Positions 1 to 64,000 of a stretch of DNA of 64,000 nt are shown in pieces. The position numbers and the translations under genes were made by a program. The notes beneath the pieces are model-generated. The model saw only the letters and a list, made by a program, of their open reading frames with translations, made no database searches and was not told where the DNA came from. Numbering within the stretch: the first letter of the stretch is position 1; each line of letters begins with the position of its first letter. This DNA is from Weissella halotolerans DSM 20190 (GTDB lineage: Bacteria > Bacillota > Bacilli > Lactobacillales > Lactobacillaceae), in NCBI RefSeq assembly GCF_000420365.1, contig NZ_ATUU01000001.1, forward strand, positions 434,001-498,000. The letters are read 5' to 3'.

Positions 1-2
1 AG

Positions 3-29
3 AAAAAGGCAGCCTAATCTAAGGCTGCC
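3..29 (-). terminator. Terminator of lemA-htpX
   Basis: On the minus strand GGCAGCC and GGCTGCC form a 7-bp hairpin just after the htpX stop, followed by five T. Confidence 0.85.
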
Positions 30-38
30 GCATAGTAT

Positions 39-935
39 TTAAAGTTTTTTGATAGCCGCAATCCGTTTGTCCATCGGTGGATGGCTATCAAATAAATGCT
101 GTAGGCCACTTGCTTTAGGCAAAGGGTCCCCAATATACAAGGAAGCACTCGTGTCGCTCACATTTTGTGCTGCCATCGGTGGTGCTTGCGAAATTTTCGT
201 CAAGGCGGCAATTAATGCTTGCGGGTTTCGCGTAAGTTCCACCGCGCCAGCATCTGCCAAATACTCACGATTTCGAGAAATCGCCATTTGCATCATCATC
301 GCAATAATAGGGGCTAGTAGAAGTACCAGCACTGACATAATTAAGCCCATGATATTCCCAGCATCATTGCGATCATCTGATTGGCGATTGCCACCAAAAT
401 ACCAAAAGTTAGTTCCAAAATTTGCCAGCATGGCAATCGCTGAAGTTAAGGCTACCGCGAGCGTTTGAATCCGAATATCGTAATTTCGCACGTGGGTCAT
501 CTCATGAGCCATCACTGCTTCTAACTCATCCCGATTTAACGTTCTGATAATGCCAGCCGTTGCTGCCACAGCCGCTTGTTCAGGTTTATTACCTGTTGCA
601 AAAGCATTGGGACTATCATCATCAATGATAAAGACTCGGGGCATAGGGACCCGGGCCACCATCGCCATGTCTTCCACCACATGCCATAAGGCCGGGGCTT
701 GTTCAGCCCGTTTAATTTCATGAGCATGGTTCATCGCCATTACAACATCTGTTGACTGACTAAACATATAGACCGCATAAACTAGGCCCAAGACCACACT
801 CATAATTACGCCCGCCTGGACACTATTTAACAAATAAAATCCAAGGGCCGCGCCAACTATAGCGATAAACAGGAAAAAGACCAGGAAGAGCAAAACTGTT
901 TTACGCTTATTTTTAGCAATTTGCTCAAATAACAT
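39..935 (-). CDS. htpX: Protease HtpX homolog (M48 membrane metalloprotease)
   Basis: 298 aa. The protein is a zinc metalloprotease of the inner-membrane quality-control type that degrades damaged membrane proteins. Two hydrophobic segments occupy residues about 14-60. The HExxH zinc motif is at 144-148 (HEMTH, followed by VRNYD), and two further membrane spans lie near 160-220. A third-ligand region containing NREYLADAGA follows at about 222-231. Length and architecture fit HtpX. The gene lies 9 nt downstream of lemA, the usual partner in Firmicutes, so the two are probably co-transcribed. No truncation or odd residue is seen. Confidence 0.95.
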   Translation of the reverse strand: MLFEQIAKNKRKTVLLFLVFFLFIAIVGAALGFYLLNSVQAGVIMSVVLGLVYAVYMFSQSTDVVMAMNHAHEIKRAEQAPALWHVVEDMAMVARVPMPRVFIIDDDSPNAFATGNKPEQAAVAATAGIIRTLNRDELEAVMAHEMTHVRNYDIRIQTLAVALTSAIAMLANFGTNFWYFGGNRQSDDRNDAGNIMGLIMSVLVLLLAPIIAMMMQMAISRNREYLADAGAVELTRNPQALIAALTKISQAPPMAAQNVSDTSASLYIGDPLPKASGLQHLFDSHPPMDKRIAAIKKL

Positions 936-944
936 TTACCTACC

Positions 945-1514
945 TCACTTACCCTCAGCATCAAATGAAACGGTTGGGACCGCCTTTTCCTCAGTGGGTG
1001 TCTCTAAGAACTGAGCAGGTTCAAAATGATGTAGCTTGGCTACTAAACTAGTTGGGAAGGTCTGTAAACGCGTGTTATAACTGGCTACCGACGTGTTATA
1101 TAACTGACGGGCATAACCAATCTTATTTTCAGTATTCGTCAATTCTTCCATTAGTTTATTATATTGTTGCGACGCTTTTAAATCAGGATAAGATTCTGCC
1201 ACAGCAAAGACGGACTTCAAACTATCTGTCAATTGATTTGAAAGGGCCATTTTTTGTTCATGATCCCCATCCGGGACCTGCGTTAGCTGGTTTCTTAAGG
1301 CCACTACTTTTTCTAAAGTTCCTTGTTCAAAACGAGCATAACCCTTAACGGTCTCAATCAAGTTTTGTACTAAATCATTACGTCGCTTAAGCTGGACATC
1401 AATTTGACTCCAAGCTTCTTGAGTATACATCCGTGCTTTAACCAAGCCGTTGTACAAATTAATCCATAAGATAATGATCAGCGCAATAATGGCAACGAGT
1501 AGCCACATCATCAT
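945..1514 (-). CDS. lemA: LemA family membrane-anchored protein
   Basis: 189 aa. LemA proteins have one N-terminal membrane anchor and a long helical domain exposed outside the membrane. Their biochemical role is not firmly known. Here the anchor is residues 3-19, followed by the family segment NLYNGLVKARMYTQEAWSQI and long amphipathic helices. The first of three consecutive ATG codons is chosen because GGAGGT lies six bases upstream. The gene is first in a two-gene unit with htpX, a conserved pairing that suggests joint function in envelope stress. Confidence 0.93.
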   Translation of the reverse strand: MMMWLLVAIIALIIILWINLYNGLVKARMYTQEAWSQIDVQLKRRNDLVQNLIETVKGYARFEQGTLEKVVALRNQLTQVPDGDHEQKMALSNQLTDSLKSVFAVAESYPDLKASQQYNKLMEELTNTENKIGYARQLYNTSVASYNTRLQTFPTSLVAKLHHFEPAQFLETPTEEKAVPTVSFDAEGK

Positions 1515-1552
1515 TTTTCTACCTCCTAAAAAAGGTTCAGCTTCATTAGATT

Positions 1553-1601
1553 GTAAAAGAAAAGCTAATCATCACTCGGCAAGTGCTAAACGATGATTGG
1601 C
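1553..1601 (-). terminator. Terminator downstream of pgcA
   Basis: Minus-strand arms GCCAATCATC and GATGATTAGC pair with one mismatch around an 18-nt loop and are followed by TTTTCTTTT. The site lies between pgcA and lemA. Confidence 0.7.
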
Positions 1602-1617
1602 CCTTCTTTCACCTAAC

Positions 1618-3345
1618 TTAGGCATCAATATGTTCTTGAATAGTTGCTTTAATCGCCGCCAGTTCAGCCTGGGCGGCTTCAGGTGTATTACCCTTGGTAC
1701 CAACATAAAACTTAATTTTAGGTTCGGTTCCAGAAGGGCGCACTGCGACCCAGCTACCGTCTGCCAACCAATATTTAAGTACATTGGCCTTGGGTAGGCT
1801 TAACTTATGTTGCACCCCAGTGGCTACAGTTGTTTCCTTTTGATTAGCAAAGTCCTCAACTTTGACAACGTCAACGCCGCCAAAGGCGACTGGTGTCTCG
1901 TCACGGAACTTGGCCATCAAATTAGCAATCTTTTCAGCACCATCAACCCCTGTAAACGTAAGTGCCTTGGTATCTTCCACAAAATAGCCGTACTGTTCAA
2001 ATAAGGCTTGTAACCCATCATAAACAGTCTTACCCTGGGCCTTATAATAGGCAGCTACTTCTGCAAAAAGAACGGTTGCTTGAATGGAATCTTTATCACG
2101 GGTAAAGGATTTAACCAAGTAACCATAAGACTCTTCAAAGCCAAAGAGGAAGGTATGATCACCCTTATCTTCAAACCGTTGAATCTTTTCTGCAATATAC
2201 TTAAAACCAGTTAAGACATTAAACATTTCAACGTCATAATGTTCAGCAATGGCTGTCGCAAATTCAGAAGATACAATAGACTTTACAACTGCCCCATTAG
2301 CTGGCAAGTTATCTGCGTCCGCCAAAGCCGTTAACAGATAATTCAACATCACAGCAGCAATTTGATTACCAGTTAACAACTGGTAGTCACCACTTGGTTG
2401 CCGGACAGCAACCCCCATGCGGTCTGCATCGGGATCGACGGCAATAACAACATCCGCATCCGTTTGTTTTGCTAAGTCAATTCCCATTGAAAGTGCTTGG
2501 GCTGATTCTGGATTAGGCAGCTCAACAGTTGGAAAGTCACCATCAGGTTCAACCTGTTCTGGAACCATCTGCACATGTTGGAAACCAGCCTGTTTTAGCG
2601 CTGGACCGGCTAATTGGGCCCCAGTTCCATGCAAAGGTGAATAAACTAAGGTCATGTCGGCACCAACCTGTTCAGTCAAGGTGGGATTAATCGTGACCGT
2701 CTTAATGGCATCCAAATAAGCCTTATCAATATCTTGTCCGATAATAGTTAATAAGTCTTGTTCCTTCAAATCAGCTACCGACATAACCGGAACTACAAAG
2801 GCGTCAGTTTGACGACTTGAATTTGTAATAATATCGGATTCAGCAGGTGGCATCTGTCCCCCATCTTCTCCGTAAATCTTATAACCATTATAAGCCTTTG
2901 GATTATGAGAAGCCGTGATCATAATTCCCGCGAAGGCATGCAAGTAACGCACAGTAAAGGACAGTTCAGGCGTTGGCCGTAATGACTCAAAGACGTAGGT
3001 CTTAATACCATGGGCCCCTAAAACTCGGGCCGCCTCAAAAGCAAATTCCTGTGAGTGATGCCGTGAATCATATGAAATCACAACCCCTCTTGCCTTAACC
3101 TTAGCTCCCCGCTTATCCATCAAACGAGCTAGCCCTTCCGTTGCTTGGCGCACAGTATAAATGTTCATTCGATTAATACCGGCCCCCATGATGCCACGCA
3201 TACCAGCTGTTCCAAAAGAAAGTGGTTGGTAAAAAGCATCTTCAGCTGCTTGATCATCCTGGGCCAGCGTTTCCATCTCAGCCTGTAAATCAGCAGGCAA
3301 ATCCGGACGTGCCTGCCATACTGCATAATTTTCTTGCCAGGTCAT
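1618..3345 (-). CDS. pgcA: Phosphoglucomutase (alpha-D-phosphohexomutase superfamily)
   Basis: 575 aa from the preferred start. It interconverts glucose-6-phosphate and glucose-1-phosphate, linking glycolysis to UDP-sugar and cell-envelope precursors. The phosphoserine loop TASHNP sits in GIMITASHNPKAYNGYKIYG. The Mg-binding loop DPDADRMG and the C-terminal phosphate-binding RPSGTEPKIKFY are both present. The frame is open 11 codons further upstream, but the start MTWQENY is chosen because AAGGAGA lies just before it and a putative extended -10 at 3386-3391 would make the longer form nearly leaderless. The next gene upstream, glf, also works on UDP-sugars. Confidence 0.94.
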   Translation of the reverse strand: MTWQENYAVWQARPDLPADLQAEMETLAQDDQAAEDAFYQPLSFGTAGMRGIMGAGINRMNIYTVRQATEGLARLMDKRGAKVKARGVVISYDSRHHSQEFAFEAARVLGAHGIKTYVFESLRPTPELSFTVRYLHAFAGIMITASHNPKAYNGYKIYGEDGGQMPPAESDIITNSSRQTDAFVVPVMSVADLKEQDLLTIIGQDIDKAYLDAIKTVTINPTLTEQVGADMTLVYSPLHGTGAQLAGPALKQAGFQHVQMVPEQVEPDGDFPTVELPNPESAQALSMGIDLAKQTDADVVIAVDPDADRMGVAVRQPSGDYQLLTGNQIAAVMLNYLLTALADADNLPANGAVVKSIVSSEFATAIAEHYDVEMFNVLTGFKYIAEKIQRFEDKGDHTFLFGFEESYGYLVKSFTRDKDSIQATVLFAEVAAYYKAQGKTVYDGLQALFEQYGYFVEDTKALTFTGVDGAEKIANLMAKFRDETPVAFGGVDVVKVEDFANQKETTVATGVQHKLSLPKANVLKYWLADGSWVAVRPSGTEPKIKFYVGTKGNTPEAAQAELAAIKATIQEHIDA

Positions 3346-3385
3346 AACATTCTCCTTTTTAGCGTATCGCTCATCCATATCCTTT

Positions 3386-3391
3386 AGTATA
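3386..3391 (-). promoter_or_regulatory. Probable extended -10 of pgcA
   Basis: Minus strand TGGTATACT (TGn plus TATACT) lies 40 nt before the chosen start. The same TGGTATACT string precedes glf and the ebsA-like gene, so it looks like a favoured promoter form here. No convincing -35 is seen. Confidence 0.5.
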
Positions 3392-3422
3392 CCACACTAT
3401 CCGCTGGTAGCCCTTCCAAGCC

Positions 3423-4601
3423 CTAGTTATCAGCTTGTTCACTAAAGTGGTAATCACTTGGTAATTGGAACTCTTGCCGCACTAGTTGTAGGGCTGCATT
3501 GAAGACCTGATCCATGTCGTAATACCGATATTGCCCTAAGCGACCCCCAAAAACAACCTGGTCCTTTAAGGCTGCTGCGAATTTAGCATATTGCCGATAA
3601 AGCTGCGTGTTTTCCTGATCATTAATTGGATAGTAAGCCTCGCGATCAGTCGTCCAGGCCTGTGGATACTCACGAGTCACGACAGAAACTGCCGGATCAG
3701 ATAGGCCATCAAAATGTTTCCATTCCATCACCCGCGTATAGGGCGTTTCCCGATCCGTATAATTAATCACTGCATTCCCCTGATAGTTATCTACCGCATG
3801 AACTTCCTTTTCAAAGCGTAAGGAACGGTAAGCTAGCTGACCAGCTTGATAATCAAAGAACTGGTCAATCATCCCTGTATAAATGATACGTGGGAATTCA
3901 GCTAAATAGGTTTCCTTGTCCGCCATGAAATCTGTGTTTACCTGGACATCAATCAAGGGGTGCTCTAGGAGTTGGTCAAAAATTTGGGTATAGCCACCAA
4001 CGGGTACCCCCTGATAACGGTGATTGAAATAATTATTATCAAAAATAAAGCGAACCGGTAGTCGCTTGATGATAAAGGCAGGTAGCTCCGTTGCATCGCG
4101 CCCCCATTGCTTTTCCGTATAACCCTTAATGAGCTTTTGGTATATATCCGTTCCAATTAAGGAAATGGCTTGTTCTTCTAAATTACGTGGTTGATAGTTT
4201 TCATCATCACCTAAAAAAGCAGCCCGTTGTTCCTTGATTTTAGCCTGCGCTTCAGCAGGCGTCTTGGTTCCCCACATCTCATAGAACGTATTCATATTGA
4301 AAGGAAGATTATAAAGTTCCCCCTTATAATTAGCAATCACTTGATTCTGAAAATTATTAAAATCGGCAAACTGTTGAATGTAGTGCCAGATTTCTTGGTT
4401 ATCTGTATGGAAAATATGGGCCCCATAATCGTGCACTGTAATCCCATGCTCCACATGCGTATACAAATTACCCGCTACATGCGGACGCTTTTCAATAACT
4501 AAGATTCGTTTCCCTAATTTGGCAGCTTCATGGGCAAAGACTGCCCCATAAGGACCAGCCCCAACAACTAAATAATCATAGTTCTTTGTATTTAATTTCA
4601 C
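3423..4601 (-). CDS. glf: UDP-galactopyranose mutase
   Basis: 392 aa. This FAD enzyme interconverts UDP-galactopyranose and UDP-galactofuranose for cell-surface glycans. An N-terminal dinucleotide-binding loop (DYLVVGAGPYGAVFAHEAA) is followed by the family motif around NLYTHVEHGITVHDYGAHIFHT in two parts, and by the C-terminal GRLGQYRYYDMDQV segment with conserved Arg and Tyr residues. The start codon is GTG with GGAAGGGG upstream. It stands alone rather than inside an exopolysaccharide cluster, so its glycan partner enzymes must lie outside this window. Confidence 0.95.
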   Translation of the reverse strand: MKLNTKNYDYLVVGAGPYGAVFAHEAAKLGKRILVIEKRPHVAGNLYTHVEHGITVHDYGAHIFHTDNQEIWHYIQQFADFNNFQNQVIANYKGELYNLPFNMNTFYEMWGTKTPAEAQAKIKEQRAAFLGDDENYQPRNLEEQAISLIGTDIYQKLIKGYTEKQWGRDATELPAFIIKRLPVRFIFDNNYFNHRYQGVPVGGYTQIFDQLLEHPLIDVQVNTDFMADKETYLAEFPRIIYTGMIDQFFDYQAGQLAYRSLRFEKEVHAVDNYQGNAVINYTDRETPYTRVMEWKHFDGLSDPAVSVVTREYPQAWTTDREAYYPINDQENTQLYRQYAKFAAALKDQVVFGGRLGQYRYYDMDQVFNAALQLVRQEFQLPSDYHFSEQADN

Positions 4602-4694
4602 TGTTTTCCCCTTCCATCACCAAGACAGCCCTAGGCGAGCATGGCCTTGGTATGTTTGTCCCAGCTATGGTTTTATAAATTTCTACATGTTACT

Positions 4695-4700
4695 AGTATA
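4695..4700 (-). promoter_or_regulatory. Probable extended -10 of glf
   Basis: Minus strand TGGTATACT lies about 95 nt upstream of the glf GTG start. The rest of the 4602-4777 gap shows nothing recognisable apart from a weak GTTAG/CTAAC dyad without a T-run. Confidence 0.4.
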
Positions 4701-4777
4701 CCAGACTAAGAGCAAACTTATCTCGCCCAGGTCTCACTACTACCCTTACCCGTCACTCTAGCTTGTTAGTGCTAACG

Positions 4778-5234
4778 TTATCTTTCATGAACTTTTTCCT
4801 CAGCAGCCGTCCACCTCATCAGATATTCTCTTTCTCCAGTTAACTGATCAACCCCTTCCTTTACCTTCACAAAACCTGCATGTTGGTAAAAGAGTAGCGC
4901 TTTTTTATTTTTAAGATAAACATCCAAGTATATAGTTGGTTGATCCTGTTTAACCTTCTGCAGTAAGGCCGTGCCGATGCCTTGCTGTCGATAACCGGAT
5001 TTAACAAACAGCCCTGCTATGTAATCACCCGTCAGTCCTAAAAAGCCCACGAGCTTGTTCGTCTTCAAAATAACCGTATAGGCGAGCTTGAGGCAGACTT
5101 TTACGAACCAGCTCAGTCTGTTCTTCCCAATAGTGCGGATTTATAAAGGCATGACGCTCTAAATTACCAGCCAACCAAATAGCCATAACGTCTGCCATTA
5201 AGGTCTCATTAGTTGAATCAATTAATTTAATCAT
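4778..5234 (-). pseudogene. GNAT N-acetyltransferase, frameshifted
   Basis: Two overlapping frames together make one GNAT domain of about 150 residues. The first frame (from 5234) ends in ARLYGYFEDEQ and then runs out of register. The second carries LVGFLGLTGDYIAGLFV, the acetyl-CoA loop RQQGIGTALL, and YQHAGF near the end. Removing one base near 5054 (the extra G after GAACAA on the minus strand) would join them as EDEQLVGFLGL. The acetyl acceptor is unknown. It could be a real pseudogene or a one-base sequence error. Confidence 0.85.
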
Positions 5235-5310
5235 ATAACCTCCTTAAAAAATTAAACAAATTATTGCCTTACTCTGTTTTCAAAATTGACCAGTAAGCAT
5301 TAACAACCAC

Positions 5311-5351
5311 AAAAAAGACCTACCACTTGGTAAACCACCAAGCAATAGGCC
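5311..5351 (-). terminator. Terminator of niaP
   Basis: Fully paired 15-bp stem (with G-U pairs) around a 5-nt loop, followed on the minus strand by six T, between the niaP stop and the acetyltransferase remnant. Confidence 0.9.
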
Positions 5352-5379
5352 TTTCATTTACTCGTACTCGCTTGAAAAG

Positions 5380-6588
5380 TTAATCGAGTTCAACTCCCTT
5401 TGTTTCTCTACCAAGCACCAAAATGGTCAAAACGGCGACCATAATAGCTAGACTAAAGACGGCAAAGATGGCCTCAAAAGACAGGTGTTTACTTAGAAAA
5501 ACGCCAATCGCTAAGGGCCCCAGGATACCGCCTAAGCGTCCAAACCCTTCTGCCAAGCCGTTGGCAGTACCGCGAATCGCGGTGGGATAAAGCTCTGGCG
5601 TGTAAGCGTACAAGACACCCCAAGCGCCAAGATTAAAAAATGATAACAACATGCCAGAAAGTAAGACCATCGGCACAGTCGTGGCAAAGCCAAAGGCAAA
5701 CGCACTAACAGCCGTACCCAACAAGAAGGTCGCCAAGACCGATTTACGTCCCCACTTTTCAACTAGCCAGGCCGCCGTAAAATAACCTGGTAACTGGGCC
5801 ACGGTCATCACAACGACATACCCAAAACTATGTACCATGCTAAAGCCCTTGCCAACTAAGACATTTGGCAGCCAAAGAAAAATACCATAGTAAGAAAACA
5901 TAATCATGAACCACACCAGCCATAGCATAATCGTTGAACGGCGATATGGCTTCTCAAAAAGCTTCCTAATTCGCTGCCAAGGACTTAATGTAGGCCTTGC
6001 ACTATTTTTGGTGACGGCCTTTTGATCAGTTGGTAAATGGCGTCGCAAAATGAAAACATAAAAAGCACTTAGAGAGGCAATTACTAAGGTTATGCGCCAG
6101 CCATAAGCGGGAATCACAAAGTAAGCCAATAAACTGGCTAGCAACCAACCAACAGCCCAAAAACTCTCCAATAAGACAATCACCCGACCCCGAATGTGCT
6201 GTGGAACATGTTCAGCTACTAAGGTTGACGCTACCGGTAATTCCCCTCCTAGACCCAATCCTACAAAAAAGCGCAACACCATAAAGACAAGATAACCACT
6301 TGCAAGGGCTGACAATCCCGTGGCCACTGAAAAGGTTAACAAGGTGACCATCAACATTAACTTACGACCCTTAGTATCAGCTAAAAGCCCAAAGATAATC
6401 GCTCCAACAGCCAATCCAATTGAATTAACCGAGCCCAACCAACCAACTTGCACTTGTGACAGTCCCCAGTCCTTTTGGATTGCTACCAAAATAAATGATA
6501 GCAAGCCAACATCCATTGCATCAAATAACCAAGCACAGCCCGTCACTGACAGTAACTTCCCAATCCCTTTTTCCATTCTAAACTCCAT
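5380..6588 (-). CDS. niaP: MFS transporter, probable niacin transporter NiaP
   Basis: 402 aa with about 12 hydrophobic spans. The loop-2/3 MFS signature GLLADTKGRKLML and the helix-4 signature FVGLGLGGELPVA are present. The N-terminal DAMDVGLLSF and overall layout match the B. subtilis YceI/NiaP group, which imports nicotinate/nicotinamide. The assignment is strengthened by the gene directly upstream, a NiaR repressor, and by a palindromic operator between them. Two starts are possible: the outer ATG at 6588, or an inner one at 6576 (MEKGIG), which has GGAG six bases before it. The substrate is inferred from context. Confidence 0.85.
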   Translation of the reverse strand: MEFRMEKGIGKLLSVTGCAWLFDAMDVGLLSFILVAIQKDWGLSQVQVGWLGSVNSIGLAVGAIIFGLLADTKGRKLMLMVTLLTFSVATGLSALASGYLVFMVLRFFVGLGLGGELPVASTLVAEHVPQHIRGRVIVLLESFWAVGWLLASLLAYFVIPAYGWRITLVIASLSAFYVFILRRHLPTDQKAVTKNSARPTLSPWQRIRKLFEKPYRRSTIMLWLVWFMIMFSYYGIFLWLPNVLVGKGFSMVHSFGYVVVMTVAQLPGYFTAAWLVEKWGRKSVLATFLLGTAVSAFAFGFATTVPMVLLSGMLLSFFNLGAWGVLYAYTPELYPTAIRGTANGLAEGFGRLGGILGPLAIGVFLSKHLSFEAIFAVFSLAIMVAVLTILVLGRETKGVELD

Positions 6589-6602
6589 CCCATCCTTTTA
6601 AT

Positions 6603-6626
6603 TCAGGGGTGTCAAGACACCCCTGA
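6603..6626 (-). promoter_or_regulatory. Palindromic operator upstream of niaP (candidate NiaR site)
   Basis: Perfect inverted repeat of 11-bp arms TCAGGGGTGTC and GACACCCCTGA separated by two bases. It lies just downstream of the niaP -10 and ends 15 nt before the start codon, a roadblock position. There is no T-run, so it is not a terminator. The core GTGTCTTGACAC resembles remembered NiaR motifs of Firmicutes. Confidence 0.8.
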
Positions 6627-6637
6627 CGAATGGCACC

Positions 6638-6667
6638 AGCATAGCAAAAGAAGCCCTATGTTGTCAA
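6638..6667 (-). promoter_or_regulatory. niaP promoter
   Basis: TTGACA at 6662-6667 and TATGCT at 6638-6643, spacer 18 nt, with an extended TGC before the -10. It lies between the niaR stop and the palindrome, so niaP has its own promoter. Confidence 0.8.
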
Positions 6668-7177
6668 CTAACCCTGATACAAGATGTCCAAGTCGGCTAA
6701 CTGCTTTTGCGCGGCTTTAAACTGTGTTTCATGATCAAAACCAACTGTATGTAAATGTAAGCCATTGGTCAGGGTCGACAACAATTGCCCCTGCCGTTGG
6801 TGATAGTTCGCTAAAAAGGCATCCACATCAGCCCGCGTATAAAGTGCTAACTCACCCTTTAAAAGACCATATAGGGGATGGTCAACTTGCACATCTTGAA
6901 CTGATACGCCTGCATCAATTAAGGATAATAGCTCTGTTTCAACTTCGTCTGCTTGATGGTGGACGACAATCACTCGCCTATGTCTACGCATAGTCTGATA
7001 ACGATAGCCTTGTGCTGTTGATTCAATCTGCTCACCACTGGCCCGTAACAGTGCCACATCCCCTACAATTGTTTGCCGGGAAACATGTAAGGTTTTAGCA
7101 AGTTGGTTGGCACTAATGGTCTGACTTGCTGCTTGAATTTGTCGCTTAACTGCTAATTGTCGCTCTCGTCCTAACAT
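6668..7177 (-). CDS. niaR: NiaR, niacin-responsive transcriptional repressor
   Basis: 169 aa. The N-terminal helix-turn-helix (ISANQLAKTLHVSRQTIVGDV, about residues 20-41) is of the HTH_11/DeoR type. The rest is a 3H domain: histidines in VIVVHHQADE, VQVDHPLYG and NGLHLHTVG form the family's ligand/metal pocket. NiaR represses niacin uptake and NAD genes when niacin is plentiful. It is transcribed just ahead of the transporter it is expected to control. Its own upstream region holds a TCTTGACA half-site at 7196-7203, compatible with autoregulation. Confidence 0.9.
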   Translation of the reverse strand: MLGRERQLAVKRQIQAASQTISANQLAKTLHVSRQTIVGDVALLRASGEQIESTAQGYRYQTMRRHRRVIVVHHQADEVETELLSLIDAGVSVQDVQVDHPLYGLLKGELALYTRADVDAFLANYHQRQGQLLSTLTNGLHLHTVGFDHETQFKAAQKQLADLDILYQG

Positions 7178-7235
7178 TGATTACGCCCCCAATTTTCTTG
7201 ACAATGTCGTCTATCCTTGTCCATTAGACCTTCCT

Positions 7236-7264
7236 ATTATATGAGTCAGTGGCTACTAGAACAA
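7236..7264 (-). promoter_or_regulatory. niaR promoter
   Basis: TTGTTC at 7259-7264 and TATAAT at 7236-7241 with a 17-nt spacer. A TCTTGACA half-site (plus strand, 7196-7203) lies downstream, in the 5' untranslated region. Confidence 0.65.
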
Positions 7265-7454
7265 GGTAAGTCACAACTGGTTGTCCTGAGCATTTAGTAT
7301 TTATGGTGACTGACCCTTAATTACTGACTTAAAATTAGTAAAAACACTCGACAAGTAACCATCTTTGCGCGACAATCAATACAGAGGCACCTATTATTTC
7401 TGCCTGATTACATTATCATTGACGTATCATCCACCTAAAGGAGGATTCACAACC

Positions 7455-7808
7455 ATGGAACTAACTTTTTCAGATGCCGTTATCCAAAAATTAAATCACT
7501 ATTTAAAGGCCGATACTAAAATCGTCCTTGACTTCGATGATGGCGTAGGTCCTTTTTCTGATGCAGCAACCTGTACATTAGATGCATCCTTTAATCTCGA
7601 CTTTGTGCGTCCAGACCAATTAACAGATGAATTTAATGACACCATTAAGAGCAACCTAGGTACAGTTTATGTCAAAAAATATTCCAAAGACCAAATGAAC
7701 CCTAAAATGGTCATGGAATTAAATCCTAAAAACTTAACCTATGTTCTCAAAGGGGACAGTGGTATTTTGGATGAAAATGTCCAGGTTATTAATCTTCAAA
7801 ACCAATAA
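7455..7808 (+). CDS. IscA/HesB-like iron-sulfur cluster biosynthesis family protein
   Basis: 117 aa. The start with AAAGGAGG and proper spacing is used; the longer open frame from 7365 has no ribosome site. The protein resembles the short lactobacillar proteins of the Fe-S biosynthesis (IscA/HesB-like) fold, with the stretch TKIVLDFDDGVGPFSDAATC. The usual three cysteines of real A-type carriers are absent; only one Cys is visible. It therefore probably does not carry clusters in the classical way and its role is unknown. Monocistronic, ending in a hairpin shared with accA. Confidence 0.75.
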   Translation: MELTFSDAVIQKLNHYLKADTKIVLDFDDGVGPFSDAATCTLDASFNLDFVRPDQLTDEFNDTIKSNLGTVYVKKYSKDQMNPKMVMELNPKNLTYVLKGDSGILDENVQVINLQNQ

Positions 7809-7832
7809 GTCCTTAAAAAACTTGCACAAGTT

Positions 7833-7889
7833 AAAAAGCAGTCCAGCGATTACGGCGGTTACCGTAAATCATTGTTGGACTGCTTTTTT
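7833..7889. terminator. Bidirectional terminator between the IscA-like gene and accA
   Basis: AGCAGTCCA pairs with TGGACTGCT, with an inner ACGG/CCGT hairpin. A-run on one side and T-run on the other suit both converging genes. Confidence 0.85.
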
Positions 7890-7891
7890 AA

Positions 7892-8671
7892 TTAAAATTT
7901 TCTAAAGCGAGCGTGGCGTTGTTTTAACAAGGTTGAAGGAGCAAGGGTCTGTAATTGTCCAATTTCTCGGTTTAAGCGAGCTCGTAATAACTGAAAAACT
8001 CGTTTTGACCTTGAATCAGGGATAATATAATCAATCACACCGGCAGCTAACAAGTCCTTTGCCGTTAAGCCCATCACTTCAGCCGCTTCATCAGCCCGTT
8101 TACTATCTTTCCACAAAATCGAGGCAAAGCCTTCAGGTGACAAAATCGAATATGTCGAGTTGTCTACCATCCACACCTGGTCAGCAGTTGCTAGTGCTAA
8201 AGCACCACCAGAACCGCCCTCTCCAAAAATAATTGCAATTATCGGTACGGGTAGTTTCATACTCGTTAAAATATCTTGTGCAATGGCAGCTCCTTGACCA
8301 TTTTCCTCAGCTGCTTTACCTGGATAAGCCCCGGGAGTATTAATGAAGGTAATAATCGGGCGATTAAACTTAGCCGCGGCTTGCATCAGACGTAAGGCCT
8401 TACGGTAACCACTTGGTTCTGGCGAACCATTATGCGTAGTCAACTTTTCATCCAAGTTTTTCCCTTTGTTGGTCGCAATAACCGTAACCGGTTGTTCACC
8501 GAGCATGGCTAGACCGCCAATAATACTAGGATCATCGGCACTCAACCGATCACCATGTAACTCAAAAAAGTCCGTAAAAATACCGTTAATGAGTTCCCGA
8601 CTATCAAAACGATCTTCACGTGACCGTTTAACTACTTCAGCCGGTGTTAGTTCCTTTTTAAATAAACGCAT
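7892..8671 (-). CDS. accA: Acetyl-CoA carboxylase carboxyltransferase subunit alpha
   Basis: 259 aa. With AccD it transfers the carboxyl group from carboxybiotin to acetyl-CoA, giving malonyl-CoA. The crotonase-like fold is evident: TFINTPGAYPGKAAEENGQG, then IIFGEGGSGGALALA forming the oxyanion region. It is shorter than the roughly 320-aa E. coli form, as is usual for lactic acid bacteria whose AccA lacks the N-terminal extension. It is the last gene of the fab operon; its start overlaps the accD stop by one base. Confidence 0.95.
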   Translation of the reverse strand: MRLFKKELTPAEVVKRSREDRFDSRELINGIFTDFFELHGDRLSADDPSIIGGLAMLGEQPVTVIATNKGKNLDEKLTTHNGSPEPSGYRKALRLMQAAAKFNRPIITFINTPGAYPGKAAEENGQGAAIAQDILTSMKLPVPIIAIIFGEGGSGGALALATADQVWMVDNSTYSILSPEGFASILWKDSKRADEAAEVMGLTAKDLLAAGVIDYIIPDSRSKRVFQLLRARLNREIGQLQTLAPSTLLKQRHARFRKF

Positions 8672-9510
8672 TACGACTTACCTCCATGCATGGCAACTAA
8701 GCGACTAATGGTGGCCGGTAAGTCTTCTCGCGCCACCACTTGGTCCACAAAGCCACTTTTTAGCAGGGTCTCAGCCCGTTGGAAATCTGCTGGTAACTTT
8801 TCTTGCACCGTTTGCTCAATTACCCTGCGCCCTGCAAATCCTACCAATGCATGAGGTTCAGCTAAAATAACATCACCCTGCATAGCAAAGGACGCCGTCA
8901 CACCACCGGTGGTCGGATCCGTTAAGACCACCAGATAAAAGAGGCCAGCTGCCTGAAATTCAGCTACTGCCGCCGAAATTTTTGCCATTTGCATTAAGGA
9001 GTTAATGCCCTCTTGCATCCGAGCACCTCCAGACGCAGTAAATAATACTAGAGGTAAACGTTCCTTAAGTGCACGTTCAAAAAGACGGGTAATTTTTTCA
9101 CCAACCGCCGCCCCTAGTGAACCCATAATAAAATGAGTGTCCATAATGCCTAGGGCAATCCGGCGACCTTGCATGGTTGCAATGCCAGTTAAGACGGCTT
9201 CATTCATCTGCGTTTGGTGCTTGGCGCGAGCCAATTTTTGTGCATATCCTGGGAAATCCGTCTTGGTGGCCTTAATATTTTTATCCATTTCAACAAAATG
9301 GGTTGTTAACAAGGCCAATCGTTCATGGGCGGTTAGGCGAAACCCATAGCCACAATTTGGACAGACCTTAGCGGGGCCAAGTTGTTTCTCATAGAAACGC
9401 TCGCCACAATAAGGACAATCAATAAAGAGACCATTTGGCATCTGATTATACAAGGTTGGATCACGGTCCAATTTTTTGTTTTTATCAACAGCAAAATTAA
9501 ATAACCCCAT
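8671..9510 (-). CDS. accD: Acetyl-CoA carboxylase carboxyltransferase subunit beta
   Basis: 279 aa. Partner of AccA. The N-terminal four-cysteine zinc ribbon is seen as CPYC and CPNC about 15 residues apart, followed by the crotonase-fold region with [11 protein letters not shown] and [14 protein letters not shown]. Overlaps accA and accC by single bases, consistent with translational coupling of a stoichiometric complex. Confidence 0.96.
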
Positions 9511-10898
9511 TAATCCACCTCCTTATCCTGACCATTTACTTTGGCCTGCCATTTGGGCAGGTATACTTTTTCAACATATTGCGTATCAAAGTTACCTGCA
9601 ATCACTTGGACATCATCTAACAATTCCCGCTGAAAGGCTGCATTTGTTTCAACACCATCAATTTCCAACTCATCTAAGAGGCGTCGCATTTTAGCTAGGG
9701 CTGCTGACCGCGTCCGGGCATGAACTAAAACCTTGGCAATCATGGCATCATAGTAAGGTTGAATTTTATCTCCTGCATAAACACCAGAATCAATCCTGAC
9801 CCCTGGACCACCTGTTGGCATAAAGACAAAGTTGATGGTTCCCGTACTAGGCATAAAGTTTTTAGCCGGTTGTTCAGCATTTACCCGCACTTCCATGGCA
9901 TGACCAATCAAAGGAACCTCCGCCTGCGTTAGTGCTAGTGGTTTACCCGCAGCCACCGTTATTTGCATGCGAATTAAGTTTAGTCCTGTCACCATTTCAG
10001 TAACGGGATGCTCAACTTGAATACGCGTATTCATTTCCATAAAGTAGAAATGCCCCTGTTGGTCTTCTAGGAACTCAATGGTGCCAGTATTCTCATAGTC
10101 AATCGCATCAATCGCCTTTAAAGCAATGGCCCCTAATTCCGCGCGCATATCAGTAGTCACACCAACTGCAGGTGATTCTTCAATCAGTTTTTGGTTGTGC
10201 CGTTGTAAGGAACAATTACGCTCTGGGAAGTATATTGCATGTCCTTCTTGATCTCGCATCACCTGCATCTCGATATGACGGACCTGCGTCATGACTTTTT
10301 CTACATACATGCGATGATCCCCAAAGGCTGCCTGGGCCTCATGTTGGGCGTCAGCAAATTTATCGGCTAGTTCCTCATCCCGATAAACAAAGCGCATTCC
10401 CTTACCACCACCACCAGCCGCAGCTTTCAGTAGTACCGGATACCCAACGTCATTAGCTACCGTCCGTACTTCTTCTACGTTCTCCACAAAGCCCGCCGAA
10501 CCTGGAATAACTGGTACCCCAGCCTTACGCATTGCTTCACGTGCATTTGCTTTATTACCCATTAAGGATAAAATCTCTGGACGTGGGCCAATCCACTTGA
10601 TTCCTACAGCTTCCACCATTTCCGCAAACATTGCGTTTTCAGATAAGAAACCATAGCCTGGATGAATGGCCTGAGCTCCCGTCAACAAAGCTGCACTTAA
10701 GATGTTATTCATATTTAAGTAACTGTCTTGCGACCGTGGACCACCAACTGCCACTGCCTCATCTGCCAATTTAACATGTAAACTATCAGCATCGGCAGTT
10801 GAATAAATTGCCACTGACTGGATCCCCATTTCACGTAGGGTCCGGATAATCCGTACCGCGATTTCACCACGGTTAGCAACTAATACTTTTTTAAACAT
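9510..10898 (-). CDS. accC: Acetyl-CoA carboxylase biotin carboxylase subunit
   Basis: 462 aa. ATP-grasp enzyme that carboxylates the biotin on AccB. N-terminal [16 protein letters not shown]-binding glycine loop [14 protein letters not shown], catalytic [16 protein letters not shown], and the C-terminal biotin carboxylase domain are all intact. Length is slightly above the usual 450 aa. Lies between fabZ2 and accD. Confidence 0.97.
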
Positions 10899-10901
10899 CG
10901 T

Positions 10902-11333
10902 CTACTCTCCAATCATGAAGGTCAGACTTGCTGTTGTCACTCGCTTTCCGTTTACGTAGGCTGTCCCTTTCCCTTCACCAATCGATCCGCGCATGCGTTC
11001 TATAGTCACTTCCAGGCGTAATTGATCACCTGGTGCAACGCGTTTCCTAAAACGGGCTTTAGGGATACTTCCTAGATACGCCGTCTTTCCCTTAAATGCT
11101 GGCATTGATAAAAGAGCAATTGCGCCAGTTTGGGCTAAGGCCTCAACCATCAATACGCCAGGAAAAGTTGGATTACCAGGAAAGTGCCCTTGGAAAACAG
11201 CTTCGTTCATCGTGACATTTTTAATTGCGACAATTTTCTCTCCAGGAACCAATTCTTCTACCGTATCCACCAATAACATCGGATATCGATGGGGCAAGAT
11301 GTTTTGAATCTCTTCTGTACTTAGAACTGTCAT
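10902..11333 (-). CDS. fabZ: 3-hydroxyacyl-ACP dehydratase FabZ (second copy)
   Basis: 143 aa hot-dog fold protein that dehydrates 3-hydroxyacyl-ACP to trans-2-enoyl-ACP. The catalytic signature GHFPGNPTFPGVLMVEALAQ contains the His and Glu. A second FabZ-like gene heads the operon (17567-18016). In lactic acid bacteria with two copies, one may act as a FabN-type dehydratase/isomerase that starts unsaturated fatty acids; which copy does so cannot be decided here. Confidence 0.94.
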   Translation of the reverse strand: MTVLSTEEIQNILPHRYPMLLVDTVEELVPGEKIVAIKNVTMNEAVFQGHFPGNPTFPGVLMVEALAQTGAIALLSMPAFKGKTAYLGSIPKARFRKRVAPGDQLRLEVTIERMRGSIGEGKGTAYVNGKRVTTASLTFMIGE

Positions 11334-11345
11334 CTTTCCTCCTCA

Positions 11346-11828
11346 TTAAACATCAGGCTTAATTTTCATGATGGCATGACCATAATCAACCATGTCTTCT
11401 TCGCTTACGGCAATTTCAACCACCGTACCACTAACCTCCGTTGTGACTGGCGTCATTAATTTCATGGCTTCAATGATGGCCACTTGATCGCCAGCCTCAA
11501 CATGACTGCCTAGTGGGGCAAAGGGGGCCTTTTCAGGCTCCGGCTTAAGATAAACCGTGCCTACTAAGGGAGCAGAAATTGTCACACCATCAGTTTCTTG
11601 AGTGGTTTGCGCCAGAGTAGGCACATCTGAGGTGGCCTCCTGATTTACTCTAACCTCTGGTTCTGATTCTGCCTGTGCCAAGGGCGCTGTTCCAGCAGTA
11701 ACCACAGGTGCTGGTTCATTTTTACTCAAAACTAAATGAAAATCACCAGCAGCTAAATTAAATTCCCGCAGTGTGCTTTCTTCTACAGTCTGCATTAACT
11801 CCTTTAATTCAGTTACACTCAATTCCAT
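11346..11828 (-). CDS. accB: Biotin carboxyl carrier protein of acetyl-CoA carboxylase
   Basis: 160 aa. An N-terminal helical part is followed by an Ala/Glu/Thr-rich flexible linker at about residues 45-90 and the biotinyl domain with the acceptor lysine in IIEAMKLMTPV. The start MELSVTEL is preferred: GGAG lies seven bases upstream, whereas the longer frame would overlap fabF. Carries CO2 from AccC to AccAD. Confidence 0.95.
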   Translation of the reverse strand: MELSVTELKELMQTVEESTLREFNLAAGDFHLVLSKNEPAPVVTAGTAPLAQAESEPEVRVNQEATSDVPTLAQTTQETDGVTISAPLVGTVYLKPEPEKAPFAPLGSHVEAGDQVAIIEAMKLMTPVTTEVSGTVVEIAVSEEDMVDYGHAIMKIKPDV

Positions 11829-11830
11829 AA

Positions 11831-13066
11831 CTAGGCTCCATCCCATTTCTTAAAAATAATCGCCGCATTATGTCCACCAAAACCATAATTTGCTGACATC
11901 ACGTAGGTTGACGCCTGGTCTTGATTATGTTCATCAACCAAGGTTACTCCAGCCGTGGCAGGATCTTGTTCAAAGACACCTACATTCCGTGGCATCCGAT
12001 CTTCTAGCAAGGAACCAATGGCTGCAATGGCTTCAATGGCACCAGCGCCACCCAACAAATGTCCTGTCATCCCCTTTGTTGAGGAAACGTAAACTCCATT
12101 TGGACCAAAAACCTTTTCAATGGCCTTAGCCTCAGCCGCATCGTTGGCCCCAGTTGCTGTACCATGCGCATTTAGATAGTCAATTTGGTCCGCATTCAGT
12201 CCTGCATCCTGCAAAGCTAATTCCATTGAGCCAGCGGGACCTGATCCATCTGGAGTTGGACTTGTCAAATGATAGGCATCTGAATTAGCACCATAACCAA
12301 CCATTTCGGCTAAAATCGTAGCGCCACGTTTCGTTGCATGCTCGAGTGACTCTAATACCAGTACCCCTGCTCCTTCACCCATGACAAAGCCACGGCGATT
12401 AAGGTCAAAAGGCATCGACGCATGGCTGGGATCTTCGGCCGTTGATAAGGCGGTCAATGCTGCGAACCCAGAAATCCCCATCTCGTTAATCGATGCTTCT
12501 GAACCACCGGTAATCATCACATCAGCTTTACCAGCCTGAATCCGCCAAAAGGCCTCACCAATCGCATTCGTTGCTGAGGCACAGGCCGTTGATAGAACAT
12601 AGTTAACGCCCTTGGCCCCATAACGCATGGAGACATTACCAGACAGCATATTAGGAATGGCATCAGGCACAAATAATGGACTAACCCGCTTAGGTCCCTT
12701 ATCATGCATCTTAATCACTTGCTCTTGAATGGTGGTCAAGCCACCAATTCCAGTCCCTAAAGCCACGCCCATCCGGTTAGGATCTGTATTTTCTGCAGTG
12801 ATGCCCGCCTGTTCTAAGGCTTCCCCAGCAGCATGAACCCCATATTGGGCAAATAAATCCATTTTGCGGGCTTCCCGCTTACCAACACGTTCAGCTGGGT
12901 CGAAGTCTTTAACTTCACCCGCCACTGTAATACCCGTATCACTAGCATCAAATTTTGTGATGGGTGCAATCCCAATTCGACCATCCATCAAGTTTTTCAA
13001 ATATTCTTTTACAGTATTACCGACTGGGGTCAATGCTCCCAGTCCCGTCACAACAACTCTTGTCAT
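11831..13066 (-). CDS. fabF: Beta-ketoacyl-ACP synthase II
   Basis: 411 aa thiolase-fold condensing enzyme that elongates acyl-ACP with malonyl-ACP. Active-site Cys in STACASATNAIGEA and the two histidines in NAHGTATGANDAAE and KGMTGHLLGGAGA are present. Separated from fabG by 77 nt that contain a 9-bp inverted repeat, the largest gap within the fabF-accA half of the operon. Confidence 0.97.
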   Translation of the reverse strand: MTRVVVTGLGALTPVGNTVKEYLKNLMDGRIGIAPITKFDASDTGITVAGEVKDFDPAERVGKREARKMDLFAQYGVHAAGEALEQAGITAENTDPNRMGVALGTGIGGLTTIQEQVIKMHDKGPKRVSPLFVPDAIPNMLSGNVSMRYGAKGVNYVLSTACASATNAIGEAFWRIQAGKADVMITGGSEASINEMGISGFAALTALSTAEDPSHASMPFDLNRRGFVMGEGAGVLVLESLEHATKRGATILAEMVGYGANSDAYHLTSPTPDGSGPAGSMELALQDAGLNADQIDYLNAHGTATGANDAAEAKAIEKVFGPNGVYVSSTKGMTGHLLGGAGAIEAIAAIGSLLEDRMPRNVGVFEQDPATAGVTLVDEHNQDQASTYVMSANYGFGGHNAAIIFKKWDGA

Positions 13067-13085
13067 CTTATTATCACCTCATTTT

Positions 13086-13137
13086 TGATACACAGTTTTA
13101 AATAATTAATTGAATAAGTGCAAAGGAATGTGTATCA
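13086..13137 (-). repeat. Intercistronic inverted repeat between fabG and fabF
   Basis: Perfect 9-bp arms TGATACACA (13086-13094) and TGTGTATCA (13129-13137) enclose a 34-nt A+T-rich loop. No long T-run follows. It could fold in the mRNA as a processing or stability element. Confidence 0.55.
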
Positions 13138-13143
13138 GCCTTG

Positions 13144-13866
13144 CTAAATGTATAAGCCACCATCAACAGTTATTGTTTGACCAGTAATATAGTCATTTTC
13201 AGCCAGGAATAGTGCTGTTTGAGCAATCTCACTAGCCTGACCAAAGCGTGCTAGTGGAATCGTTGCTAATGCCTGTTCTTTGACCTTTGCTGATAATTGA
13301 GCCGTCATATCCGAATCAATCATGCCAGGTGCAATCGCATTAACTCGGATTCCTCGCAAGGCACCTTCCTTAGCTAGGCTTTTAGTTAATCCAATAATGC
13401 CCGCCTTGGACGCAGCATAGTTGGCCTGCCCCATGTTACCCATTTGCCCTACCACCGAGGCCATATTAATGATGGCTCCCGACCGTTGACGCAACATTTT
13501 TTTAAAAATAGGCTGGGTAACATTGAAGGTTCCATTTAAATTCGTGTCGACCACTTGCGCAAACTCAATTGGTTTCATTCCCATGGCTAATTTGTCATGA
13601 ATAATGCCTGCATTATTAACTAAAATGTCAATTTTTTGGCCACTTTCATACAGCTGCTTAATTGCTGGTGCAATCACCTTGTCATCTGCAATATCACCCA
13701 CTAATACTGTTGTATCCGTAGGAAAAGTTGCTAAAAGCGCTGGCTTTGGTGCATGGCGACCATGTACAATCAGGCGTGCACCAGCCGCACTAAAGGCCTG
13801 GGCAATCGCTAACCCAATCCCGCGGGTTGAACCTGTTACTAAGACTGTTTTACCTGCTAGTTCCAT
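13144..13866 (-). CDS. fabG: 3-oxoacyl-ACP reductase
   Basis: 240 aa short-chain dehydrogenase using NADPH to reduce 3-oxoacyl-ACP. Cofactor loop TGSTRGIGLAIA, NNAG motif, and the catalytic Ser/Tyr/Lys in INMASVVGQ and YAASKAG are intact. Its start overlaps the fabD stop by 10 nt. Confidence 0.96.
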   Translation of the reverse strand: MELAGKTVLVTGSTRGIGLAIAQAFSAAGARLIVHGRHAPKPALLATFPTDTTVLVGDIADDKVIAPAIKQLYESGQKIDILVNNAGIIHDKLAMGMKPIEFAQVVDTNLNGTFNVTQPIFKKMLRQRSGAIINMASVVGQMGNMGQANYAASKAGIIGLTKSLAKEGALRGIRVNAIAPGMIDSDMTAQLSAKVKEQALATIPLARFGQASEIAQTALFLAENDYITGQTITVDGGLYI

Positions 13867-14807
13867 GCCGCTTCCTCCTGGTTTTTTGCTAACGTTTCAC
13901 GCACCGCTTGCAAGGATGCATAATCGGTCACCGCTAAACGTTGTATTGACTTATCAGCAATCTGTCGCGCAAATTTGGTTAACGACTTATTGGGTCCAAA
14001 CTCAATCAACGTATCCACATCATCTGCTAACATTGCTGTTAAAGCCTGTGTAAAGTGTGTTGGCCGCGTAATCTGTTCCCCTAACGTTGTTTGAATGTCA
14101 ACAAAAGGCTTACCAGTCGTATTCGAATAGACTGGGAACAGGGATTGTTTAAAACGTTCATCAGCCAGCCGTTGCTTTAGCAGTCGCCCTGCTGAAGCCA
14201 TAAAGGGCGTATGAAAAGCACCTGACACTGCCAGTGGTATCACCTTAAAGCCCGCTTCACTAAAGATTTCCCTTACAGCTGCAATACCACTAGCATCACC
14301 TGCTAATACCAATTGCTTAGGCGTATTGAAATTTGCGGGATAAACGTGCATGCCTTGCGCTTGCACTTCTTCAACGGTCGCCAAGACCTGATCTTGATGC
14401 TCGGTCAGTACAGCTATCATCTCGGTTTTTATTTCTTCACTGGCTGTTTGCATATAGGCGCCCCGGTCTAATAACAGCTTAAAGGCCTGGTCAAAGTCCA
14501 TGGCTTGAGCCAACGTTAAGGCGCTATATTCACCTAAGCTTAAGCCCAAAGCACCTTTGATTGGCGACAAAACTGGTTTTAGCGCGTTGGCAATTCCCAT
14601 TGACATTGCAAAAATTGCTGGTTGCGCATAGCGGGTTTGATTCAGCCGTGTTGCATCATTAAAGACTAATTTTTGATAGTCCATACCAGCTAGATCACTC
14701 GCTCGGTCAATCACAGCTCGATAAGCTGGTTCCTGATCATACAAGTCCTGACCCATTCCAGCATATTGCGCCCCTTGACCACTCATTAAAATTCCTAGTT
14801 GCATCAT
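13857..14807 (-). CDS. fabD: Malonyl-CoA:ACP transacylase
   Basis: 316 aa. Loads malonyl groups onto ACP. Nucleophile motif reads GLSLGEYSA (the common GHSLGE has His; Leu is frequent in lactic acid bacteria), and the catalytic His is in VSGAFHTPFM. The oxyanion QGAQYAGMGQDL is at the N-terminus. Eight bases downstream of fabK. Confidence 0.95.
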   Translation of the reverse strand: MMQLGILMSGQGAQYAGMGQDLYDQEPAYRAVIDRASDLAGMDYQKLVFNDATRLNQTRYAQPAIFAMSMGIANALKPVLSPIKGALGLSLGEYSALTLAQAMDFDQAFKLLLDRGAYMQTASEEIKTEMIAVLTEHQDQVLATVEEVQAQGMHVYPANFNTPKQLVLAGDASGIAAVREIFSEAGFKVIPLAVSGAFHTPFMASAGRLLKQRLADERFKQSLFPVYSNTTGKPFVDIQTTLGEQITRPTHFTQALTAMLADDVDTLIEFGPNKSLTKFARQIADKSIQRLAVTDYASLQAVRETLAKNQEEAAWN

Positions 14808-14815
14808 AACCTCAC

Positions 14816-15769
14816 TTAATATTTCTCTAGCAGATCAGACGCCTCTTGCCACGTTTCCTCTAAAATCTGGGCAACCGGTTTTAATTCCGTAATCATTCCC
14901 GAAACCTGGCCGGCCATGAAAGCACCCGTTTCCTTATTGCCATCAACAACTGCCCGCCGCAAAGATCCATTTTCTAATTCTTCCACTGCGTCTGCATCTG
15001 GCTTTGGTTTCGTAATTTCAAAGCGTTCTTGTTTAATATAATTCTTTGACATTTTTGTCTTTAATACCCGGGCCCGACTACCTAACAGCTCACCGGTCAC
15101 CACTGTATCTATATCTTTAGCCTTGATGACTGCCCGTTTAAAGTTCTCATGGACTTCTGACTCTTCTGAAGCTAAGAAACGGGTACCCATTTGAATACCA
15201 CTTGCCCCTAGCATCACAGCTGCAGCTGCACCGCGCCCATCCGCAATACCACCAGCTGCAATCACTGGGATATCAACGGCACCTACTACTTGCGGCACAA
15301 TTGTCATGGTTGACAGGGACCCAATATGGCCACCTGACTCCATGCCTTCAGCAACCACTGCATCCACGCCCTTCTTCTCCATCATGCGTGCTAAACCAAC
15401 CGATGGCACCACTGGGATGACGGAAATACCATGTGCGTGTAATTCATCAATGAAGGGGGATGGATCACCGGCCCCAGTTGCCACCACCTGGACCCCTTCT
15501 TCAATCACAACATCAAAGACTTCACGAATATGTCGTGACATCAACATGACATTGACCCCAAAAGGCCGATCTGTAATTGCACGTGCCCGTCGAATCTCCT
15601 TACGAACTTGATCTGCATGCCAATAACCCGTACCAATAATGCCTAGGCCACCAGCTTCAGAGACAGAACCCGCCAATTTACCGGTTCCAGCCCAAGCCAT
15701 CCCGCCTTGTACGATTGGATATCGCATGCCAAGTTTTTCGAAGATGGGATTCGTTAACTTAACAGTCAT
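14816..15769 (-). CDS. fabK: Enoyl-ACP reductase II (FMN-dependent)
   Basis: 317 aa. The last reductive step of each elongation cycle. A nitronate-monooxygenase-like TIM barrel with GGMAWAGTGKLAG, GGLGIIGTG and AAGGIADGRGAAAA phosphate/FMN loops identifies FabK rather than FabI, which is absent here. The start MTVKLTN is chosen because GAGGAG precedes it; the longer frame would run into acpP. Confidence 0.95.
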   Translation of the reverse strand: MTVKLTNPIFEKLGMRYPIVQGGMAWAGTGKLAGSVSEAGGLGIIGTGYWHADQVRKEIRRARAITDRPFGVNVMLMSRHIREVFDVVIEEGVQVVATGAGDPSPFIDELHAHGISVIPVVPSVGLARMMEKKGVDAVVAEGMESGGHIGSLSTMTIVPQVVGAVDIPVIAAGGIADGRGAAAAVMLGASGIQMGTRFLASEESEVHENFKRAVIKAKDIDTVVTGELLGSRARVLKTKMSKNYIKQERFEITKPKPDADAVEELENGSLRRAVVDGNKETGAFMAGQVSGMITELKPVAQILEETWQEASDLLEKY

Positions 15770-15794
15770 GTCACTCCTCCTCGTCAGCCTAGCC

Positions 15795-16040
15795 TTACTT
15801 GGCTGCTTTTTCTTGTTCAGCAATCTTATCTACTAGATCTTGTACAGTTGCAATATCTTCTGCAACGGCCAATTGAATATCAAAATCATCTTCTACACGG
15901 TTCAAAACTTCAAATAGGTCTAATGAATCTGCATCAATATCATCTGAAAGGTTAGTGCTGAGCTTAACCTCATCATCTTCCAAATCAAATTGGTCTACCA
16001 AAATATCTTTTACCTTGTTAAAAATTTCATCGTTAGTCAT
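15795..16040 (-). CDS. acpP: Acyl carrier protein
   Basis: 81 aa, strongly acidic. The phosphopantetheine serine is in the DADSLDLFEVL motif. Carrier for all intermediates of the operon. AAGGAG precedes the start. The 74-nt gap to fabH contains a possible FabT-like dyad. Confidence 0.97.
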   Translation of the reverse strand: MTNDEIFNKVKDILVDQFDLEDDEVKLSTNLSDDIDADSLDLFEVLNRVEDDFDIQLAVAEDIATVQDLVDKIAEQEKAAK

Positions 16041-16057
16041 CTTCTTAATCTCCTTTT

Positions 16058-16073
16058 ATTTCAATAATCAAAT
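16058..16073 (-). promoter_or_regulatory. Possible second FabT-like site upstream of acpP
   Basis: Imperfect palindrome TTTGATTATTGAAA on the minus strand, one base from the TTTGAnnnTCAAA pattern known for streptococcal FabT. An internal promoter for acpP-fabK and onward is plausible but no clear -35/-10 pair was found. Confidence 0.4.
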
Positions 16074-16114
16074 AGTTTACGTCATATACTAAAAAGTAAA
16101 AATAATTGCCTTGT

Positions 16115-17083
16115 TTAAATTCTCACCACCAGGGCCCCAGCTGTTAAGCCGCCACCAAAGCCGGCTAACACAATCGTTTGACCAGGATGGAGTACATCTT
16201 GTTTTGCTAATTCGCTATATAAGATACCAATACTTGCCGCACTAGTATTCCCATAGTCACCAACGTTAATTGGAAACTTCTCTAGTGGTTGCTTCAGGTG
16301 TTTGGCGATACTTTGTATGATTCGTGCATTTGCCTGGTGCAAAAGAAACACATCAACATCCTGTAAGGTTAATCCTGATCGTTTCAGTGCTGACTGAATC
16401 GCATCAGGTACTTGGCGGGTAGCAAAATTATAAACCTGGCGACCGTTCATGCTAAAGGATAGTTCAGTCGCCGTCGGCTCTGTAAAAGCACTCTGACTAC
16501 CTAACTGACCAGCCGTTAAAGCCTTCCCTTCACTACCAAAGGTCGCTAATTGCTCCCCCATTAAGCCAACTGGGTCTTGTGTCGCTTGAACTAAGAAACC
16601 TGCCGCACCGTCACCAAATAACACCGCCGTCGTTCGATCAGTCCAATCGACCAAACGGCTCAATGTTTCCGTACCGATCACTAATCCACGACGATAACGG
16701 TTGCTAAGTAAGCTTGCTGCCATGCTCAAGGAAAATACTAGACCAGAACAGGCTGCTGATAAATCAAACGCAAAGGCCTTATTGGCGCCTATCCTTCCTT
16801 GAACCGCAGCTGCAACTGATGGCATTAATGTATCTGGTGACATCGTTCCTACGATAATAAAATCAAGGTCATCGGCAGACCACTGAGCTTTTGTTAACAG
16901 ACCCTCAGCTACTCGTACCGCCAAATCGGTTGTTCCTTCATCCATAACCACGTGACGTTGCCGAATACCAGTCCGCGATGTGATCCACTCATCTGATGTT
17001 GTCATCATGTGACTTAATTCATCATTAGTCACAATACGACTAGGTACGTAGTGGTCTGAGGCTACAATTGAAAAATTTTCCAT
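16115..17083 (-). CDS. fabH: Beta-ketoacyl-ACP synthase III
   Basis: 322 aa. Starts fatty-acid synthesis by condensing acetyl-CoA with malonyl-ACP. Active-site Cys in FDLSAACSGLVFSL, His in FLLHQANARI and Asn in GDYGNTSAAS complete the triad. Three nucleotides downstream of fabT, as in streptococci. Confidence 0.97.
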   Translation of the reverse strand: MENFSIVASDHYVPSRIVTNDELSHMMTTSDEWITSRTGIRQRHVVMDEGTTDLAVRVAEGLLTKAQWSADDLDFIIVGTMSPDTLMPSVAAAVQGRIGANKAFAFDLSAACSGLVFSLSMAASLLSNRYRRGLVIGTETLSRLVDWTDRTTAVLFGDGAAGFLVQATQDPVGLMGEQLATFGSEGKALTAGQLGSQSAFTEPTATELSFSMNGRQVYNFATRQVPDAIQSALKRSGLTLQDVDVFLLHQANARIIQSIAKHLKQPLEKFPINVGDYGNTSAASIGILYSELAKQDVLHPGQTIVLAGFGGGLTAGALVVRI

Positions 17084-17086
17084 AGT

Positions 17087-17551
17087 TCATTTAATGGACT
17101 GGTTTAGGTTTTGTACATAGTCTTGTAAGTGCATGATTGCTGCCTCAACTACTTGTGCATCATGGTCAGACAAGGAATCAATCAGCCAATGCGTCATATT
17201 TCGATGAAAGGCAGCGTGAGCGCGATACACAACCCGTCCGCGATGCGTCAGCGCTAGTTTAACGACCCGTCGATCAGCTTCAGAACGTCGCCGTTGAACA
17301 TAGCCCTTCTGAACTAACTTATCAATCGCTGATGACATGGCACTTGGTGTTAAATGTACGGTGCGAGCAACTTCTGAAGCTCTAGCCTTTTCATACATCG
17401 AAATCGCTGCAATGATATGCATCTCCTTTAAGGAAATGTCTTTAAAATCAGAGCCGTGGAGGGAAGCCTCCTCAATCCAGCTAACATTATTAAAAACATC
17501 TCGCAGGGCATCATTTACACTTTCAAAGGCTATGCGCTCTCCATCCACCAT
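17087..17551 (-). CDS. fabT: FabT, MarR-family repressor of fatty-acid synthesis
   Basis: 154 aa from the ATG at 17551, preceded by GGAG with six-base spacing; an ATG four codons earlier is also possible. Winged helix-turn-helix with ARASEVARTVHLTPSAMSSA as recognition region and RRRSEADRRVVKLALT wing. In streptococci and enterococci FabT with acyl-ACP represses the fab genes. Its position between fabZ1 and fabH matches that arrangement, so autoregulation of the whole operon is expected. Confidence 0.93.
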   Translation of the reverse strand: MVDGERIAFESVNDALRDVFNNVSWIEEASLHGSDFKDISLKEMHIIAAISMYEKARASEVARTVHLTPSAMSSAIDKLVQKGYVQRRRSEADRRVVKLALTHRGRVVYRAHAAFHRNMTHWLIDSLSDHDAQVVEAAIMHLQDYVQNLNQSIK

Positions 17552-17566
17552 TCCTATCTCCATCCA

Positions 17567-18016
17567 TTAGTTTGTCTGTTGCTCATCGTCTGATACGACA
17601 AACATTAATTGCGCACTGGTTGTCAGTTGATCATCCACATAGGTGGCCACATCAACCGTCCCCATGTTGGCCCGTAATGTACCAAAGGTAACCTTAATTT
17701 TCATAACATCCCCTGGCTTTACCATTCGCTTAAACTTGGCATGATCAATCCCCGTCATGTAAGCCGTTTTGTGGGCAAACTTAGGCGACGAAAGGATCAA
17801 GATTGATGCTGCCTGGGCCATGGTTTCAATAATCAGTACACCGGGCATAACCGGATTACCTGGAAAATGTCCTTGAAAATACTCCTCATTAATGGTCACA
17901 TTCTTGGTAGCCACTAGTGATTCATCAGGAACTAAGTCCTCAACATAATCAACAAACAAGATTGGATAACGATTTGGGATTAAGTTCATAATCTCCACAG
18001 TATCTAACTGAGCCAT
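17567..18016 (-). CDS. fabZ: 3-hydroxyacyl-ACP dehydratase, FabZ/FabN-like (first copy)
   Basis: 149 aa from the start MAQLDTVE, which has GGAGG eight bases upstream. Hot-dog fold with catalytic GHFPGNPVMPGVLIIETMAQ. Heads the operon ahead of fabT. In Enterococcus the first gene at this place is FabN, a dehydratase/isomerase that makes cis-3-decenoyl-ACP; no fabM appears in this window, so one of the two copies may supply unsaturated fatty acids. Sequence alone does not settle which. Confidence 0.9.
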   Translation of the reverse strand: MAQLDTVEIMNLIPNRYPILFVDYVEDLVPDESLVATKNVTINEEYFQGHFPGNPVMPGVLIIETMAQAASILILSSPKFAHKTAYMTGIDHAKFKRMVKPGDVMKIKVTFGTLRANMGTVDVATYVDDQLTTSAQLMFVVSDDEQQTN

Positions 18017-18038
18017 CTGCTGTCCTCCTTTCATATAT

Positions 18039-18051
18039 TTCGAATGTCGAA
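18039..18051 (-). promoter_or_regulatory. Dyad operator 1 of the fab operon
   Basis: Minus strand TTCGACATTCGAA, a perfect 5+3+5 dyad in the early transcribed region. Same geometry as the TTTGAnnnTCAAA FabT site with one symmetric base change. Confidence 0.55.
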
Positions 18052-18066
18052 CGATTCGATAACCAA

Positions 18067-18095
18067 ATGTTAGACAACTTTTGACAATTTGTCAA
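18067..18095 (-). promoter_or_regulatory. fab operon promoter
   Basis: TTGACA at 18090-18095 and TAACAT at 18067-18072 with a 17-nt spacer, reading into fabZ1. Confidence 0.75.
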
Positions 18096-18096
18096 A
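18080..18096 (-). promoter_or_regulatory. Dyad operator 2 of the fab operon, over the -35
   Basis: The 17-bp palindrome TTTGACAAATTGTCAAA covers the -35 hexamer, a position suited to repression by FabT. Confidence 0.6.
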
Positions 18097-18185
18097 CAAA
18101 TTGCACAATCATTCTCAAATTGATGACCCAACCTTTGGGTAGGATCCCTAATAAACTGGCCATTATACATAGAAAATAATCATCT

Positions 18186-18231
18186 AAAAAAGGGACTTAG
18201 GACTAGCATGTTGCTAGTCCTAAGTCCCTTT
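18186..18231 (-). terminator. Terminator of purB
   Basis: 20-bp perfect stem (AAAGGGACTTAGGACTAGCA and its complement) with a 3-nt loop and a T-run on the minus strand, starting two bases after the purB stop. Confidence 0.93.
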
Positions 18232-18233
18232 AA

Positions 18234-19550
18234 TTATGCCTGTGAGCTAGATTCATCTAATAACCCAACCCGCTTAAAAATATCATCCACATGCTTCAAA
18301 TGCCACTGATAGTCAAAAGCATCTGCAATTTCGGTTTCGGTCAATGTATTGGTAATCGTAGGATCAGCCTCGACTAAGTCCCGGAACTGCAAGTGTTCAT
18401 CCCAGGCACGGGCAGTTAATGTTTGTACAGTATCATAAGCCTGCTCGCGTGATAGGCCATGATTAACCAATTGCAACAGTAAGCGTTGTGAATAAATCAA
18501 CCCATAGGTCCGACCCATATTAGTCTTCATCGTTGCTGGAAAGACTTGCAAATGTTCTAAAATACCAGTCAAGCGATGAAGCATATAGTCTAATAGTCCG
18601 GTCGCACCAGGCAAAATAATTCGTTCAGCACTCGAATGTGAAATGTCACGCTCATGCCATAACGCTACATCTTCCATCGCAGTTACGGCATACCCACGTA
18701 ACACTCGTGATAAGCCCACAATATTTTCTGACCCGATTGGATTGCGCTTATGTGGCATTGCTGAGGAACCCTTTTGACCACCAGCAAAGCCCTCCTCAAC
18801 CTCATGGATTTCTGAGCGCTGCAGGCCCCGAATCTCAGTGGCTAATTCCTCTAAGGTCGTCCCAATAATCGCAATGGCACTCACATAATCTGCATGTAAA
18901 TCACGCTGTAAAACCTGGGATCCGATTGGTTGCGGTGTTAGGCCTAATTCTTCCATGGCAACTGCTTCCACTTGCGGTGGAATATTAGCAAAGGTTCCAA
19001 CAGCCCCAGATAATTTACCGGTTGCCATTTCTTTACTAACCCGGTCAAAGCGTTCAATATCACGCTTAGCTGCTTGATAAAAACGAGCCATTACCAGACC
19101 AAAGGTAGTCGGTTCTGCATGGACACCATGTGTACGTCCCATCATGACTGTATCTTTATACTGCCGCGCCAGCTTAGCCAAGGCATCACGATAAGCAATT
19201 AAATCCGCTTTAATAATGGCATTGGCTTGGCCGAGTCTTAATGCCTGGGCTGTATCAACCACGTCTGTTGATGTTAACCCATAATGAATCCACTTACGTT
19301 CGGCCCCCAGCGATTCTGACACGTTCCGAGTAAACGCGACGACATCATGCCGCGTGACTTTTTCCAAGTCTGCAATTCGTTGACTATCAAAACGTGCATG
19401 CTCTCGAATCGCCTTTAAATCTTCAGCTGGTACAAGCCCTTCTGCCTCCCAACCAGCGGTAACGGCAATTTCAACCGCTAACCAGGTTTGATACTGATTA
19501 TCCAAGGACCATACTTGCTTCATCTCCGGGCGCGTATAACGATCAATCAT
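18234..19550 (-). CDS. purB: Adenylosuccinate lyase
   Basis: 438 aa. Acts twice in purine metabolism: SAICAR to AICAR in de novo synthesis, and adenylosuccinate to AMP. The fumarase/aspartase-superfamily signature SSAMPHKRNPIGSENI is present, as are TSTDVVDTAQALRL and MMGRTHGVHAEPTTFG. It stands apart from the pur operon with its own promoter and terminator. AMP formation from IMP keeps it useful even if de novo synthesis is lost. Confidence 0.96.
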   Translation of the reverse strand: MIDRYTRPEMKQVWSLDNQYQTWLAVEIAVTAGWEAEGLVPAEDLKAIREHARFDSQRIADLEKVTRHDVVAFTRNVSESLGAERKWIHYGLTSTDVVDTAQALRLGQANAIIKADLIAYRDALAKLARQYKDTVMMGRTHGVHAEPTTFGLVMARFYQAAKRDIERFDRVSKEMATGKLSGAVGTFANIPPQVEAVAMEELGLTPQPIGSQVLQRDLHADYVSAIAIIGTTLEELATEIRGLQRSEIHEVEEGFAGGQKGSSAMPHKRNPIGSENIVGLSRVLRGYAVTAMEDVALWHERDISHSSAERIILPGATGLLDYMLHRLTGILEHLQVFPATMKTNMGRTYGLIYSQRLLLQLVNHGLSREQAYDTVQTLTARAWDEHLQFRDLVEADPTITNTLTETEIADAFDYQWHLKHVDDIFKRVGLLDESSSQA

Positions 19551-19570
19551 TTCTTGTCCCCTTATCCATA

Positions 19571-19597
19571 AAATGCGAACATTGTTTTTTTATAATA
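19571..19597 (-). promoter_or_regulatory. purB promoter region with candidate PurBox
   Basis: A TATTAT -10 (minus, 19592-19597) precedes purB. Plus-strand AAATGCGAACATT (19571-19583) matches the PurR box AWWWCCGAACWWT at 12 of 13 positions. It lies downstream of the -10, so repression would fit better than activation. Confidence 0.5.
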
Positions 19598-19665
19598 CTC
19601 TTTATTCTAGAACATTTCCCTTTAAAAGGCTAGTCTTAGTCCCAACACGCCCTTTAAAAACGAAC

Positions 19666-19698
19666 AAAAACCACCTTTCTTAAGGAAAGATGGTTTTT
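19666..19698 (-). terminator. Terminator of prsA
   Basis: AAAAACCATCTTTCC pairs with GGAAAGGTGGTTTTT-type sequence; T-run on the minus strand just after the prsA stop. Confidence 0.88.
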
Positions 19699-19705
19699 AT
19701 AGTCA

Positions 19706-20650
19706 TTATTTTTCATCAGCTTTGGTAGCCTTTTGATGGGCCTTGACCGCCTCTGCCTTTTTCTTAGCAGCTGCTTGGGTATAAGTTGCCAGAGCATTCT
19801 TTAACTCTGGATCCTTAATTTGAACGTTGGCCTTACCTAGTTCTTCTCCCACAATCGCGTTAACAACATCTTGATTATTCATATCCTTTTCTAGTAAGGA
19901 TTCCTTCAAGGTGCTCTTTAACTTATCAAAGCTTGGCTTCTTTTCTTGTGAATCTTGCTTAATGATGTAATAACCATTACTATTTTCAGACTTAACCGGC
20001 TCTTTGGTATATTCACCCGGCTTTAGGGCAAAGGCTGCCTTTTTAACACTATCTTCTACAGTTGTAGACGTTGAATCAAAGGCTTCTAACTGTCCCTTCT
20101 TGTCCTTACTTGTGCCGTCTTTTGACTCACTCTTAACTAAGTCCGTAAACTTATCGCCATCATCTAACTTCTTAATGACGTCCTTAGCTTTGTCTTCATC
20201 ATCAACCAAAATGACTGATACTTGAGTTTTGGGTTGATAATCTTGGTAAGCTTGTTTTAGCTGCTTATTGGAAATTTTCACATTTGCACGGACTGCCTGG
20301 CGTTCTAATAATTGAAGCTTAATTGAATTCCGGAACATTTCAGGTGTCATACCGCTTTGTGTTAATTGCTGTTCAAAAGCATCCCCAAGTTGCTTCTTGG
20401 TTGCTTGATATTGTTGGTCAATCTCTTGCTTTGAGACGTCACCACCATAGTTTTTATCAAGCACCTTCATAACGACCATATTGGCCAAGGTTTGCTGGCC
20501 CACCTGGGTTTTCTTTAATTCATTATAGTAGGTCGTTTCCTTGACGTTGCCATCATCGGTGGTTGCAATAGCCCGAGGACCTGCTCCCCAAACGGCCAAG
20601 CCAACCCCAATTCCAAGTACTGCAAAAATTGCAATTGCTTTCTTCCACAT
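19706..20650 (-). CDS. prsA: PrsA-like foldase (extracellular peptidyl-prolyl isomerase)
   Basis: 314 aa. Helps exported proteins fold outside the membrane. An N-terminal hydrophobic segment (residues 4-23) is followed by a SurA-like helical region and a parvulin domain at about 140-235 (TQVSVILVDDEDKAKDVIKK, then GYYIIKQ). The C-terminus is rich in Lys and Ala. PrsA proteins are usually lipoproteins, but there is no cysteine after the hydrophobic segment, so the protein is either anchored by an uncleaved signal or cleaved by signal peptidase I. Confidence 0.88.
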   Translation of the reverse strand: MWKKAIAIFAVLGIGVGLAVWGAGPRAIATTDDGNVKETTYYNELKKTQVGQQTLANMVVMKVLDKNYGGDVSKQEIDQQYQATKKQLGDAFEQQLTQSGMTPEMFRNSIKLQLLERQAVRANVKISNKQLKQAYQDYQPKTQVSVILVDDEDKAKDVIKKLDDGDKFTDLVKSESKDGTSKDKKGQLEAFDSTSTTVEDSVKKAAFALKPGEYTKEPVKSENSNGYYIIKQDSQEKKPSFDKLKSTLKESLLEKDMNNQDVVNAIVGEELGKANVQIKDPELKNALATYTQAAAKKKAEAVKAHQKATKADEK

Positions 20651-20743
20651 TATGTCATCAGCCTCTTTCTTATCTTTAATTTTAGTCCTTACACATACCT
20701 TTTAGTTTAGCATATTCAAGCCAAAAACTCATTACTCGCCTGA

Positions 20744-23209
20744 TCAATCATCAAGGATTAATTGAGCCCCAATCGCAAAGCGGCCGTTATCAAAGGAACC
20801 GTGAATATGCATATGTTCAATAAATTCATCATCGACATACTTGAGCGTGCCCCGATGATGTAACCACTGCCATTGCTTTAGGCCCAGTAAATGTGCTTGA
20901 TCCTGCTGAGTTTCTTGACCAACCATGTAGCGAATTGCCATGCGCATCCACGCATAGCCACTCACTTTCTCCAGGAGAGCTACCTGCACAAAGGGCATTG
21001 GTCTTAGTTGAACATCTAGATCCGTTCCCACCAACTGACCAGGACTTAACTGACTTTGATAAAGTCCCGGTTGTCGAAAATCTCCCTCTGGCAAATTAAG
21101 ACTGACTTCTGTTATCTTCTTCGGTTGACTGACAGTAACCTGCTCATTTGACTGCTCGCTTATTGCCACTGGATACAAGGCTTGTCCATCACAGAAGTAA
21201 TTAATTAAAGAAGTTGCCCCATCTGCTGCCATAGTAGATGGCAAATATTTTTCATGTGGAATCACTTGCACGTTCAAACCGACAGCCCTTAGACTTTGGA
21301 TAAGCTTAATTCGATTACCAGGCACAAAAACCTGACTAGGTTGCTCAATTTCTACCACATTCATCACATCTGAAATTTCGATTGGTTCAAAATAGCGCTT
21401 ATCCCCTAATTGTGGGACAAATAAGAGGTCATGGGGATTATTATTCACCAACACCGTTTGCCAGCCTAATGCCTTTAATTCGTCTGCCACTGTTGCTTCA
21501 ACATAAGAAGCCGCTGCTCCATCGCCCAATCGAAATGCTCCACTACCAATAATCAACGCCGTGTGATCGCCTAAGCGTTCACTCTCATTTTCATCTTCAA
21601 AAGTTGAATAAAATTGAGCAACAGCTTCTGGAAACTCACCTGCCGAAGGTTCAAATGCTTTATAAGTAGGCAATACATTATTATCCCAACGGTAACGGCG
21701 AACACTATCGTAAACTGTATTCCATAGGCGCGCGACTAAGCCGTCAGACAGCCCATAATATTTTGCTGCCTTAAGCGTTTCAATATCCCAAGGATGCTCA
21801 CGAACTGACTGTTCCAACGTCATAATTTGTTCTATTTTATAAAAATAAAAGGGATCAATCTTAGTTAATTCAGCCAATTCATCAACTGTATAGCCCCGCC
21901 GAATCGCTTCCATAAGCACAAAAATACGATTGTCACGGGGATGAATTAATTGTTCAATCAATTCACTGTCAGTGAGTGCATTCATGACGGTCGGCGAAAA
22001 ACTAACATTATTAAAATGAGCTGCTCGAATCGCTTTTTCAAGGGCTTCTTCAACACTACGCCCCACTCCAATGGTCGCACCAACTGATTTTTGGACTGTA
22101 TCCAACCGATTAGCCGTTAGAATGTCCGCCTTTTCAAGTTCACGAAAGGCAAAAACCGGAAAGCGAATCGCAATATGATCCATTGTCGGTTCCAAAAGTG
22201 CTGTATGATTTGCATAAATTCCCGGTAAGGTCACTTTATCCAATCTTTCCCCTAACATCACCCCGGTCATAACTGGTACTAGAGGATAGCCTGTTGCGGC
22301 TGTGATCAAGGCTGCTTTTCGGTCGTAATAGGGTACAATCCGCGTAATGACATAACTTTCATCCTCGGGTCGAACAGCAAACCGAACCTCTAACAAGCCC
22401 TCAACCTTAAACCCTCGTGCTACCTTAAAGGCCGCCGTCCGCAAGGTTTCCGTTATCGGATCCGATAGCGTTTGAATGGGTGTAATGGCGATTGAATCTG
22501 CTGAATGGACACCAACTGGATCTAAATCTTCCACCCCGCCAATCATTAATGTCGTATCGCGACAATCACGCATCACCACTAAGGCAATTTCACGATATCC
22601 ACGAATACTTTTATCGACATTGACTTGGTGCGTTAAGGATTGGCGCAGAGCATCCTGGGCAATTTGATCTAAATCGTCAGCATCATCAGCCTGCAAACGC
22701 ACAGCTGGACCCGGCGTAGCAATCGGCCGTAAAACAACTGGAAAGTCCAGTTCCCTAGCCGCATCAAAAACCTCACCGGCATTGGTTGCTAGCCGAGTTT
22801 GCACTGCTGGTAAGTTTAGCTGTTCTAATCGTTCCTGCAAGTACTTTGTATTTTGGGCCGCCTGCATAGCTGGATAAGAGGTTCCAAATAGTTTAGGGGC
22901 CTGATCCCCTAGGCTTTGAACCACATTTGCTGTTAAATTAATAGCAGTCATACTGCCCACGGTCGGTACAATAGCAGTAATATTGTAACTTTCTAACGTT
23001 GCCAGTACATTGTCCAAGGTTAAATCAGCTGTAATGACGTCGATATCTGGACGACTAGCCGTAAAACTATAGGGATTATTGTCAATCAAGAAAACATCAT
23101 AATGACGGTCTAGCAAAGCCGAAGCCATTTGATAGGCCGCTACATCACCTTCTGTTTCACGACCAAACCCATTTGGCCCACTCCCAATAATGAGCACACG
23201 CTCTTTCAT
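20744..23209 (-). CDS. CarB-like protein, probably catalytically dead carbamoyl-phosphate synthase large subunit
   Basis: 821 aa, against about 1060 for real CarB. Order of parts: a CarB pre-ATP-grasp (1-115), the first ATP-grasp (115-400), the oligomerisation region (about 400-545, with IDPFYFYKIEQIM), a second pre-ATP-grasp domain (548-655), then about 165 residues with no recognisable ATP-grasp or allosteric domain. In the first site the glycine loop is replaced by IATPGPAVRL (163-172). The ligand Gln is Arg276. The EMNPR metal motif reads RIVPY (290-294). Carbamoyl-phosphate synthesis looks impossible. The frame is nonetheless intact and overlaps carA by 4 nt. A structural or regulatory role is inference. 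Confidence 0.85.
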   Translation of the reverse strand: MKERVLIIGSGPNGFGRETEGDVAAYQMASALLDRHYDVFLIDNNPYSFTASRPDIDVITADLTLDNVLATLESYNITAIVPTVGSMTAINLTANVVQSLGDQAPKLFGTSYPAMQAAQNTKYLQERLEQLNLPAVQTRLATNAGEVFDAARELDFPVVLRPIATPGPAVRLQADDADDLDQIAQDALRQSLTHQVNVDKSIRGYREIALVVMRDCRDTTLMIGGVEDLDPVGVHSADSIAITPIQTLSDPITETLRTAAFKVARGFKVEGLLEVRFAVRPEDESYVITRIVPYYDRKAALITAATGYPLVPVMTGVMLGERLDKVTLPGIYANHTALLEPTMDHIAIRFPVFAFRELEKADILTANRLDTVQKSVGATIGVGRSVEEALEKAIRAAHFNNVSFSPTVMNALTDSELIEQLIHPRDNRIFVLMEAIRRGYTVDELAELTKIDPFYFYKIEQIMTLEQSVREHPWDIETLKAAKYYGLSDGLVARLWNTVYDSVRRYRWDNNVLPTYKAFEPSAGEFPEAVAQFYSTFEDENESERLGDHTALIIGSGAFRLGDGAAASYVEATVADELKALGWQTVLVNNNPHDLLFVPQLGDKRYFEPIEISDVMNVVEIEQPSQVFVPGNRIKLIQSLRAVGLNVQVIPHEKYLPSTMAADGATSLINYFCDGQALYPVAISEQSNEQVTVSQPKKITEVSLNLPEGDFRQPGLYQSQLSPGQLVGTDLDVQLRPMPFVQVALLEKVSGYAWMRMAIRYMVGQETQQDQAHLLGLKQWQWLHHRGTLKYVDDEFIEHMHIHGSFDNGRFAIGAQLILDD

Positions 23210-24291
23210 GACAGATCTCCTTTCCGTCGATCTTCGACTAATTCCATAAAGTCTTCAAACGGCTGACTAGCTTCAATGGGACCCGGTGATGCATCAGGGA
23301 AAAATTGCACGCTAAAAGCTGGATAATCACGGTGACGAATACCCTGAATCGCCCCATCGGTTAAATCAACATAGGTCACAATCATATTTTTATCTTTTAA
23401 ACTTGTTGCATCAATCTGGTAGCCCTGCGCTTGCGTAGCATAAAGGATTTGATTAGTAATTTGCTCACGAATCGGGTGATTCATACCATGGTGCTCAGTT
23501 TGCATTGGTACTAATTGAATACCGTTTGCTAAGGCAAATAATTCATGTCCTAAGCCAATACCAAATAATGGCACCTGCGTTTGAAAGTGTTTAATGAGTT
23601 CCAAAATATCGGCTGGTACATCATTCGGATTCCCTGGGCCCGAAGATAAAATAATTCCATCTGGATCTAAATTAGCTAACTCATCAATGGAGGTACTAAA
23701 TGGCAGTACGGTTACATTCGCATCATAGTCATTAAGTTTTCGCAAGATACCGTTTTTTAACCCAAAATCAAGCACCACCACATTAGCACCACGGCCGGGA
23801 TTCACATAGGCGCGGGGGGTTGAAGTCTGTTGAATTTGTTGATTTGAAAGAACGAGGGCCTGTAATTGGTCAAAGGCATGCTCATCAGGAACATCAACAA
23901 TGGACGCTTTTTGAGTGCCTGTTTCCCGCAAGTGCCGCGTCAGTGCTCGTGTATCTATTTGTGCAATTCCCGGTACATTGTATCGTTTTAGAAATTCATG
24001 TAAGCTCATTGACTTTAAACGATTAGTTGAAACCTCAGCCAACGAACGGACAACAACCCCTTTCACCATCGGACCAATTGCTTCATCTGCCCGGTGATTA
24101 ATGCCAGCTACCCCAATTGTTGGCATAGTAAAGACCACAATTTGGTTATGATAAATGGGATTCGTCATAATCTCTTGATAACCAGTCATTGCAGTATGAA
24201 AAAAGATTTCACCAAAGGTTGTTGCTGGGGCGCCAAAGGCCTCACCTGGATAGATGGACCCATCTTGTAATATTAAATATCGCCGTGTCAT
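23206..24291 (-). CDS. CarA-like protein, probably dead carbamoyl-phosphate synthase small subunit
   Basis: 361 aa, normal length. The N-terminal CarA domain is well kept (EAFGAPATTFGEIFFHTAMT, IDTRALTRHLRETGTQ). The C-terminal class I glutamine amidotransferase domain has lost its whole triad. The nucleophile motif GICLGHQ reads GIGLGHE (Gly246). HPEASPGP reads FPDASPGP (Phe331, Asp333). Glutamine hydrolysis is therefore not expected. The fold around the site (SSGPGNPNDV, HHGMNHP) is preserved, so this is not random decay. Follows pyrR and precedes the equally degenerate carB-like gene. Confidence 0.88.
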   Translation of the reverse strand: MTRRYLILQDGSIYPGEAFGAPATTFGEIFFHTAMTGYQEIMTNPIYHNQIVVFTMPTIGVAGINHRADEAIGPMVKGVVVRSLAEVSTNRLKSMSLHEFLKRYNVPGIAQIDTRALTRHLRETGTQKASIVDVPDEHAFDQLQALVLSNQQIQQTSTPRAYVNPGRGANVVVLDFGLKNGILRKLNDYDANVTVLPFSTSIDELANLDPDGIILSSGPGNPNDVPADILELIKHFQTQVPLFGIGLGHELFALANGIQLVPMQTEHHGMNHPIREQITNQILYATQAQGYQIDATSLKDKNMIVTYVDLTDGAIQGIRHRDYPAFSVQFFPDASPGPIEASQPFEDFMELVEDRRKGDLS

Positions 24292-24347
24292 ACCCTACCT
24301 CGTCCTGCCGATTACTAAGTGCTCGGTATGTTATTTTACTTACTGAA

Positions 24348-24975
<628 letters not shown>

Positions 24976-24992
24976 GACTTAAGAAGACCCTC

Positions 24993-25934
24993 TTAGTTTA
25001 TCATGTTTTCACCAGACTCGTTAGTCTTCTCCGCATACGGAGTCAACTGAGCCAACATCGTTTTAAACCCCGCAGGCAAAGGGGCAGAAAAACGCAAATC
25101 CTCACCGGTTGTCGGCTGGGTCAAGCCCAGTGTAGCTGCATGTAAGTACTGCCCCTGGCCCGGTAGAGTCTTTTTTGGTCCATATAAGGGATCACCAGCT
25201 ACGGGATGCTTAATATAGGCCATATGAGCTCTAATTTGGTGGGTCCGCCCAGTCTCTAAGGTTACCCTGAGTAATGTATAACCGACAAAACGTTTTACAA
25301 CTTCAAAGTGAGTTACAGCTGGCCGACCTTCAGCAACGACCGCCTGCTTTTTACGATCCATGGGTGATCGGCCAAGTGGAGCATCAATTGTTCCACGTTC
25401 CTCACTAAATTCACCGTGAACCAGGGCATAATATTGTCGTAAATTTTTCTTCGCCTTGAGTTGGGCACTCAGTACCTCATGTGCATGATCATTCTTGGCG
25501 ACCATCAACAGACCAGATGTATCTTTATCGATACGATGCACAATACCTGGTCGAATAATACCATTAATTGACGACAATTTTGTATGATACAATAAGGCAT
25601 TTACTAGTGTCCCATCAGGGTGCCCAGCTGCCGGATGAACTACCATGCCCTGCGGTTTGTTAACTACAATCACATCATCATCTTCATATACAATCTCGAT
25701 TGGTAAATTTTGTGGTCTAGCTGCCAAAGGTTCTGCTTTTGGTTCTACCAATGTTATGCGGTCGGCTGCCTTAACACTATACTTTGGCTTTTTTTTCTGC
25801 CCATTAACCAGTACATGACCATCTGTAATCCACTTGGTCAATTGGGCCCGACTAAATTCTGGAAAGGCCGTTCGTAAAACTTTATCCAAGCGCCCCTGCT
25901 CTGTTGTAATGACAACCTCTTTACTATCCATCAT
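24993..25934 (-). CDS. rluD: RluA/RluD-family 23S rRNA pseudouridine synthase
   Basis: 313 aa. N-terminal S4 RNA-binding domain (RLDKVLRTAFPEFSRAQLTKWITDGHVLVNG) and catalytic domain with the active aspartate in RIDKDTSGLLMVAKN; GRTHQIRAHMAYIKHPVAGDPLYG closes the signature. The product modifies uridines of 23S rRNA; the exact site is inferred by family. It overlaps the ebsA-like stop. Confidence 0.93.
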   Translation of the reverse strand: MMDSKEVVITTEQGRLDKVLRTAFPEFSRAQLTKWITDGHVLVNGQKKKPKYSVKAADRITLVEPKAEPLAARPQNLPIEIVYEDDDVIVVNKPQGMVVHPAAGHPDGTLVNALLYHTKLSSINGIIRPGIVHRIDKDTSGLLMVAKNDHAHEVLSAQLKAKKNLRQYYALVHGEFSEERGTIDAPLGRSPMDRKKQAVVAEGRPAVTHFEVVKRFVGYTLLRVTLETGRTHQIRAHMAYIKHPVAGDPLYGPKKTLPGQGQYLHAATLGLTQPTTGEDLRFSAPLPAGFKTMLAQLTPYAEKTNESGENMIN

Positions 25935-26326
25935 GCCTCCTGCTCAACTGTCATTGTCTCCCGCTCAACGGCCTTAATAAAGGCATCTGCCAACTTGGGT
26001 GACAGCCAATAATTGTAATTTTCACCGTCAACCGTAAACAAGACCTGATGTCGGTTGACCTGTAAGTGACGTATATCAGCTAAGTCCAAACGCTCAGTAT
26101 GCAGTCCAAAAAGTTGATACAAGCGCAACTGCTCCTTAGTGAGACTGGCCTTGCGCCGAACAAATAGCCACACGACGAGTATGATAAACACAAGGTAACT
26201 AACAATCGTATAAGGAGTCACCTTAGTTGCTTCTAGCCACATAATAGTGCCAAACATGGGCAACATCAGCAGCCAGGTCCAAGTAACCCGACCAATTAAC
26301 CCAGCGGGTTGATAATATCCATTCAT
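25931..26326 (-). CDS. EbsA-like small membrane protein
   Basis: 131 aa. Two membrane spans at about residues 13-29 and 38-56, then a cytoplasmic PH-like domain (ERLDLADIRHLQVNRHQVLFTV). It resembles lactobacillar EbsA proteins, named after the enterococcal surface locus; the function is not established. Neighbouring RNase HI on the opposite strand is a frequent companion in this family's neighbourhood. The extended -10 TGGTATACT lies at 26360-26365. Confidence 0.7.
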   Translation of the reverse strand: MNGYYQPAGLIGRVTWTWLLMLPMFGTIMWLEATKVTPYTIVSYLVFIILVVWLFVRRKASLTKEQLRLYQLFGLHTERLDLADIRHLQVNRHQVLFTVDGENYNYWLSPKLADAFIKAVERETMTVEQEA

Positions 26327-26359
26327 AACCTATCCTCATTTTATTTGCTTATTCAGGTT

Positions 26360-26365
26360 AGTATA
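26360..26365 (-). promoter_or_regulatory. Extended -10 for ebsA-like gene and rluD
   Basis: Minus strand TGGTATACT, about 35 nt before the ATG, back to back with the RNase HI promoter. Confidence 0.5.
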
Positions 26366-26400
26366 CCACGTCTTCTATTTAAGGACCCTTAAAGCCATTT

Positions 26401-26430
26401 TTGGCTGTATACGGCCTCCTGCTCTATAAT
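26401..26430 (+). promoter_or_regulatory. RNase HI promoter
   Basis: TTGGCT at 26401-26406 and TATAAT at 26425-26430, spacer 18 nt. Confidence 0.6.
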
Positions 26431-26476
26431 AGGACATAAGATTAATTGATATTCTACTCAGTTCAAAGGAGATCAC

Positions 26477-26878
26477 ATGCTTACTACCATTCATAGCGAC
26501 GCAGCCAGTAAGGGTAATCCTGGGCCCAGCACGGCTGGTGTCACGATTGTTCGGGCTGGTCACCAATACCAGTACCAACACGCCCTGGGTAATCTTAGTA
26601 ATCATGAAGCTGAATTTGCAGCTGCTCAATTTGCCTTTGAGCAAGCTGATCGTCTCTGTCAGCCAGATGACACCATCATGTTTTATAGTGACGCCAATCT
26701 TGTCATTGCAAGCTTAGAAAAGCGCTATGCTAAACATTTCCCTAAGCAATTAACTTCATTATTAGCCCATATCGACCGCTATCAGCTAGTGATTGTTCAC
26801 TGGATTCCAGAAAAAGAAAACAAAGGTGCCCACCACCTAGCTCAGCAAGCGCTTCATCGCTTATTAGCTTCTTCTTGA
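26477..26878 (+). CDS. RNase HI family protein
   Basis: 133 aa. Cleaves RNA in RNA:DNA hybrids if active. The acidic catalytic residues appear as Asp8 (HSDAASKGNPGPS), Glu44 or Glu46 (NHEAEFAA) and Asp72 (FYSDANLVI). At the fourth position, where the family has NxxAD, this protein reads NKGAHH, placing His119 at the aspartate. E. coli RNase HI with that Asp changed to His is known to stay active, so function is plausible. GGAG precedes the start. Its last 15 bases overlap the 3' end of the nhaC-like gene on the other strand. Confidence 0.88.
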   Translation: MLTTIHSDAASKGNPGPSTAGVTIVRAGHQYQYQHALGNLSNHEAEFAAAQFAFEQADRLCQPDDTIMFYSDANLVIASLEKRYAKHFPKQLTSLLAHIDRYQLVIVHWIPEKENKGAHHLAQQALHRLLASS

Positions 26879-28270
26879 AGGTGTAGCCTGTTTTAAGCCA
26901 ATCCCCGTCCAAGCAGCTAATAAAGAAAAAAGAGGTGATAGCCAGGCAAAGAAAACAAAGGGCATAAAGTGCCAAACTGAAACACCTAATGTTTGGGCCG
27001 CAAAACTACCGGCTACTCCCCAAGGAACAAGATAATTAAATACTGTTCCTGAATCTTCCAAAGTCCGACTTAAGGCTAACCGACTGAGTTTGAGCCGATC
27101 AAAATCAGCCTTCCAAAGTTGACCTGGAATAATCGTGGCTAAATATTGTTCCCCAATCATAAAATTAGCAACTATTCCAGAAATAATGGCCCCGGTTACG
27201 ACCCCAGCTTGGCTGTGTAGCCGTTTAGCCAGCGGTAGCATCACTGCCTGCAGAATGCCTTGTTCCGTCAGGAGCCCACCCAAAGCTAACGCTAACATGA
27301 TTGTAATAACAGTTGGCATCATCGCCAGCATACCACCTCGATCTAACAAAGCCGCCACAACGGGTTGTGAACTATAACTCTGGTAACCATTTAATAATAA
27401 CTCATTTAACGCTGGTAACCCCTTTTGCGTCAAAAAGGCTGCTGCGGACACTACGACATTCACTAATAAAGTCGGAATTGCTGGAATCCGACGCCAAGCC
27501 ATCAGGACTAATAAGCCTAACGGTAGCACTGCCCACCAACTTGGTTTAAATAAAGCCATCAATTGTCTTAACTCAGCTGGATGGGCAATGCCCTGATGTC
27601 CTAAACCAAGCCAGGTAAAAAGCACTAAGCTGACCGCTAAAGCCGGTATGGTCGTCCACATCATATTTTTAATGTGAGCGAATAAATCAGTCTGTGCAAT
27701 CGAAGCCGCTAAGTTGGTAGAGTCTGACAAAGGAGAACTTTTATCACCAAAGATTGCCCCGGAAATGATCGCCCCGGCTAAAATATCAGGTGCGATACCT
27801 AACGTCGTTCCAATGCCCATCAAAACCGTCCCAATCGTCGCAATCGTCGTAAAAGCAGACCCAATCATTGAGCCTACGAGCGCCATTACTAAGAGGGCAC
27901 TAGGCAAAAACCACTGTTCATTAGCCAATTTAAAGCCCAGCACTAACATTGTCGGAATTACACCTGTCGCTAACCATAAAGCGATTAGCATTCCGATTAG
28001 TAAGAACAAAAACAAAGGGGCTAATCCTGTCTGCAGGCCTGCTAACAGATTTGCTTGTAGTTGGCTAAAAGAATGTCCCAGCAAGCGGCCAACAGCCATG
28101 ACCAAACTAATACCGGCAATCAGTGGAATATAAGGTGGTAAATGATAACCAATAATACTGATGGTAAAAATGAGGACTAGGGCTGACATGATTAACATGG
28201 CTTGCCAAAAGGCGGGCCTTTTTGTCAGCTGGGGATTATCTTTTAAATGGGATTGATTATTGTTAGCCAT
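26864..28270 (-). CDS. NhaC-family antiporter under T-box control, possible tyrosine-related transporter
   Basis: 468 aa with about 11-12 hydrophobic spans, typical of the NhaC ion-transporter family (LLIGMLIALWLATGVIPTML; GAIISGAIFGDKSSPLSDSTNLAA). Family members are named as Na+/H+ antiporters. This gene follows a T-box leader whose specifier reads UAU, and tyrosine T-boxes on NhaC homologs have been reported in lactobacilli, where the transporter is thought to move tyrosine. A 19-codon open frame lies between leader and start. The substrate here is inference. Confidence 0.85.
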   Translation of the reverse strand: MANNNQSHLKDNPQLTKRPAFWQAMLIMSALVLIFTISIIGYHLPPYIPLIAGISLVMAVGRLLGHSFSQLQANLLAGLQTGLAPLFLFLLIGMLIALWLATGVIPTMLVLGFKLANEQWFLPSALLVMALVGSMIGSAFTTIATIGTVLMGIGTTLGIAPDILAGAIISGAIFGDKSSPLSDSTNLAASIAQTDLFAHIKNMMWTTIPALAVSLVLFTWLGLGHQGIAHPAELRQLMALFKPSWWAVLPLGLLVLMAWRRIPAIPTLLVNVVVSAAAFLTQKGLPALNELLLNGYQSYSSQPVVAALLDRGGMLAMMPTVITIMLALALGGLLTEQGILQAVMLPLAKRLHSQAGVVTGAIISGIVANFMIGEQYLATIIPGQLWKADFDRLKLSRLALSRTLEDSGTVFNYLVPWGVAGSFAAQTLGVSVWHFMPFVFFAWLSPLFSLLAAWTGIGLKQATPSRRS

Positions 28271-28340
28271 TTTTGACTACCTACTTTCTCTTAATCTGTT
28301 ATCGCTATGCTACTGCTATGTTCTTTTATGGCAGCCAGCA

Positions 28341-28400
28341 TCAATAACGAGCCACCCCACCTGCTTTCACTTTGTCACTTTTTAAAAACATTGTGCTCAT
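28341..28400 (-). CDS. Short ORF (19 codons) between T-box and nhaC-like gene
   Basis: Reads MSTMFLKSDKVKAGGVARY and stops. AAGGAGAAAGG directly before its ATG is the best ribosome site in the leader, much better than that of the transporter 70 nt further on. The last sense codon is TAT (Tyr), the same amino acid the T-box seems to read. It may be a leader peptide, a translational enhancer, or a relic. No similarity is known to me. Confidence 0.45.
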   Translation of the reverse strand: MSTMFLKSDKVKAGGVARY

Positions 28401-28425
28401 CCTTTCTCCTTAACCTACAAAAAAA

Positions 28426-28616
28426 GTCCCAGTTATACATATGTATAACTGGGACGAATTAGTTGCTATCCGCGGTACCACCCATTGTTTAGCACTCAAA
28501 AGAGAGTCCTACCCTTAGTGTTTTTCTGCTAATTTTAATATCAATAATTCATCACACAGGCCTGCCCCGTTTTCAGCAACCACGGTTTCTCTGACGTTGA
28601 GCCTGTATCACTACTA
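28426..28616 (-). ncRNA. T-box riboswitch, probably tRNA-Tyr responsive
   Basis: The T-box sequence TGGGTGGTACCGCG is at 28471-28484. It is followed by a 30-nt perfect hairpin terminator (28426-28455) with seven T. The distal stem I shows CAGAGAAACCG and GTGGTTGCTGAAAACGG. With the S-turn strands AGUA (5' side) and GAA (3' side) aligned as in glyQS leaders, the specifier falls on UAU at 28544-28546 (Tyr). T-box identity is certain; the codon is a register argument. Confidence 0.9.
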
Positions 28617-28622
28617 ACTGTC

Positions 28623-28651
28623 ATGATAGGTGGTCACTCACTAATTGTCAA
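28623..28651 (-). promoter_or_regulatory. Promoter of the T-box / nhaC-like unit
   Basis: TTGACA at 28646-28651 and TATCAT at 28623-28628 with a 17-nt spacer, immediately before stem I. The 28271-28664 gap is thus fully explained by promoter, T-box and short ORF. Confidence 0.8.
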
Positions 28652-28664
28652 CTATTTCCAGCCC

Positions 28665-29237
28665 TTACTTTGAATTAGGTCGCCATTCCGCCCGTAAAAC
28701 TCCATACTTGACTGAATCATAATATTGTCCTTGCCAATAACGGACTTGGCGAATACGACCTTCACATAGTAACCCACTCTTTTTAGCTAGCATCAGCATA
28801 GCTGGATTACCCGACCAGGTTGTCAATCCAATGTGCGGTAGTTCGGGATAATAGGTAAAAAGCCCGGTTATCCAAGCAGTCAGGGCTTGTGTGCCTATTC
28901 CTCGCCTCCAATTACTTTGCTTAGCAATAACCAGCCCAACTTCCAGCCAATGACCTAAATGACCATCTGTAAAATAAGCGGTTACCATACCGACAATCTG
29001 CTTATCAACCTTAATCACCTGGCCACGGTCAGGTTTCCCTAAATACGTCTGCCTATATCTTTCATAAAAGGCAGGCCAGGTTAAAATAGGATCATCAAAA
29101 TAAGGGCCATTAAACTGCATCCAAACTCTATCCGCTTTGCCTCCATAAAGGATATCGAATAAGGGCTGTAAATCCGCTTCTTGAACAGGGCGAATGCTAA
29201 TCTTAGCTGGTGCATTAGCCGGATTACTTTCTGTCAT
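28665..29237 (-). CDS. GNAT family N-acetyltransferase
   Basis: 190 aa. Acetyl-CoA loop region SNWRRGIGTQALTAW (about residues 108-122) and the C-terminal AKKSGLLCEGRIRQVRYWQGQYYDSVKYGVLRAEW are typical of RimJ/RimL-like acetyltransferases. The acceptor is unknown. AGGAG lies eight bases upstream. Stands alone between the DUF421/DUF3290 pair and the T-box unit. Confidence 0.85.
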   Translation of the reverse strand: MTESNPANAPAKISIRPVQEADLQPLFDILYGGKADRVWMQFNGPYFDDPILTWPAFYERYRQTYLGKPDRGQVIKVDKQIVGMVTAYFTDGHLGHWLEVGLVIAKQSNWRRGIGTQALTAWITGLFTYYPELPHIGLTTWSGNPAMLMLAKKSGLLCEGRIRQVRYWQGQYYDSVKYGVLRAEWRPNSK

Positions 29238-29320
29238 CTATCAATCTCCTATCAAAAGACCGCATTTATCCATTTTTAATGGATCAGCGTGCTTGCCAGG
29301 GAAACAGCCGCTTCGTCTAG

Positions 29321-29983
29321 CTACTTATCAACCGGTTTTGCTTCATCAGGATGATAAAGATGCAGCACTAAATGACCATGAATAAATTCCCCCAAGTAAA
29401 TATCTGCAATGGCAATATTTTTATACTGCTTACTAACTTGTTCTTCAAGCCAAGCGACATCATGATCTAAAAGATCCAAGAGTTCATAATTAATTTGCCC
29501 ATCTTGGATCAGCGGATACTTCACATCTTCTTCTCCGTATTTAGTCAAAGTTAGCTGTCCATTTTGTTCAACAATCGCTAACTTTAATGCTTGAATTTCA
29601 TCGATTCCAGCTGAACGTAACTTAAACATTAATTCATTAGCACTCAAACCGGCCCGCAAAATATTATCCATTTGCAGTTCACCCCTACGGACGATGACAA
29701 TCGGTTTTCCATCCACAATCGCCTTAACCAAATAGTTATGATTCTTTACAAATTTCAACAAAAGCACTAAAAAGGTCCAAATAATCAAGACCATGACAAA
29801 TTGTAAAACACTAACTGAGGCATTATATAAGACGCCACCGATAATACCACCAAGAACATAATTTTGAATCTGGTCCATAGCCGAAATGGGTGCTAAATTT
29901 CCCTTGCCCAATATATTAATTTGAATTACTAAGGCCATAATTCCAACTGCTAGCTTAAGAAAGACAATACTATAACTATCCAT
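29321..29983 (-). CDS. DUF421 (YetF-like) membrane protein
   Basis: 220 aa. Three N-terminal membrane spans (about 7-25, 45-60, 62-80) with the family segment AISAMDQIQNYVLGGIIGGVLYN, then a cytoplasmic domain with GKPIVIVRRGELQMDNILRAGLSANELMFKLR. Function unknown; members are associated with envelope or spore germination traits in bacilli. The DUF3290 gene 15 nt upstream is its regular partner. Confidence 0.88.
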   Translation of the reverse strand: MDSYSIVFLKLAVGIMALVIQINILGKGNLAPISAMDQIQNYVLGGIIGGVLYNASVSVLQFVMVLIIWTFLVLLLKFVKNHNYLVKAIVDGKPIVIVRRGELQMDNILRAGLSANELMFKLRSAGIDEIQALKLAIVEQNGQLTLTKYGEEDVKYPLIQDGQINYELLDLLDHDVAWLEEQVSKQYKNIAIADIYLGEFIHGHLVLHLYHPDEAKPVDK

Positions 29984-29998
29984 TCATCCCACCTACCC

Positions 29999-30445
29999 TT
30001 ATTTAACCTTAATGTCTGATTTTGCCAGCACTAAATACGTCGTTTTCATAGTATATGTATGATTATCACCCGCAAAGTCCAGTTGGTAATAGTGACTACC
30101 ATTGCGAACAATCATGGTTGGTTGCATTTGCGTCGTATTAACCGAAACCTGGCTAACTGGTACTCCTTTTTCCTTAGCAAAGCTCCTTAAAACCTGTGCG
30201 ACCTGACCGCGTTGTGATTGTTGCCGTTTAAGCCCATCAAATTGTTGAATTTGTAAACCAACCAAAAAAAGAACCACTAAGACCAACATAATACCGATAT
30301 CCCGGTATTTACTATCGTGATGATGGCGGTAGTAGAGGGTCATAATGACACCCACGGCGACTATAAAGCCAATTGTCAATAATAAACCCACCATCTGTGT
30401 TACGTTATAACTATCACCCAAAGATTTAATCGTATAAAAGGTCAT
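29999..30445 (-). CDS. DUF3290 family membrane protein
   Basis: 148 aa. Two membrane spans (about 19-41 and 50-66) followed by an external domain ending in YYQLDFAGDNHTYTMKTTYLVLAK. It is almost always found beside a DUF421 gene in lactic acid bacteria, as here. No known activity. A TATAAT -10 (30486-30491) with a weak -35 precedes it. Confidence 0.85.
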   Translation of the reverse strand: MTFYTIKSLGDSYNVTQMVGLLLTIGFIVAVGVIMTLYYRHHHDSKYRDIGIMLVLVVLFLVGLQIQQFDGLKRQQSQRGQVAQVLRSFAKEKGVPVSQVSVNTTQMQPTMIVRNGSHYYQLDFAGDNHTYTMKTTYLVLAKSDIKVK

Positions 30446-30485
30446 CTTCCTACTCCTGTCCCACCTATTTTAGTCAAACACCTTT

Positions 30486-30491
30486 ATTATA
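30486..30491 (-). promoter_or_regulatory. -10 of DUF3290-DUF421 unit
   Basis: Minus strand TATAAT about 40 nt before the ATG; no good -35 is visible. Confidence 0.45.
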
Positions 30492-30515
30492 GCCTATTTC
30501 TTTGCGCTAACTACT

Positions 30516-30549
30516 AAAAAAAGTGACCCTGGTTATCCTCAGGTCACTT
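30516..30549 (-). terminator. Terminator of the nitroreductase gene
   Basis: AAGTGACC pairs with GGTCACTT; seven-base T-run on the minus strand. Confidence 0.85.
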
Positions 30550-30558
30550 AGCGTTAGC

Positions 30559-31170
30559 TTATGGTTCAACTGTTATAAAGCGAACATCATCATCCATCAT
30601 GTCCTTATCACCCGCCGGTTCTTCAATGGAGCCAAAGACAAATTGGCCACGTAAACGCCAGCTATCAGGAATATCATAGGCAGCTTGCAAGTCACTATCA
30701 ATCACTGGATTATAATGTTGTAAATTACCACCTAAATGCGCCGCCGTCGCCGTCATCCATACTGAATAGGCTGCAATGCCTAAGGCTTCTTCTGACCAAT
30801 CATAAAAGTTATCAGCATAAAAGGCAAATTGTTCCTCAAATTGTTTAACTACGGCCATATCGGTATACAGAAGCACTGTTCCATAACCGTTTTTAAAACC
30901 CTCAAGTTTAAGTCGCGTGGTCGCATTAAACTGTTCATCATTATTCACGACCTGGCGCATCCGGTCAATAATCATGTCCCACAGACGATCATGGGCAGCG
31001 CCTAAAACGAAAACTGCTCGCGTCGTTTGATTATTAAACGGAGTTGGGCTTTGTTTAATCGCAGTTTTAAATGCCTTAATCAAGTCAGCATCTGATACCT
31101 TGACCTGCTTTCCTAAGTGATAAATTGAACGTCGTTGCGCTTGTAACGCCAAAAAAGCCTCTGTATCCAT
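30559..31170 (-). CDS. Nitroreductase family protein (Frm2/Hbn1-like)
   Basis: 203 aa. FMN-dependent oxidoreductase. N-terminal QRRSIYHLGKQV with the FMN-phosphate-binding arginines, PTPFNNQTTRAVFVLG, and the C-terminal EEALGIAAYSVWMTATAAHLGGNLQHYNP match the fatty-acid-repressed nitroreductase subgroup. Substrate unknown. It has its own promoter and terminator. Confidence 0.9.
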   Translation of the reverse strand: MDTEAFLALQAQRRSIYHLGKQVKVSDADLIKAFKTAIKQSPTPFNNQTTRAVFVLGAAHDRLWDMIIDRMRQVVNNDEQFNATTRLKLEGFKNGYGTVLLYTDMAVVKQFEEQFAFYADNFYDWSEEALGIAAYSVWMTATAAHLGGNLQHYNPVIDSDLQAAYDIPDSWRLRGQFVFGSIEEPAGDKDMMDDDVRFITVEP

Positions 31171-31221
31171 CTTACTTTCTCCTTATCAAACTTGATATAT
31201 CTTCTTAATTGAACATATTTT

Positions 31222-31250
31222 ATTATATATCTTTACAAAAAGTAAGTAAA
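31222..31250 (-). promoter_or_regulatory. Nitroreductase promoter
   Basis: TTTACT at 31245-31250 and TATAAT at 31222-31227, spacer 17 nt, overlapping the very end of the M32 peptidase region. Confidence 0.6.
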
Positions 31251-31259
31251 TACCTAGAG

Positions 31260-32768
31260 TTAAAGTTGATACACATCGGCATAACGCTCAGTTTGCAGTT
31301 TCAACCAATAACTTGGCTGTAAACTTTCGCCTGTGGCTGTCTGTAAAATCTCAGCTGGCGTCTTAGAAGCTCCATATTGCCAAACATGCTCTCGCCGCCA
31401 AGCAATTAAAGGCGCTAAGTTGCCCGCCTGCAAAAGGTCCTTGACCGGCAACTCCTTCTCCATGGCCTGTAAAAACTGAGCTGCATAAAGATGCCCGAGG
31501 GCATAAGAAGGGAAGTAGCCAAAATCACCACTGGCCCAGTGAATGTCCTGTAAAATACCTGTCAACGCTGAGTCTGGCCGCACGCCAAGGTAGGCTTCAT
31601 ATTTATCATTCCATAGTTTCTCTAGGTCCGCGACTGGTAGATCATCATTAAAGAGTGCCTTCTCAATTTCATAGCGAATAATAATATGTAAGGGATACGT
31701 CAATGGATCTGCCTCAGTCCGAATCAATGTCGGAGCCGTTTTCATCCAGCCACGGTAAAATTGTTCTAACTCAATATCCCCCAAGGCTGCAGGCCAAGCC
31801 GCCTGCAACCGTGGAAATTCACTGGTCCAAAAGTCCTTTGACCGGCCGATCATTACCTCATTGAATAAGGATTGTGATTCATGAATACTCATCGCAATGC
31901 CCTTATTAAAGGGGGTGTAATCCCACTTGGAATCGATATTTTGTGCAAAAAGGCCATGTCCAGCCTCATGGTACACGCCCAAAATGGCCATTTGATAATC
32001 ATTTGGTGACCAACGCGTGGTAATCCGGGCATCGTTACGGTTCAAATCTTGCATAAAGGGATGAATGGTATCATCCAATCGTCCCTTCTGTGCATCATAC
32101 CCCAAGCGCTGAATGGCTTCCCAAACATAGGCTCGCTGCTTGTCTACTGCTACCGTGCGCTGTAAAAAACTAGCGTCTGGTTCCACCCCATCGTCCTTTA
32201 ACTGTTGCCGTATGTCTGCGATGCCCGTCTTCAACTGATCAAAAATACGGTCAAGTTTATCAACCGTTAAACCTGGTTCAAATTGATTGAGTAACACATC
32301 GTAAGGCGTTGCCTCATCTTTTCGCCAATAACGAATAAATTGTCGTTTAGCTTGAATAAGCTTTGCCAATACAGGTGCATAAAGTTGATAATCATCAGCC
32401 TGCCGGGCAGCCGTCCAAGCATCTTGTCCTTGAGAAGCTAACCGTTGAAAGGCTTCATATTCTGCCTTTGGAATACTAGCGTCACGGACGTAATCACTTT
32501 GAAAACGTTTAAACAATGCCTGGTCATCTGTCGATAATTCTGCTAAATGCGTTGGCTGACCAAAATACTTATTTAGCTCTTGTGCCGCTTCCCCTGTTGC
32601 AACCGCTAAATACCGGCTAGCTAAATAGCTTTGTAACTCGGCCCGGAAGTCTCCACTTGCTTGCGGCATCCCAGTTAATTGATCCCATCCCGCCAGTGCC
32701 ATGGCTTCTTCTAATAAAGCCTGTTCTTTTAGATTGGCCCGTAAAGTCTGTCCCGTTAACGCTGTCAT
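31260..32768 (-). CDS. M32 family metallocarboxypeptidase
   Basis: 502 aa, the usual size for carboxypeptidase Taq-like enzymes that remove C-terminal residues from peptides in the cytoplasm. Zinc motif HEAGH in GVYHEAGHGLFAQN, followed by IHESQSLFNE, both family hallmarks, and a C-terminal HWASGDFGYFPSYALGHLYAAQ stretch. Probably supports peptide use. Confidence 0.95.
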   Translation of the reverse strand: MTALTGQTLRANLKEQALLEEAMALAGWDQLTGMPQASGDFRAELQSYLASRYLAVATGEAAQELNKYFGQPTHLAELSTDDQALFKRFQSDYVRDASIPKAEYEAFQRLASQGQDAWTAARQADDYQLYAPVLAKLIQAKRQFIRYWRKDEATPYDVLLNQFEPGLTVDKLDRIFDQLKTGIADIRQQLKDDGVEPDASFLQRTVAVDKQRAYVWEAIQRLGYDAQKGRLDDTIHPFMQDLNRNDARITTRWSPNDYQMAILGVYHEAGHGLFAQNIDSKWDYTPFNKGIAMSIHESQSLFNEVMIGRSKDFWTSEFPRLQAAWPAALGDIELEQFYRGWMKTAPTLIRTEADPLTYPLHIIIRYEIEKALFNDDLPVADLEKLWNDKYEAYLGVRPDSALTGILQDIHWASGDFGYFPSYALGHLYAAQFLQAMEKELPVKDLLQAGNLAPLIAWRREHVWQYGASKTPAEILQTATGESLQPSYWLKLQTERYADVYQL

Positions 32769-32816
32769 CGTCCTACCTCAATCTTTCTCATTTTATTCTC
32801 ATAGTATTCCTATTTT

Positions 32817-32822
32817 AGCATA
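32817..32822 (-). promoter_or_regulatory. Possible extended -10 of M32 peptidase gene
   Basis: Minus strand TGGTTATGCT; the -35 would fall in the preceding terminator and is poor. Confidence 0.35.
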
Positions 32823-32832
32823 ACCATTCTGC

Positions 32833-32863
32833 AAAAAAACAGGCACCTTGATCAAGATGCCTG
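32833..32863 (-). terminator. Terminator of the glutamine-type ABC transporter operon
   Basis: CAGGCATCTTGATCAAGGTGCCTG hairpin halves (CAGGCATCTTG / CAAGGTGCCTG) followed by seven T on the minus strand. Confidence 0.88.
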
Positions 32864-32869
32864 CCGTCA

Positions 32870-34333
32870 CTAATCTGTTACATGCAATTTCTTTTCAAAA
32901 TATCCCATCAAACGGCTAATCCCAAAGGTTAAGATAAAGTAGATGGCTGCCGTAATCACAAGAGGAACAAATGGCTTAAAGGAAGCCCCCTGCACCACCG
33001 TTGTCTGAAAGGTTAGTTCACCAACGCCAATCACCGACACCACAGACCCTTCCTTGATTACCGTCACAAACTCATTACCTAAGGCTGGTAAGATATTTTT
33101 AATGGCTTGCGGTAAGATGATATAACGCATAGTTTCAAATTTAGAAAAGCCAAGTGAACGAGCGGCCTCAGTCTGTCCAACGTCAACAGACTGAATACCA
33201 GCACGAATAATTTCAGCCACATAGGCCGCTGAATTCAAGAAGAGCGCAATGGCCCCCGCCGCAAAACTAGATAAGTTTAATCCTAACAGTTGTGTACCAA
33301 AATAGACCATAAAAACTTGAATTAGCAAGGGAACGCCACGTACGGCCTCAATATAACTAATCGCTAACCATTTAGCTGGCCGAAAGGAAGCAAGTTTCAT
33401 TAAAGCCAAAAGAGTTCCTAAGATAATGCCACCAAAAACACCAATTATCGCCAGCCCCACTGTATAGACCGTTCCCTTCCAAAACAAGGGACCATACTTT
33501 TTAATAAAGGATTCCTTGGCTAAGGACTGCCGAATAGCTGTTTTCCGCCACTTTGCCAAAGGCTTTCCCATGACGTTTTCCTCTAGAATCGTATTTACCT
33601 TATCCAGTAATATTGGTGCATTCTTTGGCACCACAATTGAAGCTGGAGAGGCCGATGCGGCCGGTAACGTCACCGGAGCAATTTGATAGGCATCATTTTG
33701 TGCAATGTAGGTATCGGCAATCGTTTTTGAAACAACCAGTCCGTCTACCTTGCCTTGATTTAACTGTGTCAGCAAGTCCGGCATCTTTTTTAATGAGACA
33801 ACCTTTTTGGGATCCACCGCCTTGGCTGCATCCTCTTGGACCGTGGTTAACTGTGCCCCTAAAGTCACCTTTGGTAGGTCCTGAACACCGTTAATTGGGT
33901 TAGCCTGCCCCTTTTTCGTCAAAATAACCGATGGATCGGTATAATACACCTTTGAAAAATTAACCTCACGCGCCCGTTCCGGTGTTTCTGACATCCCTGC
34001 CAACACCAAATCCAACTTACCGGTTTTTACACCGCCTAGTAGGGCATCAAAACTCATATCCTGGACAACTAATTTCACACCAAGTTGATCAGCAATTTCT
34101 TTTGCAATTCGAATGTCAAAGCCGACAATTTTATCTTGTCCGTTAACCGTAGTATGAAACTCATAAGGGGCATAGTCCGCAGAGGTTCCTACCACTAGTT
34201 TGCCGTCTTTTTTAATTTTTGTGAGCACTGGATCTGTTTGTGCTGCCTGGCTAATGGACATCTGGCCACACAATCCGATCCACAGGCTCAAAGCCATCAC
34301 CATTGCTACAAACAATTTATGATAATATTTCAT
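32870..34333 (-). CDS. glnP: Amino acid ABC transporter, fused substrate-binding and permease protein (GlnP-type)
   Basis: 487 aa. A signal peptide (1-31, ending SISQAAQ) is followed by one SBP_bac_3 solute-binding domain (about 35-265) and a C-terminal permease with the EAA-type loop GFSKFETMRYIILPQAIKNILP. GlnP of lactococci has two binding domains and transports glutamine/glutamate; this one has a single domain. The exact amino acid is not decidable. Paired with glnQ 15 nt upstream. Confidence 0.93.
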   Translation of the reverse strand: MKYYHKLFVAMVMALSLWIGLCGQMSISQAAQTDPVLTKIKKDGKLVVGTSADYAPYEFHTTVNGQDKIVGFDIRIAKEIADQLGVKLVVQDMSFDALLGGVKTGKLDLVLAGMSETPERAREVNFSKVYYTDPSVILTKKGQANPINGVQDLPKVTLGAQLTTVQEDAAKAVDPKKVVSLKKMPDLLTQLNQGKVDGLVVSKTIADTYIAQNDAYQIAPVTLPAASASPASIVVPKNAPILLDKVNTILEENVMGKPLAKWRKTAIRQSLAKESFIKKYGPLFWKGTVYTVGLAIIGVFGGIILGTLLALMKLASFRPAKWLAISYIEAVRGVPLLIQVFMVYFGTQLLGLNLSSFAAGAIALFLNSAAYVAEIIRAGIQSVDVGQTEAARSLGFSKFETMRYIILPQAIKNILPALGNEFVTVIKEGSVVSVIGVGELTFQTTVVQGASFKPFVPLVITAAIYFILTFGISRLMGYFEKKLHVTD

Positions 34334-34348
34334 CTTAATCGGATCTCC

Positions 34349-35080
34349 TTACATCATGGTTGCCAAAAATTGTTGGGCCTTAAGACTACGTGGTCGCTCA
34401 AAAAAGTCAGCCGACTGTTGATAGATATCAATTTGTCCGTCTGCCATAAACCAAACCTTATTCGCTACCTCACGGGCAAATCCTAATTCATGGGTCACGA
34501 CTAACATGGTCATTCCTTCATCGGCTAAACTTTGCATAGTCTTTAGAACCTCTTTAACCATTTGCGGGTCCAACGCTGATGTTGGTTCATCAAAAAGCAT
34601 AATCTTAGGTTCCATCGCTAGGGCCCTTGCAATCGCTACCCGCTGCTTTTGACCGCCGGACAAAGAGGCTGGGTACACGCCTGCAAAGTCGCTTAAGCCA
34701 ACCTTGGCTAATAACTGATTAGCTGTCTTTTCTGCCTGCCCTTTGGCTTGCCCCTTTAACTTCACCAGAGCCAAGGTAATATTATCGATTACTGTCATAT
34801 TTGGAAAGAGATTAAAACTTTGAAAGACCATCCCAATATCTTGGCGTACCTGATCCAATTCTTTATCCTTTAACGCTTCTAGGTACTGCCCTTCAAAAAT
34901 AACATGCCCACTTGTTGGTCGTTCCAACATGTTAAGTTCTCTTAATAAGGTTGATTTTCCCGCACCGGAAGCACCCAAAATCGCAATAACATCACCGGCA
35001 GTGACCTTAGCTGAAATTGACTCTAAAATTACCCGGTCCTGATATTCCTTATGCAGTTTTTCAAGGGTTAATATGGTCAT
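34349..35080 (-). CDS. glnQ: Amino acid ABC transporter ATP-binding protein (GlnQ-type)
   Basis: 243 aa from the ATG at 35080, which has GAGGTG at good spacing; a GTG three codons earlier is the alternative. Walker A GASGAGKST, signature LSGGQKQRVAIARAL and Walker B IMLFDEPTSALDP are intact. Energises GlnP. First gene of the operon. Confidence 0.95.
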   Translation of the reverse strand: MTILTLEKLHKEYQDRVILESISAKVTAGDVIAILGASGAGKSTLLRELNMLERPTSGHVIFEGQYLEALKDKELDQVRQDIGMVFQSFNLFPNMTVIDNITLALVKLKGQAKGQAEKTANQLLAKVGLSDFAGVYPASLSGGQKQRVAIARALAMEPKIMLFDEPTSALDPQMVKEVLKTMQSLADEGMTMLVVTHELGFAREVANKVWFMADGQIDIYQQSADFFERPRSLKAQQFLATMM

Positions 35081-35112
35081 TTGTTTCACCTCATTTTTAA
35101 GTAAGTGTGACT

Positions 35113-35141
35113 AGCATAGCAGTTTTTGCATATTCGTGCAA
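35113..35141 (-). promoter_or_regulatory. glnQP promoter
   Basis: TTGCAC at 35136-35141 and TATGCT at 35113-35118, 17-nt spacer and extended TGC. Upstream sequence to 35213 is A+T-rich with nothing else recognised. Confidence 0.75.
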
Positions 35142-35213
35142 TCTTTTTTACCCAAAAGGGCAATATCGTCCTTTTAATTGAATTTTTATACAATAAAATG
35201 AATATTATACATT

Positions 35214-35249
35214 AAAAAACCAATCGGTCAGCAAAGACCGATTGGCTTT
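35214..35249 (-). terminator. Terminator of the pur-fhs operon
   Basis: 10-bp perfect stem CCAATCGGTC/GACCGATTGG with six-nt loop and a run of six T on the minus strand, 22 nt after the fhs stop. Confidence 0.92.
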
Positions 35250-35271
35250 TCTCATTTCCCCTATCTCCGGC

Positions 35272-36933
35272 TTAAAATAAGCCTGAAATATGACCTTGAT
35301 TATCAATATCAATTTGTTTTGCTGCTGGAACCTTAGGCAGTCCAGGCATGGTCATAATTGATCCTGTTAAGGCAACCATAAAACCAGCGCCCAACTTCGG
35401 TACAAATTCACGCACATGGATGGTGAAATCGGTTGGAGCGCCTAGCGCCTTAGGTTGGTCCGATAGCGAGTACTGGGTCTTAGCCACAATAACCGGTAAT
35501 TGATCCCAACCATACTGCTTAAAGGTCTTTAGCTGGCGCTTGGCCTTCGTTGATAATTCAATTCCTTGGCCACCATATATGTCACGTACAATTTTCGTTA
35601 ACTTAGTCGTCAAATCATCATCGGGTTGATAAAGCGGCACAAACCTACCTGGTCGTTTCGTCGCTGCAACCACCTCAGCAGCCAAAGCTTTAGCTCCTGC
35701 ACCCCCGGCCGCCCAAACATCTGCTGGCACTGCGGGTACCCCTTTAGCACTGGCGTAGGCTTTGATGGCCTCAATTTCTTCTGCAGTGTCACTGGTGAAA
35801 TGATTAATAGCCACCACTAGGGGTACCCCATACCGTTGCATACTCTTAATATGTTGACCTAAATTGGCTAGCCCGCGTTCTAGCGCTGGCAAATCAGGTT
35901 GATCTAACTGCTTTTCAGCCACCCCACCATGTAGTTTTAACGCACGGACCGTTGCCACGATAACAATGGTATCAGGAGTTTTACCCAGAATTGGTGCTTT
36001 GACATCCAAAAACTTTTCACCACCTAAGTCAGCCCCAAACCCAGCTTCCGTCACAACATAATCAGCCAAGCGTAAGGCCGCTTCAGTTGCTTGAACTGAA
36101 TTTGTCCCCTGGGCAATATTGGCAAAAGGGCCGCCATGAATCAGGGTTGGCGTATGATTGATTGTTTGCACTAGATTAGGCTTAATCGCATCCTTCAAAA
36201 GGGTTGCAATAGCGCCACCAACCCCCAGTTCAGCCACAGTCACCGGTTCTTTATCATAGGTATAGCCAACAACAATGCGCTTAATCCTGGCTTTCATATC
36301 TTCCAAATCACGGGCCAATGTTAAAATGGCCATTAATTCTGAAGCTGCCGTAATATCAAACTGTCCTTCATGGGGAACGCCGCTAGTTGGGCCCCCGAGT
36401 CCAAGCACCATGTGCCGTAGCGTGCGATCATTAACATCCATCACTCTAGGCCAGAGCAGTCGCCGTGGATCTAAATGCAAGGGATTCCCCTGATAAATAC
36501 TATTATCAATCAAGGCCGCTAAACTATTCTGGGCACTGGTGATTGCGTGAAAGTCTCCGGTAAAATGCAGATTAATATCGGCCATCGGCAAAACCTGTGC
36601 ATAACCACCACCGGTAGCCCCACCTTTCATGCCTAAAACTGGGCCCATCGATGGTTCCCGTAAGGCTAACATGGTCTTTTTACCAGTTGCTTGAATGGCA
36701 TCTGCTAATCCAACCGCCACCGTGGATTTACCCTCACCGGCAGTAGTCGGGTTAATTGACGTTACTAAAATTAACTTACCACGTTCTGTCTGACTACGTT
36801 CTTTAGCCAAGCTTACCTTAGCTTTATCTCGTCCATACGGCTCCCATTCACTCTCTTGCAAACCAGCTGCTTGGGCAATACGTTCAATCGGCCATACTTC
36901 GGCTGCTTGCGCTATCTCAATATCTATCTTCAT
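35272..36933 (-). CDS. fhs: Formate-tetrahydrofolate ligase
   Basis: 553 aa. ATP-dependent synthesis of 10-formyl-THF, the one-carbon donor for PurN and PurH. ATP loop [19 protein letters not shown] and the conserved [18 protein letters not shown] are present. Lies only 36 nt after purD with no terminator between, so it is the last gene of the purine operon, a sensible metabolic coupling. Confidence 0.96.
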
Positions 36934-36969
36934 CTTACTGTCCTCTATCCTTTAAAACGTTCCTTCACC

Positions 36970-38214
36970 CTACTCAGCTAAGCCTTGCTGACCAATATCA
37001 CGTCGATAAGCTAAATCTGTAGGTTGATCAGCTAACAGCCGATATATTTTAGCCTGGGCTTCCGCTAATTTAGTTGCTGCAGTTATAACCGTTACGACCC
37101 GTCCCCCTTGACTGACTAGCTGGCCGGCATTGGTCGTGACCCCGCCGTAGTTAACCCGCAACTTAGCTGAAAAACCCGGTACCATGTAAGCGCGCGTAGT
37201 CGCTGTGGGATAGTCGGGATTGACCAGCACTACCCCTATGTAGGTCTGTTCTGTTTGCCAGCGTGGTGTTACTGGTCGGCCAGCCAGCAAATCTTGGATA
37301 AGGATATACAGGTCACTTCTTAGTTGAGGTAACACGACCTGGGCTTCGGGATCGCCAAAGCGGACATTATATTCGATAACCTTAGGGCCCTCAGTTGTCA
37401 ACATCACCCCCGTATACAGTATTCCTTGATACGGGCAGCCCGTTGCCGCCATCGCGTCTAGCAAGGGCGTAACTAATTGATTAATGGCCTCTTCAACCAG
37501 CTCCGGGCTAGCAAAAGGGACTGGACTATAAGCCCCCATTCCACCAGTATTGGGCCCTTGACCACCTTCAAAACGGCGTTTATGGTCCTGGGCTACTGGA
37601 GTATGAATAACCTGCCGTTTACCAACCAAAGAAAAGATTGAAAACTCGCGGCCCTCCAAATACTCCTCTATCACCAAACGAGCAGTTGGATTCGCCTGAT
37701 AAATTGCTTGAATAACACGCTCACTGCTGACTGCATCCTCAAGAATGCGCACCCCTTTACCAGCAGCCAAGCCATCCTGCTTAATGACGATGGGCCAGCC
37801 CAACGCTTTCACTGCTGCCTGGGCTTTTGTGACTGTGTCTACCGTCAATGCACGGGCGGTTGGAATCTGATGGTCTAAAACAAGCCGCTTCATAAACGTT
37901 TTTGACCCTTCTAACTGCGCTGCCGCCTTATTAGGTCCAAAAATAGTTAAGCCCTGGGCTTGAAAAGTATCAACAATGCCATCTACCAGTGGCCCTTCAG
38001 CTCCAACCACTGTTAAATCGATTACATGGTGTATAGCAAAAGTCGCTAGGGCAGTCTGGTCGCTGGTCGCAATATCCACTAATTTAATTTTAGCATCCTT
38101 CATCCCTGGATTACCAGGTGCCACATAGATTTGCTTAACTTGATCACTCTGAGCAAAGGTTTGCGCCAAGGCATGTTCCCGGGCTCCACTACCAATAATC
38201 AACACTGTTGCCAT
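36970..38214 (-). CDS. purD: Phosphoribosylamine-glycine ligase
   Basis: 414 aa ATP-grasp enzyme making GAR from phosphoribosylamine and glycine. N-terminal VLIIGSGAREHALAQ, ATP-grasp lysine region IVIKQDGLAAGKGV, and metal site VIEYNVRFGDPEAQVV are intact. Fourteen nt after purH. Confidence 0.96.
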   Translation of the reverse strand: MATVLIIGSGAREHALAQTFAQSDQVKQIYVAPGNPGMKDAKIKLVDIATSDQTALATFAIHHVIDLTVVGAEGPLVDGIVDTFQAQGLTIFGPNKAAAQLEGSKTFMKRLVLDHQIPTARALTVDTVTKAQAAVKALGWPIVIKQDGLAAGKGVRILEDAVSSERVIQAIYQANPTARLVIEEYLEGREFSIFSLVGKRQVIHTPVAQDHKRRFEGGQGPNTGGMGAYSPVPFASPELVEEAINQLVTPLLDAMAATGCPYQGILYTGVMLTTEGPKVIEYNVRFGDPEAQVVLPQLRSDLYILIQDLLAGRPVTPRWQTEQTYIGVVLVNPDYPTATTRAYMVPGFSAKLRVNYGGVTTNAGQLVSQGGRVVTVITAATKLAEAQAKIYRLLADQPTDLAYRRDIGQQGLAE

Positions 38215-38228
38215 TTAACTACCCTCGC

Positions 38229-39755
38229 TTAATGCTTAAAATGCCGGTGACCAGAAAAGACCAACACAATGCCAAGTTCATTCGCCTTATCGATTGATTC
38301 CTGATCGCGAATTGACCCACCTGGCTCAATAATTGCCGTAATCCCATGTTCAGCTGCATATTGAACTGAATCAGCCATTGGGAAAAAGGCGTCCGATCCT
38401 AGAACAGCTTCTTGGTAGCCTGCTTTATGTTGAGCATGATCAATTGCTAACTTGACTGAATCAATCCGGTTTGGCTGACCGGCTCCAATCCCCAAGGTTT
38501 GACCAGCCCTGGCAACAACAATCGCGTTTGATTTAACGTATTTAACCACTGTTTGGGCAAATAATAAAGCGGCGATTTGTTCAGCAGTGGGTTGCTTTTC
38601 CGACACGACCTGCAAGTCCTCGACCCTGTCCTCGTGTAAATCACGCTCTTGCATGACTGCTCCACCCAAGACTGAGGTAATTTCTACTGTTTGCGGAATA
38701 TCATGCCTAAAGGGGAGGGTCAAAAGGCGTAGATTCTTTTTCTTAGCTAATTCAGCATAGGCTTCATCCGTAAAGGATGGTGCAATAATGATTTCTAAGA
38801 AAAGTTGGTGCATTTTTTTAGCCGTTGCTAAATCAACTGGTCGATTCAAGGCTACAATCCCGCCAAAAATCGAAATATCGTCCGCCAGATAAGCCCGATC
38901 CCAGGCTTCCTCAATTGTTTGGCCTTGACCTACCCCAGCTGGATTCATATGTTTAACTGTGACAACTGTCGGCACTGTAAATTCTGCGATAATCCGTAGG
39001 GCGGCGTCGCCATCGCGAATATTGTTATAGGACAGTTGTTTACCATGTAGTCGTTTGGCAGCCAGAATCGAATAGTCTTCTGCTAATCCAGTTTGATATG
39101 CAGCGGCAGCCTGCTGTGGATTTTCGCCATATCGCAAGGTTTCGACTAAATCATAGGTAGGTGTCATTTTTTCTGTAAAGCGTGTACCTGATAAATAATC
39201 AGCAATTAAGGCATCATAGGCAGCTGTATATCGAAAAACCTTTGCTGCTAGTCGTTGTCGTAAAGTCTGATCAACCTTGTCATTTTGTAAGGCCTGAATA
39301 ACAAAATGATAGTCCTTAGGGTCAACAATGGGCAGGACAAAGGCTGCATTTTTAGCTGCGGCACGTAGAAGGGAAGGCCCACCAATATCAATCTGTTCAA
39401 TCGCTTCTTCAGTTGTAACTCCTGATTGTTGAATGGTTGCTTTGAATGGATAAAGGTTAACCACCACCAAGTCAATCGGGCTAATCCCTTGTTCAGCTAG
39501 CTGGGCCATGTGAGCAGGAAGGTCGCGTCTAGCTAACAGGCCAGCATGAATTTTGGGATGAAGCGTTTTTACCCGTCCGTCTAACAATTCAGGAAAGCCA
39601 GTCAGCTCTTCTACTTGTGTAACTGGCAGACCGGCCTTGCGTAAGACCTGGAAGGTTCCCCCAGTTGAAATCAACTCATAACCTAAAGCAACCAGTTGTC
39701 CCGCAAATGGAACTAGGCCTTGTTTGTCAGAAACGCTCAATAATGCTCGTGCCAT
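38229..39755 (-). CDS. purH: Bifunctional AICAR formyltransferase / IMP cyclohydrolase
   Basis: 508 aa, standard length. N-terminal cyclohydrolase domain ([31 protein letters not shown]) and C-terminal formyltransferase with [12 protein letters not shown] and the terminal [18 protein letters not shown]. Last two steps to IMP. Shares one base with purN. Confidence 0.96.
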
Positions 39756-40348
39756 TAATTAAATACCCCTTCTTTCAATAAGTGCTTTAATGTTTGTGGG
39801 TATACCACATGCTCAACCTCGTGAATGCTAACAGCTAATGCTGCTAGACTCATCCCATCTTCAATTTTCACCGGCACTTGGGCAATGATTTGTCCTGAAT
39901 CCACTCCCGCCGTAACATAGTGGATTGTTACCCCGGTTACTTTAACGCCATAATGAAAGGCATCCTCAATCCCATGCCGTCCAGGAAAACTTGGCAATAA
40001 GGCTGGATGAATATTAATAATCCTATTTGGATAAGTGGCCACAAAATGGGCACTTAAAATACGCATATATCCGGCTAGCAAAATCCCATCTATGCGGTCG
40101 CTAGCTAACCGGTCTAATATAATGCTTTCTGCTTGCGTCCGACTAGCAAAAGCATGGTAGTCAACTAAGGTCACTGGAATGCCAGCGGCCTTCGCTTTTT
40201 CAATTACAGCGGCTTCCTTTTGATCGACTATTACCCGGACAATTTTTGCGGGTAACGCTTCATTTAAAATAGCTGCTTGTAAGGCTGCAAAATTACTTCC
40301 CCGACCAGAAGCCATCACTGCCAAACGGGCGCACTCTAATTCGGCCAT
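39755..40348 (-). CDS. purN: Phosphoribosylglycinamide formyltransferase
   Basis: 197 aa. Transfers formyl from 10-formyl-THF to GAR. Catalytic Asn/His in [13 protein letters not shown] and Asp in [12 protein letters not shown] are intact. GGGAGG precedes the start, which overlaps purM by 13 nt. Confidence 0.95.
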
Positions 40349-41382
40349 GGTGCCCTCCCTTTAAACACAACTGACGGTTCTTGTTGCTGACGTGCTGTTA
40401 TTGCACCCAGTTCATAAAACGGATATGCTGCTTTGGCTAAATCTTGTTTAACCGCTGCTAGGTTTTGGGGATGCACCACCAAAATCATTCCCAGCCCATT
40501 GTTAAAGGTCCGCAACATATCCGTTTGGCTAAGCTGGCCTCGCGCTTGCAATCGTTGAAAGATTGGCGGGATTGGCCATGTATCCCAGTTCAACTCAGCC
40601 TTTAACTGGCTCCCATAAGCCCGAGGTAAATTTTCCAACAAACCACCACCGGTGATATTGGCGATACTTGCCAGCAAGTGTTTGTCCAATAACGGCCCTA
40701 CCTGTGGACCATACAAGATAGTTGGCCTTAGTAAGGTGACCTGTTCACTAGTCGTTAAGCCCTGAAAATCGGTCCGGGTCTTTAGGCCTAAAATTTGACG
40801 TACCAGGGAATAACCATTGGCATGCAAGCCAGATGACGGTAAGCCAATTAAGATATCCCCTGCCTGCGCATTAGCGGGGGTTAACATCGCTCCGCGTTCA
40901 ACTATTCCGACCCCAAAGGCCGCTAAATCATAGTGGTGGTTAGCGTATAACCCTGGCAATTCAGCTGATTCTCCACCAATTAATGCTGCACCCACCTGTT
41001 TAGCCGCTTTAGCAATCCCAGCTACAATGGTGGCAACCGTCTGGGGGCGCATTTTGTCAAGACCTAAGTAATCTAATAAAAATAACGGTGTCGCCCCCTG
41101 AGCCAAGAGATCATTGGTCACCATAGCTACTAAATCCTGACCGATTGTAGCATGTTGATCAGAAGCAATGGCTAGGAGCAATTTGGTACCAACCCCATCT
41201 GCACTACTTACCAAGACTGGCTCCTGATAGCCTTTTGGGAGGGCAAAGGCTGCCCCAAAGCCACCCAAGCCAGCTACTACCTCACTCGAATAGGTTGCTT
41301 CTACAGCAGTTTGCATGGCCTCGACTGCTTGGTTACCAGCCTCTATGTTAACGCCGGCCTGTGCATATGCATCCTCTCTCAT
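40336..41382 (-). CDS. purM: Phosphoribosylformylglycinamidine cyclo-ligase
   Basis: 348 aa. The start MREDAYAQAGV is used (GGAG six bases upstream); the frame is open 20 codons further into purF. Conserved SADGVGTKLLLA and IGGESAELPGLY loops are present. Forms AIR from FGAM. Confidence 0.95.
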   Translation of the reverse strand: MREDAYAQAGVNIEAGNQAVEAMQTAVEATYSSEVVAGLGGFGAAFALPKGYQEPVLVSSADGVGTKLLLAIASDQHATIGQDLVAMVTNDLLAQGATPLFLLDYLGLDKMRPQTVATIVAGIAKAAKQVGAALIGGESAELPGLYANHHYDLAAFGVGIVERGAMLTPANAQAGDILIGLPSSGLHANGYSLVRQILGLKTRTDFQGLTTSEQVTLLRPTILYGPQVGPLLDKHLLASIANITGGGLLENLPRAYGSQLKAELNWDTWPIPPIFQRLQARGQLSQTDMLRTFNNGLGMILVVHPQNLAAVKQDLAKAAYPFYELGAITARQQQEPSVVFKGRAPWPN

Positions 41383-41419
41383 CACAACTCCTTTCGTCCT
41401 ATCTTTACTTAAGATTGCC

Positions 41420-42889
41420 CTACTCACCAGGTTCCGGATCAAAGATAACTTGACCTGTCGCTGCCTCTTCAGCTAGCTCAGGCGCATAGTCATAAATCGG
41501 GGCCGGATAGTGACCATCAAAATAGGCGGTTGTCAGTCCAGTCCCTGGCCCTTGATAAGGCAAATTAATCGCTGCTACTAGTCCCGCTACTGACAAAAAG
41601 GCCAGTGAATCTGCCCCAATCATTGTTTTTATTTCGGCTACATTGTAATTAGCAGCAATCAACTCCGCCTTTTTTTGCATATCCACCCCGTAAAAGGATG
41701 GGTACTTAAAAGCTGGGGCGGCAATCCGCACATGTACTTCTTTCGCCCCTGCCTCCCGTAACATCCGAATGATGTATTTAGAGGTCGTGCCACGCACGAT
41801 TGAATCATCTACCAAAACAACTCGTTTTCCTTTGAGTACAGCTGGTACCGTACTCAATTTCATCCTAACAGCCCTTTCCCGACGGGCCTGCGTCGGCTCA
41901 ATGAAACTACGGGCAACATATTGATCCTTTACTAGCCCCATCTCATTAGGTAGCCCGCTCGCTTTTGCATAACCCATGCTAGCTGATAGGGAAGAGTTGG
42001 GAACGGCAACGACTAGGTCAGCTGATGCGGGTGCTTCTTTGGCTAAACGCGCACCCATTCGTTCCCGGGCTAAGTGTACATTTACGCCGTAAATATCTGA
42101 ATCCGGCCGGGCAAAATAGATGTATTCCATCACATCAATGTCCAGGCGTCTTGCCTGCGTATAATAGTCGCTTGACATCCCCGCATCCGTAATCGTAATC
42201 ACCTCACCCGGCTGGACATCCCGAATGAACTTAGCGCCCACGGAGGCTAAGGCAGCTGTTTCAGAGGCCAATACATAAGCTCCACTCGCCATCTGTCCTA
42301 GTACAAAGGGGCGAAAACCATGTGGATCCAGCATGGCATAAAGTCCCGTTGGGGTCATAAGCAAAAAGGCAAATCCACCGCGCAGCTGTCTTAACGCATC
42401 TTTGAGCTTTTCTAAAAAAGGCTCCTTTACTGACCGGCGAATAAGATGCAGTAAAATCTCGGTATCAGAAGATGACTGAAAAATGGCGCCTTCTGCTTCC
42501 AACTTGCGACGCAGCGTTTGGGCATTCGTGATGTTACCGTTATGTGCTAAAGCGAGTTGCATATCGGAAAAATTCACCATCAAGGGTTGCACATTTTCAA
42601 CCCCACCACCGCCTGCTGTAGCGTAACGAACATGTCCAAGGGCCGCATGGCCTCTTAAAGAGGCTAGCCGTTGCTGATCAGCAAATACCTCACTTAACAA
42701 CCCTAGGCCTCTTTCTTGCCATAAAGCACCCGCTTGATTAGCTACAATTCCTGCCCCTTCTTGTCCCCGATGTTGTAGGGCATGGAGGCCATAAAATGTT
42801 AAGTTGGCTGCTTCATCAGTACCCCAAATCCCAAAAATACCGCACTCTTCATTTAAAGAATGGTTTTGTTGACTTAGGTCAGTTGCCAT
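41420..42889 (-). CDS. purF: Amidophosphoribosyltransferase
   Basis: 489 aa. First committed step of purine synthesis. A 15-residue propeptide precedes the catalytic cysteine in EECGIFGIWG. The PRTase motif VVLVDDSIVRGTTSKYI is intact. Overlaps the end of purL by 16 nt. Confidence 0.96.
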   Translation of the reverse strand: MATDLSQQNHSLNEECGIFGIWGTDEAANLTFYGLHALQHRGQEGAGIVANQAGALWQERGLGLLSEVFADQQRLASLRGHAALGHVRYATAGGGGVENVQPLMVNFSDMQLALAHNGNITNAQTLRRKLEAEGAIFQSSSDTEILLHLIRRSVKEPFLEKLKDALRQLRGGFAFLLMTPTGLYAMLDPHGFRPFVLGQMASGAYVLASETAALASVGAKFIRDVQPGEVITITDAGMSSDYYTQARRLDIDVMEYIYFARPDSDIYGVNVHLARERMGARLAKEAPASADLVVAVPNSSLSASMGYAKASGLPNEMGLVKDQYVARSFIEPTQARRERAVRMKLSTVPAVLKGKRVVLVDDSIVRGTTSKYIIRMLREAGAKEVHVRIAAPAFKYPSFYGVDMQKKAELIAANYNVAEIKTMIGADSLAFLSVAGLVAAINLPYQGPGTGLTTAYFDGHYPAPIYDYAPELAEEAATGQVIFDPEPGE

Positions 42890-45111
42890 GCAAGTGCCTC
42901 CTTATACTGCTGCTGGGCTTTTGCCCGCTCTAATTTAATCGTTTGGTCAAGGCTCCTAAAATTTAACACTTGGTCGGTCGTCACTTCACCAATCCGCCTT
43001 GCTTTTGCACCTGCTAAACCTTCAAATTCGGCTTGCTGAATAGGGTGAACTGTTAACACAAAGAGGCCTGGACTTTCTGCAAAGTACCAACTTGCTGGAT
43101 AATCAAGTTCCGTTGTTAACCCAAATGGGGTATCAAATACCGTTTCTGCTAGCGCCAAAGCCAGCCCACCATCAGCCACATCGTGAGCACTCGCCACCAA
43201 GCCTCGTTCAATGGCCTTCCGCACAAGCAACTGCTGTTGTTCAACCAACTCTTCATCCAAGGGTCGCAAGCCACCGCTTGGTTGATCCACCAATAATTTT
43301 TGAAGAGCTGACCCATTAAAATCATCCTGAGGAGTTCCTACTAGATAAACTAAGTCATGAGCGGCCTTAGCTGATATAGTCACTGCCTTACTAATATCAG
43401 TTAATAAGCCCACCATCCCAATCATTGGTGTCGGATAAATAGCTATGCCATCTGTTTCATTGTATAAGGACACGTTACCTGAAATAATCGGCGTATTTAA
43501 TTACCTAGCCATCTGATTAATCCCCGCCACTGATTGGGCTAATTCATAATAAATGGTGGGATCATCAGGATTTCCAAAATTCAAACAATCAGTAATGCCA
43601 ATCGGTTTTGCTCCCGTGACAACAATATTAGCAGCGGCTTCGGCAACTGCCCGTTTTCCCCCCTCTTTTGGATCTAGATAGGTATAGCGACCATTAATGT
43701 CCGTTGTCATCGCCAACCCTTTCTTGGTGCCAGCCACCCGTACTAGGGCAGCATCGCTACCTGGCTTTATTACCGTGTCAGTTCGTACCATGCTATCAAA
43801 ATGGCGATAGAGACTGGCCTTTGATGCTAGTGAACTCTGCCCTAATAAAGCTAAAAAGGTTGCACTAGCATCCGTTAGGTCAGGCTGCATCTGCTGTTTG
43901 TTAACAACTTGCAAGCGCCGGGGTTGTCGCTGTTGCAAGACTGGTTCAGGTGGCGTTGTTAAAAAGTCAACTGCTACATCGGCAACAATCTCCTTTTTAA
44001 ACCGCAAACGATAGCGCTGGTCAGCCCTTACTTGCCCAATTACCACGGCTGCCAAACCAGCTTTAGCATAATAATCGGCAATTTTTGCTGCTTGACCTTT
44101 TTTTACTACTAATAGCATTCGTTCCTGTGATTCAGATAACATTAATTCATAGGGGGTCATATTGGTTTCACGTTGGGGCACTTCATCCAAATCCAACTCA
44201 ATTCCATTTCCTGCTTTGCTGGCCATTTCAGCCGATGATGAAACTAATCCTGCCGCGCCCATGTCTTGAACACCAATAATACTATCGCCCAGTTCGCGCA
44301 TAACCTTAATCGTTGTATCCATCACTAATTTTTCTAAAAAGGGGTCACCAACTTGGACTGCCGAACGGTCTTGACCACGGGCTGAGTCAAATTCAGCAGA
44401 AGCAAAGGTTGCCCCATGAATCCCATCGCGTCCCGTCTTGGCACCAACATACAAGACCTCATTACCAATTCCTTCGGCCTTCCCAACGTGCATCTGGGTT
44501 TGGTCTAATAGGCCAACGGCCATAACATTAACTAAGGGGTTGCCCTGGTAGGCCTTATCAAAAACAAGTTCGCCACCGACCGTGGGAATACCAATGGCAT
44601 TTCCATAACCCGCAATACCTGCAATCACACCGTCCACCAAGCGGCGGGTTGAAGGCTGCGTTACTTCTCCAAAGCGTAAACTATCCAAAATCGCAATGGG
44701 TTGGGCACCCATTGAAAAAATATCCCTTAAAATGCCACCAACTCCGGTAGCAGCCCCTTCATAGGGTTCGACTGCTGAGGGATGGTTATGTGATTCGGCC
44801 TTAAACACTACTGCCTGACCATCACCGATATCTAAAATACCAGCTCCTTCACCTGGCCCCTGCAAAACGCGTTCGTTTTGCGACCAAAAGGTTCTTAACA
44901 CCGGCTTCGACTTTTTATAAGAACAATGTTCCGACCACATCGCAGCAAACAAACCCGTTTCAGTATAGTTTGGTAAGCGACCTATTTGGGCGACTATGTA
45001 CTCATATTCATCTTCTGTTAAGCCCCACTGTTTATAAAGCCCTTGTTTTTTAATTTCAACTGGACTTGGTTCTAGAACCGCATCCACTAGGTTAGCTGCA
45101 CCATGGTCCAT
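42874..45111 (-). pseudogene. purL: FGAM synthase large subunit purL with in-frame nonsense codon
   Basis: The full frame of 746 codons matches a complete small-type PurL (about 740 aa). A TAA at 43501-43503 interrupts it at codon 537. The reading frame is unchanged on both sides: INQMAR, stop, then LNTPIISGNVSLYNETDG, the standard PurL continuation. It is thus one base substitution, not an indel. The N-terminal 536 residues hold the ATP-binding and glycine-rich parts; the C-terminal part could only be made by restart at a poor GTG (43473). FGAM synthesis with PurQ and PurS is probably lost. Confidence 0.92.
43501..43503 (-). other. purL: In-frame TAA within purL
   Basis: Codon 537 is TAA between AGG and TTA. 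A sense codon such as GAA, CAA or AAA is one change away. The context is not a known read-through signal. Confidence 0.9.
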
Positions 45112-45113
45112 CT

Positions 45114-45785
45114 TTAAACACCCACCTTCCCGTCAATCGCGGCCTTTATACTTTCAAAAAAAGGCCGACCAGCAGTACTACCCAATATGGTTTCAACTGC
45201 CCTTTCTGGATGGGGCATCATCCCCAATACATTACCTGCTTCATTCGTAATTCCAGCAATCTGGTGGGTCGACCCATTAACGTTAGTCTGGTAACGAAAG
45301 ACAATTTGGTTTGCTTGCTCCAGCTGGGTAACTAGCGTGTCATCTGCATAGTAACGCCCCTCAGCGTGAGCAATTGGGTAGTGTATCTGTGCTTGTTGAT
45401 ACGCCGTCGTAAAGGGGGTCGCTTTATTTTCGATTTGAATAGCCACCTCATCACATATGAACCCTGGTTGTTCATTTAGCATAAGTTGGCCAGGTAATAG
45501 ACCTGCTTCGGTTAAAATCTGAAAACCATTGCAAATGCCAACGACGATGCCACCCCTGGCTGCCAATGCCTTAACGGCCGCCATCACGGGTGAAAAACGG
45601 GCAATTGCACCAGCCCGTAAATAATCACCAAAGGAAAAACCCCCTGGTAAAAAGACTGCATCATACGCAACTAGTTCCTTAGCTTGGTCTGACACCAAAC
45701 TTGTTGACACACCAAATTGCTTTAAAGCTTTTTCTAAATCAAGGTCACAGTTTGATCCTGGAAACTGAATCACCGCTGCACGCAT
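45114..45785 (-). CDS. purQ: FGAM synthase glutaminase subunit
   Basis: 223 aa from [10 protein letters not shown], with AGGAGG upstream. Class I amidotransferase that feeds ammonia to PurL. Nucleophile Cys in [11 protein letters not shown] and the His/Glu of [10 protein letters not shown] are intact. This contrasts with the dead triad of the CarA-like protein in the same window. Confidence 0.95.
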
Positions 45786-45786
45786 G

Positions 45787-46050
45787 CTAACCCTCCTCTG
45801 GCACTGCCTGTAGGTCAAAATGATAGGTTTCTGTATTCTGGTTAATCAAAAGAGCCGCCGTTAAGCTTTTTACATCATCAACAGCCTGCTCTTCGTCAGC
45901 CGCCTCAAGGCGCACTTCAAAATATTTTCCCTGTACGACCTCTCTGACGTTTTGATACGCTAAGCGATGCAGAGCTGCCTTAATTACCTCCCCTTGGGGA
46001 TCAAGTACAGAGGGTTTATAACTAACATAAATATGAGCTAAATACTGCAT
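45787..46050 (-). CDS. purS: FGAM synthase subunit PurS
   Basis: 87 aa. Small bridging subunit of the PurLQS complex; YVSYKPSVLDPQGEVIKAALHR is typical. One base between its stop and purQ. Confidence 0.93.
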   Translation of the reverse strand: MQYLAHIYVSYKPSVLDPQGEVIKAALHRLAYQNVREVVQGKYFEVRLEAADEEQAVDDVKSLTAALLINQNTETYHFDLQAVPEEG

Positions 46051-46061
46051 TACCTTTCCTC

Positions 46062-46787
46062 CTAGCCTAGTTTAGCTGCCAACCGATCTAATACGATCGC
46101 ATAACCCAATCGCAAATCCCCCTTTTTTTGGCGGAATATATCTTTATCTAAAGATTGGTGATTCCTTTTATCTTGTAGCCGCATATTATCAGGTGATAAT
46201 TCATCAGCTAACACCAAGTCATTCTGCTTGGTGAAACCAAATTCTACTTTTAAATCAAGCAGCTGAATATCTAAGTCAGCAAATAGGTCAGTCAGTAACT
46301 GATTGATGCGCAAGGCCTGCTGACGAATCGCTTCAATTTGTCCTTGCGTCAAGATTGATAATGCAACTAGTTGTGAGTCGTTAATCATTGGGTCATCTAG
46401 TTCATCTGCTTTTAAATAAAATTCTTGCACAGGCGGTGTTAAGGGTTGCATTGGTGCTTGAGCAAAACGGGTAGTAAAATGGCCGGCCGTTACATTACGA
46501 ATCACTACCTCTACTGGAATCATCGTCAACTTTTTTACCAGGCTTGCCCTAGCACTAACTGTTTTTACATAATGACTGGGGATTCCTCGCTCCTTTAAAT
46601 AGCGAAATAAGTAGCCACTAATTTGGTTGGTATAATGCCCCTTATCCTCAATACGCACCTTACGCTTACCATTCAAAGCGGTTGCTTCATCCTTATGCTC
46701 AAGCCATACGATTTCTGGTGAAGTTGTTGCATACACAGCCTTCGCCTTTCCTTCTGCAAGCAATCCTTCTTTTTTAAGAGATATCAT
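46062..46787 (-). CDS. purC: SAICAR synthetase
   Basis: 241 aa from MISLKKEG. GLLAEGKAKAVYAT at the N-terminus and LVDLKVEFG-like LLDLKVEFGFTK, followed by LADELSPDNMRL, are the PurC signatures. The start overlaps the 3' end of purK by 14 nt; its ribosome site is a G-rich GGGGG rather than a classical SD. Confidence 0.95.
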   Translation of the reverse strand: MISLKKEGLLAEGKAKAVYATTSPEIVWLEHKDEATALNGKRKVRIEDKGHYTNQISGYLFRYLKERGIPSHYVKTVSARASLVKKLTMIPVEVVIRNVTAGHFTTRFAQAPMQPLTPPVQEFYLKADELDDPMINDSQLVALSILTQGQIEAIRQQALRINQLLTDLFADLDIQLLDLKVEFGFTKQNDLVLADELSPDNMRLQDKRNHQSLDKDIFRQKKGDLRLGYAIVLDRLAAKLG

Positions 46788-47904
46788 GATGTTCTTGCCC
46801 CCATTGTCTAAGTTGTGCACTAGCTATTGATCCCATGACCGTGATATGTCCCATTTTACGATGAGCCTTAATTTCTGCCTTTCCATAGTCATGAAAATGC
46901 CAAGCTGGCTGATCCGCTAAGGCGGTGCGCGCAGCTGTCATTTGCTTTCCTAAAAGATTGAGCATAAATACTTGGTCGGTAACTAGGAAAATGGGTGGAA
47001 TTGGTAAAGCTAGAATGCTACGTATATGCCCCTCAAATTGCGACACATTGGTGGCCTCAATACTAAAATGGCCAGAATTATGTGGACGCGGGGCTAATTC
47101 ATTAATATAGAGTTCACCAGCAAGCACAAAGAATTCGATGCCTAAGACGCCACGTAGGTCAATGGCCTTAGCTAAGTGTTTGGCAATTTAAGCCGCCTTT
47201 TTATTCAGTCTTGCTTGTCCATTAGCCTTGACAAAAGTGCTTTGTAAAATATGATCATGATGTTGGTTTTCAGCCAAAGGCCATGTTCTGATTTGGCCTT
47301 GCCCGTCCTGGGTTACCATCATACTCACTTCTTTTTCAAATGACAGTTTCTTCTCCAAGATTAAGGGGATCTGTGGTTCTTGCCAATGCGCAATCAATTC
47401 GGCTAAGGCCGCCTCATCAGGAATATCCCATTGCCCGTGACCATCATAGCCACCTGCTCGCGTTTTTAGGATGGCCGGTAACCCAACTGTTTGTACTGCT
47501 AAGTCAAGTTGTTCAATACGATCGACTGCTGCAAATTTAGTCACAGGTAGGCCTAGATTAGCAACAAACTTCTTTTCTAGTAACCGATCCGCCGTAACTT
47601 TTAGCAGTCTAGTGCCTTGCGGGAGTAACTTCTTATCCGTGACGGCCTCAAGAGCTGCCTGATCGACATTTTCAAATTCATACGTCAAAACCGCTGACCG
47701 TTGAGCTAGCACAGCTAAAGCTGCTTGGTCATCATAACTAGCAATAATTTGGTCATCTGCCACTTGCCCGGCCGGTGAGTTTGGCTGTGGATCTAAAACC
47801 AGCACCTGATAACCCATCGTTTTCGCCGCCATTGCCATCATCCGTCCTAATTGGCCACCACCAATAATGCCAATTGTGGCAGGCGGCAAAATTGGTTTAG
47901 CCAT
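46774..47904 (-). pseudogene. purK: N5-carboxyaminoimidazole ribonucleotide synthase purK with in-frame nonsense codon
   Basis: The frame of 377 codons has normal PurK length. TAA at 47188-47190 (codon 239) interrupts it. Both sides are in one frame: NKKAA, stop, then IAKHLAKAIDLRGVLGIEFF leading into ELYINELAPRPHNSGH. The N-terminal fragment has IGIIGGGQLGRMMA and the ATP-grasp ILKTRAGGYDGHGQW; the metal and substrate site NELAPRPHNSGH lies after the stop. The truncated protein should be inactive. At high CO2, CAIR can form without PurK because AIR is carboxylated slowly on its own. Confidence 0.92.
47188..47190 (-). other. purK: In-frame TAA within purK
   Basis: Codon 239 is TAA between GCT and ATT; CAA, GAA or AAA is one substitution away. 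Confidence 0.9.
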
Positions 47905-48385
47905 TTAAGACCTCCTGACTAGCCACCACCGCTTCAGCTGCCATTTGACGAGCTCTTTGTAGCCTTTTTTGCAAAGCCTTATCCTGAATTGCTAACTGTT
48001 GAGCAGCTAAGTAAGCTGCGTTTTTAGCCCCCGCCTGACCAATAGCGACTGTTGCTACCGGTACGCCGGCGGGCATCTGTACAATACTAAGCAGAGAATC
48101 CAATCCATGGAGCGCCTTTGATTCAATCGGCACGCCAATCACTGGTACCACGGTATTAGCGGCTAACATTCCCGGCAGATGAGCTGCCCCGCCTGCTCCT
48201 GCAATGATGACGGCGATGTTATTTTGTTCAGCTGCTTTAGCATAGGCTGCTAAACGATCTGGAGTTCGATGGGCTGAAATAATTGCCGTTTCATAATCAA
48301 TCCCTAAATCCGATAACACCTCAGTCGTCACCCTCATGGTAGGCCAATCTGACTGCGATCCCATTACTACTGCCACACGTGCCAT
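47897..48385 (-). CDS. purE: N5-carboxyaminoimidazole ribonucleotide mutase
   Basis: 162 aa class I Pur[13 protein letters not shown] and the [10 protein letters not shown]-type [16 protein letters not shown] are intact. First gene of the operon; its substrate normally comes from PurK, which is broken next door. Confidence 0.96.
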
Positions 48386-48447
48386 CCTAACTATCTACCC
48401 TCCTTATATTTCGGCTTATGTGATATATTTAAACACTTTGCTCTTAT

Positions 48448-48501
48448 ATTGTACATGTTTTAATTAAAAATAATGTTATTTTTGTTTTATAGTTCGTATT
48501 T
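48448..48501 (-). promoter_or_regulatory. pur operon promoter with candidate PurBox
   Basis: TACAAT at 48448-48453 without a good -35. Upstream on the minus strand AAATACGAACTAT (48489-48501) matches the PurR box AWWWCCGAACWWT at 12 of 13 positions. A weak -35 plus an upstream box fits lactococcal-type activation by PurR. Confidence 0.55.
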
Positions 48502-48520
48502 TAAAGGTTTTAAGCCAAAT

Positions 48521-48543
48521 AAAAAGCCGCTAAATAGCGGCTG
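48521..48543 (-). terminator. Terminator of the first APC permease gene
   Basis: GCCGCT/AGCGGC hairpin followed by TTTTTATTT on the minus strand. Confidence 0.8.
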
Positions 48544-48558
48544 CTTATTTAATTTAAT

Positions 48559-50031
48559 TTAATTAGCTAAGTGTGAATGTTTACGTCCATAAAGCAAGTA
48601 AACGATGATTCCAACAATGAACCAAACTAATGCACCTAGTTTTGCATCATCACTCAGGCTCCAAAAGACCCAAATTGATAGAAGACCGGCAATCGCCGGC
48701 GTGAAAGGATAACCAGGCATCTTAAAACCAGCGTCAGCTAGGTCAATCCCTTCTCGCTTGCGTAAAGGATAAATGGCAAAGGAAACAAAAATAAAGGCGA
48801 TCAACGTGCCAGCTGAAATTAGCTGCGCCAAAAAGGTGAATGGGAAGATACCACCGATAATCACTCCCCCAATCGTCAATACCAAAAGGCCATGATTAGG
48901 CAGTCCCTTATGGTTCAAACGACCTAACCATTCTGGTAACATGCCGTCACGTCCAAATGCGTATAGAAGGCGGGAACCGGCCATCATCATTCCAATTAAG
49001 GCCGTAAACATCCCCACAACGGCCACTGCCTGAACAATTAAGGCTACCGTACCAAAACCGGCATGGCGGAGGGCCCAACCAACCGGCTCAGCATTACCAG
49101 CATAGTTTGTGTATTTAAACATGCCTACCAAAACTAGGGAGACGGCTGAAAAAAGCACAACGGCAATCAAAAGTGAGCCCAAAATACCACGCGGCATCGT
49201 TTTAGCTGGATTCTTGGCTTCCGCTGAATTAGCCGCAATTGAATCAAATCCAATATAGGCCAAGAAAATCATCGAGACCCCTGCTTGAATACCACCCCAA
49301 CCACCAAAAGCGGACCCATCAGGATTGGTATGCGGTGCTGGGATAAAGGGTACATAATTCTCTAGGTGTAAGGCCGTTGCCCCCACTACCACAAAGGTCA
49401 AGATAGCAAGCACTTTGGCGACCACCAAGATTACTTCTACCCGTGATGTATTATTCACTGATTTTGACAGGAGATAGGCTACCAAGAGTATCGCCACAAT
49501 CGTAAAGAGATCAACAACGCCGCCCTTAGGACCAGAAATTACCGAAGGCCAACCAAAAAAGTTATGCGTATCCAAAGCCCCTGACAAGGCTGCCGGGATA
49601 CGGATCCCAAATTGGGAAAGCTCACCCCTAAAGTTAGCTGACAATCCCGACCCGACAAAGGCAACTGCAATGAAGTACTCCGCCAAGAGCGCCCAGCCGG
49701 CAATCCAGCCATATACCTCTCCAAAAATAACACTAATCCATGAATAGGCCGAACCAGCAAAAGGCATGGTGGCCGCCATCTCAGCATAGGCAAATGCCAC
49801 AAAGCCGGCAACAATGGCCGCAATTATAAAACTCAAGACCACCGAGGGCCCCGTGTGTTGTGCAGCAACCACCCCTGGCAGGGTAAAAATGGCCGTTGAC
49901 ACAATGGTTCCAACTCCTAGTGCTAAAAAGTCTTTCACGCCCAACACCCGTTTCAAATCACGATCTGAGGCTTCATAACGCGATGGGTTTTCTTTACGGA
50001 CCATACTTGACCATACTTTCCCTTTAAACAT
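48559..50031 (-). CDS. APC superfamily amino acid permease (YfnA/CAT-like)
   Basis: 490 aa with about 12-13 membrane spans. The helix-1 substrate motif reads GVGTIVSTAIFTLPG, the form common in a lactobacillar permease subgroup rather than the classic GTGIF. GFDSIAANSAEAKNPAKTMPRGILG in the middle is typical of the cationic amino acid transporter branch. Substrate not known. Separated by 31 nt from a second APC permease upstream, so probably co-transcribed. Confidence 0.88.
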   Translation of the reverse strand: MFKGKVWSSMVRKENPSRYEASDRDLKRVLGVKDFLALGVGTIVSTAIFTLPGVVAAQHTGPSVVLSFIIAAIVAGFVAFAYAEMAATMPFAGSAYSWISVIFGEVYGWIAGWALLAEYFIAVAFVGSGLSANFRGELSQFGIRIPAALSGALDTHNFFGWPSVISGPKGGVVDLFTIVAILLVAYLLSKSVNNTSRVEVILVVAKVLAILTFVVVGATALHLENYVPFIPAPHTNPDGSAFGGWGGIQAGVSMIFLAYIGFDSIAANSAEAKNPAKTMPRGILGSLLIAVVLFSAVSLVLVGMFKYTNYAGNAEPVGWALRHAGFGTVALIVQAVAVVGMFTALIGMMMAGSRLLYAFGRDGMLPEWLGRLNHKGLPNHGLLVLTIGGVIIGGIFPFTFLAQLISAGTLIAFIFVSFAIYPLRKREGIDLADAGFKMPGYPFTPAIAGLLSIWVFWSLSDDAKLGALVWFIVGIIVYLLYGRKHSHLAN

Positions 50032-50062
50032 AGCTCACTCCTTACCTTATTAGACTACTTCT

Positions 50063-51388
50063 TTAACGTTGCCGCTTTTGAATCAACATATAGACTGGAA
50101 TTCCAATCAGCACCAGACAAATAGAACCCAACGATGACCAAGGGTTCGTTATCATTGTACTGATAATGATAAAAAGCGCCCCTAAGATAGCTACCAATGG
50201 AATAATTGGGTACAAGGGTACAACAAATTCGGCCGGTTGCTGCTGAAATCCAGCACGCTTTTCACGATAGCGGAGAATAAAAAGCCCGATAAAGGTTGCC
50301 GTATAAAAAATCCAAATCACAAAAATACATAAATTAGAAAGCCAATCAGCTGAAATCGTAAATAGCAAAACACCAGCTAGTAGGGCCAAAACCAAAATAG
50401 ATACCACGGGTTCTTTAAACCGGTTCACCTTCATCAAAATGCGGGGCAAAAAGCGGTGTTCGGCCATGGCATACATCATCCGAGGCATGGCCAGCATCTT
50501 ACCGTTTAATGTCCCAGCAATGGAAATTAAAATTGCTAACGAAAGTGCACGACCGCCAAAATCACCAAAGGCCTTAATCACCACCGCATAAGTAGCATTA
50601 TCACCAAGCTTTACAATTTCATTAGCTGGCATCGCCTTCATCATTCCAAAGGCAATGCCGGCATAGGCCAGTAAGACAATCAGGATGCCACCGACAATCG
50701 CCCGCGGCATGTTTTTACCTGGATTTTTAATTTCACCACCCATATTAGTCAAGGTTGCCCAACCATCATAGGCAAATAAGGTGGCTAAAACGGCCGTCCC
50801 AAAGTTTCCCCCATGTTGGCTAACAGCATTGACGGTTTGACCGAGTGCATCAACACGACCATAAAAGAGACCATAAATAAGAATTGCCACGATAGGCAAA
50901 AGCTTAATAAACGTCGTCACCATTGAAAAGGCCGAAGGAACTCGGTTATCAAGCATATTCATTAGACTAATCAACGTAATGGCAGCTAAAGCCACCCATT
51001 TTGTAGCCCCTAGTGGCAACCCAAAAAAGTTAACAAATAAAACCCCAAAATAGGCCGCCAAAGAACCAACGATTGCCGGAGCATAAAAGAATACTTGGGC
51101 CCAGCCAGCTAAAAAACCAAAAAACTTACCATAAATTCGCTCGATATAAATATAAATACCCCCGGTATAGGGAATCCGAGAACCAATCTCAGAAATTGTC
51201 AGTCCCCCAGCCAAGGTGATGAGTCCCCCAACTACCCAAGCTAAGACGGCCGCGGTTGAACCGCCGGCTGTTTCAAGCACTTGCGCCTGTTTAAAGAAGA
51301 TGCCAGAGCCAATCACAGTCCCGATTACTACGGAAATGCCAGCCCAAACGCCCATTGACCGATTTAACCCTTCCTTTGCTTCTGCCAT
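50063..51388 (-). CDS. APC superfamily permease, SteT-like exchanger
   Basis: 441 aa, about 12 membrane spans. Helix 1 has SVVIGTVIGSGIFFKQA with the classic GSGIF motif, and YDGWATLTNMGGEIKNPGKNMPRAI follows. It resembles the B. subtilis serine/threonine exchanger SteT and LAT-type antiporters. Specificity cannot be read. GGAGG precedes the ATG. Confidence 0.88.
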   Translation of the reverse strand: MAEAKEGLNRSMGVWAGISVVIGTVIGSGIFFKQAQVLETAGGSTAAVLAWVVGGLITLAGGLTISEIGSRIPYTGGIYIYIERIYGKFFGFLAGWAQVFFYAPAIVGSLAAYFGVLFVNFFGLPLGATKWVALAAITLISLMNMLDNRVPSAFSMVTTFIKLLPIVAILIYGLFYGRVDALGQTVNAVSQHGGNFGTAVLATLFAYDGWATLTNMGGEIKNPGKNMPRAIVGGILIVLLAYAGIAFGMMKAMPANEIVKLGDNATYAVVIKAFGDFGGRALSLAILISIAGTLNGKMLAMPRMMYAMAEHRFLPRILMKVNRFKEPVVSILVLALLAGVLLFTISADWLSNLCIFVIWIFYTATFIGLFILRYREKRAGFQQQPAEFVVPLYPIIPLVAILGALFIIISTMITNPWSSLGSICLVLIGIPVYMLIQKRQR

Positions 51389-51487
51389 CGTACAACCTCC
51401 ATTTTTATCATTCTAATTCTTCCGCCTTCACGTATGTACTTAACTGACGGTCTCATTCTTATTCAAGACTAATGCGCCTAGGCATCA

Positions 51488-51493
51488 ATGATA
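51488..51493 (-). promoter_or_regulatory. Possible extended -10 for the APC permease pair
   Basis: Minus strand TGCTATCAT about 100 nt upstream of the permease start. The rest of the 51389-51766 divergent gap contains the plus-strand promoter below and otherwise no hairpin, T-box or ORF that I can support. Confidence 0.4.
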
Positions 51494-51695
51494 GCAAATT
51501 TTACCATTTATGCTCGGCTAGAAACAAGCTTTATTTAAGGTAATTTTTATCACTATTAACTTTTTTATTAGTCATCTGAACTTTTCCTTTATTAAAGTAG
51601 CCCCCATTGGGACGGTCAACATTGTAACAAGCTGTGTTTAACCTAAACAACCCCTAGGAGTAATTAATATCAAATACTATCATAAAGCTAACCTG

Positions 51696-51723
51696 TTGAC
51701 TATTATTAAATTTAGATTATAAT
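51696..51723 (+). promoter_or_regulatory. Promoter of aminotransferase-hicDH unit
   Basis: TTGACT at 51696-51701 and TATAAT at 51718-51723, 16-nt spacer. Confidence 0.8.
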
Positions 51724-51766
51724 ACACTGATAAAATAACTTTAATGTAGAAAGAAGGAGCCTGCCT

Positions 51767-52954
51767 ATGCCCGTTTCAAAACCGTCCTTGCTAAACCATC
51801 GCAACCATTTTTTAAAATCAGTCGCCCCCAATGAAATTCGTGCTTTCGATGATACTTTTAGTCAAATTCCTGACATTATTAAACTAACACTAGGGGAACC
51901 AGACTTTAACGTACCCGCCCCCATTAAGGAAGCTGTTAATCATTGTGTGGCCGCTGATGATTCACACTACGCGCCTGCTACTGGTTCAAGCGACCTGCGG
52001 ACGGCCGCTGAGCACTTTCTAGCTGATCGCTATCACCTAAATTACCGTGCAAAAGACGAAATCACCATTACCATTGGCGTTACGGAGGGAATTTATGCTA
52101 GCTTAACCGCCTTAACTAATCCTGGAGACAGAGTCCTCATTCCTAGTCCTACTTTCCCCCTTTATGCTTCAGTTGCAGCCTTAAACGGAGCAGAGCCAAT
52201 CTTTATTGACACGAGTCAAACTGACTTTCTATTAACACCAGCTGCTTTAAAAAAGGCCTTAGCAAGATATGGTAGTAACCTCACAACGTTGATCTTAAAT
52301 TATCCCGGCAATCCAACTGGCGCAATATACCAACCTGCTCAATTACAAGCGTTAGCTGATATCCTCAAAGATACTGATATCACAGTGATTGCTGATGAAA
52401 TTTATTCTGAATTAACCTACGACCAAAGTCACACCTCCATTGCAAGCTACCTACCTGAGCAAACGCTGATTCTAAATGGCGTCTCCAAATCACATGCCAT
52501 GACTGGCTATCGAATTGGCTTTATAGCTGGCCCAGCTGACCTTTTACAACCCGTTAACCTGGTCCATGCCTTATCGGTCACTGCTGCTTCTAATCCTGCC
52601 ATGGCTGGAGCTGCCTTTGCCTTAGCCAGTGAAGAGGGGCAGCAGGCCACTCTTTTGATGCGCAAGGCCTATCAAAATCGACGTGACTACCTCCTGCCTA
52701 AGTTGCGTCAATTAGGCTTTACTGTGGCTAACCCAGCCGGAGCCTTTTATCTCTTTGCAAAAATACCTGTTCGCTTTGGCGATGACGACGCTGCTTTTGC
52801 TCAATTACTCGCACAAGAAGGAAAAGTAACTGTCATCCCTGGGCACACCTTTGGCCCTGGTGGTAAAGGATATATTCGTCTAAGCTATGCTACTAGCATG
52901 CATCAATTACAAACTGCTGTAGCCCGGTTAACTGACTTCTTAAACCAACATTAG
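51767..52954 (+). CDS. Class I/II PLP-dependent aminotransferase
   Basis: 395 aa. [16 protein letters not shown] at the N-terminus, [12 protein letters not shown] with the PLP-phosphate Asn, IADEIYSEL, and the Schiff-base lysine in [16 protein letters not shown]. It resembles the aromatic/branched-chain aminotransferase group (PatA/AraT-like). The next gene reduces 2-oxo acids, so the pair most likely turns leucine, phenylalanine and similar amino acids into 2-hydroxy acids. GAAGGAG lies upstream. Confidence 0.9.
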
Positions 52955-52983
52955 CAGCAATTCAGATTCATAGGAGGAAAAAG

Positions 52984-53910
52984 ATGACTAGAAAAATTGG
53001 AATTATCGGTTTAGGCCACGTTGGTAGTGCCGTAGCCCATGGTTTAATTACGCAAGGCGCCGCTGACGACTATGTCTTTATTGACCCTAATGAAAAAAAG
53101 GTACAGGCTGAAGCCTTAGACTTTGCAGATGCCAACGCTAACCTAGCCTACCAGGTCAACATTACAGTCAATGACTGGACTGCATTGGACGATGCTGACC
53201 TCATCATTGTCGCCTTAGGTAAAATTGCCTTACAAGGTAATAATCCCAGCCATGATCGTTTTATCGAACTTCCCTTTACCGCCAAGCAGGTGCCAACCGT
53301 AGCTGAAAAGCTAAGGGCCACTGCCTTTCAGGGCGTTCTCATTGTCATTACGAACCCCGTTGATGTCATTACTACTCTCTTTCAACGATATACAGGGTAT
53401 CCTAAACATAAAGTGATTGGTACTGGGACCTTATTGGATACGGCCCGAATGCAACGGGCAGTCGGTCAAGCACTCAAACTCGATCCACGTTCAGTAAGTG
53501 GCTATAATCTCGGGGAACATGGCAATTCCCAATTCACCGCCTGGTCAACCGTCCGTGTCCTTAATCAACCGATTGTTGACCTCATTGAGCGCTATCACTT
53601 AGATTTAGACCAACTTGATGCAGAAGCTAAAGCTGGTGGTTTTACCGTTTTTGACGGTAAAAAATTTACAAGTTTTGGGATTGCTGCAGCCGCTATTCGG
53701 CTCGCCCAGGCGGTCCTATCCGATAGTCACAGTGAGTTAGTCTTCTCTAATTACCTGGCGGCTTATAATTTATACCTTTCGTATCCCGCCATTTTAGGTC
53801 GTCAAGGGGTGATAGCCTCAGTTCCCCTGACTCTGTTGCCAAATGAAGAAGCTAAACTAACCGCTTCTTATCACTACGTTAACGATAAGTTTCATGCTCT
53901 AATTGATTAA
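52984..53910 (+). CDS. hicD: L-2-hydroxyisocaproate dehydrogenase (LDH family)
   Basis: 308 aa. NAD-dependent reduction of branched or aromatic 2-oxo acids to L-2-hydroxy acids. NAD loop [15 protein letters not shown], substrate-loop region [17 protein letters not shown] (the lactate dehydrogenase AGAxQxPGETR motif is replaced), [17 protein letters not shown] and catalytic His in [10 protein letters not shown]. Long stretches agree with the L. confusus L-HicDH as I remember it. Follows the aminotransferase by 29 nt. Confidence 0.92.
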
Positions 53911-53944
53911 CCAACCCCAGCTCTAATAGCCAGATTAGCCGCAC

Positions 53945-53989
53945 AAAAAAAGCTTCCCAGTCGTTAATTGCGACTAGGAAGCTTTTTTA
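53945..53989. terminator. Bidirectional terminator between hicD and rpmE2
   Basis: AAAAAAGCTTCC and GGAAGCTTTTTT arms with inner CAGTCG/CGACTA pairing; serves both converging units. Confidence 0.92.
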
Positions 53990-54012
53990 TTCAAACACTC
54001 GTTTTCTAGACC

Positions 54013-54255
54013 TTATTTAAGACCGTAACGCTTGTTGAACTTGTCAACAGCACCGTCAACTGTAGTAAACTTCTGCTTACCAGTGTAGAAAGGATGTGAA
54101 TCTGACGTAATTTCAACACGAATCATTGGGTAAGTCTCGCCCTCATACTCAATAGTTTCGTCTGAAGTGCGCGTTGAACCAGTTAGGAACTTCTTACCAG
54201 TTGATGAATCAACGAACACAACCTGATGGAAATCTGGATGGATATTAGCTTTCAT
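54013..54255 (-). CDS. rpmE2: 50S ribosomal protein L31 type B
   Basis: 80 aa. [28 protein letters not shown] start region and [11 protein letters not shown] are typical. No zinc-binding cysteines, hence the type B (zinc-independent) form. GGAG precedes the ATG; a TGTGCTATCCT extended -10 lies at 54321-54326. Confidence 0.97.
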
Positions 54256-54356
54256 GTTACTTCTCCTTATCGCCCTAACACCTTAAGTGCTAGAGTCAGT
54301 TTAATTAATTTAACTAGTCTAGGATAGCACATTAGGCGCGGTTTGTGTAGCCCTAA

Positions 54357-54380
54357 ATGACAAGTCATTTTACTTGACAT
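54357..54380 (-). terminator. Weak hairpin after lepA
   Basis: ATGTCAAGT/ACTTGTCAT arms with one mismatch touching the lepA stop; only TTT follows, so termination is uncertain. Confidence 0.4.
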
Positions 54381-56203
54381 TATTCCTCATCTGTATTGAG
54401 TACCGCCATAAAGGCAGCTTGAGGGACATCCACCGTTCCAACAGACTTCATCCGTTTCTTACCGCGTTTTTGTTTCTCTAACAACTTAGCGCGTCGATCA
54501 GGATCACCAGTATGAATACGCGAAGTCACGTCCTTACGATAGGCTTTAATTGTCGACCGTGCAATAATTTTTGATCCAATGGCCGCTTGAATTGGAATTT
54601 CAAAATTACGACGGGGGATAATTTCCTTAAGTTTCGTCGTAATATCGCGGCCCCGTTCCTGTGCAAATTCACGATGAACAATAAAACTTAAGGCATCCAC
54701 GCGCTCACCATTCAAAAGGATATCAATCTTAACAAGATCGGATTTACGATACCCTGCTAACTCATAATCCAAGGAAGCATAGCCCCGGGTAGAGGATTTT
54801 AATTTATCAAAGAAATCAAAAATAATTTCTGACAGTGGCATTTCATACTTTACATTAACCCGTTGTTCATCCAGGTATTCCATCGTATCAAAGATTCCCC
54901 GTTTGCGTTGTGCCAATTCCATTACTGGGCCCACATAATCATTTGGTACCATAATTTGTGCCGCTACATATGGTTCTTCAATCCACTTAATCTCACCCGC
55001 ATCTGGCATTTCTGAAGGATTAGATACTTCAATCATACGATCATTTTCTACAAAAGCGTGATAGGTTACCGATGGCGCCGTCGTAATTAAATCTAAGTCA
55101 AATTCACGCTCCAGACGTTCTTGAATGACGTCCATATGTAAAAGACCTAAAAAGCCTGTTCGAAAACCAAAGCCCAACGCCTGTGATGTCTCAGGTTCAA
55201 ACTCCAAGGAGGCATCATTTAACTGCAATTTTTCTAAAGCATCCCGCAAGTCATTATACTTGGCATTATCGGTTGGGTATAATCCTGAATACACCATTGG
55301 CGTCATTGGTTGATAACCAGGTAATGGTTCAGCCGCCGGTTGATTGACGTGCGTAATTGTATCCCCCGGACGGGCATCACGAATATTCTTAATCGAAGCG
55401 GCTAAATAACCGATATCACCGGCCATGAGTTGTTCGCGTTTGATTGGGTGTGGTGAGTTAACCCCCACCTCTGTTACTTCATACTCCGCCCCGGAGTTCA
55501 TAAATTTAATTTTATCGCCGGGTTTAACAACCCCCTCACGCACGCGGATTGTCACAATGACACCCTTATAAGAATCATAGGCTGAATCAAAAATCAACGC
55601 TTGCAAGGGAGCCGTTAAATCGCCTGTGGGTGCCGGAATTTTATCTACAATTTGCTTCAAAAGATCATCAATCCCGATACCTTCTTTAGCTGAGGCCAAG
55701 ACAGCATCCGAAGCATCTAACCCAATCACGTCTTCAATTTCCTGACGGACCTTCTCAGGTTCAGCCGCCGGTAAATCAATTTTGTTGATTAAGGGAATAA
55801 TTTCTAAGTCATTATCCAAGGCCAAGTAAACATTCGCCAAGGTTTGTGCTTCCACACCTTGTGCCGCATCCACTACTAAAATCGCACCATCAGCGGCCGC
55901 CAAGGAACGCGAAACCTCATACGAAAAATCAACATGACCTGGTGTATCGACTAAGTGGAAAATATAAGTCTCACCATCATCAGCTAGATAATGCACCTCA
56001 ACTGCATTCATCTTGATCGTAATTCCCCGTTCTCGTTCCAAATCCATCGTATCCAACAGTTGATTTTTCATCTCACGATCAGAAACAGTATGCGTCGCCT
56101 GTAATATACGGTCTGAAATAGTCGACTTTCCATGATCAATGTGGGCTACAATACTAAAATTTCGGATGTGCTTTTGGCGCGCTTGCATTTCTTCTAAATT
56201 CAT
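54380..56203 (-). CDS. lepA: Elongation factor 4
   Basis: 607 aa from [15 protein letters not shown]; the frame is open 28 codons upstream but this start gives the family length and has AAGGAG before it. Ribosome back-translocase GTPase: G1 [10 protein letters not shown]3 DTPGHVDF, G4 NKIDLP. The C-terminal LepA-specific domain with [19 protein letters not shown] and [14 protein letters not shown] is intact. Confidence 0.97.
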
Positions 56204-56287
56204 CTGCTCTTGGCGCTCCTTCTCTCTAATATTTATCTTATCTTCTCCATTATACAGGCAGCCCAGCCTTTTGTAATGGAAAACCAC

Positions 56288-56322
56288 TAAAAAAGGATGG
56301 GCCTCGTAGGCCCATCCTTTTT
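56288..56322 (-). terminator. Terminator of pgk
   Basis: AAAAAGGATGGGCC/GGCCCATCCTTTTT hairpin just after the pgk stop. Confidence 0.93.
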
Positions 56323-56333
56323 ACGAATACACT

Positions 56334-57560
56334 TTACTTATCAGAAATTGAAGCAATCCCTGGCAATTCCTTACCTTCTAGATACTCCAAAGAAGCACCA
56401 CCACCGGTTGAGATGTGTGATAATTCATCAGCAATTCCCAATTGTTGAACCGCAGCCGTAGAATCTCCACCCCCAACAATGGTTGTTGCATCATTATCCT
56501 TGGTAATCTTAGCTAATTCTTCACCAATTGCTAGGGTTCCCTTAGCAAAATTAGGCATCTCAAAGACACCCATTGGTCCATTCCAAACGACCGTCTTAGC
56601 TGTTGATAATACAGAATCAAAGAGTTCAATGGAAGCAGGCCCAATATCCAAGCCCATGTAACCATCTTTGATACCATCCGTAGCCACATAAGTCTCAGCA
56701 TCATTAGCAAACTTATCGGCTGCAATCGCATCGACAGGCAAAACTAGCTTATCACCAGCTTCTTCAATCAATTTCTTAGCCAATGGAATCTTATCTTCTT
56801 CAACTAGTGAATTACCAATTGCCTTACCCTGAGCTGCATCGAAGGTATAGGCCATTCCACCACCGATAATGACCTTATCAGCCTTTTGCAAAAGATTTTC
56901 AACGATTTCAATCTTATCTGAAACCTTTGCTCCACCAATGATGGCAACAAATGGTCGCTTTGGATTATTAACCGCTTCACCCAAGAACTTGATTTCCTTT
57001 TCCATCAAGAAACCAGCTGCCGTTTGGGCAATATTAGACGCAATACCAACATTAGATGCATGCTGACGATGTGCGGTACCAAAGGCATCATTAATAAAGA
57101 CATCACCTAATGAAGCCCAGTACTTACCAAGAGCAGGGTCATTCTTTGATTCATGCTTAACTTCATTGCCTTGATCATCAATGTCAGCAAAACGTGTGTT
57201 TTCAAATACTAGGACCTGTCCATCTTGCAAACCGTTAATTGCTTCTTCAAGCTCTTTACCTTCATAAGCGGGGACAAACGTAACTGGCTTGCCCAAAAGA
57301 TCTGCTAATCGTTGCGCAACGGGCTTCATGGATAACTTTTTCTTATCATCCAATGACTTTACCCGACCCAAATGTGAAAAGATCACTGCCTTACCGTCAT
57401 GATCTAGCACATACTTAATTGTAGGCAGGGCAGCCTTAATTCGGTTGTCATTAGCAACTACTTCTTTACCATCTTCTTCTTTAAGCGGAACATTGAAGTC
57501 GACCCGCATTAATACTTTCTTGCCCTTTAAGTCCAAGTCTTTAACTGTTAACTTAGCCAT
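56334..57560 (-). CDS. pgk: Phosphoglycerate kinase
   Basis: 408 aa. [11 protein letters not shown] start signature, [14 protein letters not shown], and the C-terminal nucleotide loop [16 protein letters not shown]. Energy-yielding step of lower glycolysis. Separated from gap by a strong terminator, so it probably has its own or read-through expression. Confidence 0.97.
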
Positions 57561-57609
57561 TTAAAAGTCCTTCTTTCTTGATAGCTTTTTTAAATCTCAT
57601 TTACTAAGC

Positions 57610-57649
57610 AAAAACAGGCGATCCAGTATACACTAAACCACCTGTTTTC
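57610..57649 (-). terminator. Terminator between gap and pgk
   Basis: 14-bp fully paired stem (with G-U pairs) around GTAT, followed by TTTT GC on the minus strand. Confidence 0.85.
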
Positions 57650-57668
57650 TTAATAACCTAGCTGGTCA

Positions 57669-58679
57669 TTAAATTGATGCCAAGTGCAACAAAGTACGGA
57701 TCATGTTTGAAGTGAAACCGTATTCGTTATCATACCAAGCAGCAGTCTTAACCAATTGGTAATCACCTGAAGTCAATACTTCAGTTTGTGAAGGATCAAA
57801 GACAGCACCGTGTGTGTCGCCAATGATATCTGAAGAAACAATTTCTTCATCTGTGTAACCAAATGAATCATTTTGATACTTCTTAACCGCTGCGTTAACT
57901 TCGTCAGCAGTAACCTTCTTGCTCAAAATAGTTGTCAATTCTGTAATTGAACCATCAACAACTTGTACACGTTGTGCATGACCGTCCAACTTACCATTCA
58001 ATGCAGGCAATACCAAACCAATGGCCTTGGCAGCACCAGATGAATGAGGAATCGTGTTAACAGAAGCGGCACGGTTGTTACGAGCCTTCTTACCACGAGG
58101 GCCATCCAAGATAGCTTGCGTAGCAGTGAAGGCGTGAATTGTCGTCATTGTACCAACTTCAATTCCAAATTCTTCGTTCAATGCATTAGCCAATGGAGCC
58201 AATGATTGTGTTGTACATGAACCAGCAGAAACAATCCGATCTTCTGGCTTCAAGATGTCTTGGTTGACACCGTAAACAACAGTAGGAACATCACCAGCTG
58301 GAGCTGATACTAAGACCTTCTTAGCACCGGCATCCAAGTGAGCTTGTGCCTTTTCCTTTGAAGTATAGAATCCAGTAGACTCCAAGACGATTTCAACACC
58401 ATCATTTTCAACCCACTTCAAATCAGCAGCGTTACGCTCTGCGTAAACATGGTACTTCTTACCGTTAACGATAATACCGTCTTCATCAGCAGAAACATCT
58501 GCATCCAAAGTACCGTGTGTTGAGTCATGCTTCAACAAGTAAGCTAACATAGCAGGACTTGTCAAATCGTTAATGGCAACAACCTCGATGTCGTCAGCTG
58601 TGTCTTGCAATTCAAAGATACGGCGGAAAGCCAAACGACCGATACGTCCGAATCCATTGATACCAACTTTAACTGTCAT
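57669..58679 (-). CDS. gap: Glyceraldehyde-3-phosphate dehydrogenase
   Basis: 336 aa from [15 protein letters not shown]; an upstream extension is rejected. Catalytic Cys in [14 protein letters not shown], and [12 protein letters not shown] at the C-terminus. No CggR-type regulator or tpi/eno genes accompany it here. GGAGGAAT lies upstream. Confidence 0.97.
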
Positions 58680-58733
58680 TATTAATGATTCCTCCCAGAA
58701 ATACATTTTTGCGTAAAGTTATTTACAGGTATT

Positions 58734-58762
58734 ATTATACGACTTTGTTTAACTTTTCGCAA
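58734..58762 (-). promoter_or_regulatory. gap promoter
   Basis: TTGCGA at 58757-58762 and TATAAT at 58734-58739, 17-nt spacer. Confidence 0.8.
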
Positions 58763-58842
58763 ACTATAACATCAGGCGCTTAAGGCAACTATTTCTCTTG
58801 GCTAGCCCCTCAATAGAATTCTAATATAAAGGAATAGGGCTC

Positions 58843-59022
58843 CTACTTATGTGGTAATCCTGCCCATGATGTTGTATGACGACGAACTCCTTTTAACCGG
58901 TGATTTATTAGTTGATAAAGATAAAAGACCAGCCTTGCTGTTCCTGTTACGATAATTTTTAAAGTTAAGATTGTGATGACAAACATGCCCAAGAAAACAA
59001 ATCCAGCATATAAACTTTGCAT
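58843..59022 (-). CDS. Small membrane protein (59 aa) of the XRE/ImmA circuit
   Basis: Starts MQSLYAGFVFLGMFVITILT, one membrane span (about residues 4-24), then a second weaker hydrophobic stretch (ARLVFYLYQL) and a basic tail ending in GLPHK. GGAGG with seven-base spacing supports translation. A promoter and three copies of an operator-like motif lie upstream (59044-59166), and the same motif occurs at the XRE promoter. I recognise no family. It may be an effector, such as a toxin-like or stress membrane peptide, whose expression the XRE protein represses; that is inference. Confidence 0.7.
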   Translation of the reverse strand: MQSLYAGFVFLGMFVITILTLKIIVTGTARLVFYLYQLINHRLKGVRRHTTSWAGLPHK

Positions 59023-59043
59023 CTCTTTTCCTCCTCAGCAATT

Positions 59044-59056
59044 CAGTTAAACCTAA
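59044..59056 (-). promoter_or_regulatory. Operator-like repeat C
   Basis: Minus strand TTAGGTTTAACTG, in the untranslated leader of the 59-aa gene, close to its ribosome site. Confidence 0.55.
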
Positions 59057-59115
59057 TGCTTGTTGAATATAAAAGCCCAGAGAGATGATAACTTCCTTTC
59101 CAGGCGACTAAGACT

Positions 59116-59144
59116 AGTATATATTAGGTTTAACTTTAATGCAA
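59116..59144 (-). promoter_or_regulatory. Promoter of the 59-aa membrane protein gene
   Basis: TTGCAT at 59139-59144 and TATACT at 59116-59121, 17-nt spacer, with operator repeat A inside the spacer. Confidence 0.75.
59124..59136. promoter_or_regulatory. Operator-like repeat A
   Basis: TTAGGTTTAACTT between the -35 and -10 of the 59-aa gene promoter; ideal for repression. Confidence 0.6.
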
Positions 59145-59153
59145 GCGGAAATA

Positions 59154-59166
59154 TTTAGTTTAACTT
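59154..59166. promoter_or_regulatory. Operator-like repeat B
   Basis: TTTAGTTTAACTT, two mismatches from repeat A and 30 bp (about three helical turns) from it in the same orientation. Overlaps the immA-like stop. Confidence 0.5.
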
Positions 59167-59617
59167 ATAGCATTCCTCGCCGTTGATAATAGCGAAGGGT
59201 CTCATCCGAGAATGTTAAGGGGTAACCAAAGCGTTCCGTTAACATCCATCCTGCTAAGGGTTCATCAGGATAGTCAGCCGCCACGGCTTGGATTTCTTCT
59301 AAAGACGTCATATAGGTTAGCACATTCTCGCGGGCATTAATTTCATTATTGTGGGCGCGGGCACTTTCATAGTCTAAGATGTTCCCCAAATCAAAGAGAG
59401 CATGAAAGTATTCTTCAACTAAGGTTTCTGCCTTTTCAAAAGTTGATAAGGTCTTATCAATAAAAATATACACCTTGTCCCCTTTAATAGAGGTTACACC
59501 TGCTAAACCGGAATTTTCCTTAAGGGGCATAGTGTCTAAAATAATCGGTTCCAATCCCCTTGCCTGCAAATCATCTTCAACAGCCATTAATAGGTCATCG
59601 TAACGATTAGTCTGCAT
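59165..59617 (-). CDS. ImmA/IrrE-like protein with degenerate metalloprotease site
   Basis: 150 aa from the ATG at 59617, with GAGG six bases upstream; it overlaps the XRE gene by 11 nt. ImmA proteases cleave partner XRE repressors after DNA damage in mobile elements. The domain outline is visible (GDKVYIFIDKTLSTFEKAETLVEEYFHALFDLGNILD). The expected HExxH reads EEYFH, so the first zinc His is missing, and the downstream ligand region (NARENVLTYM) is also altered. It may sense or bind rather than cleave. Confidence 0.75.
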   Translation of the reverse strand: MQTNRYDDLLMAVEDDLQARGLEPIILDTMPLKENSGLAGVTSIKGDKVYIFIDKTLSTFEKAETLVEEYFHALFDLGNILDYESARAHNNEINARENVLTYMTSLEEIQAVAADYPDEPLAGWMLTERFGYPLTFSDETLRYYQRRGML

Positions 59618-59990
59618 GGCGATCCTCATAATCAGCAATTAAACCTTCTACGTAAGCTTTTGCTCGGTCAATCACGCGGTGCCGCTCATCATCGGGAAGC
59701 CCAGAAATATCTAAGCCCCAGTGGGCAGCCATTAAGACTGGTTCGTCACTGGCTACCTCAGGTTTGACCGTTTGGGGATCTTCAACTAATTCTGACTTAG
59801 ATACTGCAAAATAGTCCGCCATTGCTTCAATTTTATCAATTCGTGGGTAGGTTTTGCCATTTGACCAATCAGAAATTGTTGCTGTTGAAACACCTAGGAT
59901 TCCTGCTAACTTAGCAGCCGTTAAGCCATGTTGCTTCAAGAGGCGCTTAATATTCCGCCCCATGATTGCCTTTCCCTCTGAACTCGCCAT
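59607..59990 (-). CDS. XRE-family transcriptional regulator (ImmR-like)
   Basis: 127 aa from the ATG at 59990 with AAGGTG before it. N-terminal helix-turn-helix LTAAKLAGILGVSTATISDWSNGK (given in two parts: LTAAKLAGILG and VSTATISDWSNGK), then a linker and C-terminal helix. Two operator-like motifs lie at its own promoter and three at the 59-aa gene promoter, so it probably represses both. Cotranscribed with the ImmA-like gene. Confidence 0.88.
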   Translation of the reverse strand: MASSEGKAIMGRNIKRLLKQHGLTAAKLAGILGVSTATISDWSNGKTYPRIDKIEAMADYFAVSKSELVEDPQTVKPEVASDEPVLMAAHWGLDISGLPDDERHRVIDRAKAYVEGLIADYEDRHAD

Positions 59991-60029
59991 TTTCTTCACC
60001 TTTTCTTTTCTATTTTTTGTTATAACTTT

Positions 60030-60058
60030 ATAATAAAGGTAAACTTAATATTTGGCAA
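60030..60058 (-). promoter_or_regulatory. Promoter of the XRE-immA unit
   Basis: TTGCCA at 60053-60058 and TATTAT at 60030-60035, 17-nt spacer, with operator repeat E in the spacer and D beside the -35. Confidence 0.75.
60036..60048. promoter_or_regulatory. Operator-like repeat E
   Basis: AAGGTAAACTTAA within the spacer of the XRE promoter. Confidence 0.5.
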
Positions 60059-60070
60059 GGTTTAACCTAA
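60058..60070. promoter_or_regulatory. Operator-like repeat D
   Basis: AGGTTTAACCTAA, almost a perfect AGGTT-T-AACCT palindrome, overlapping the XRE -35 by one base. Confidence 0.6.
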
Positions 60071-60082
60071 TTCAATTTAGTC

Positions 60083-60111
60083 TTGCATTTGTTCGAGGGC
60101 TTAGTTATAAT
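60083..60111 (+). promoter_or_regulatory. tRNA-Arg promoter
   Basis: TTGCAT at 60083-60088 and TATAAT at 60106-60111, 17-nt spacer. Confidence 0.8.
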
Positions 60112-60134
60112 TATCTAGTTGATTAAATCAGCTT

Positions 60135-60206
60135 GGACCCGTAGTGTAATGGATATCACGTTAGATTCCGGTTCTGGAGATGAGGGTTCGATTCCCCCCG
60201 GGTCCA
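60135..60206 (+). tRNA. tRNA-Arg (anticodon CCG)
   Basis: 72 nt. Acceptor GGACCCG/CGGGTCC, D arm GTG...CAC, anticodon stem TTAGA/TCTGG with loop TTCCGGT (CCG, reading CGG), T arm GAGGG-TTCGATT-CCCCC with one A-C mismatch, discriminator A. CCA is not encoded. Confidence 0.93.
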
Positions 60207-60210
60207 TAAG

Positions 60211-60239
60211 AAAAGCCAACTTTGCGGTTGGCTTTTTTT
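60211..60239 (+). terminator. Terminator of tRNA-Arg
   Basis: AAGCCAAC/GTTGGCTT hairpin followed by T7. Confidence 0.9.
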
Positions 60240-60264
60240 GTGTCTTAATTTTAATGGAAACCTC

Positions 60265-60903
60265 TTAATGGTAAGTTTGCACAAAGGCCATAATGGTTTT
60301 TGCAAGCCGTTGATGGCCACTTGGCGTCGGATGCAGACCGTCTAACAACCAACTTTTGGCATTCAAATGATTAATATTCATTGTCTGATAGAGGTTAAGG
60401 ACGGGCAAATGATAATAGTGCGCCCATGCTTCAATCGCTTGTACATAGTCGACGAGCAACAAGCCCTGCTGATTGGCTTCTTCTTCAACTCCAACTGTTT
60501 TCCCCATCAATCGATTACGCCAAGTTGGCGTTAGGACATAAAGCAATATAGTTGGATTGGCCTGATAAATAGTGGCTAGGCTTTGGTTCATTGCTCCTAA
60601 CATCGTATTTGACTGTTGATCGCTTAATTGCCCAATCGGTAAGCTTTGTCCATAATCGTTCGTCCCGCCAAATAAGATTGCTTTTTGTGCCTTCGCCCAG
60701 TCAATAATCTTTACCCGTTGGACAAACGAAATAGCATCATTGCGGCTACCTGTTTGCCAGGTTGCTCCAGCAACGCCTTCATTCAACACTTGATCAGCAA
60801 AAAGTGCATTTGCAAACTTAGGCCAGCCACCATTTCCAGGCCCATTTGGTTCATAACCAGAGGTTAATGAATCACCTAGGGCAATTATCGTTGCTGCTTT
60901 CAT
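60265..60903 (-). CDS. SGNH/GDSL hydrolase
   Basis: 212 aa. Block I GDSLTSGY with nucleophile Ser12, block III GGTNDYG, and block V DGLHPTPSGH with the catalytic Asp and His. Esterase or lipase of unknown substrate. No signal peptide, so cytoplasmic. Confidence 0.92.
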   Translation of the reverse strand: MKAATIIALGDSLTSGYEPNGPGNGGWPKFANALFADQVLNEGVAGATWQTGSRNDAISFVQRVKIIDWAKAQKAILFGGTNDYGQSLPIGQLSDQQSNTMLGAMNQSLATIYQANPTILLYVLTPTWRNRLMGKTVGVEEEANQQGLLLVDYVQAIEAWAHYYHLPVLNLYQTMNINHLNAKSWLLDGLHPTPSGHQRLAKTIMAFVQTYH

Positions 60904-60951
60904 GTTCCTATCCTCCCTTGCTAAACCTTGTCAACTAATATACCCGTAAAT

Positions 60952-60998
60952 AAAAAAGGTCTGCGTCTCAATTATACAATGAGCCGCAGACCTTTTTA
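60952..60998 (-). terminator. Terminator of the DUF308 gene
   Basis: AAAAAGGTCTGCG/CGCAGACCTTTTTT arms; symmetric enough to act in both directions. Confidence 0.9.
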
Positions 60999-61014
60999 TT
61001 TTAATAAGTAACCA

Positions 61015-61527
61015 TTAGAAAGCTTCAACTACTTCCATAATTCCATAAACCATGAAGTAAGCACCCAACAAGGCAACCCCAAAGGTCAAAGCCAAGGCAG
61101 GACTAAACATCATGATGATGGCCAAAACAATGCCGATAATCGCAAAGATAATGGTAAACCAGTAATAACCTTTGCTTTCCTTAACGAAACGTGCTGCCCA
61201 CAACTCAAACAATGAATCCATGAACAAACCAATCGTCAACAAAATCCAAATGTAAACAATGCCAAAGTCTGGCATTACTAATACCAAAATTCCAACCAAA
61301 ATATCCAAAATGGCTGAGAACGTCAACCAGCCGGTTTTATCCATACCTAACTTACGTAACTTGTTACGCCCCATAAAGCGGATTACACCATTAACCAACA
61401 TGAAAATACCAACCAAGATAACCATTACTTGAACAGTAATACCAACCCTAGTCATCACAAAGTAGGCCAAGATTAGGGAGAGAATTCCCATAATCAGCTT
61501 GAAAGGATCAAATTCCTTTTTCATCAT
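61015..61527 (-). CDS. DUF308 (HdeD-like) membrane protein
   Basis: 170 aa with six hydrophobic spans in three repeats, typical of the HdeD/DUF308 family. HdeD in E. coli is linked to acid resistance; the role here is unknown. Monocistronic with GGAGG before the start. Confidence 0.88.
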   Translation of the reverse strand: MMKKEFDPFKLIMGILSLILAYFVMTRVGITVQVMVILVGIFMLVNGVIRFMGRNKLRKLGMDKTGWLTFSAILDILVGILVLVMPDFGIVYIWILLTIGLFMDSLFELWAARFVKESKGYYWFTIIFAIIGIVLAIIMMFSPALALTFGVALLGAYFMVYGIMEVVEAF

Positions 61528-61611
61528 AATTCCTCCATAAAAATAAAAAGTCCACTACAACAAATAATCATTTACAAGTTAAGTGTAACACACCCACAAA
61601 CTTTGTATGCA

Positions 61612-62481
61612 TTATTTCATAGGACTAGCTTGCCCCGTTTGATAATTTATGGTGATACCTGGCTGAACATTTGGGATAAAGACATTAAATTCTAAAGAGT
61701 CATCGCGTGATTTTGCTTCTAAATGATTTCCGGCTGGTAACAACGCTGATCCGTCATAGACGGGGGTTACCCGATAACGGACTAGTTTATTCTGATCTTG
61801 TGCACGACGAACTAGGGTTTCATAGTAATTTTGCCCTGTATTCTGATCATCCCCATTGGATGCTTGGTTAGCCCAAGCTGTCTGAGTGGTAATATTTTGC
61901 CGGTTAGCTTCGGATGCGTCAAAACTAGTTATTCGACCTGCTAGAGCATAACCGATGGAATGGCCACGGTTATATAAAACTTGGTAGGGTCCACTAAGGT
62001 TCACTTGGTGCCAGCCCAGGGGCTCAATTTTGCGATCCATTCCAGTTTCTTGTCGATTACGATATTGTCGGCTTGTTCGATTTAAGAGGGCATTGGCAAC
62101 GCCTGGCCGTCCCAAGTCATCTAAAGGTGCTAAGTGGACATAGGGCGCTGTGCTAACATTTGCCTGCAAGTCAGTCTGATTATGATTAATTAACCAAGCA
62201 CCAGCCCCATTAAAGGTAATCCTTTGACTATGCAGTTGTGCTCTAACTGCTGGCGTCAAAACACTAGCCGCTAACTGTTCATCGGGGTGCCTTGCCGCTT
62301 TAACGGTTAGCTTTTTGTAGGTTTGCTCTTGCCTAGGTAAATATGCCTGTAATTCATCAGGCAAGTGTTGGATTGGTATCCAACCGGCAGTCGTAGCAAC
62401 CGTGATGATTAGGACTAAGACTAGCCCTAACGTTGTCTTAGGACGCCTTTTAGGACGCCGCTTATATCCTTTTTTCCCCAT
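61612..62481 (-). CDS. EndA-like DNA/RNA non-specific endonuclease
   Basis: 289 aa. A basic N-terminus and one membrane span (about 17-35) suggest it is anchored outside. The beta-beta-alpha-metal nuclease motif is NRGH (171-174, catalytic His174) in LYNRGHSIGYALAG, followed by QNYYETLVRRAQDQNKLVRYRV, very like streptococcal EndA. It could degrade extracellular DNA or work in DNA uptake. No competence genes are adjacent. Confidence 0.9.
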   Translation of the reverse strand: MGKKGYKRRPKRRPKTTLGLVLVLIITVATTAGWIPIQHLPDELQAYLPRQEQTYKKLTVKAARHPDEQLAASVLTPAVRAQLHSQRITFNGAGAWLINHNQTDLQANVSTAPYVHLAPLDDLGRPGVANALLNRTSRQYRNRQETGMDRKIEPLGWHQVNLSGPYQVLYNRGHSIGYALAGRITSFDASEANRQNITTQTAWANQASNGDDQNTGQNYYETLVRRAQDQNKLVRYRVTPVYDGSALLPAGNHLEAKSRDDSLEFNVFIPNVQPGITINYQTGQASPMK

Positions 62482-62514
62482 CCGTACTTCCTCACTCTAG
62501 TTAAGTTTAAATTA

Positions 62515-62558
62515 AAAAAGACTACAGGTATTAAGTTTACCAGTAATCCTTCTTTTTT
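62515..62558 (-). terminator. Terminator of the DUF956 gene
   Basis: GATTACTGGTA/TACCTGTAGTC-type stem with one mismatch and a T6 tail on the minus strand. Confidence 0.75.
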
Positions 62559-62590
62559 CCCACATTAACCTTTTTTGCTTACTTTGCTCA

Positions 62591-62959
62591 CTAGCTTGTC
62601 TTTTTGGCCTGCCAACGAATTTTCATTCGTTCAAATGCGCTCTTACGCCGTCTAAGTTGCTTGGCTTTTAAATACTTGCGCATAATCGTACTTGCATGCC
62701 GTCCATGGCCACCAATGAATTCAAATTGTTGTCCTTCAGTTGTTTTAACCACGAAGCCACGATAATAAAAGCCCCATATAATCTCAAAACTAATGTAGTC
62801 AACGTTACGCCAAGGAATTAAGATGTAACCACCACTTGTCGATCGAAACTCCAGCGCCTTATCTCCATAAAACAAGCGCCCTGGACGAATATTAACTGGT
62901 GACATAACTGCATTAGCTGGTGCGCTATATTCATATTGTTGTTGCTTCACTTCTGACAC
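62591..62959 (-). CDS. DUF956 family protein (mannose-PTS associated, ManO-like)
   Basis: 122 aa. PH-like beta-rich protein with MSPVNIRPGRLFYGDKALEF and the segment IPWRNVDYISFEIIWGFYYRGF. Genes of this family follow man operons in lactic acid bacteria; function is not firmly known. It comes after the IID gene and an imperfect terminator, so it may be expressed at a reduced level. Confidence 0.9.
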   Translation of the reverse strand: MSEVKQQQYEYSAPANAVMSPVNIRPGRLFYGDKALEFRSTSGGYILIPWRNVDYISFEIIWGFYYRGFVVKTTEGQQFEFIGGHGRHASTIMRKYLKAKQLRRRKSAFERMKIRWQAKKTS

Positions 62960-62990
62960 GTCTTTTCATCCCCTTTTTTATTTGACTAAC

Positions 62991-63049
62991 AAAAAAGAGC
63001 CTGCGCTTGAAAAACAACAATCCGTTTCTCCTCACGCGGGTCTCTTTAT
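62991..63049 (-). terminator. Imperfect terminator after the mannose-PTS IID gene
   Basis: AAAGAG, CC and GCG segments pair with CGC, GG and CTCTTT across small bulges; T6 follows. May allow some read-through to the DUF956 gene. Confidence 0.6.
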
Positions 63050-63072
63050 CTGTTTAAACACTTAAAGGCATG

Positions 63073-64000
63073 TTAAGCCATAATGCCTAGTGCATAGGCT
63101 GCAATTCCAACAGCAAACAAACCAAAGATAATTGTAATTGGTGAAACATTCTTGCGCAAGAGCCACAATACAATGAACATCATCAATAGCGGTGCCAAAC
63201 CGGGGATCAGTTGATTCAATGTATCTTGCAAGGTTGTTACCTTCCATAGACCGATATTTTGACCGGACTGAATGTTACCAATCACCTTAGCGAGTTGATC
63301 ACCACTTAAGTCACCACTATTAATCATCTTAGCTAGGGCATTAGTATCGACGTAAGCCCCTTCTTGCATCTTCACCTTAGAAATAACCATTGGGAAATTC
63401 ATCGTTGTCCAACGTGGAACCAGTACGCCCATGATGAACATACCAAGAATAGATGCACCCGTCGTAATCTTTTGCATCATACCACCGGCCATATTTTCCG
63501 TGATGTTTGTTCCTTCACGGTAACCAAGCTCTTGTGTATACCAAAGAAAGGCCATACGGGCAATATTCCAAGCAAAGAAGAAGATAATAGGACCAAGAAT
63601 TTGGCCACTTTGTGCCATTCCAGCACAGAAAGCGCCTAAGACCGGCCGAACAGTTCCCCACCAAATTGGATCACCAACTCCAGCTAACGGTCCCATCATT
63701 CCAACTTTAACACCGTTAATTGTTTCATCATCAATGGCAGTCTGTCCATTGGCCCGTTGCTCTTCTAGGGCCATTTCAACTCCCAATACTGGTGAGGCAA
63801 CATAAGGATGGGTATTGAAGAACTCTAGGTGACGCTTTAACGCCGCTGCCCGCTCATCCTTGCTCTGGTAGAGCCGCTTAATTGTTGGAACCATGGCATA
63901 GGCCCAACCAACGTTTTGCATCCGTTCGTAATTCCAAGCTGCTTGGAGGAAGGTTGACCGCCACCAAGTTGATATCCGATCACCCTTTGTTAGATGGGTG
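63073..64000 (-). CDS. manZ: PTS mannose/fructose/sorbose transporter subunit IID, 5' end outside window
   Basis: Partial: the frame is open to the window edge, so the N-terminus is missing. The edge part reads LTKGDRISTWWRSTFLQAAW then NYERMQNVGWAYAMVPTIKRLY, the usual IID start region, so only a few codons should be lacking. Later come GVKVGMMGPLAGVGDPIWWG and a hydrophobic C-terminus. Membrane subunit for mannose/glucose uptake. Confidence 0.95.
   Translation of the reverse strand, partial: THLTKGDRISTWWRSTFLQAAWNYERMQNVGWAYAMVPTIKRLYQSKDERAAALKRHLEFFNTHPYVASPVLGVEMALEEQRANGQTAIDDETINGVKVGMMGPLAGVGDPIWWGTVRPVLGAFCAGMAQSGQILGPIIFFFAWNIARMAFLWYTQELGYREGTNITENMAGGMMQKITTGASILGMFIMGVLVPRWTTMNFPMVISKVKMQEGAYVDTNALAKMINSGDLSGDQLAKVIGNIQSGQNIGLWKVTTLQDTLNQLIPGLAPLLMMFIVLWLLRKNVSPITIIFGLFAVGIAAYALGIMA

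Follow-up and report, generated by a model that had tools for sequence, protein, structure and literature searches.

The stretch of DNA analysed here (the window) comprises 64,000 nucleotides of Weissella halotolerans DSM 20190 and carries, on its minus strand and directly behind pyrR, two overlapping genes related to the subunits of carbamoyl-phosphate synthase (CPSase), which we call pseudo-CarA and pseudo-CarB. Pseudo-CarA (23206..24291, minus strand) is a CPSase small-subunit homologue encoded by an intact 361-residue open reading frame, as an earlier note on this DNA had stated. Its score against NCBIfam TIGR01368 (358.8 bits, cut-off 307.35) identifies it as a full-length CarA homologue; against NF009475 it reaches 416.7 bits (cut-off 221), and it is 43% identical to the intact CarA encoded elsewhere in the same genome. 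Alignment with E. coli CarA (PDB) places G246 at the nucleophile Cys269, confirming the Cys-to-Gly replacement (codon GGC, 23554-23556) that the earlier note had read from the sequence, and F331 (codon 23299-23301) at His353. The further claim that the whole catalytic triad is replaced holds for Cys and His and fails for the third residue: D333 aligns with Glu355, and Asp occupies this position in all 31 intact (Cys/His) CarA rows; the intact CarA of W. halotolerans itself reads HPDAAPGP. Among the 52 rows that share the glycine (Gly type), the catalytic His is always absent and an acid is kept at the third position in 51. PurQ (45117-45845), cited in the earlier note as keeping its triad, does read GICNGFQ.

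The glutamine pocket is also altered, with Ser47 replaced by Ile46 and Gln273 by Glu250. These two residues distinguish the Gly type in the alignment and are well kept within it, at 90% for I46 and 93% for E250 across 40 rows, in which G246 is invariant. On these residues, pseudo-CarA should not hydrolyse glutamine. Seven positions mark the Gly type; one of them, H268, is no sign of a dead site, since the active CarA of E. coli also carries His at this position. The pocket changes, the altered CarB, pyrR and its leader, the intact CarA and the family-wide spread all go beyond the earlier note.

Pseudo-CarB (20744..23209, minus strand; 821 residues) overlaps pseudo-CarA by 4 bp and scores 440.3 bits against TIGR01369, below the cut-off of 1027. 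It keeps the pre-ATP-grasp, first ATP-grasp and oligomerisation domains, the last being the best conserved of five segments. Its second ATP-grasp domain survives as remnants only: the domain search found two CPSase_L_D2 stretches and an MGS (allosteric) domain in an intact CarB (L113), and one such stretch and no MGS match in pseudo-CarB. Glu299, Asn301, Arg303 and the Gly loop, which belong to the ATP/Mg site of CarB, are lost, and residues 299-303 read R-I-V-P-Y. The same pattern holds across the truncated forms, which retain only remnants of the second ATP-grasp domain: all 40 rows have Lys or Arg at position 299, where all 31 intact rows have Glu, and none of the 40 keeps Arg303 (Tyr or Phe in 37). 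Glu215 and His243 are retained in 50 and 46, respectively, of the 51 pseudo-CarB rows counted (L177 has no CarB row). In full-length forms the second (carbamate) site carries altered motifs in all eight rows tested, seven of Gly type plus L. rennini; one form (L158, from G021) combines a dead carbamate site with a first half whose Gly loop and EVNPR motif are intact. Judged by their residues, pseudo-CarA and pseudo-CarB together should be unable to make carbamoyl phosphate.

The pyrR gene (24348..24893, minus strand; likely true start Met at 24866) lies directly upstream of pseudo-CarA. Its product scores 275.8 bits against NF003548 (cut-off 218), carries the PRPP motif DDVLYTGRT at residue 108, and is the only PyrR match in the genome at E<=1e-20. 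Between pyrR and the next gene upstream, an RluA-family (RluD-type) pseudouridine synthase (24993..25934, minus strand) that marks the synteny of the pyr-operon site and stands outside the mechanism, the minus-strand leader contains in order a PyrR-loop-like hairpin GTCAA-TCCGTGAG-TTGAC (24958..24975), supported by genus comparison, a possible antiterminator (24918..24953; arms 24953-24945 and 24926-24918) overlapping the 5' arm of the terminator, and an intrinsic terminator (24899..24930; -22.7 kcal/mol, z -7.9). The loop hairpin folds no better than shuffled sequences (z 0.29) and the antiterminator slightly better (z -1.62, with 13 of 200 shuffles folding as well); RF00515 has no match in the window leader at the Rfam gathering score. 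Aligned with eight genus relatives, the leader has two-sided changes in 11 of 16 predicted pairs, including all four pairs of the PyrR-loop stem; three of the 12 genus leaders inspected (L114, L189, L191) lack the element and were left out of this alignment. These changes go part of the way towards showing a PyrR-type attenuator on the pseudo-carAB operon. The catalytic pyr operon, pyrBC-carAB-(D)FE with the intact CarA, sits elsewhere in the genome; it carries a match to RF00515 at 56.6 bits (cut-off 54) and no pyrR of its own, and a second match, below the cut-off at 47.3 bits, precedes a uracil-permease-like gene (genes beside PyrR sites were named by reading of the N-terminus).

Spread, synteny and trees

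Gly-type CarA occurs in representatives of 33 of the 40 Lactobacillaceae genera sampled. Within the genus of the window, glycine is found at the nucleophile position, in an open frame, in all 26 genomes checked by residue; this check did not extend to G500 or to G501, which is 66% complete and has no CarA match. A CarA-type match is present in 395 of 397 family genomes, with residues checked for the fetched loci, and glycine occurs in 52 of 85 family rows, a set that is partly hand-picked and in which W. viridescens and L. rennini are apparently both represented twice. The recurrence of the glycine across the genus and the family rows excludes chance. Sequencing error and local decay were considered and are ruled out by the 26 genus genomes. 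In the loci examined, Gly-type CarA is paired with an altered CarB. Curated models would still name such proteins CPSase; that of the window passes both TIGR01368 and NF009475.

All 22 pseudo loci drawn have rluD on the upstream side, with lspA in view in 18 and rqcH downstream in 17. The pyr operon with an intact CarA sits beside rluD in five genera (g12, g13, g25, g30, g31) and in five of the six other-family genomes drawn. At the pseudo loci the other pyr genes are gone from this site; pyrR is the immediate upstream neighbour in 42 of 52 rows, is separated by a single gene (pyrP) in five more, and is not visible at the remaining five loci (L124, L129, L148, L173, L176). G017, a genome 87% complete, carries the pair and gave no match to PyrR. 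Conversely, PyrR occurs without the pair in six of the seven representatives lacking Gly-type CarA, and PyrRs adjoining pseudo pairs share only four weakly distinctive positions. The names lspA, rluD-, uracil-permease- and rqcH-type, and pyrB, C, D, E and F rest on an NCBIfam check of one reference each, and genes at other loci take their names from BLAST searches against these references. The pseudouridine synthases score above the TIGR00005 cut-off and below that of the RluD equivalog, the permease above the NCS2 superfamily cut-off and below that for uracil permease, and the rqcH reference below the cut-offs of both models tried.

A CarA tree built with the trait columns omitted needs four changes, and an AU test on the CarA tree rejects a single Gly-type clade (p 0.008). 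The N-terminal CarB tree groups all its Gly-type rows together with L. rennini (100/99), with long-branch warnings. The PyrR tree, which needs six changes and has long branches, does not separate pseudo-linked from other PyrRs. The first CarA tree dropped L184, L137 and L177; for a later one, 31 of 89 rows were thinned and six other-family rows added, and 18 of 64 were thinned for the CarB tree. We claim neither parallel origins nor a basal position for the genera with an intact CarA at the site.

Selection and genomes without an intact copy

For pseudo-CarA, dN/dS lies between 0 and 0.043 in 20 of the 25 usable genus pairs, and in 18 of these 20 the N-terminal part of pseudo-CarB falls between 0.013 and 0.044. 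The median for pseudo-CarA is 0.030 (25 unsaturated pairs) versus 0.101 for intact CarA (38 pairs; the pair sets differ). Where both could be computed, pseudo-CarA is lower in 19 of 22 pairs, which are not independent of one another, or in 15 of 18 once G267, which has an incomplete intact CarA, is set aside; the three pairs in which it is higher are distant ones (for example G281-G252, 0.131 versus 0.107). By identity across 190 genome pairs (G267 dropped for the same reason), pseudo-CarA is conserved slightly less well than intact CarA, being the more similar in 63 pairs, with a mean difference of -1.1 points. Within this genus, then, selection on pseudo-CarA is about as tight as on the working enzyme, and relaxed selection is rejected by dN/dS. 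Pseudo-CarB diverges faster, with 52-65% identity within the genus. The earlier note had proposed a pseudoenzyme maintained by selection for a different role, to be given up if close relatives had an unaltered triad and dN/dS close to 1; recurrence and dN/dS instead support it, with glycine in every genus genome checked and the median far below 1. A sequence that has probably lost catalysis and is held by purifying selection is best described as a functional pseudoenzyme.

The pair also persists alone. Five genus genomes (G339, G086, G307, G357, G203) lack any further CarA (E<=1e-60) or CarB (E<=1e-30), and all of them retain PyrR; the only usable genome pair among them gives a dN/dS of 0.022. 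Nine representatives (G009, G013, G015, G017, G024, G027, G028, G034, G035) have only the pseudo copy at the thresholds used, with no other CarB at E<=1e-30 and, in G009, no CarB match at all. A tenth, G020, was called pseudo-only by script and is set aside for a partial second match; another CarA copy is thus present, or in G020 possible, in 24 of the 33 pseudo representatives. Several of the genomes without intact subunits are draft assemblies. Three of these 14 genomes (G203, G028, G035) have pyrB above the cut-off, which would call for some other source of carbamoyl phosphate there. Metabolic models should not count pseudo-CarA as a supply of it.

Possible roles of the pair

We consider it about an even bet (probability roughly 0.5) that this CPSase-derived pair is a ligand sensor that cooperates with PyrR in setting the transcription of pyrimidine genes. 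The pair most likely descends from pyrAA-pyrAB of an ancestral pyr operon and would have stayed at the original site behind pyrR, the catalytic operon now lying elsewhere. Pseudo-CarA and pseudo-CarB would most likely assemble, as CarA and CarB do, into a ligand-sensing complex that acts, with PyrR from the same transcript, on genes for pyrimidine synthesis and uptake; we infer the complex, its contact with PyrR and the ligand alike. The residue losses, family-wide spread, synteny, dN/dS and persistence without intact CarA or CarB together make it unlikely that the pair is decaying, works as an ammonia-dependent enzyme or serves the intact one. Against the PyrR reading stand the five loci with no pyrR in view, G017, the occurrence of PyrR without the pair, the weak distinctiveness of the PyrRs beside pseudo pairs, the poor folding of the loop hairpin and antiterminator, the higher dN/dS in distant pairs, the faster divergence of pseudo-CarB and the three genomes with pyrB.

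A narrower and decidedly tentative version is that the pair binds inorganic carbon or a nucleotide and gates PyrR on RNA attenuators. Bicarbonate is among the substrates of CPSase, the enzyme from which the pair derives. The missing sensor through which PyrR2 puts L. plantarum under inorganic-carbon control would then be this pair, and CPSase would have an ancient non-catalytic role that outlived catalysis at the ancestral site. Retention of the bicarbonate half of CarB (Glu215, His243, and the intact motifs of G021) favours inorganic carbon, and the loss of Arg303 in all 40 truncated rows weakens the bicarbonate version.

Among the alternatives, the one that survives best, though it is doubtful, is a moonlighting role independent of PyrR, the pyrR neighbourhood being a relic of the ancestral operon. 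The five rows with no pyrR seen at the locus fit it, as does G017, although that genome is incomplete; the position of pyrR directly upstream in 42 of 52 rows, though the other pyr genes have left the site, speaks against it, and the PyrR-type leader in nine genus genomes suggests co-regulation by pyrimidines. That the pair is an accessory or decoy subunit, mixing with catalytic CarA and CarB and modulating them, is improbable. The domains that are kept, those of the first CarB half and the one for oligomerisation, would suit such a subunit, as would the second copy in most representatives, but the 14 genomes in which the thresholds applied here reveal no further CarA or CarB, and the low dN/dS in the one usable genome pair among the five of the genus, lead us to reject it. 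A residual or changed enzyme, such as an ammonia-dependent CPSase or a bicarbonate-dependent ATPase, is very unlikely. Bicarbonate phosphorylation could survive in G021, three genomes have pyrB without an intact CarA, and CPS1 provides a precedent for a replaced amidotransferase Cys; however, both sites are lost in the pseudo-CarB of the window, and an ammonia-dependent CPSase is rejected because the second-site motifs are altered in every full-length row tested, truncated forms having only remnants. Simple decay of a redundant duplicate, to which the shortened, divergent pseudo-CarB and the departure of the other pyr genes might point, is hardly credible given the low dN/dS of both genes, the open frames and the conserved replacement residues (I46, G246 and E250, and the basic residue at 299 in 40 of 40 pseudo-CarB rows).

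Relation to known systems

Pseudo-CarA resembles CarA/PyrAA (TIGR01368) over its full length, at the identity to the same-genome copy given above, and differs in lacking Cys and His and in having other, conserved residues in the glutamine pocket. Pseudo-CarB shares with CarB/PyrAB (TIGR01369) the pre-ATP-grasp, first ATP-grasp and oligomerisation domains, without the catalytic residues, a second ATP-grasp match or an MGS match. The literature searched, which left most subscription journals outside its scope, yielded no description of the pair and no expression data on it.

Two systems offer partial parallels. Mitochondrial CPS1 is ammonia-dependent and has a CarA-like domain without the Cys, likewise an inactive glutaminase domain that serves a purpose other than catalysis; it retains both synthetase sites, whereas the pair of the window has lost both. 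The viral vGATs, pseudo-amidotransferases related to PFAS that act in infected cells, are likewise pseudo-glutamine-amidotransferases with a regulatory role, but have no relation to CPSase or PyrR.

A further link is to L. plantarum, whose second PyrR, PyrR2, responds to inorganic carbon according to PMC3582564 and corresponds to lp_1782 in a table of PMC7911632. The literature searched gave no function for the two genes behind pyrR2 and no account of how PyrR2 senses inorganic carbon. A representative of genus g38, which is probably Lactiplantibacillus, encodes two PyrRs that are 64% identical (G038): one belongs to an operon pyrR-BC-carAB-DFE, and the other, outside it, heads a pseudo pair. 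The genome of W. halotolerans, by contrast, has no PyrR besides the one at this locus. The pseudo pair offers a concrete candidate for the mechanism by which PyrR2 detects inorganic carbon.

Residue changes in the CPSase-like pair

Pseudo-CarA, a 361-residue open frame running from 24291 down to 23206 on the minus strand, is a full-length CarA homologue by profile search (TIGR01368, 358.8 bits versus a cut-off of 307.35). The earlier note had described its whole glutaminase triad as replaced. Alignment to E. coli CarA (PDB) confirmed this for the nucleophile, Cys269 to Gly246, with the GGC codon at 23554–23556 as first read, and for His353, now Phe331. The third substitution, Glu355 to Asp333, is not a loss, because Asp also occupies this position in 31/31 CarA rows with Cys and His and in the intact CarA of the same genome (locus L113, HPDAAPGP). 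Across 40 rows, seven positions set Gly-type CarA apart, three of them at former pocket positions: Ile46 replaces Ser47 in 90% of rows, Gly246 replaces Cys269 in 100% and Glu250 replaces Gln273 in 93%. Ser47 and Gln273 are glutamine-contacting residues. His268, also among the seven, is uninformative, as active E. coli CarA has His there too. Replacements that are themselves conserved are not what decay would produce.

Pseudo-CarB (20744–23209, minus strand; 821 residues) overlaps pseudo-CarA by 4 bp. Its pre-ATP-grasp, first ATP-grasp and oligomerisation domains are retained. Other residues stand in place of the Gly loop and of Glu299/Asn301/Arg303 (residues 299–303 read R-I-V-P-Y), only remnants of the second ATP-grasp are left, and the domain search gave no MGS match. 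Every one of the 40 truncated pseudo-CarB rows has Lys or Arg in place of Glu299 and has lost Arg303; both residues are present in 31/31 intact CarB rows. Glu215 is retained in 50/51 pseudo-CarB rows and His243 in 46/51. Second-site motifs are altered in all eight full-length relatives tested (seven Gly-type and Loigolactobacillus rennini), including that of genome G021. Given these losses, the pair should make no carbamoyl phosphate from any nitrogen source. In G021 (L158, 2703–6957, minus strand), Gly-type CarA adjoins a CarB of full length in which the motifs of the bicarbonate site look intact and the carbamate site is altered, possibly a bicarbonate-dependent ATPase intermediate.

Distribution, neighbourhood and selection

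The earlier note had asked whether Gly246 recurs in related genomes and what the dN/dS is. Gly is found in CarA of 26/26 genus genomes checked by residue, and Gly-type CarA in 33/40 Lactobacillaceae genus representatives. Of the remaining seven, six have no CarA other than an intact one, and the last, G033, is apparently L. rennini; there CarA keeps Cys and has Leu/Asn for His/Asp, next to a CarB altered at both sites (L. rennini locus L007, 1189–5513, plus strand), which looks like another route to a dead CPSase. Genome G029 has no PyrR match and no Gly-type CarA; in its pyr operon (L267), the carB that adjoins intact carA consists of two separate ORFs, of 853 and 207 residues. In G009 (L177, 3848–7358, minus strand), a very divergent pyrR accompanies a CarA-like gene (30% identity, GIGLGQE) and a barely CarB-like gene of 659 residues; lspA-rluD and rqcH adjoin.

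dN/dS was computed by Nei–Gojobori (own script) for genus pairs with dS 0.05–1.5, many near 1 or above. The median is 0.030 for pseudo-CarA (25 pairs) versus 0.101 for intact CarA (38 pairs), over differing pair sets; pseudo-CarA values are 0–0.043 in 20/25 pairs and 0.10–0.165 in five distant ones. Where both were computable, pseudo-CarA is lower in 19/22 non-independent pairs and higher in three (15/18 and three without G267). By identity over 190 pairs (20 genomes), the two are conserved about equally, intact CarA slightly better: pseudo-CarA is the more similar in 63/190, with a mean difference of -1.1 points. The N-terminal part of pseudo-CarB gives 0.013–0.044 in 18/20 close pairs, with one at 0.076 and one not computable.

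Five genus genomes (G339, G086, G307, G357, G203) have no other CarA and no other CarB at the thresholds used, and all retain the pair and PyrR, which makes a helper of the intact enzyme unlikely; their one usable pair gives dN/dS 0.022 at dS 1.27. Four lack pyrB above cut-off and therefore should be pyrimidine auxotrophs; G203 has one. Four of the five have PyrR-site matches, all below the Rfam cut-off (G339 has none), and the four sites looked at adjoin transporter-like genes. Among the 33 pseudo representatives, nine have no other CarA or CarB at these thresholds, G020 being set aside; two of these, G028 and G035, have pyrB above cut-off, which would call for some carbamoyl-phosphate source.

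In the 22 pseudo loci drawn, rluD is always on the upstream side, lspA is in view in 18 and rqcH lies downstream in 17. In L. rennini, pyrP-carA-carB-rqcH ends one contig and lspA-rluD-pyrR-pyrP another (L007, L266). Genera g12, g13, g25, g30 and g31 carry intact CarA at the same place, in lspA-rluD-pyrR-pyrP-pyrB-pyrC-carA-carB-...-pyrF-pyrE; 5/6 other-family genomes share this arrangement with rluD (lspA also in view in four), and in the sixth, G422, the pyrR-BC-carAB-DFE operon is intact and rluD is not in view. Genome G022 (pyrR-pyrP-pseudo-carA-carB(643)-pyrF-pyrE) is an intermediate. The simplest explanation is thus that the pair is the ancestral pyrAA-pyrAB, which stayed at its original site, with a catalytic copy elsewhere. 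CarA and CarB trees disagree on single versus repeated loss of catalysis.

PyrR and a proposed role of the pair

The pyrR gene upstream of pseudo-CarA (24348–24893, minus strand) encodes the sole PyrR of the 1.36-Mb genome, two other matches being weak (E 3e-9, 4e-5). Between it and an RluD-type gene lies a PyrR-attenuator-like leader (24899–24975, minus strand). Its terminator is strong (-22.7 kcal/mol, z -7.9); ahead of the terminator come a hairpin resembling the PyrR loop (z 0.29) and a possible antiterminator (z -1.62), each unremarkable alone in the window. The case for these two elements rests on comparison: among the 12 genus leaders inspected, nine have the loop and were aligned (L114, L189 and L191 are without it), and these nine show two-sided changes in 11/16 predicted pairs, including 4/4 of the loop stem. 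The Rfam PyrR model RF00515 gave no match to the window leader; since nine genus genomes have the leader, PyrR sites of this genus may be under-detected by the model.

The catalytic operon, at another place in this genome (L113), is pyrB-pyrC-carA-carB-pyrF-pyrE, with no pyrR seen in it. An above-cut-off RF00515 site precedes it, and a second, below-cut-off match lies upstream of a uracil-permease-like gene; as the sole PyrR, the window's would have to serve both. Elsewhere in the window, a T-box-like leader (28447–28633, minus strand; 49.9 bits, gathering 93, E 1.6e-8) precedes an ORF (26864–28270) that reads like a membrane transporter.

The best reading is that the pair forms a non-catalytic, CPSase-shaped module that would partner PyrR, both coming from the same transcript; its main rival is a PyrR-independent role. 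PMC3582564 reports that L. plantarum PyrR2 responds to inorganic carbon. Two PyrRs occur in genome G038, whose genus, g38, is probably Lactiplantibacillus, with the second pyrR at the head of the pseudo pair. Together these observations make bicarbonate an attractive candidate ligand of the module; the loss of Arg303 in truncated pseudo-CarB forms counts against it. No description of the pair was found in the literature searched, the scope of which excluded the key PyrR2 paper. Pseudoenzymes and CPSases are already known; a dead CPSase retained across the family next to PyrR is, as far as searched, a new form.
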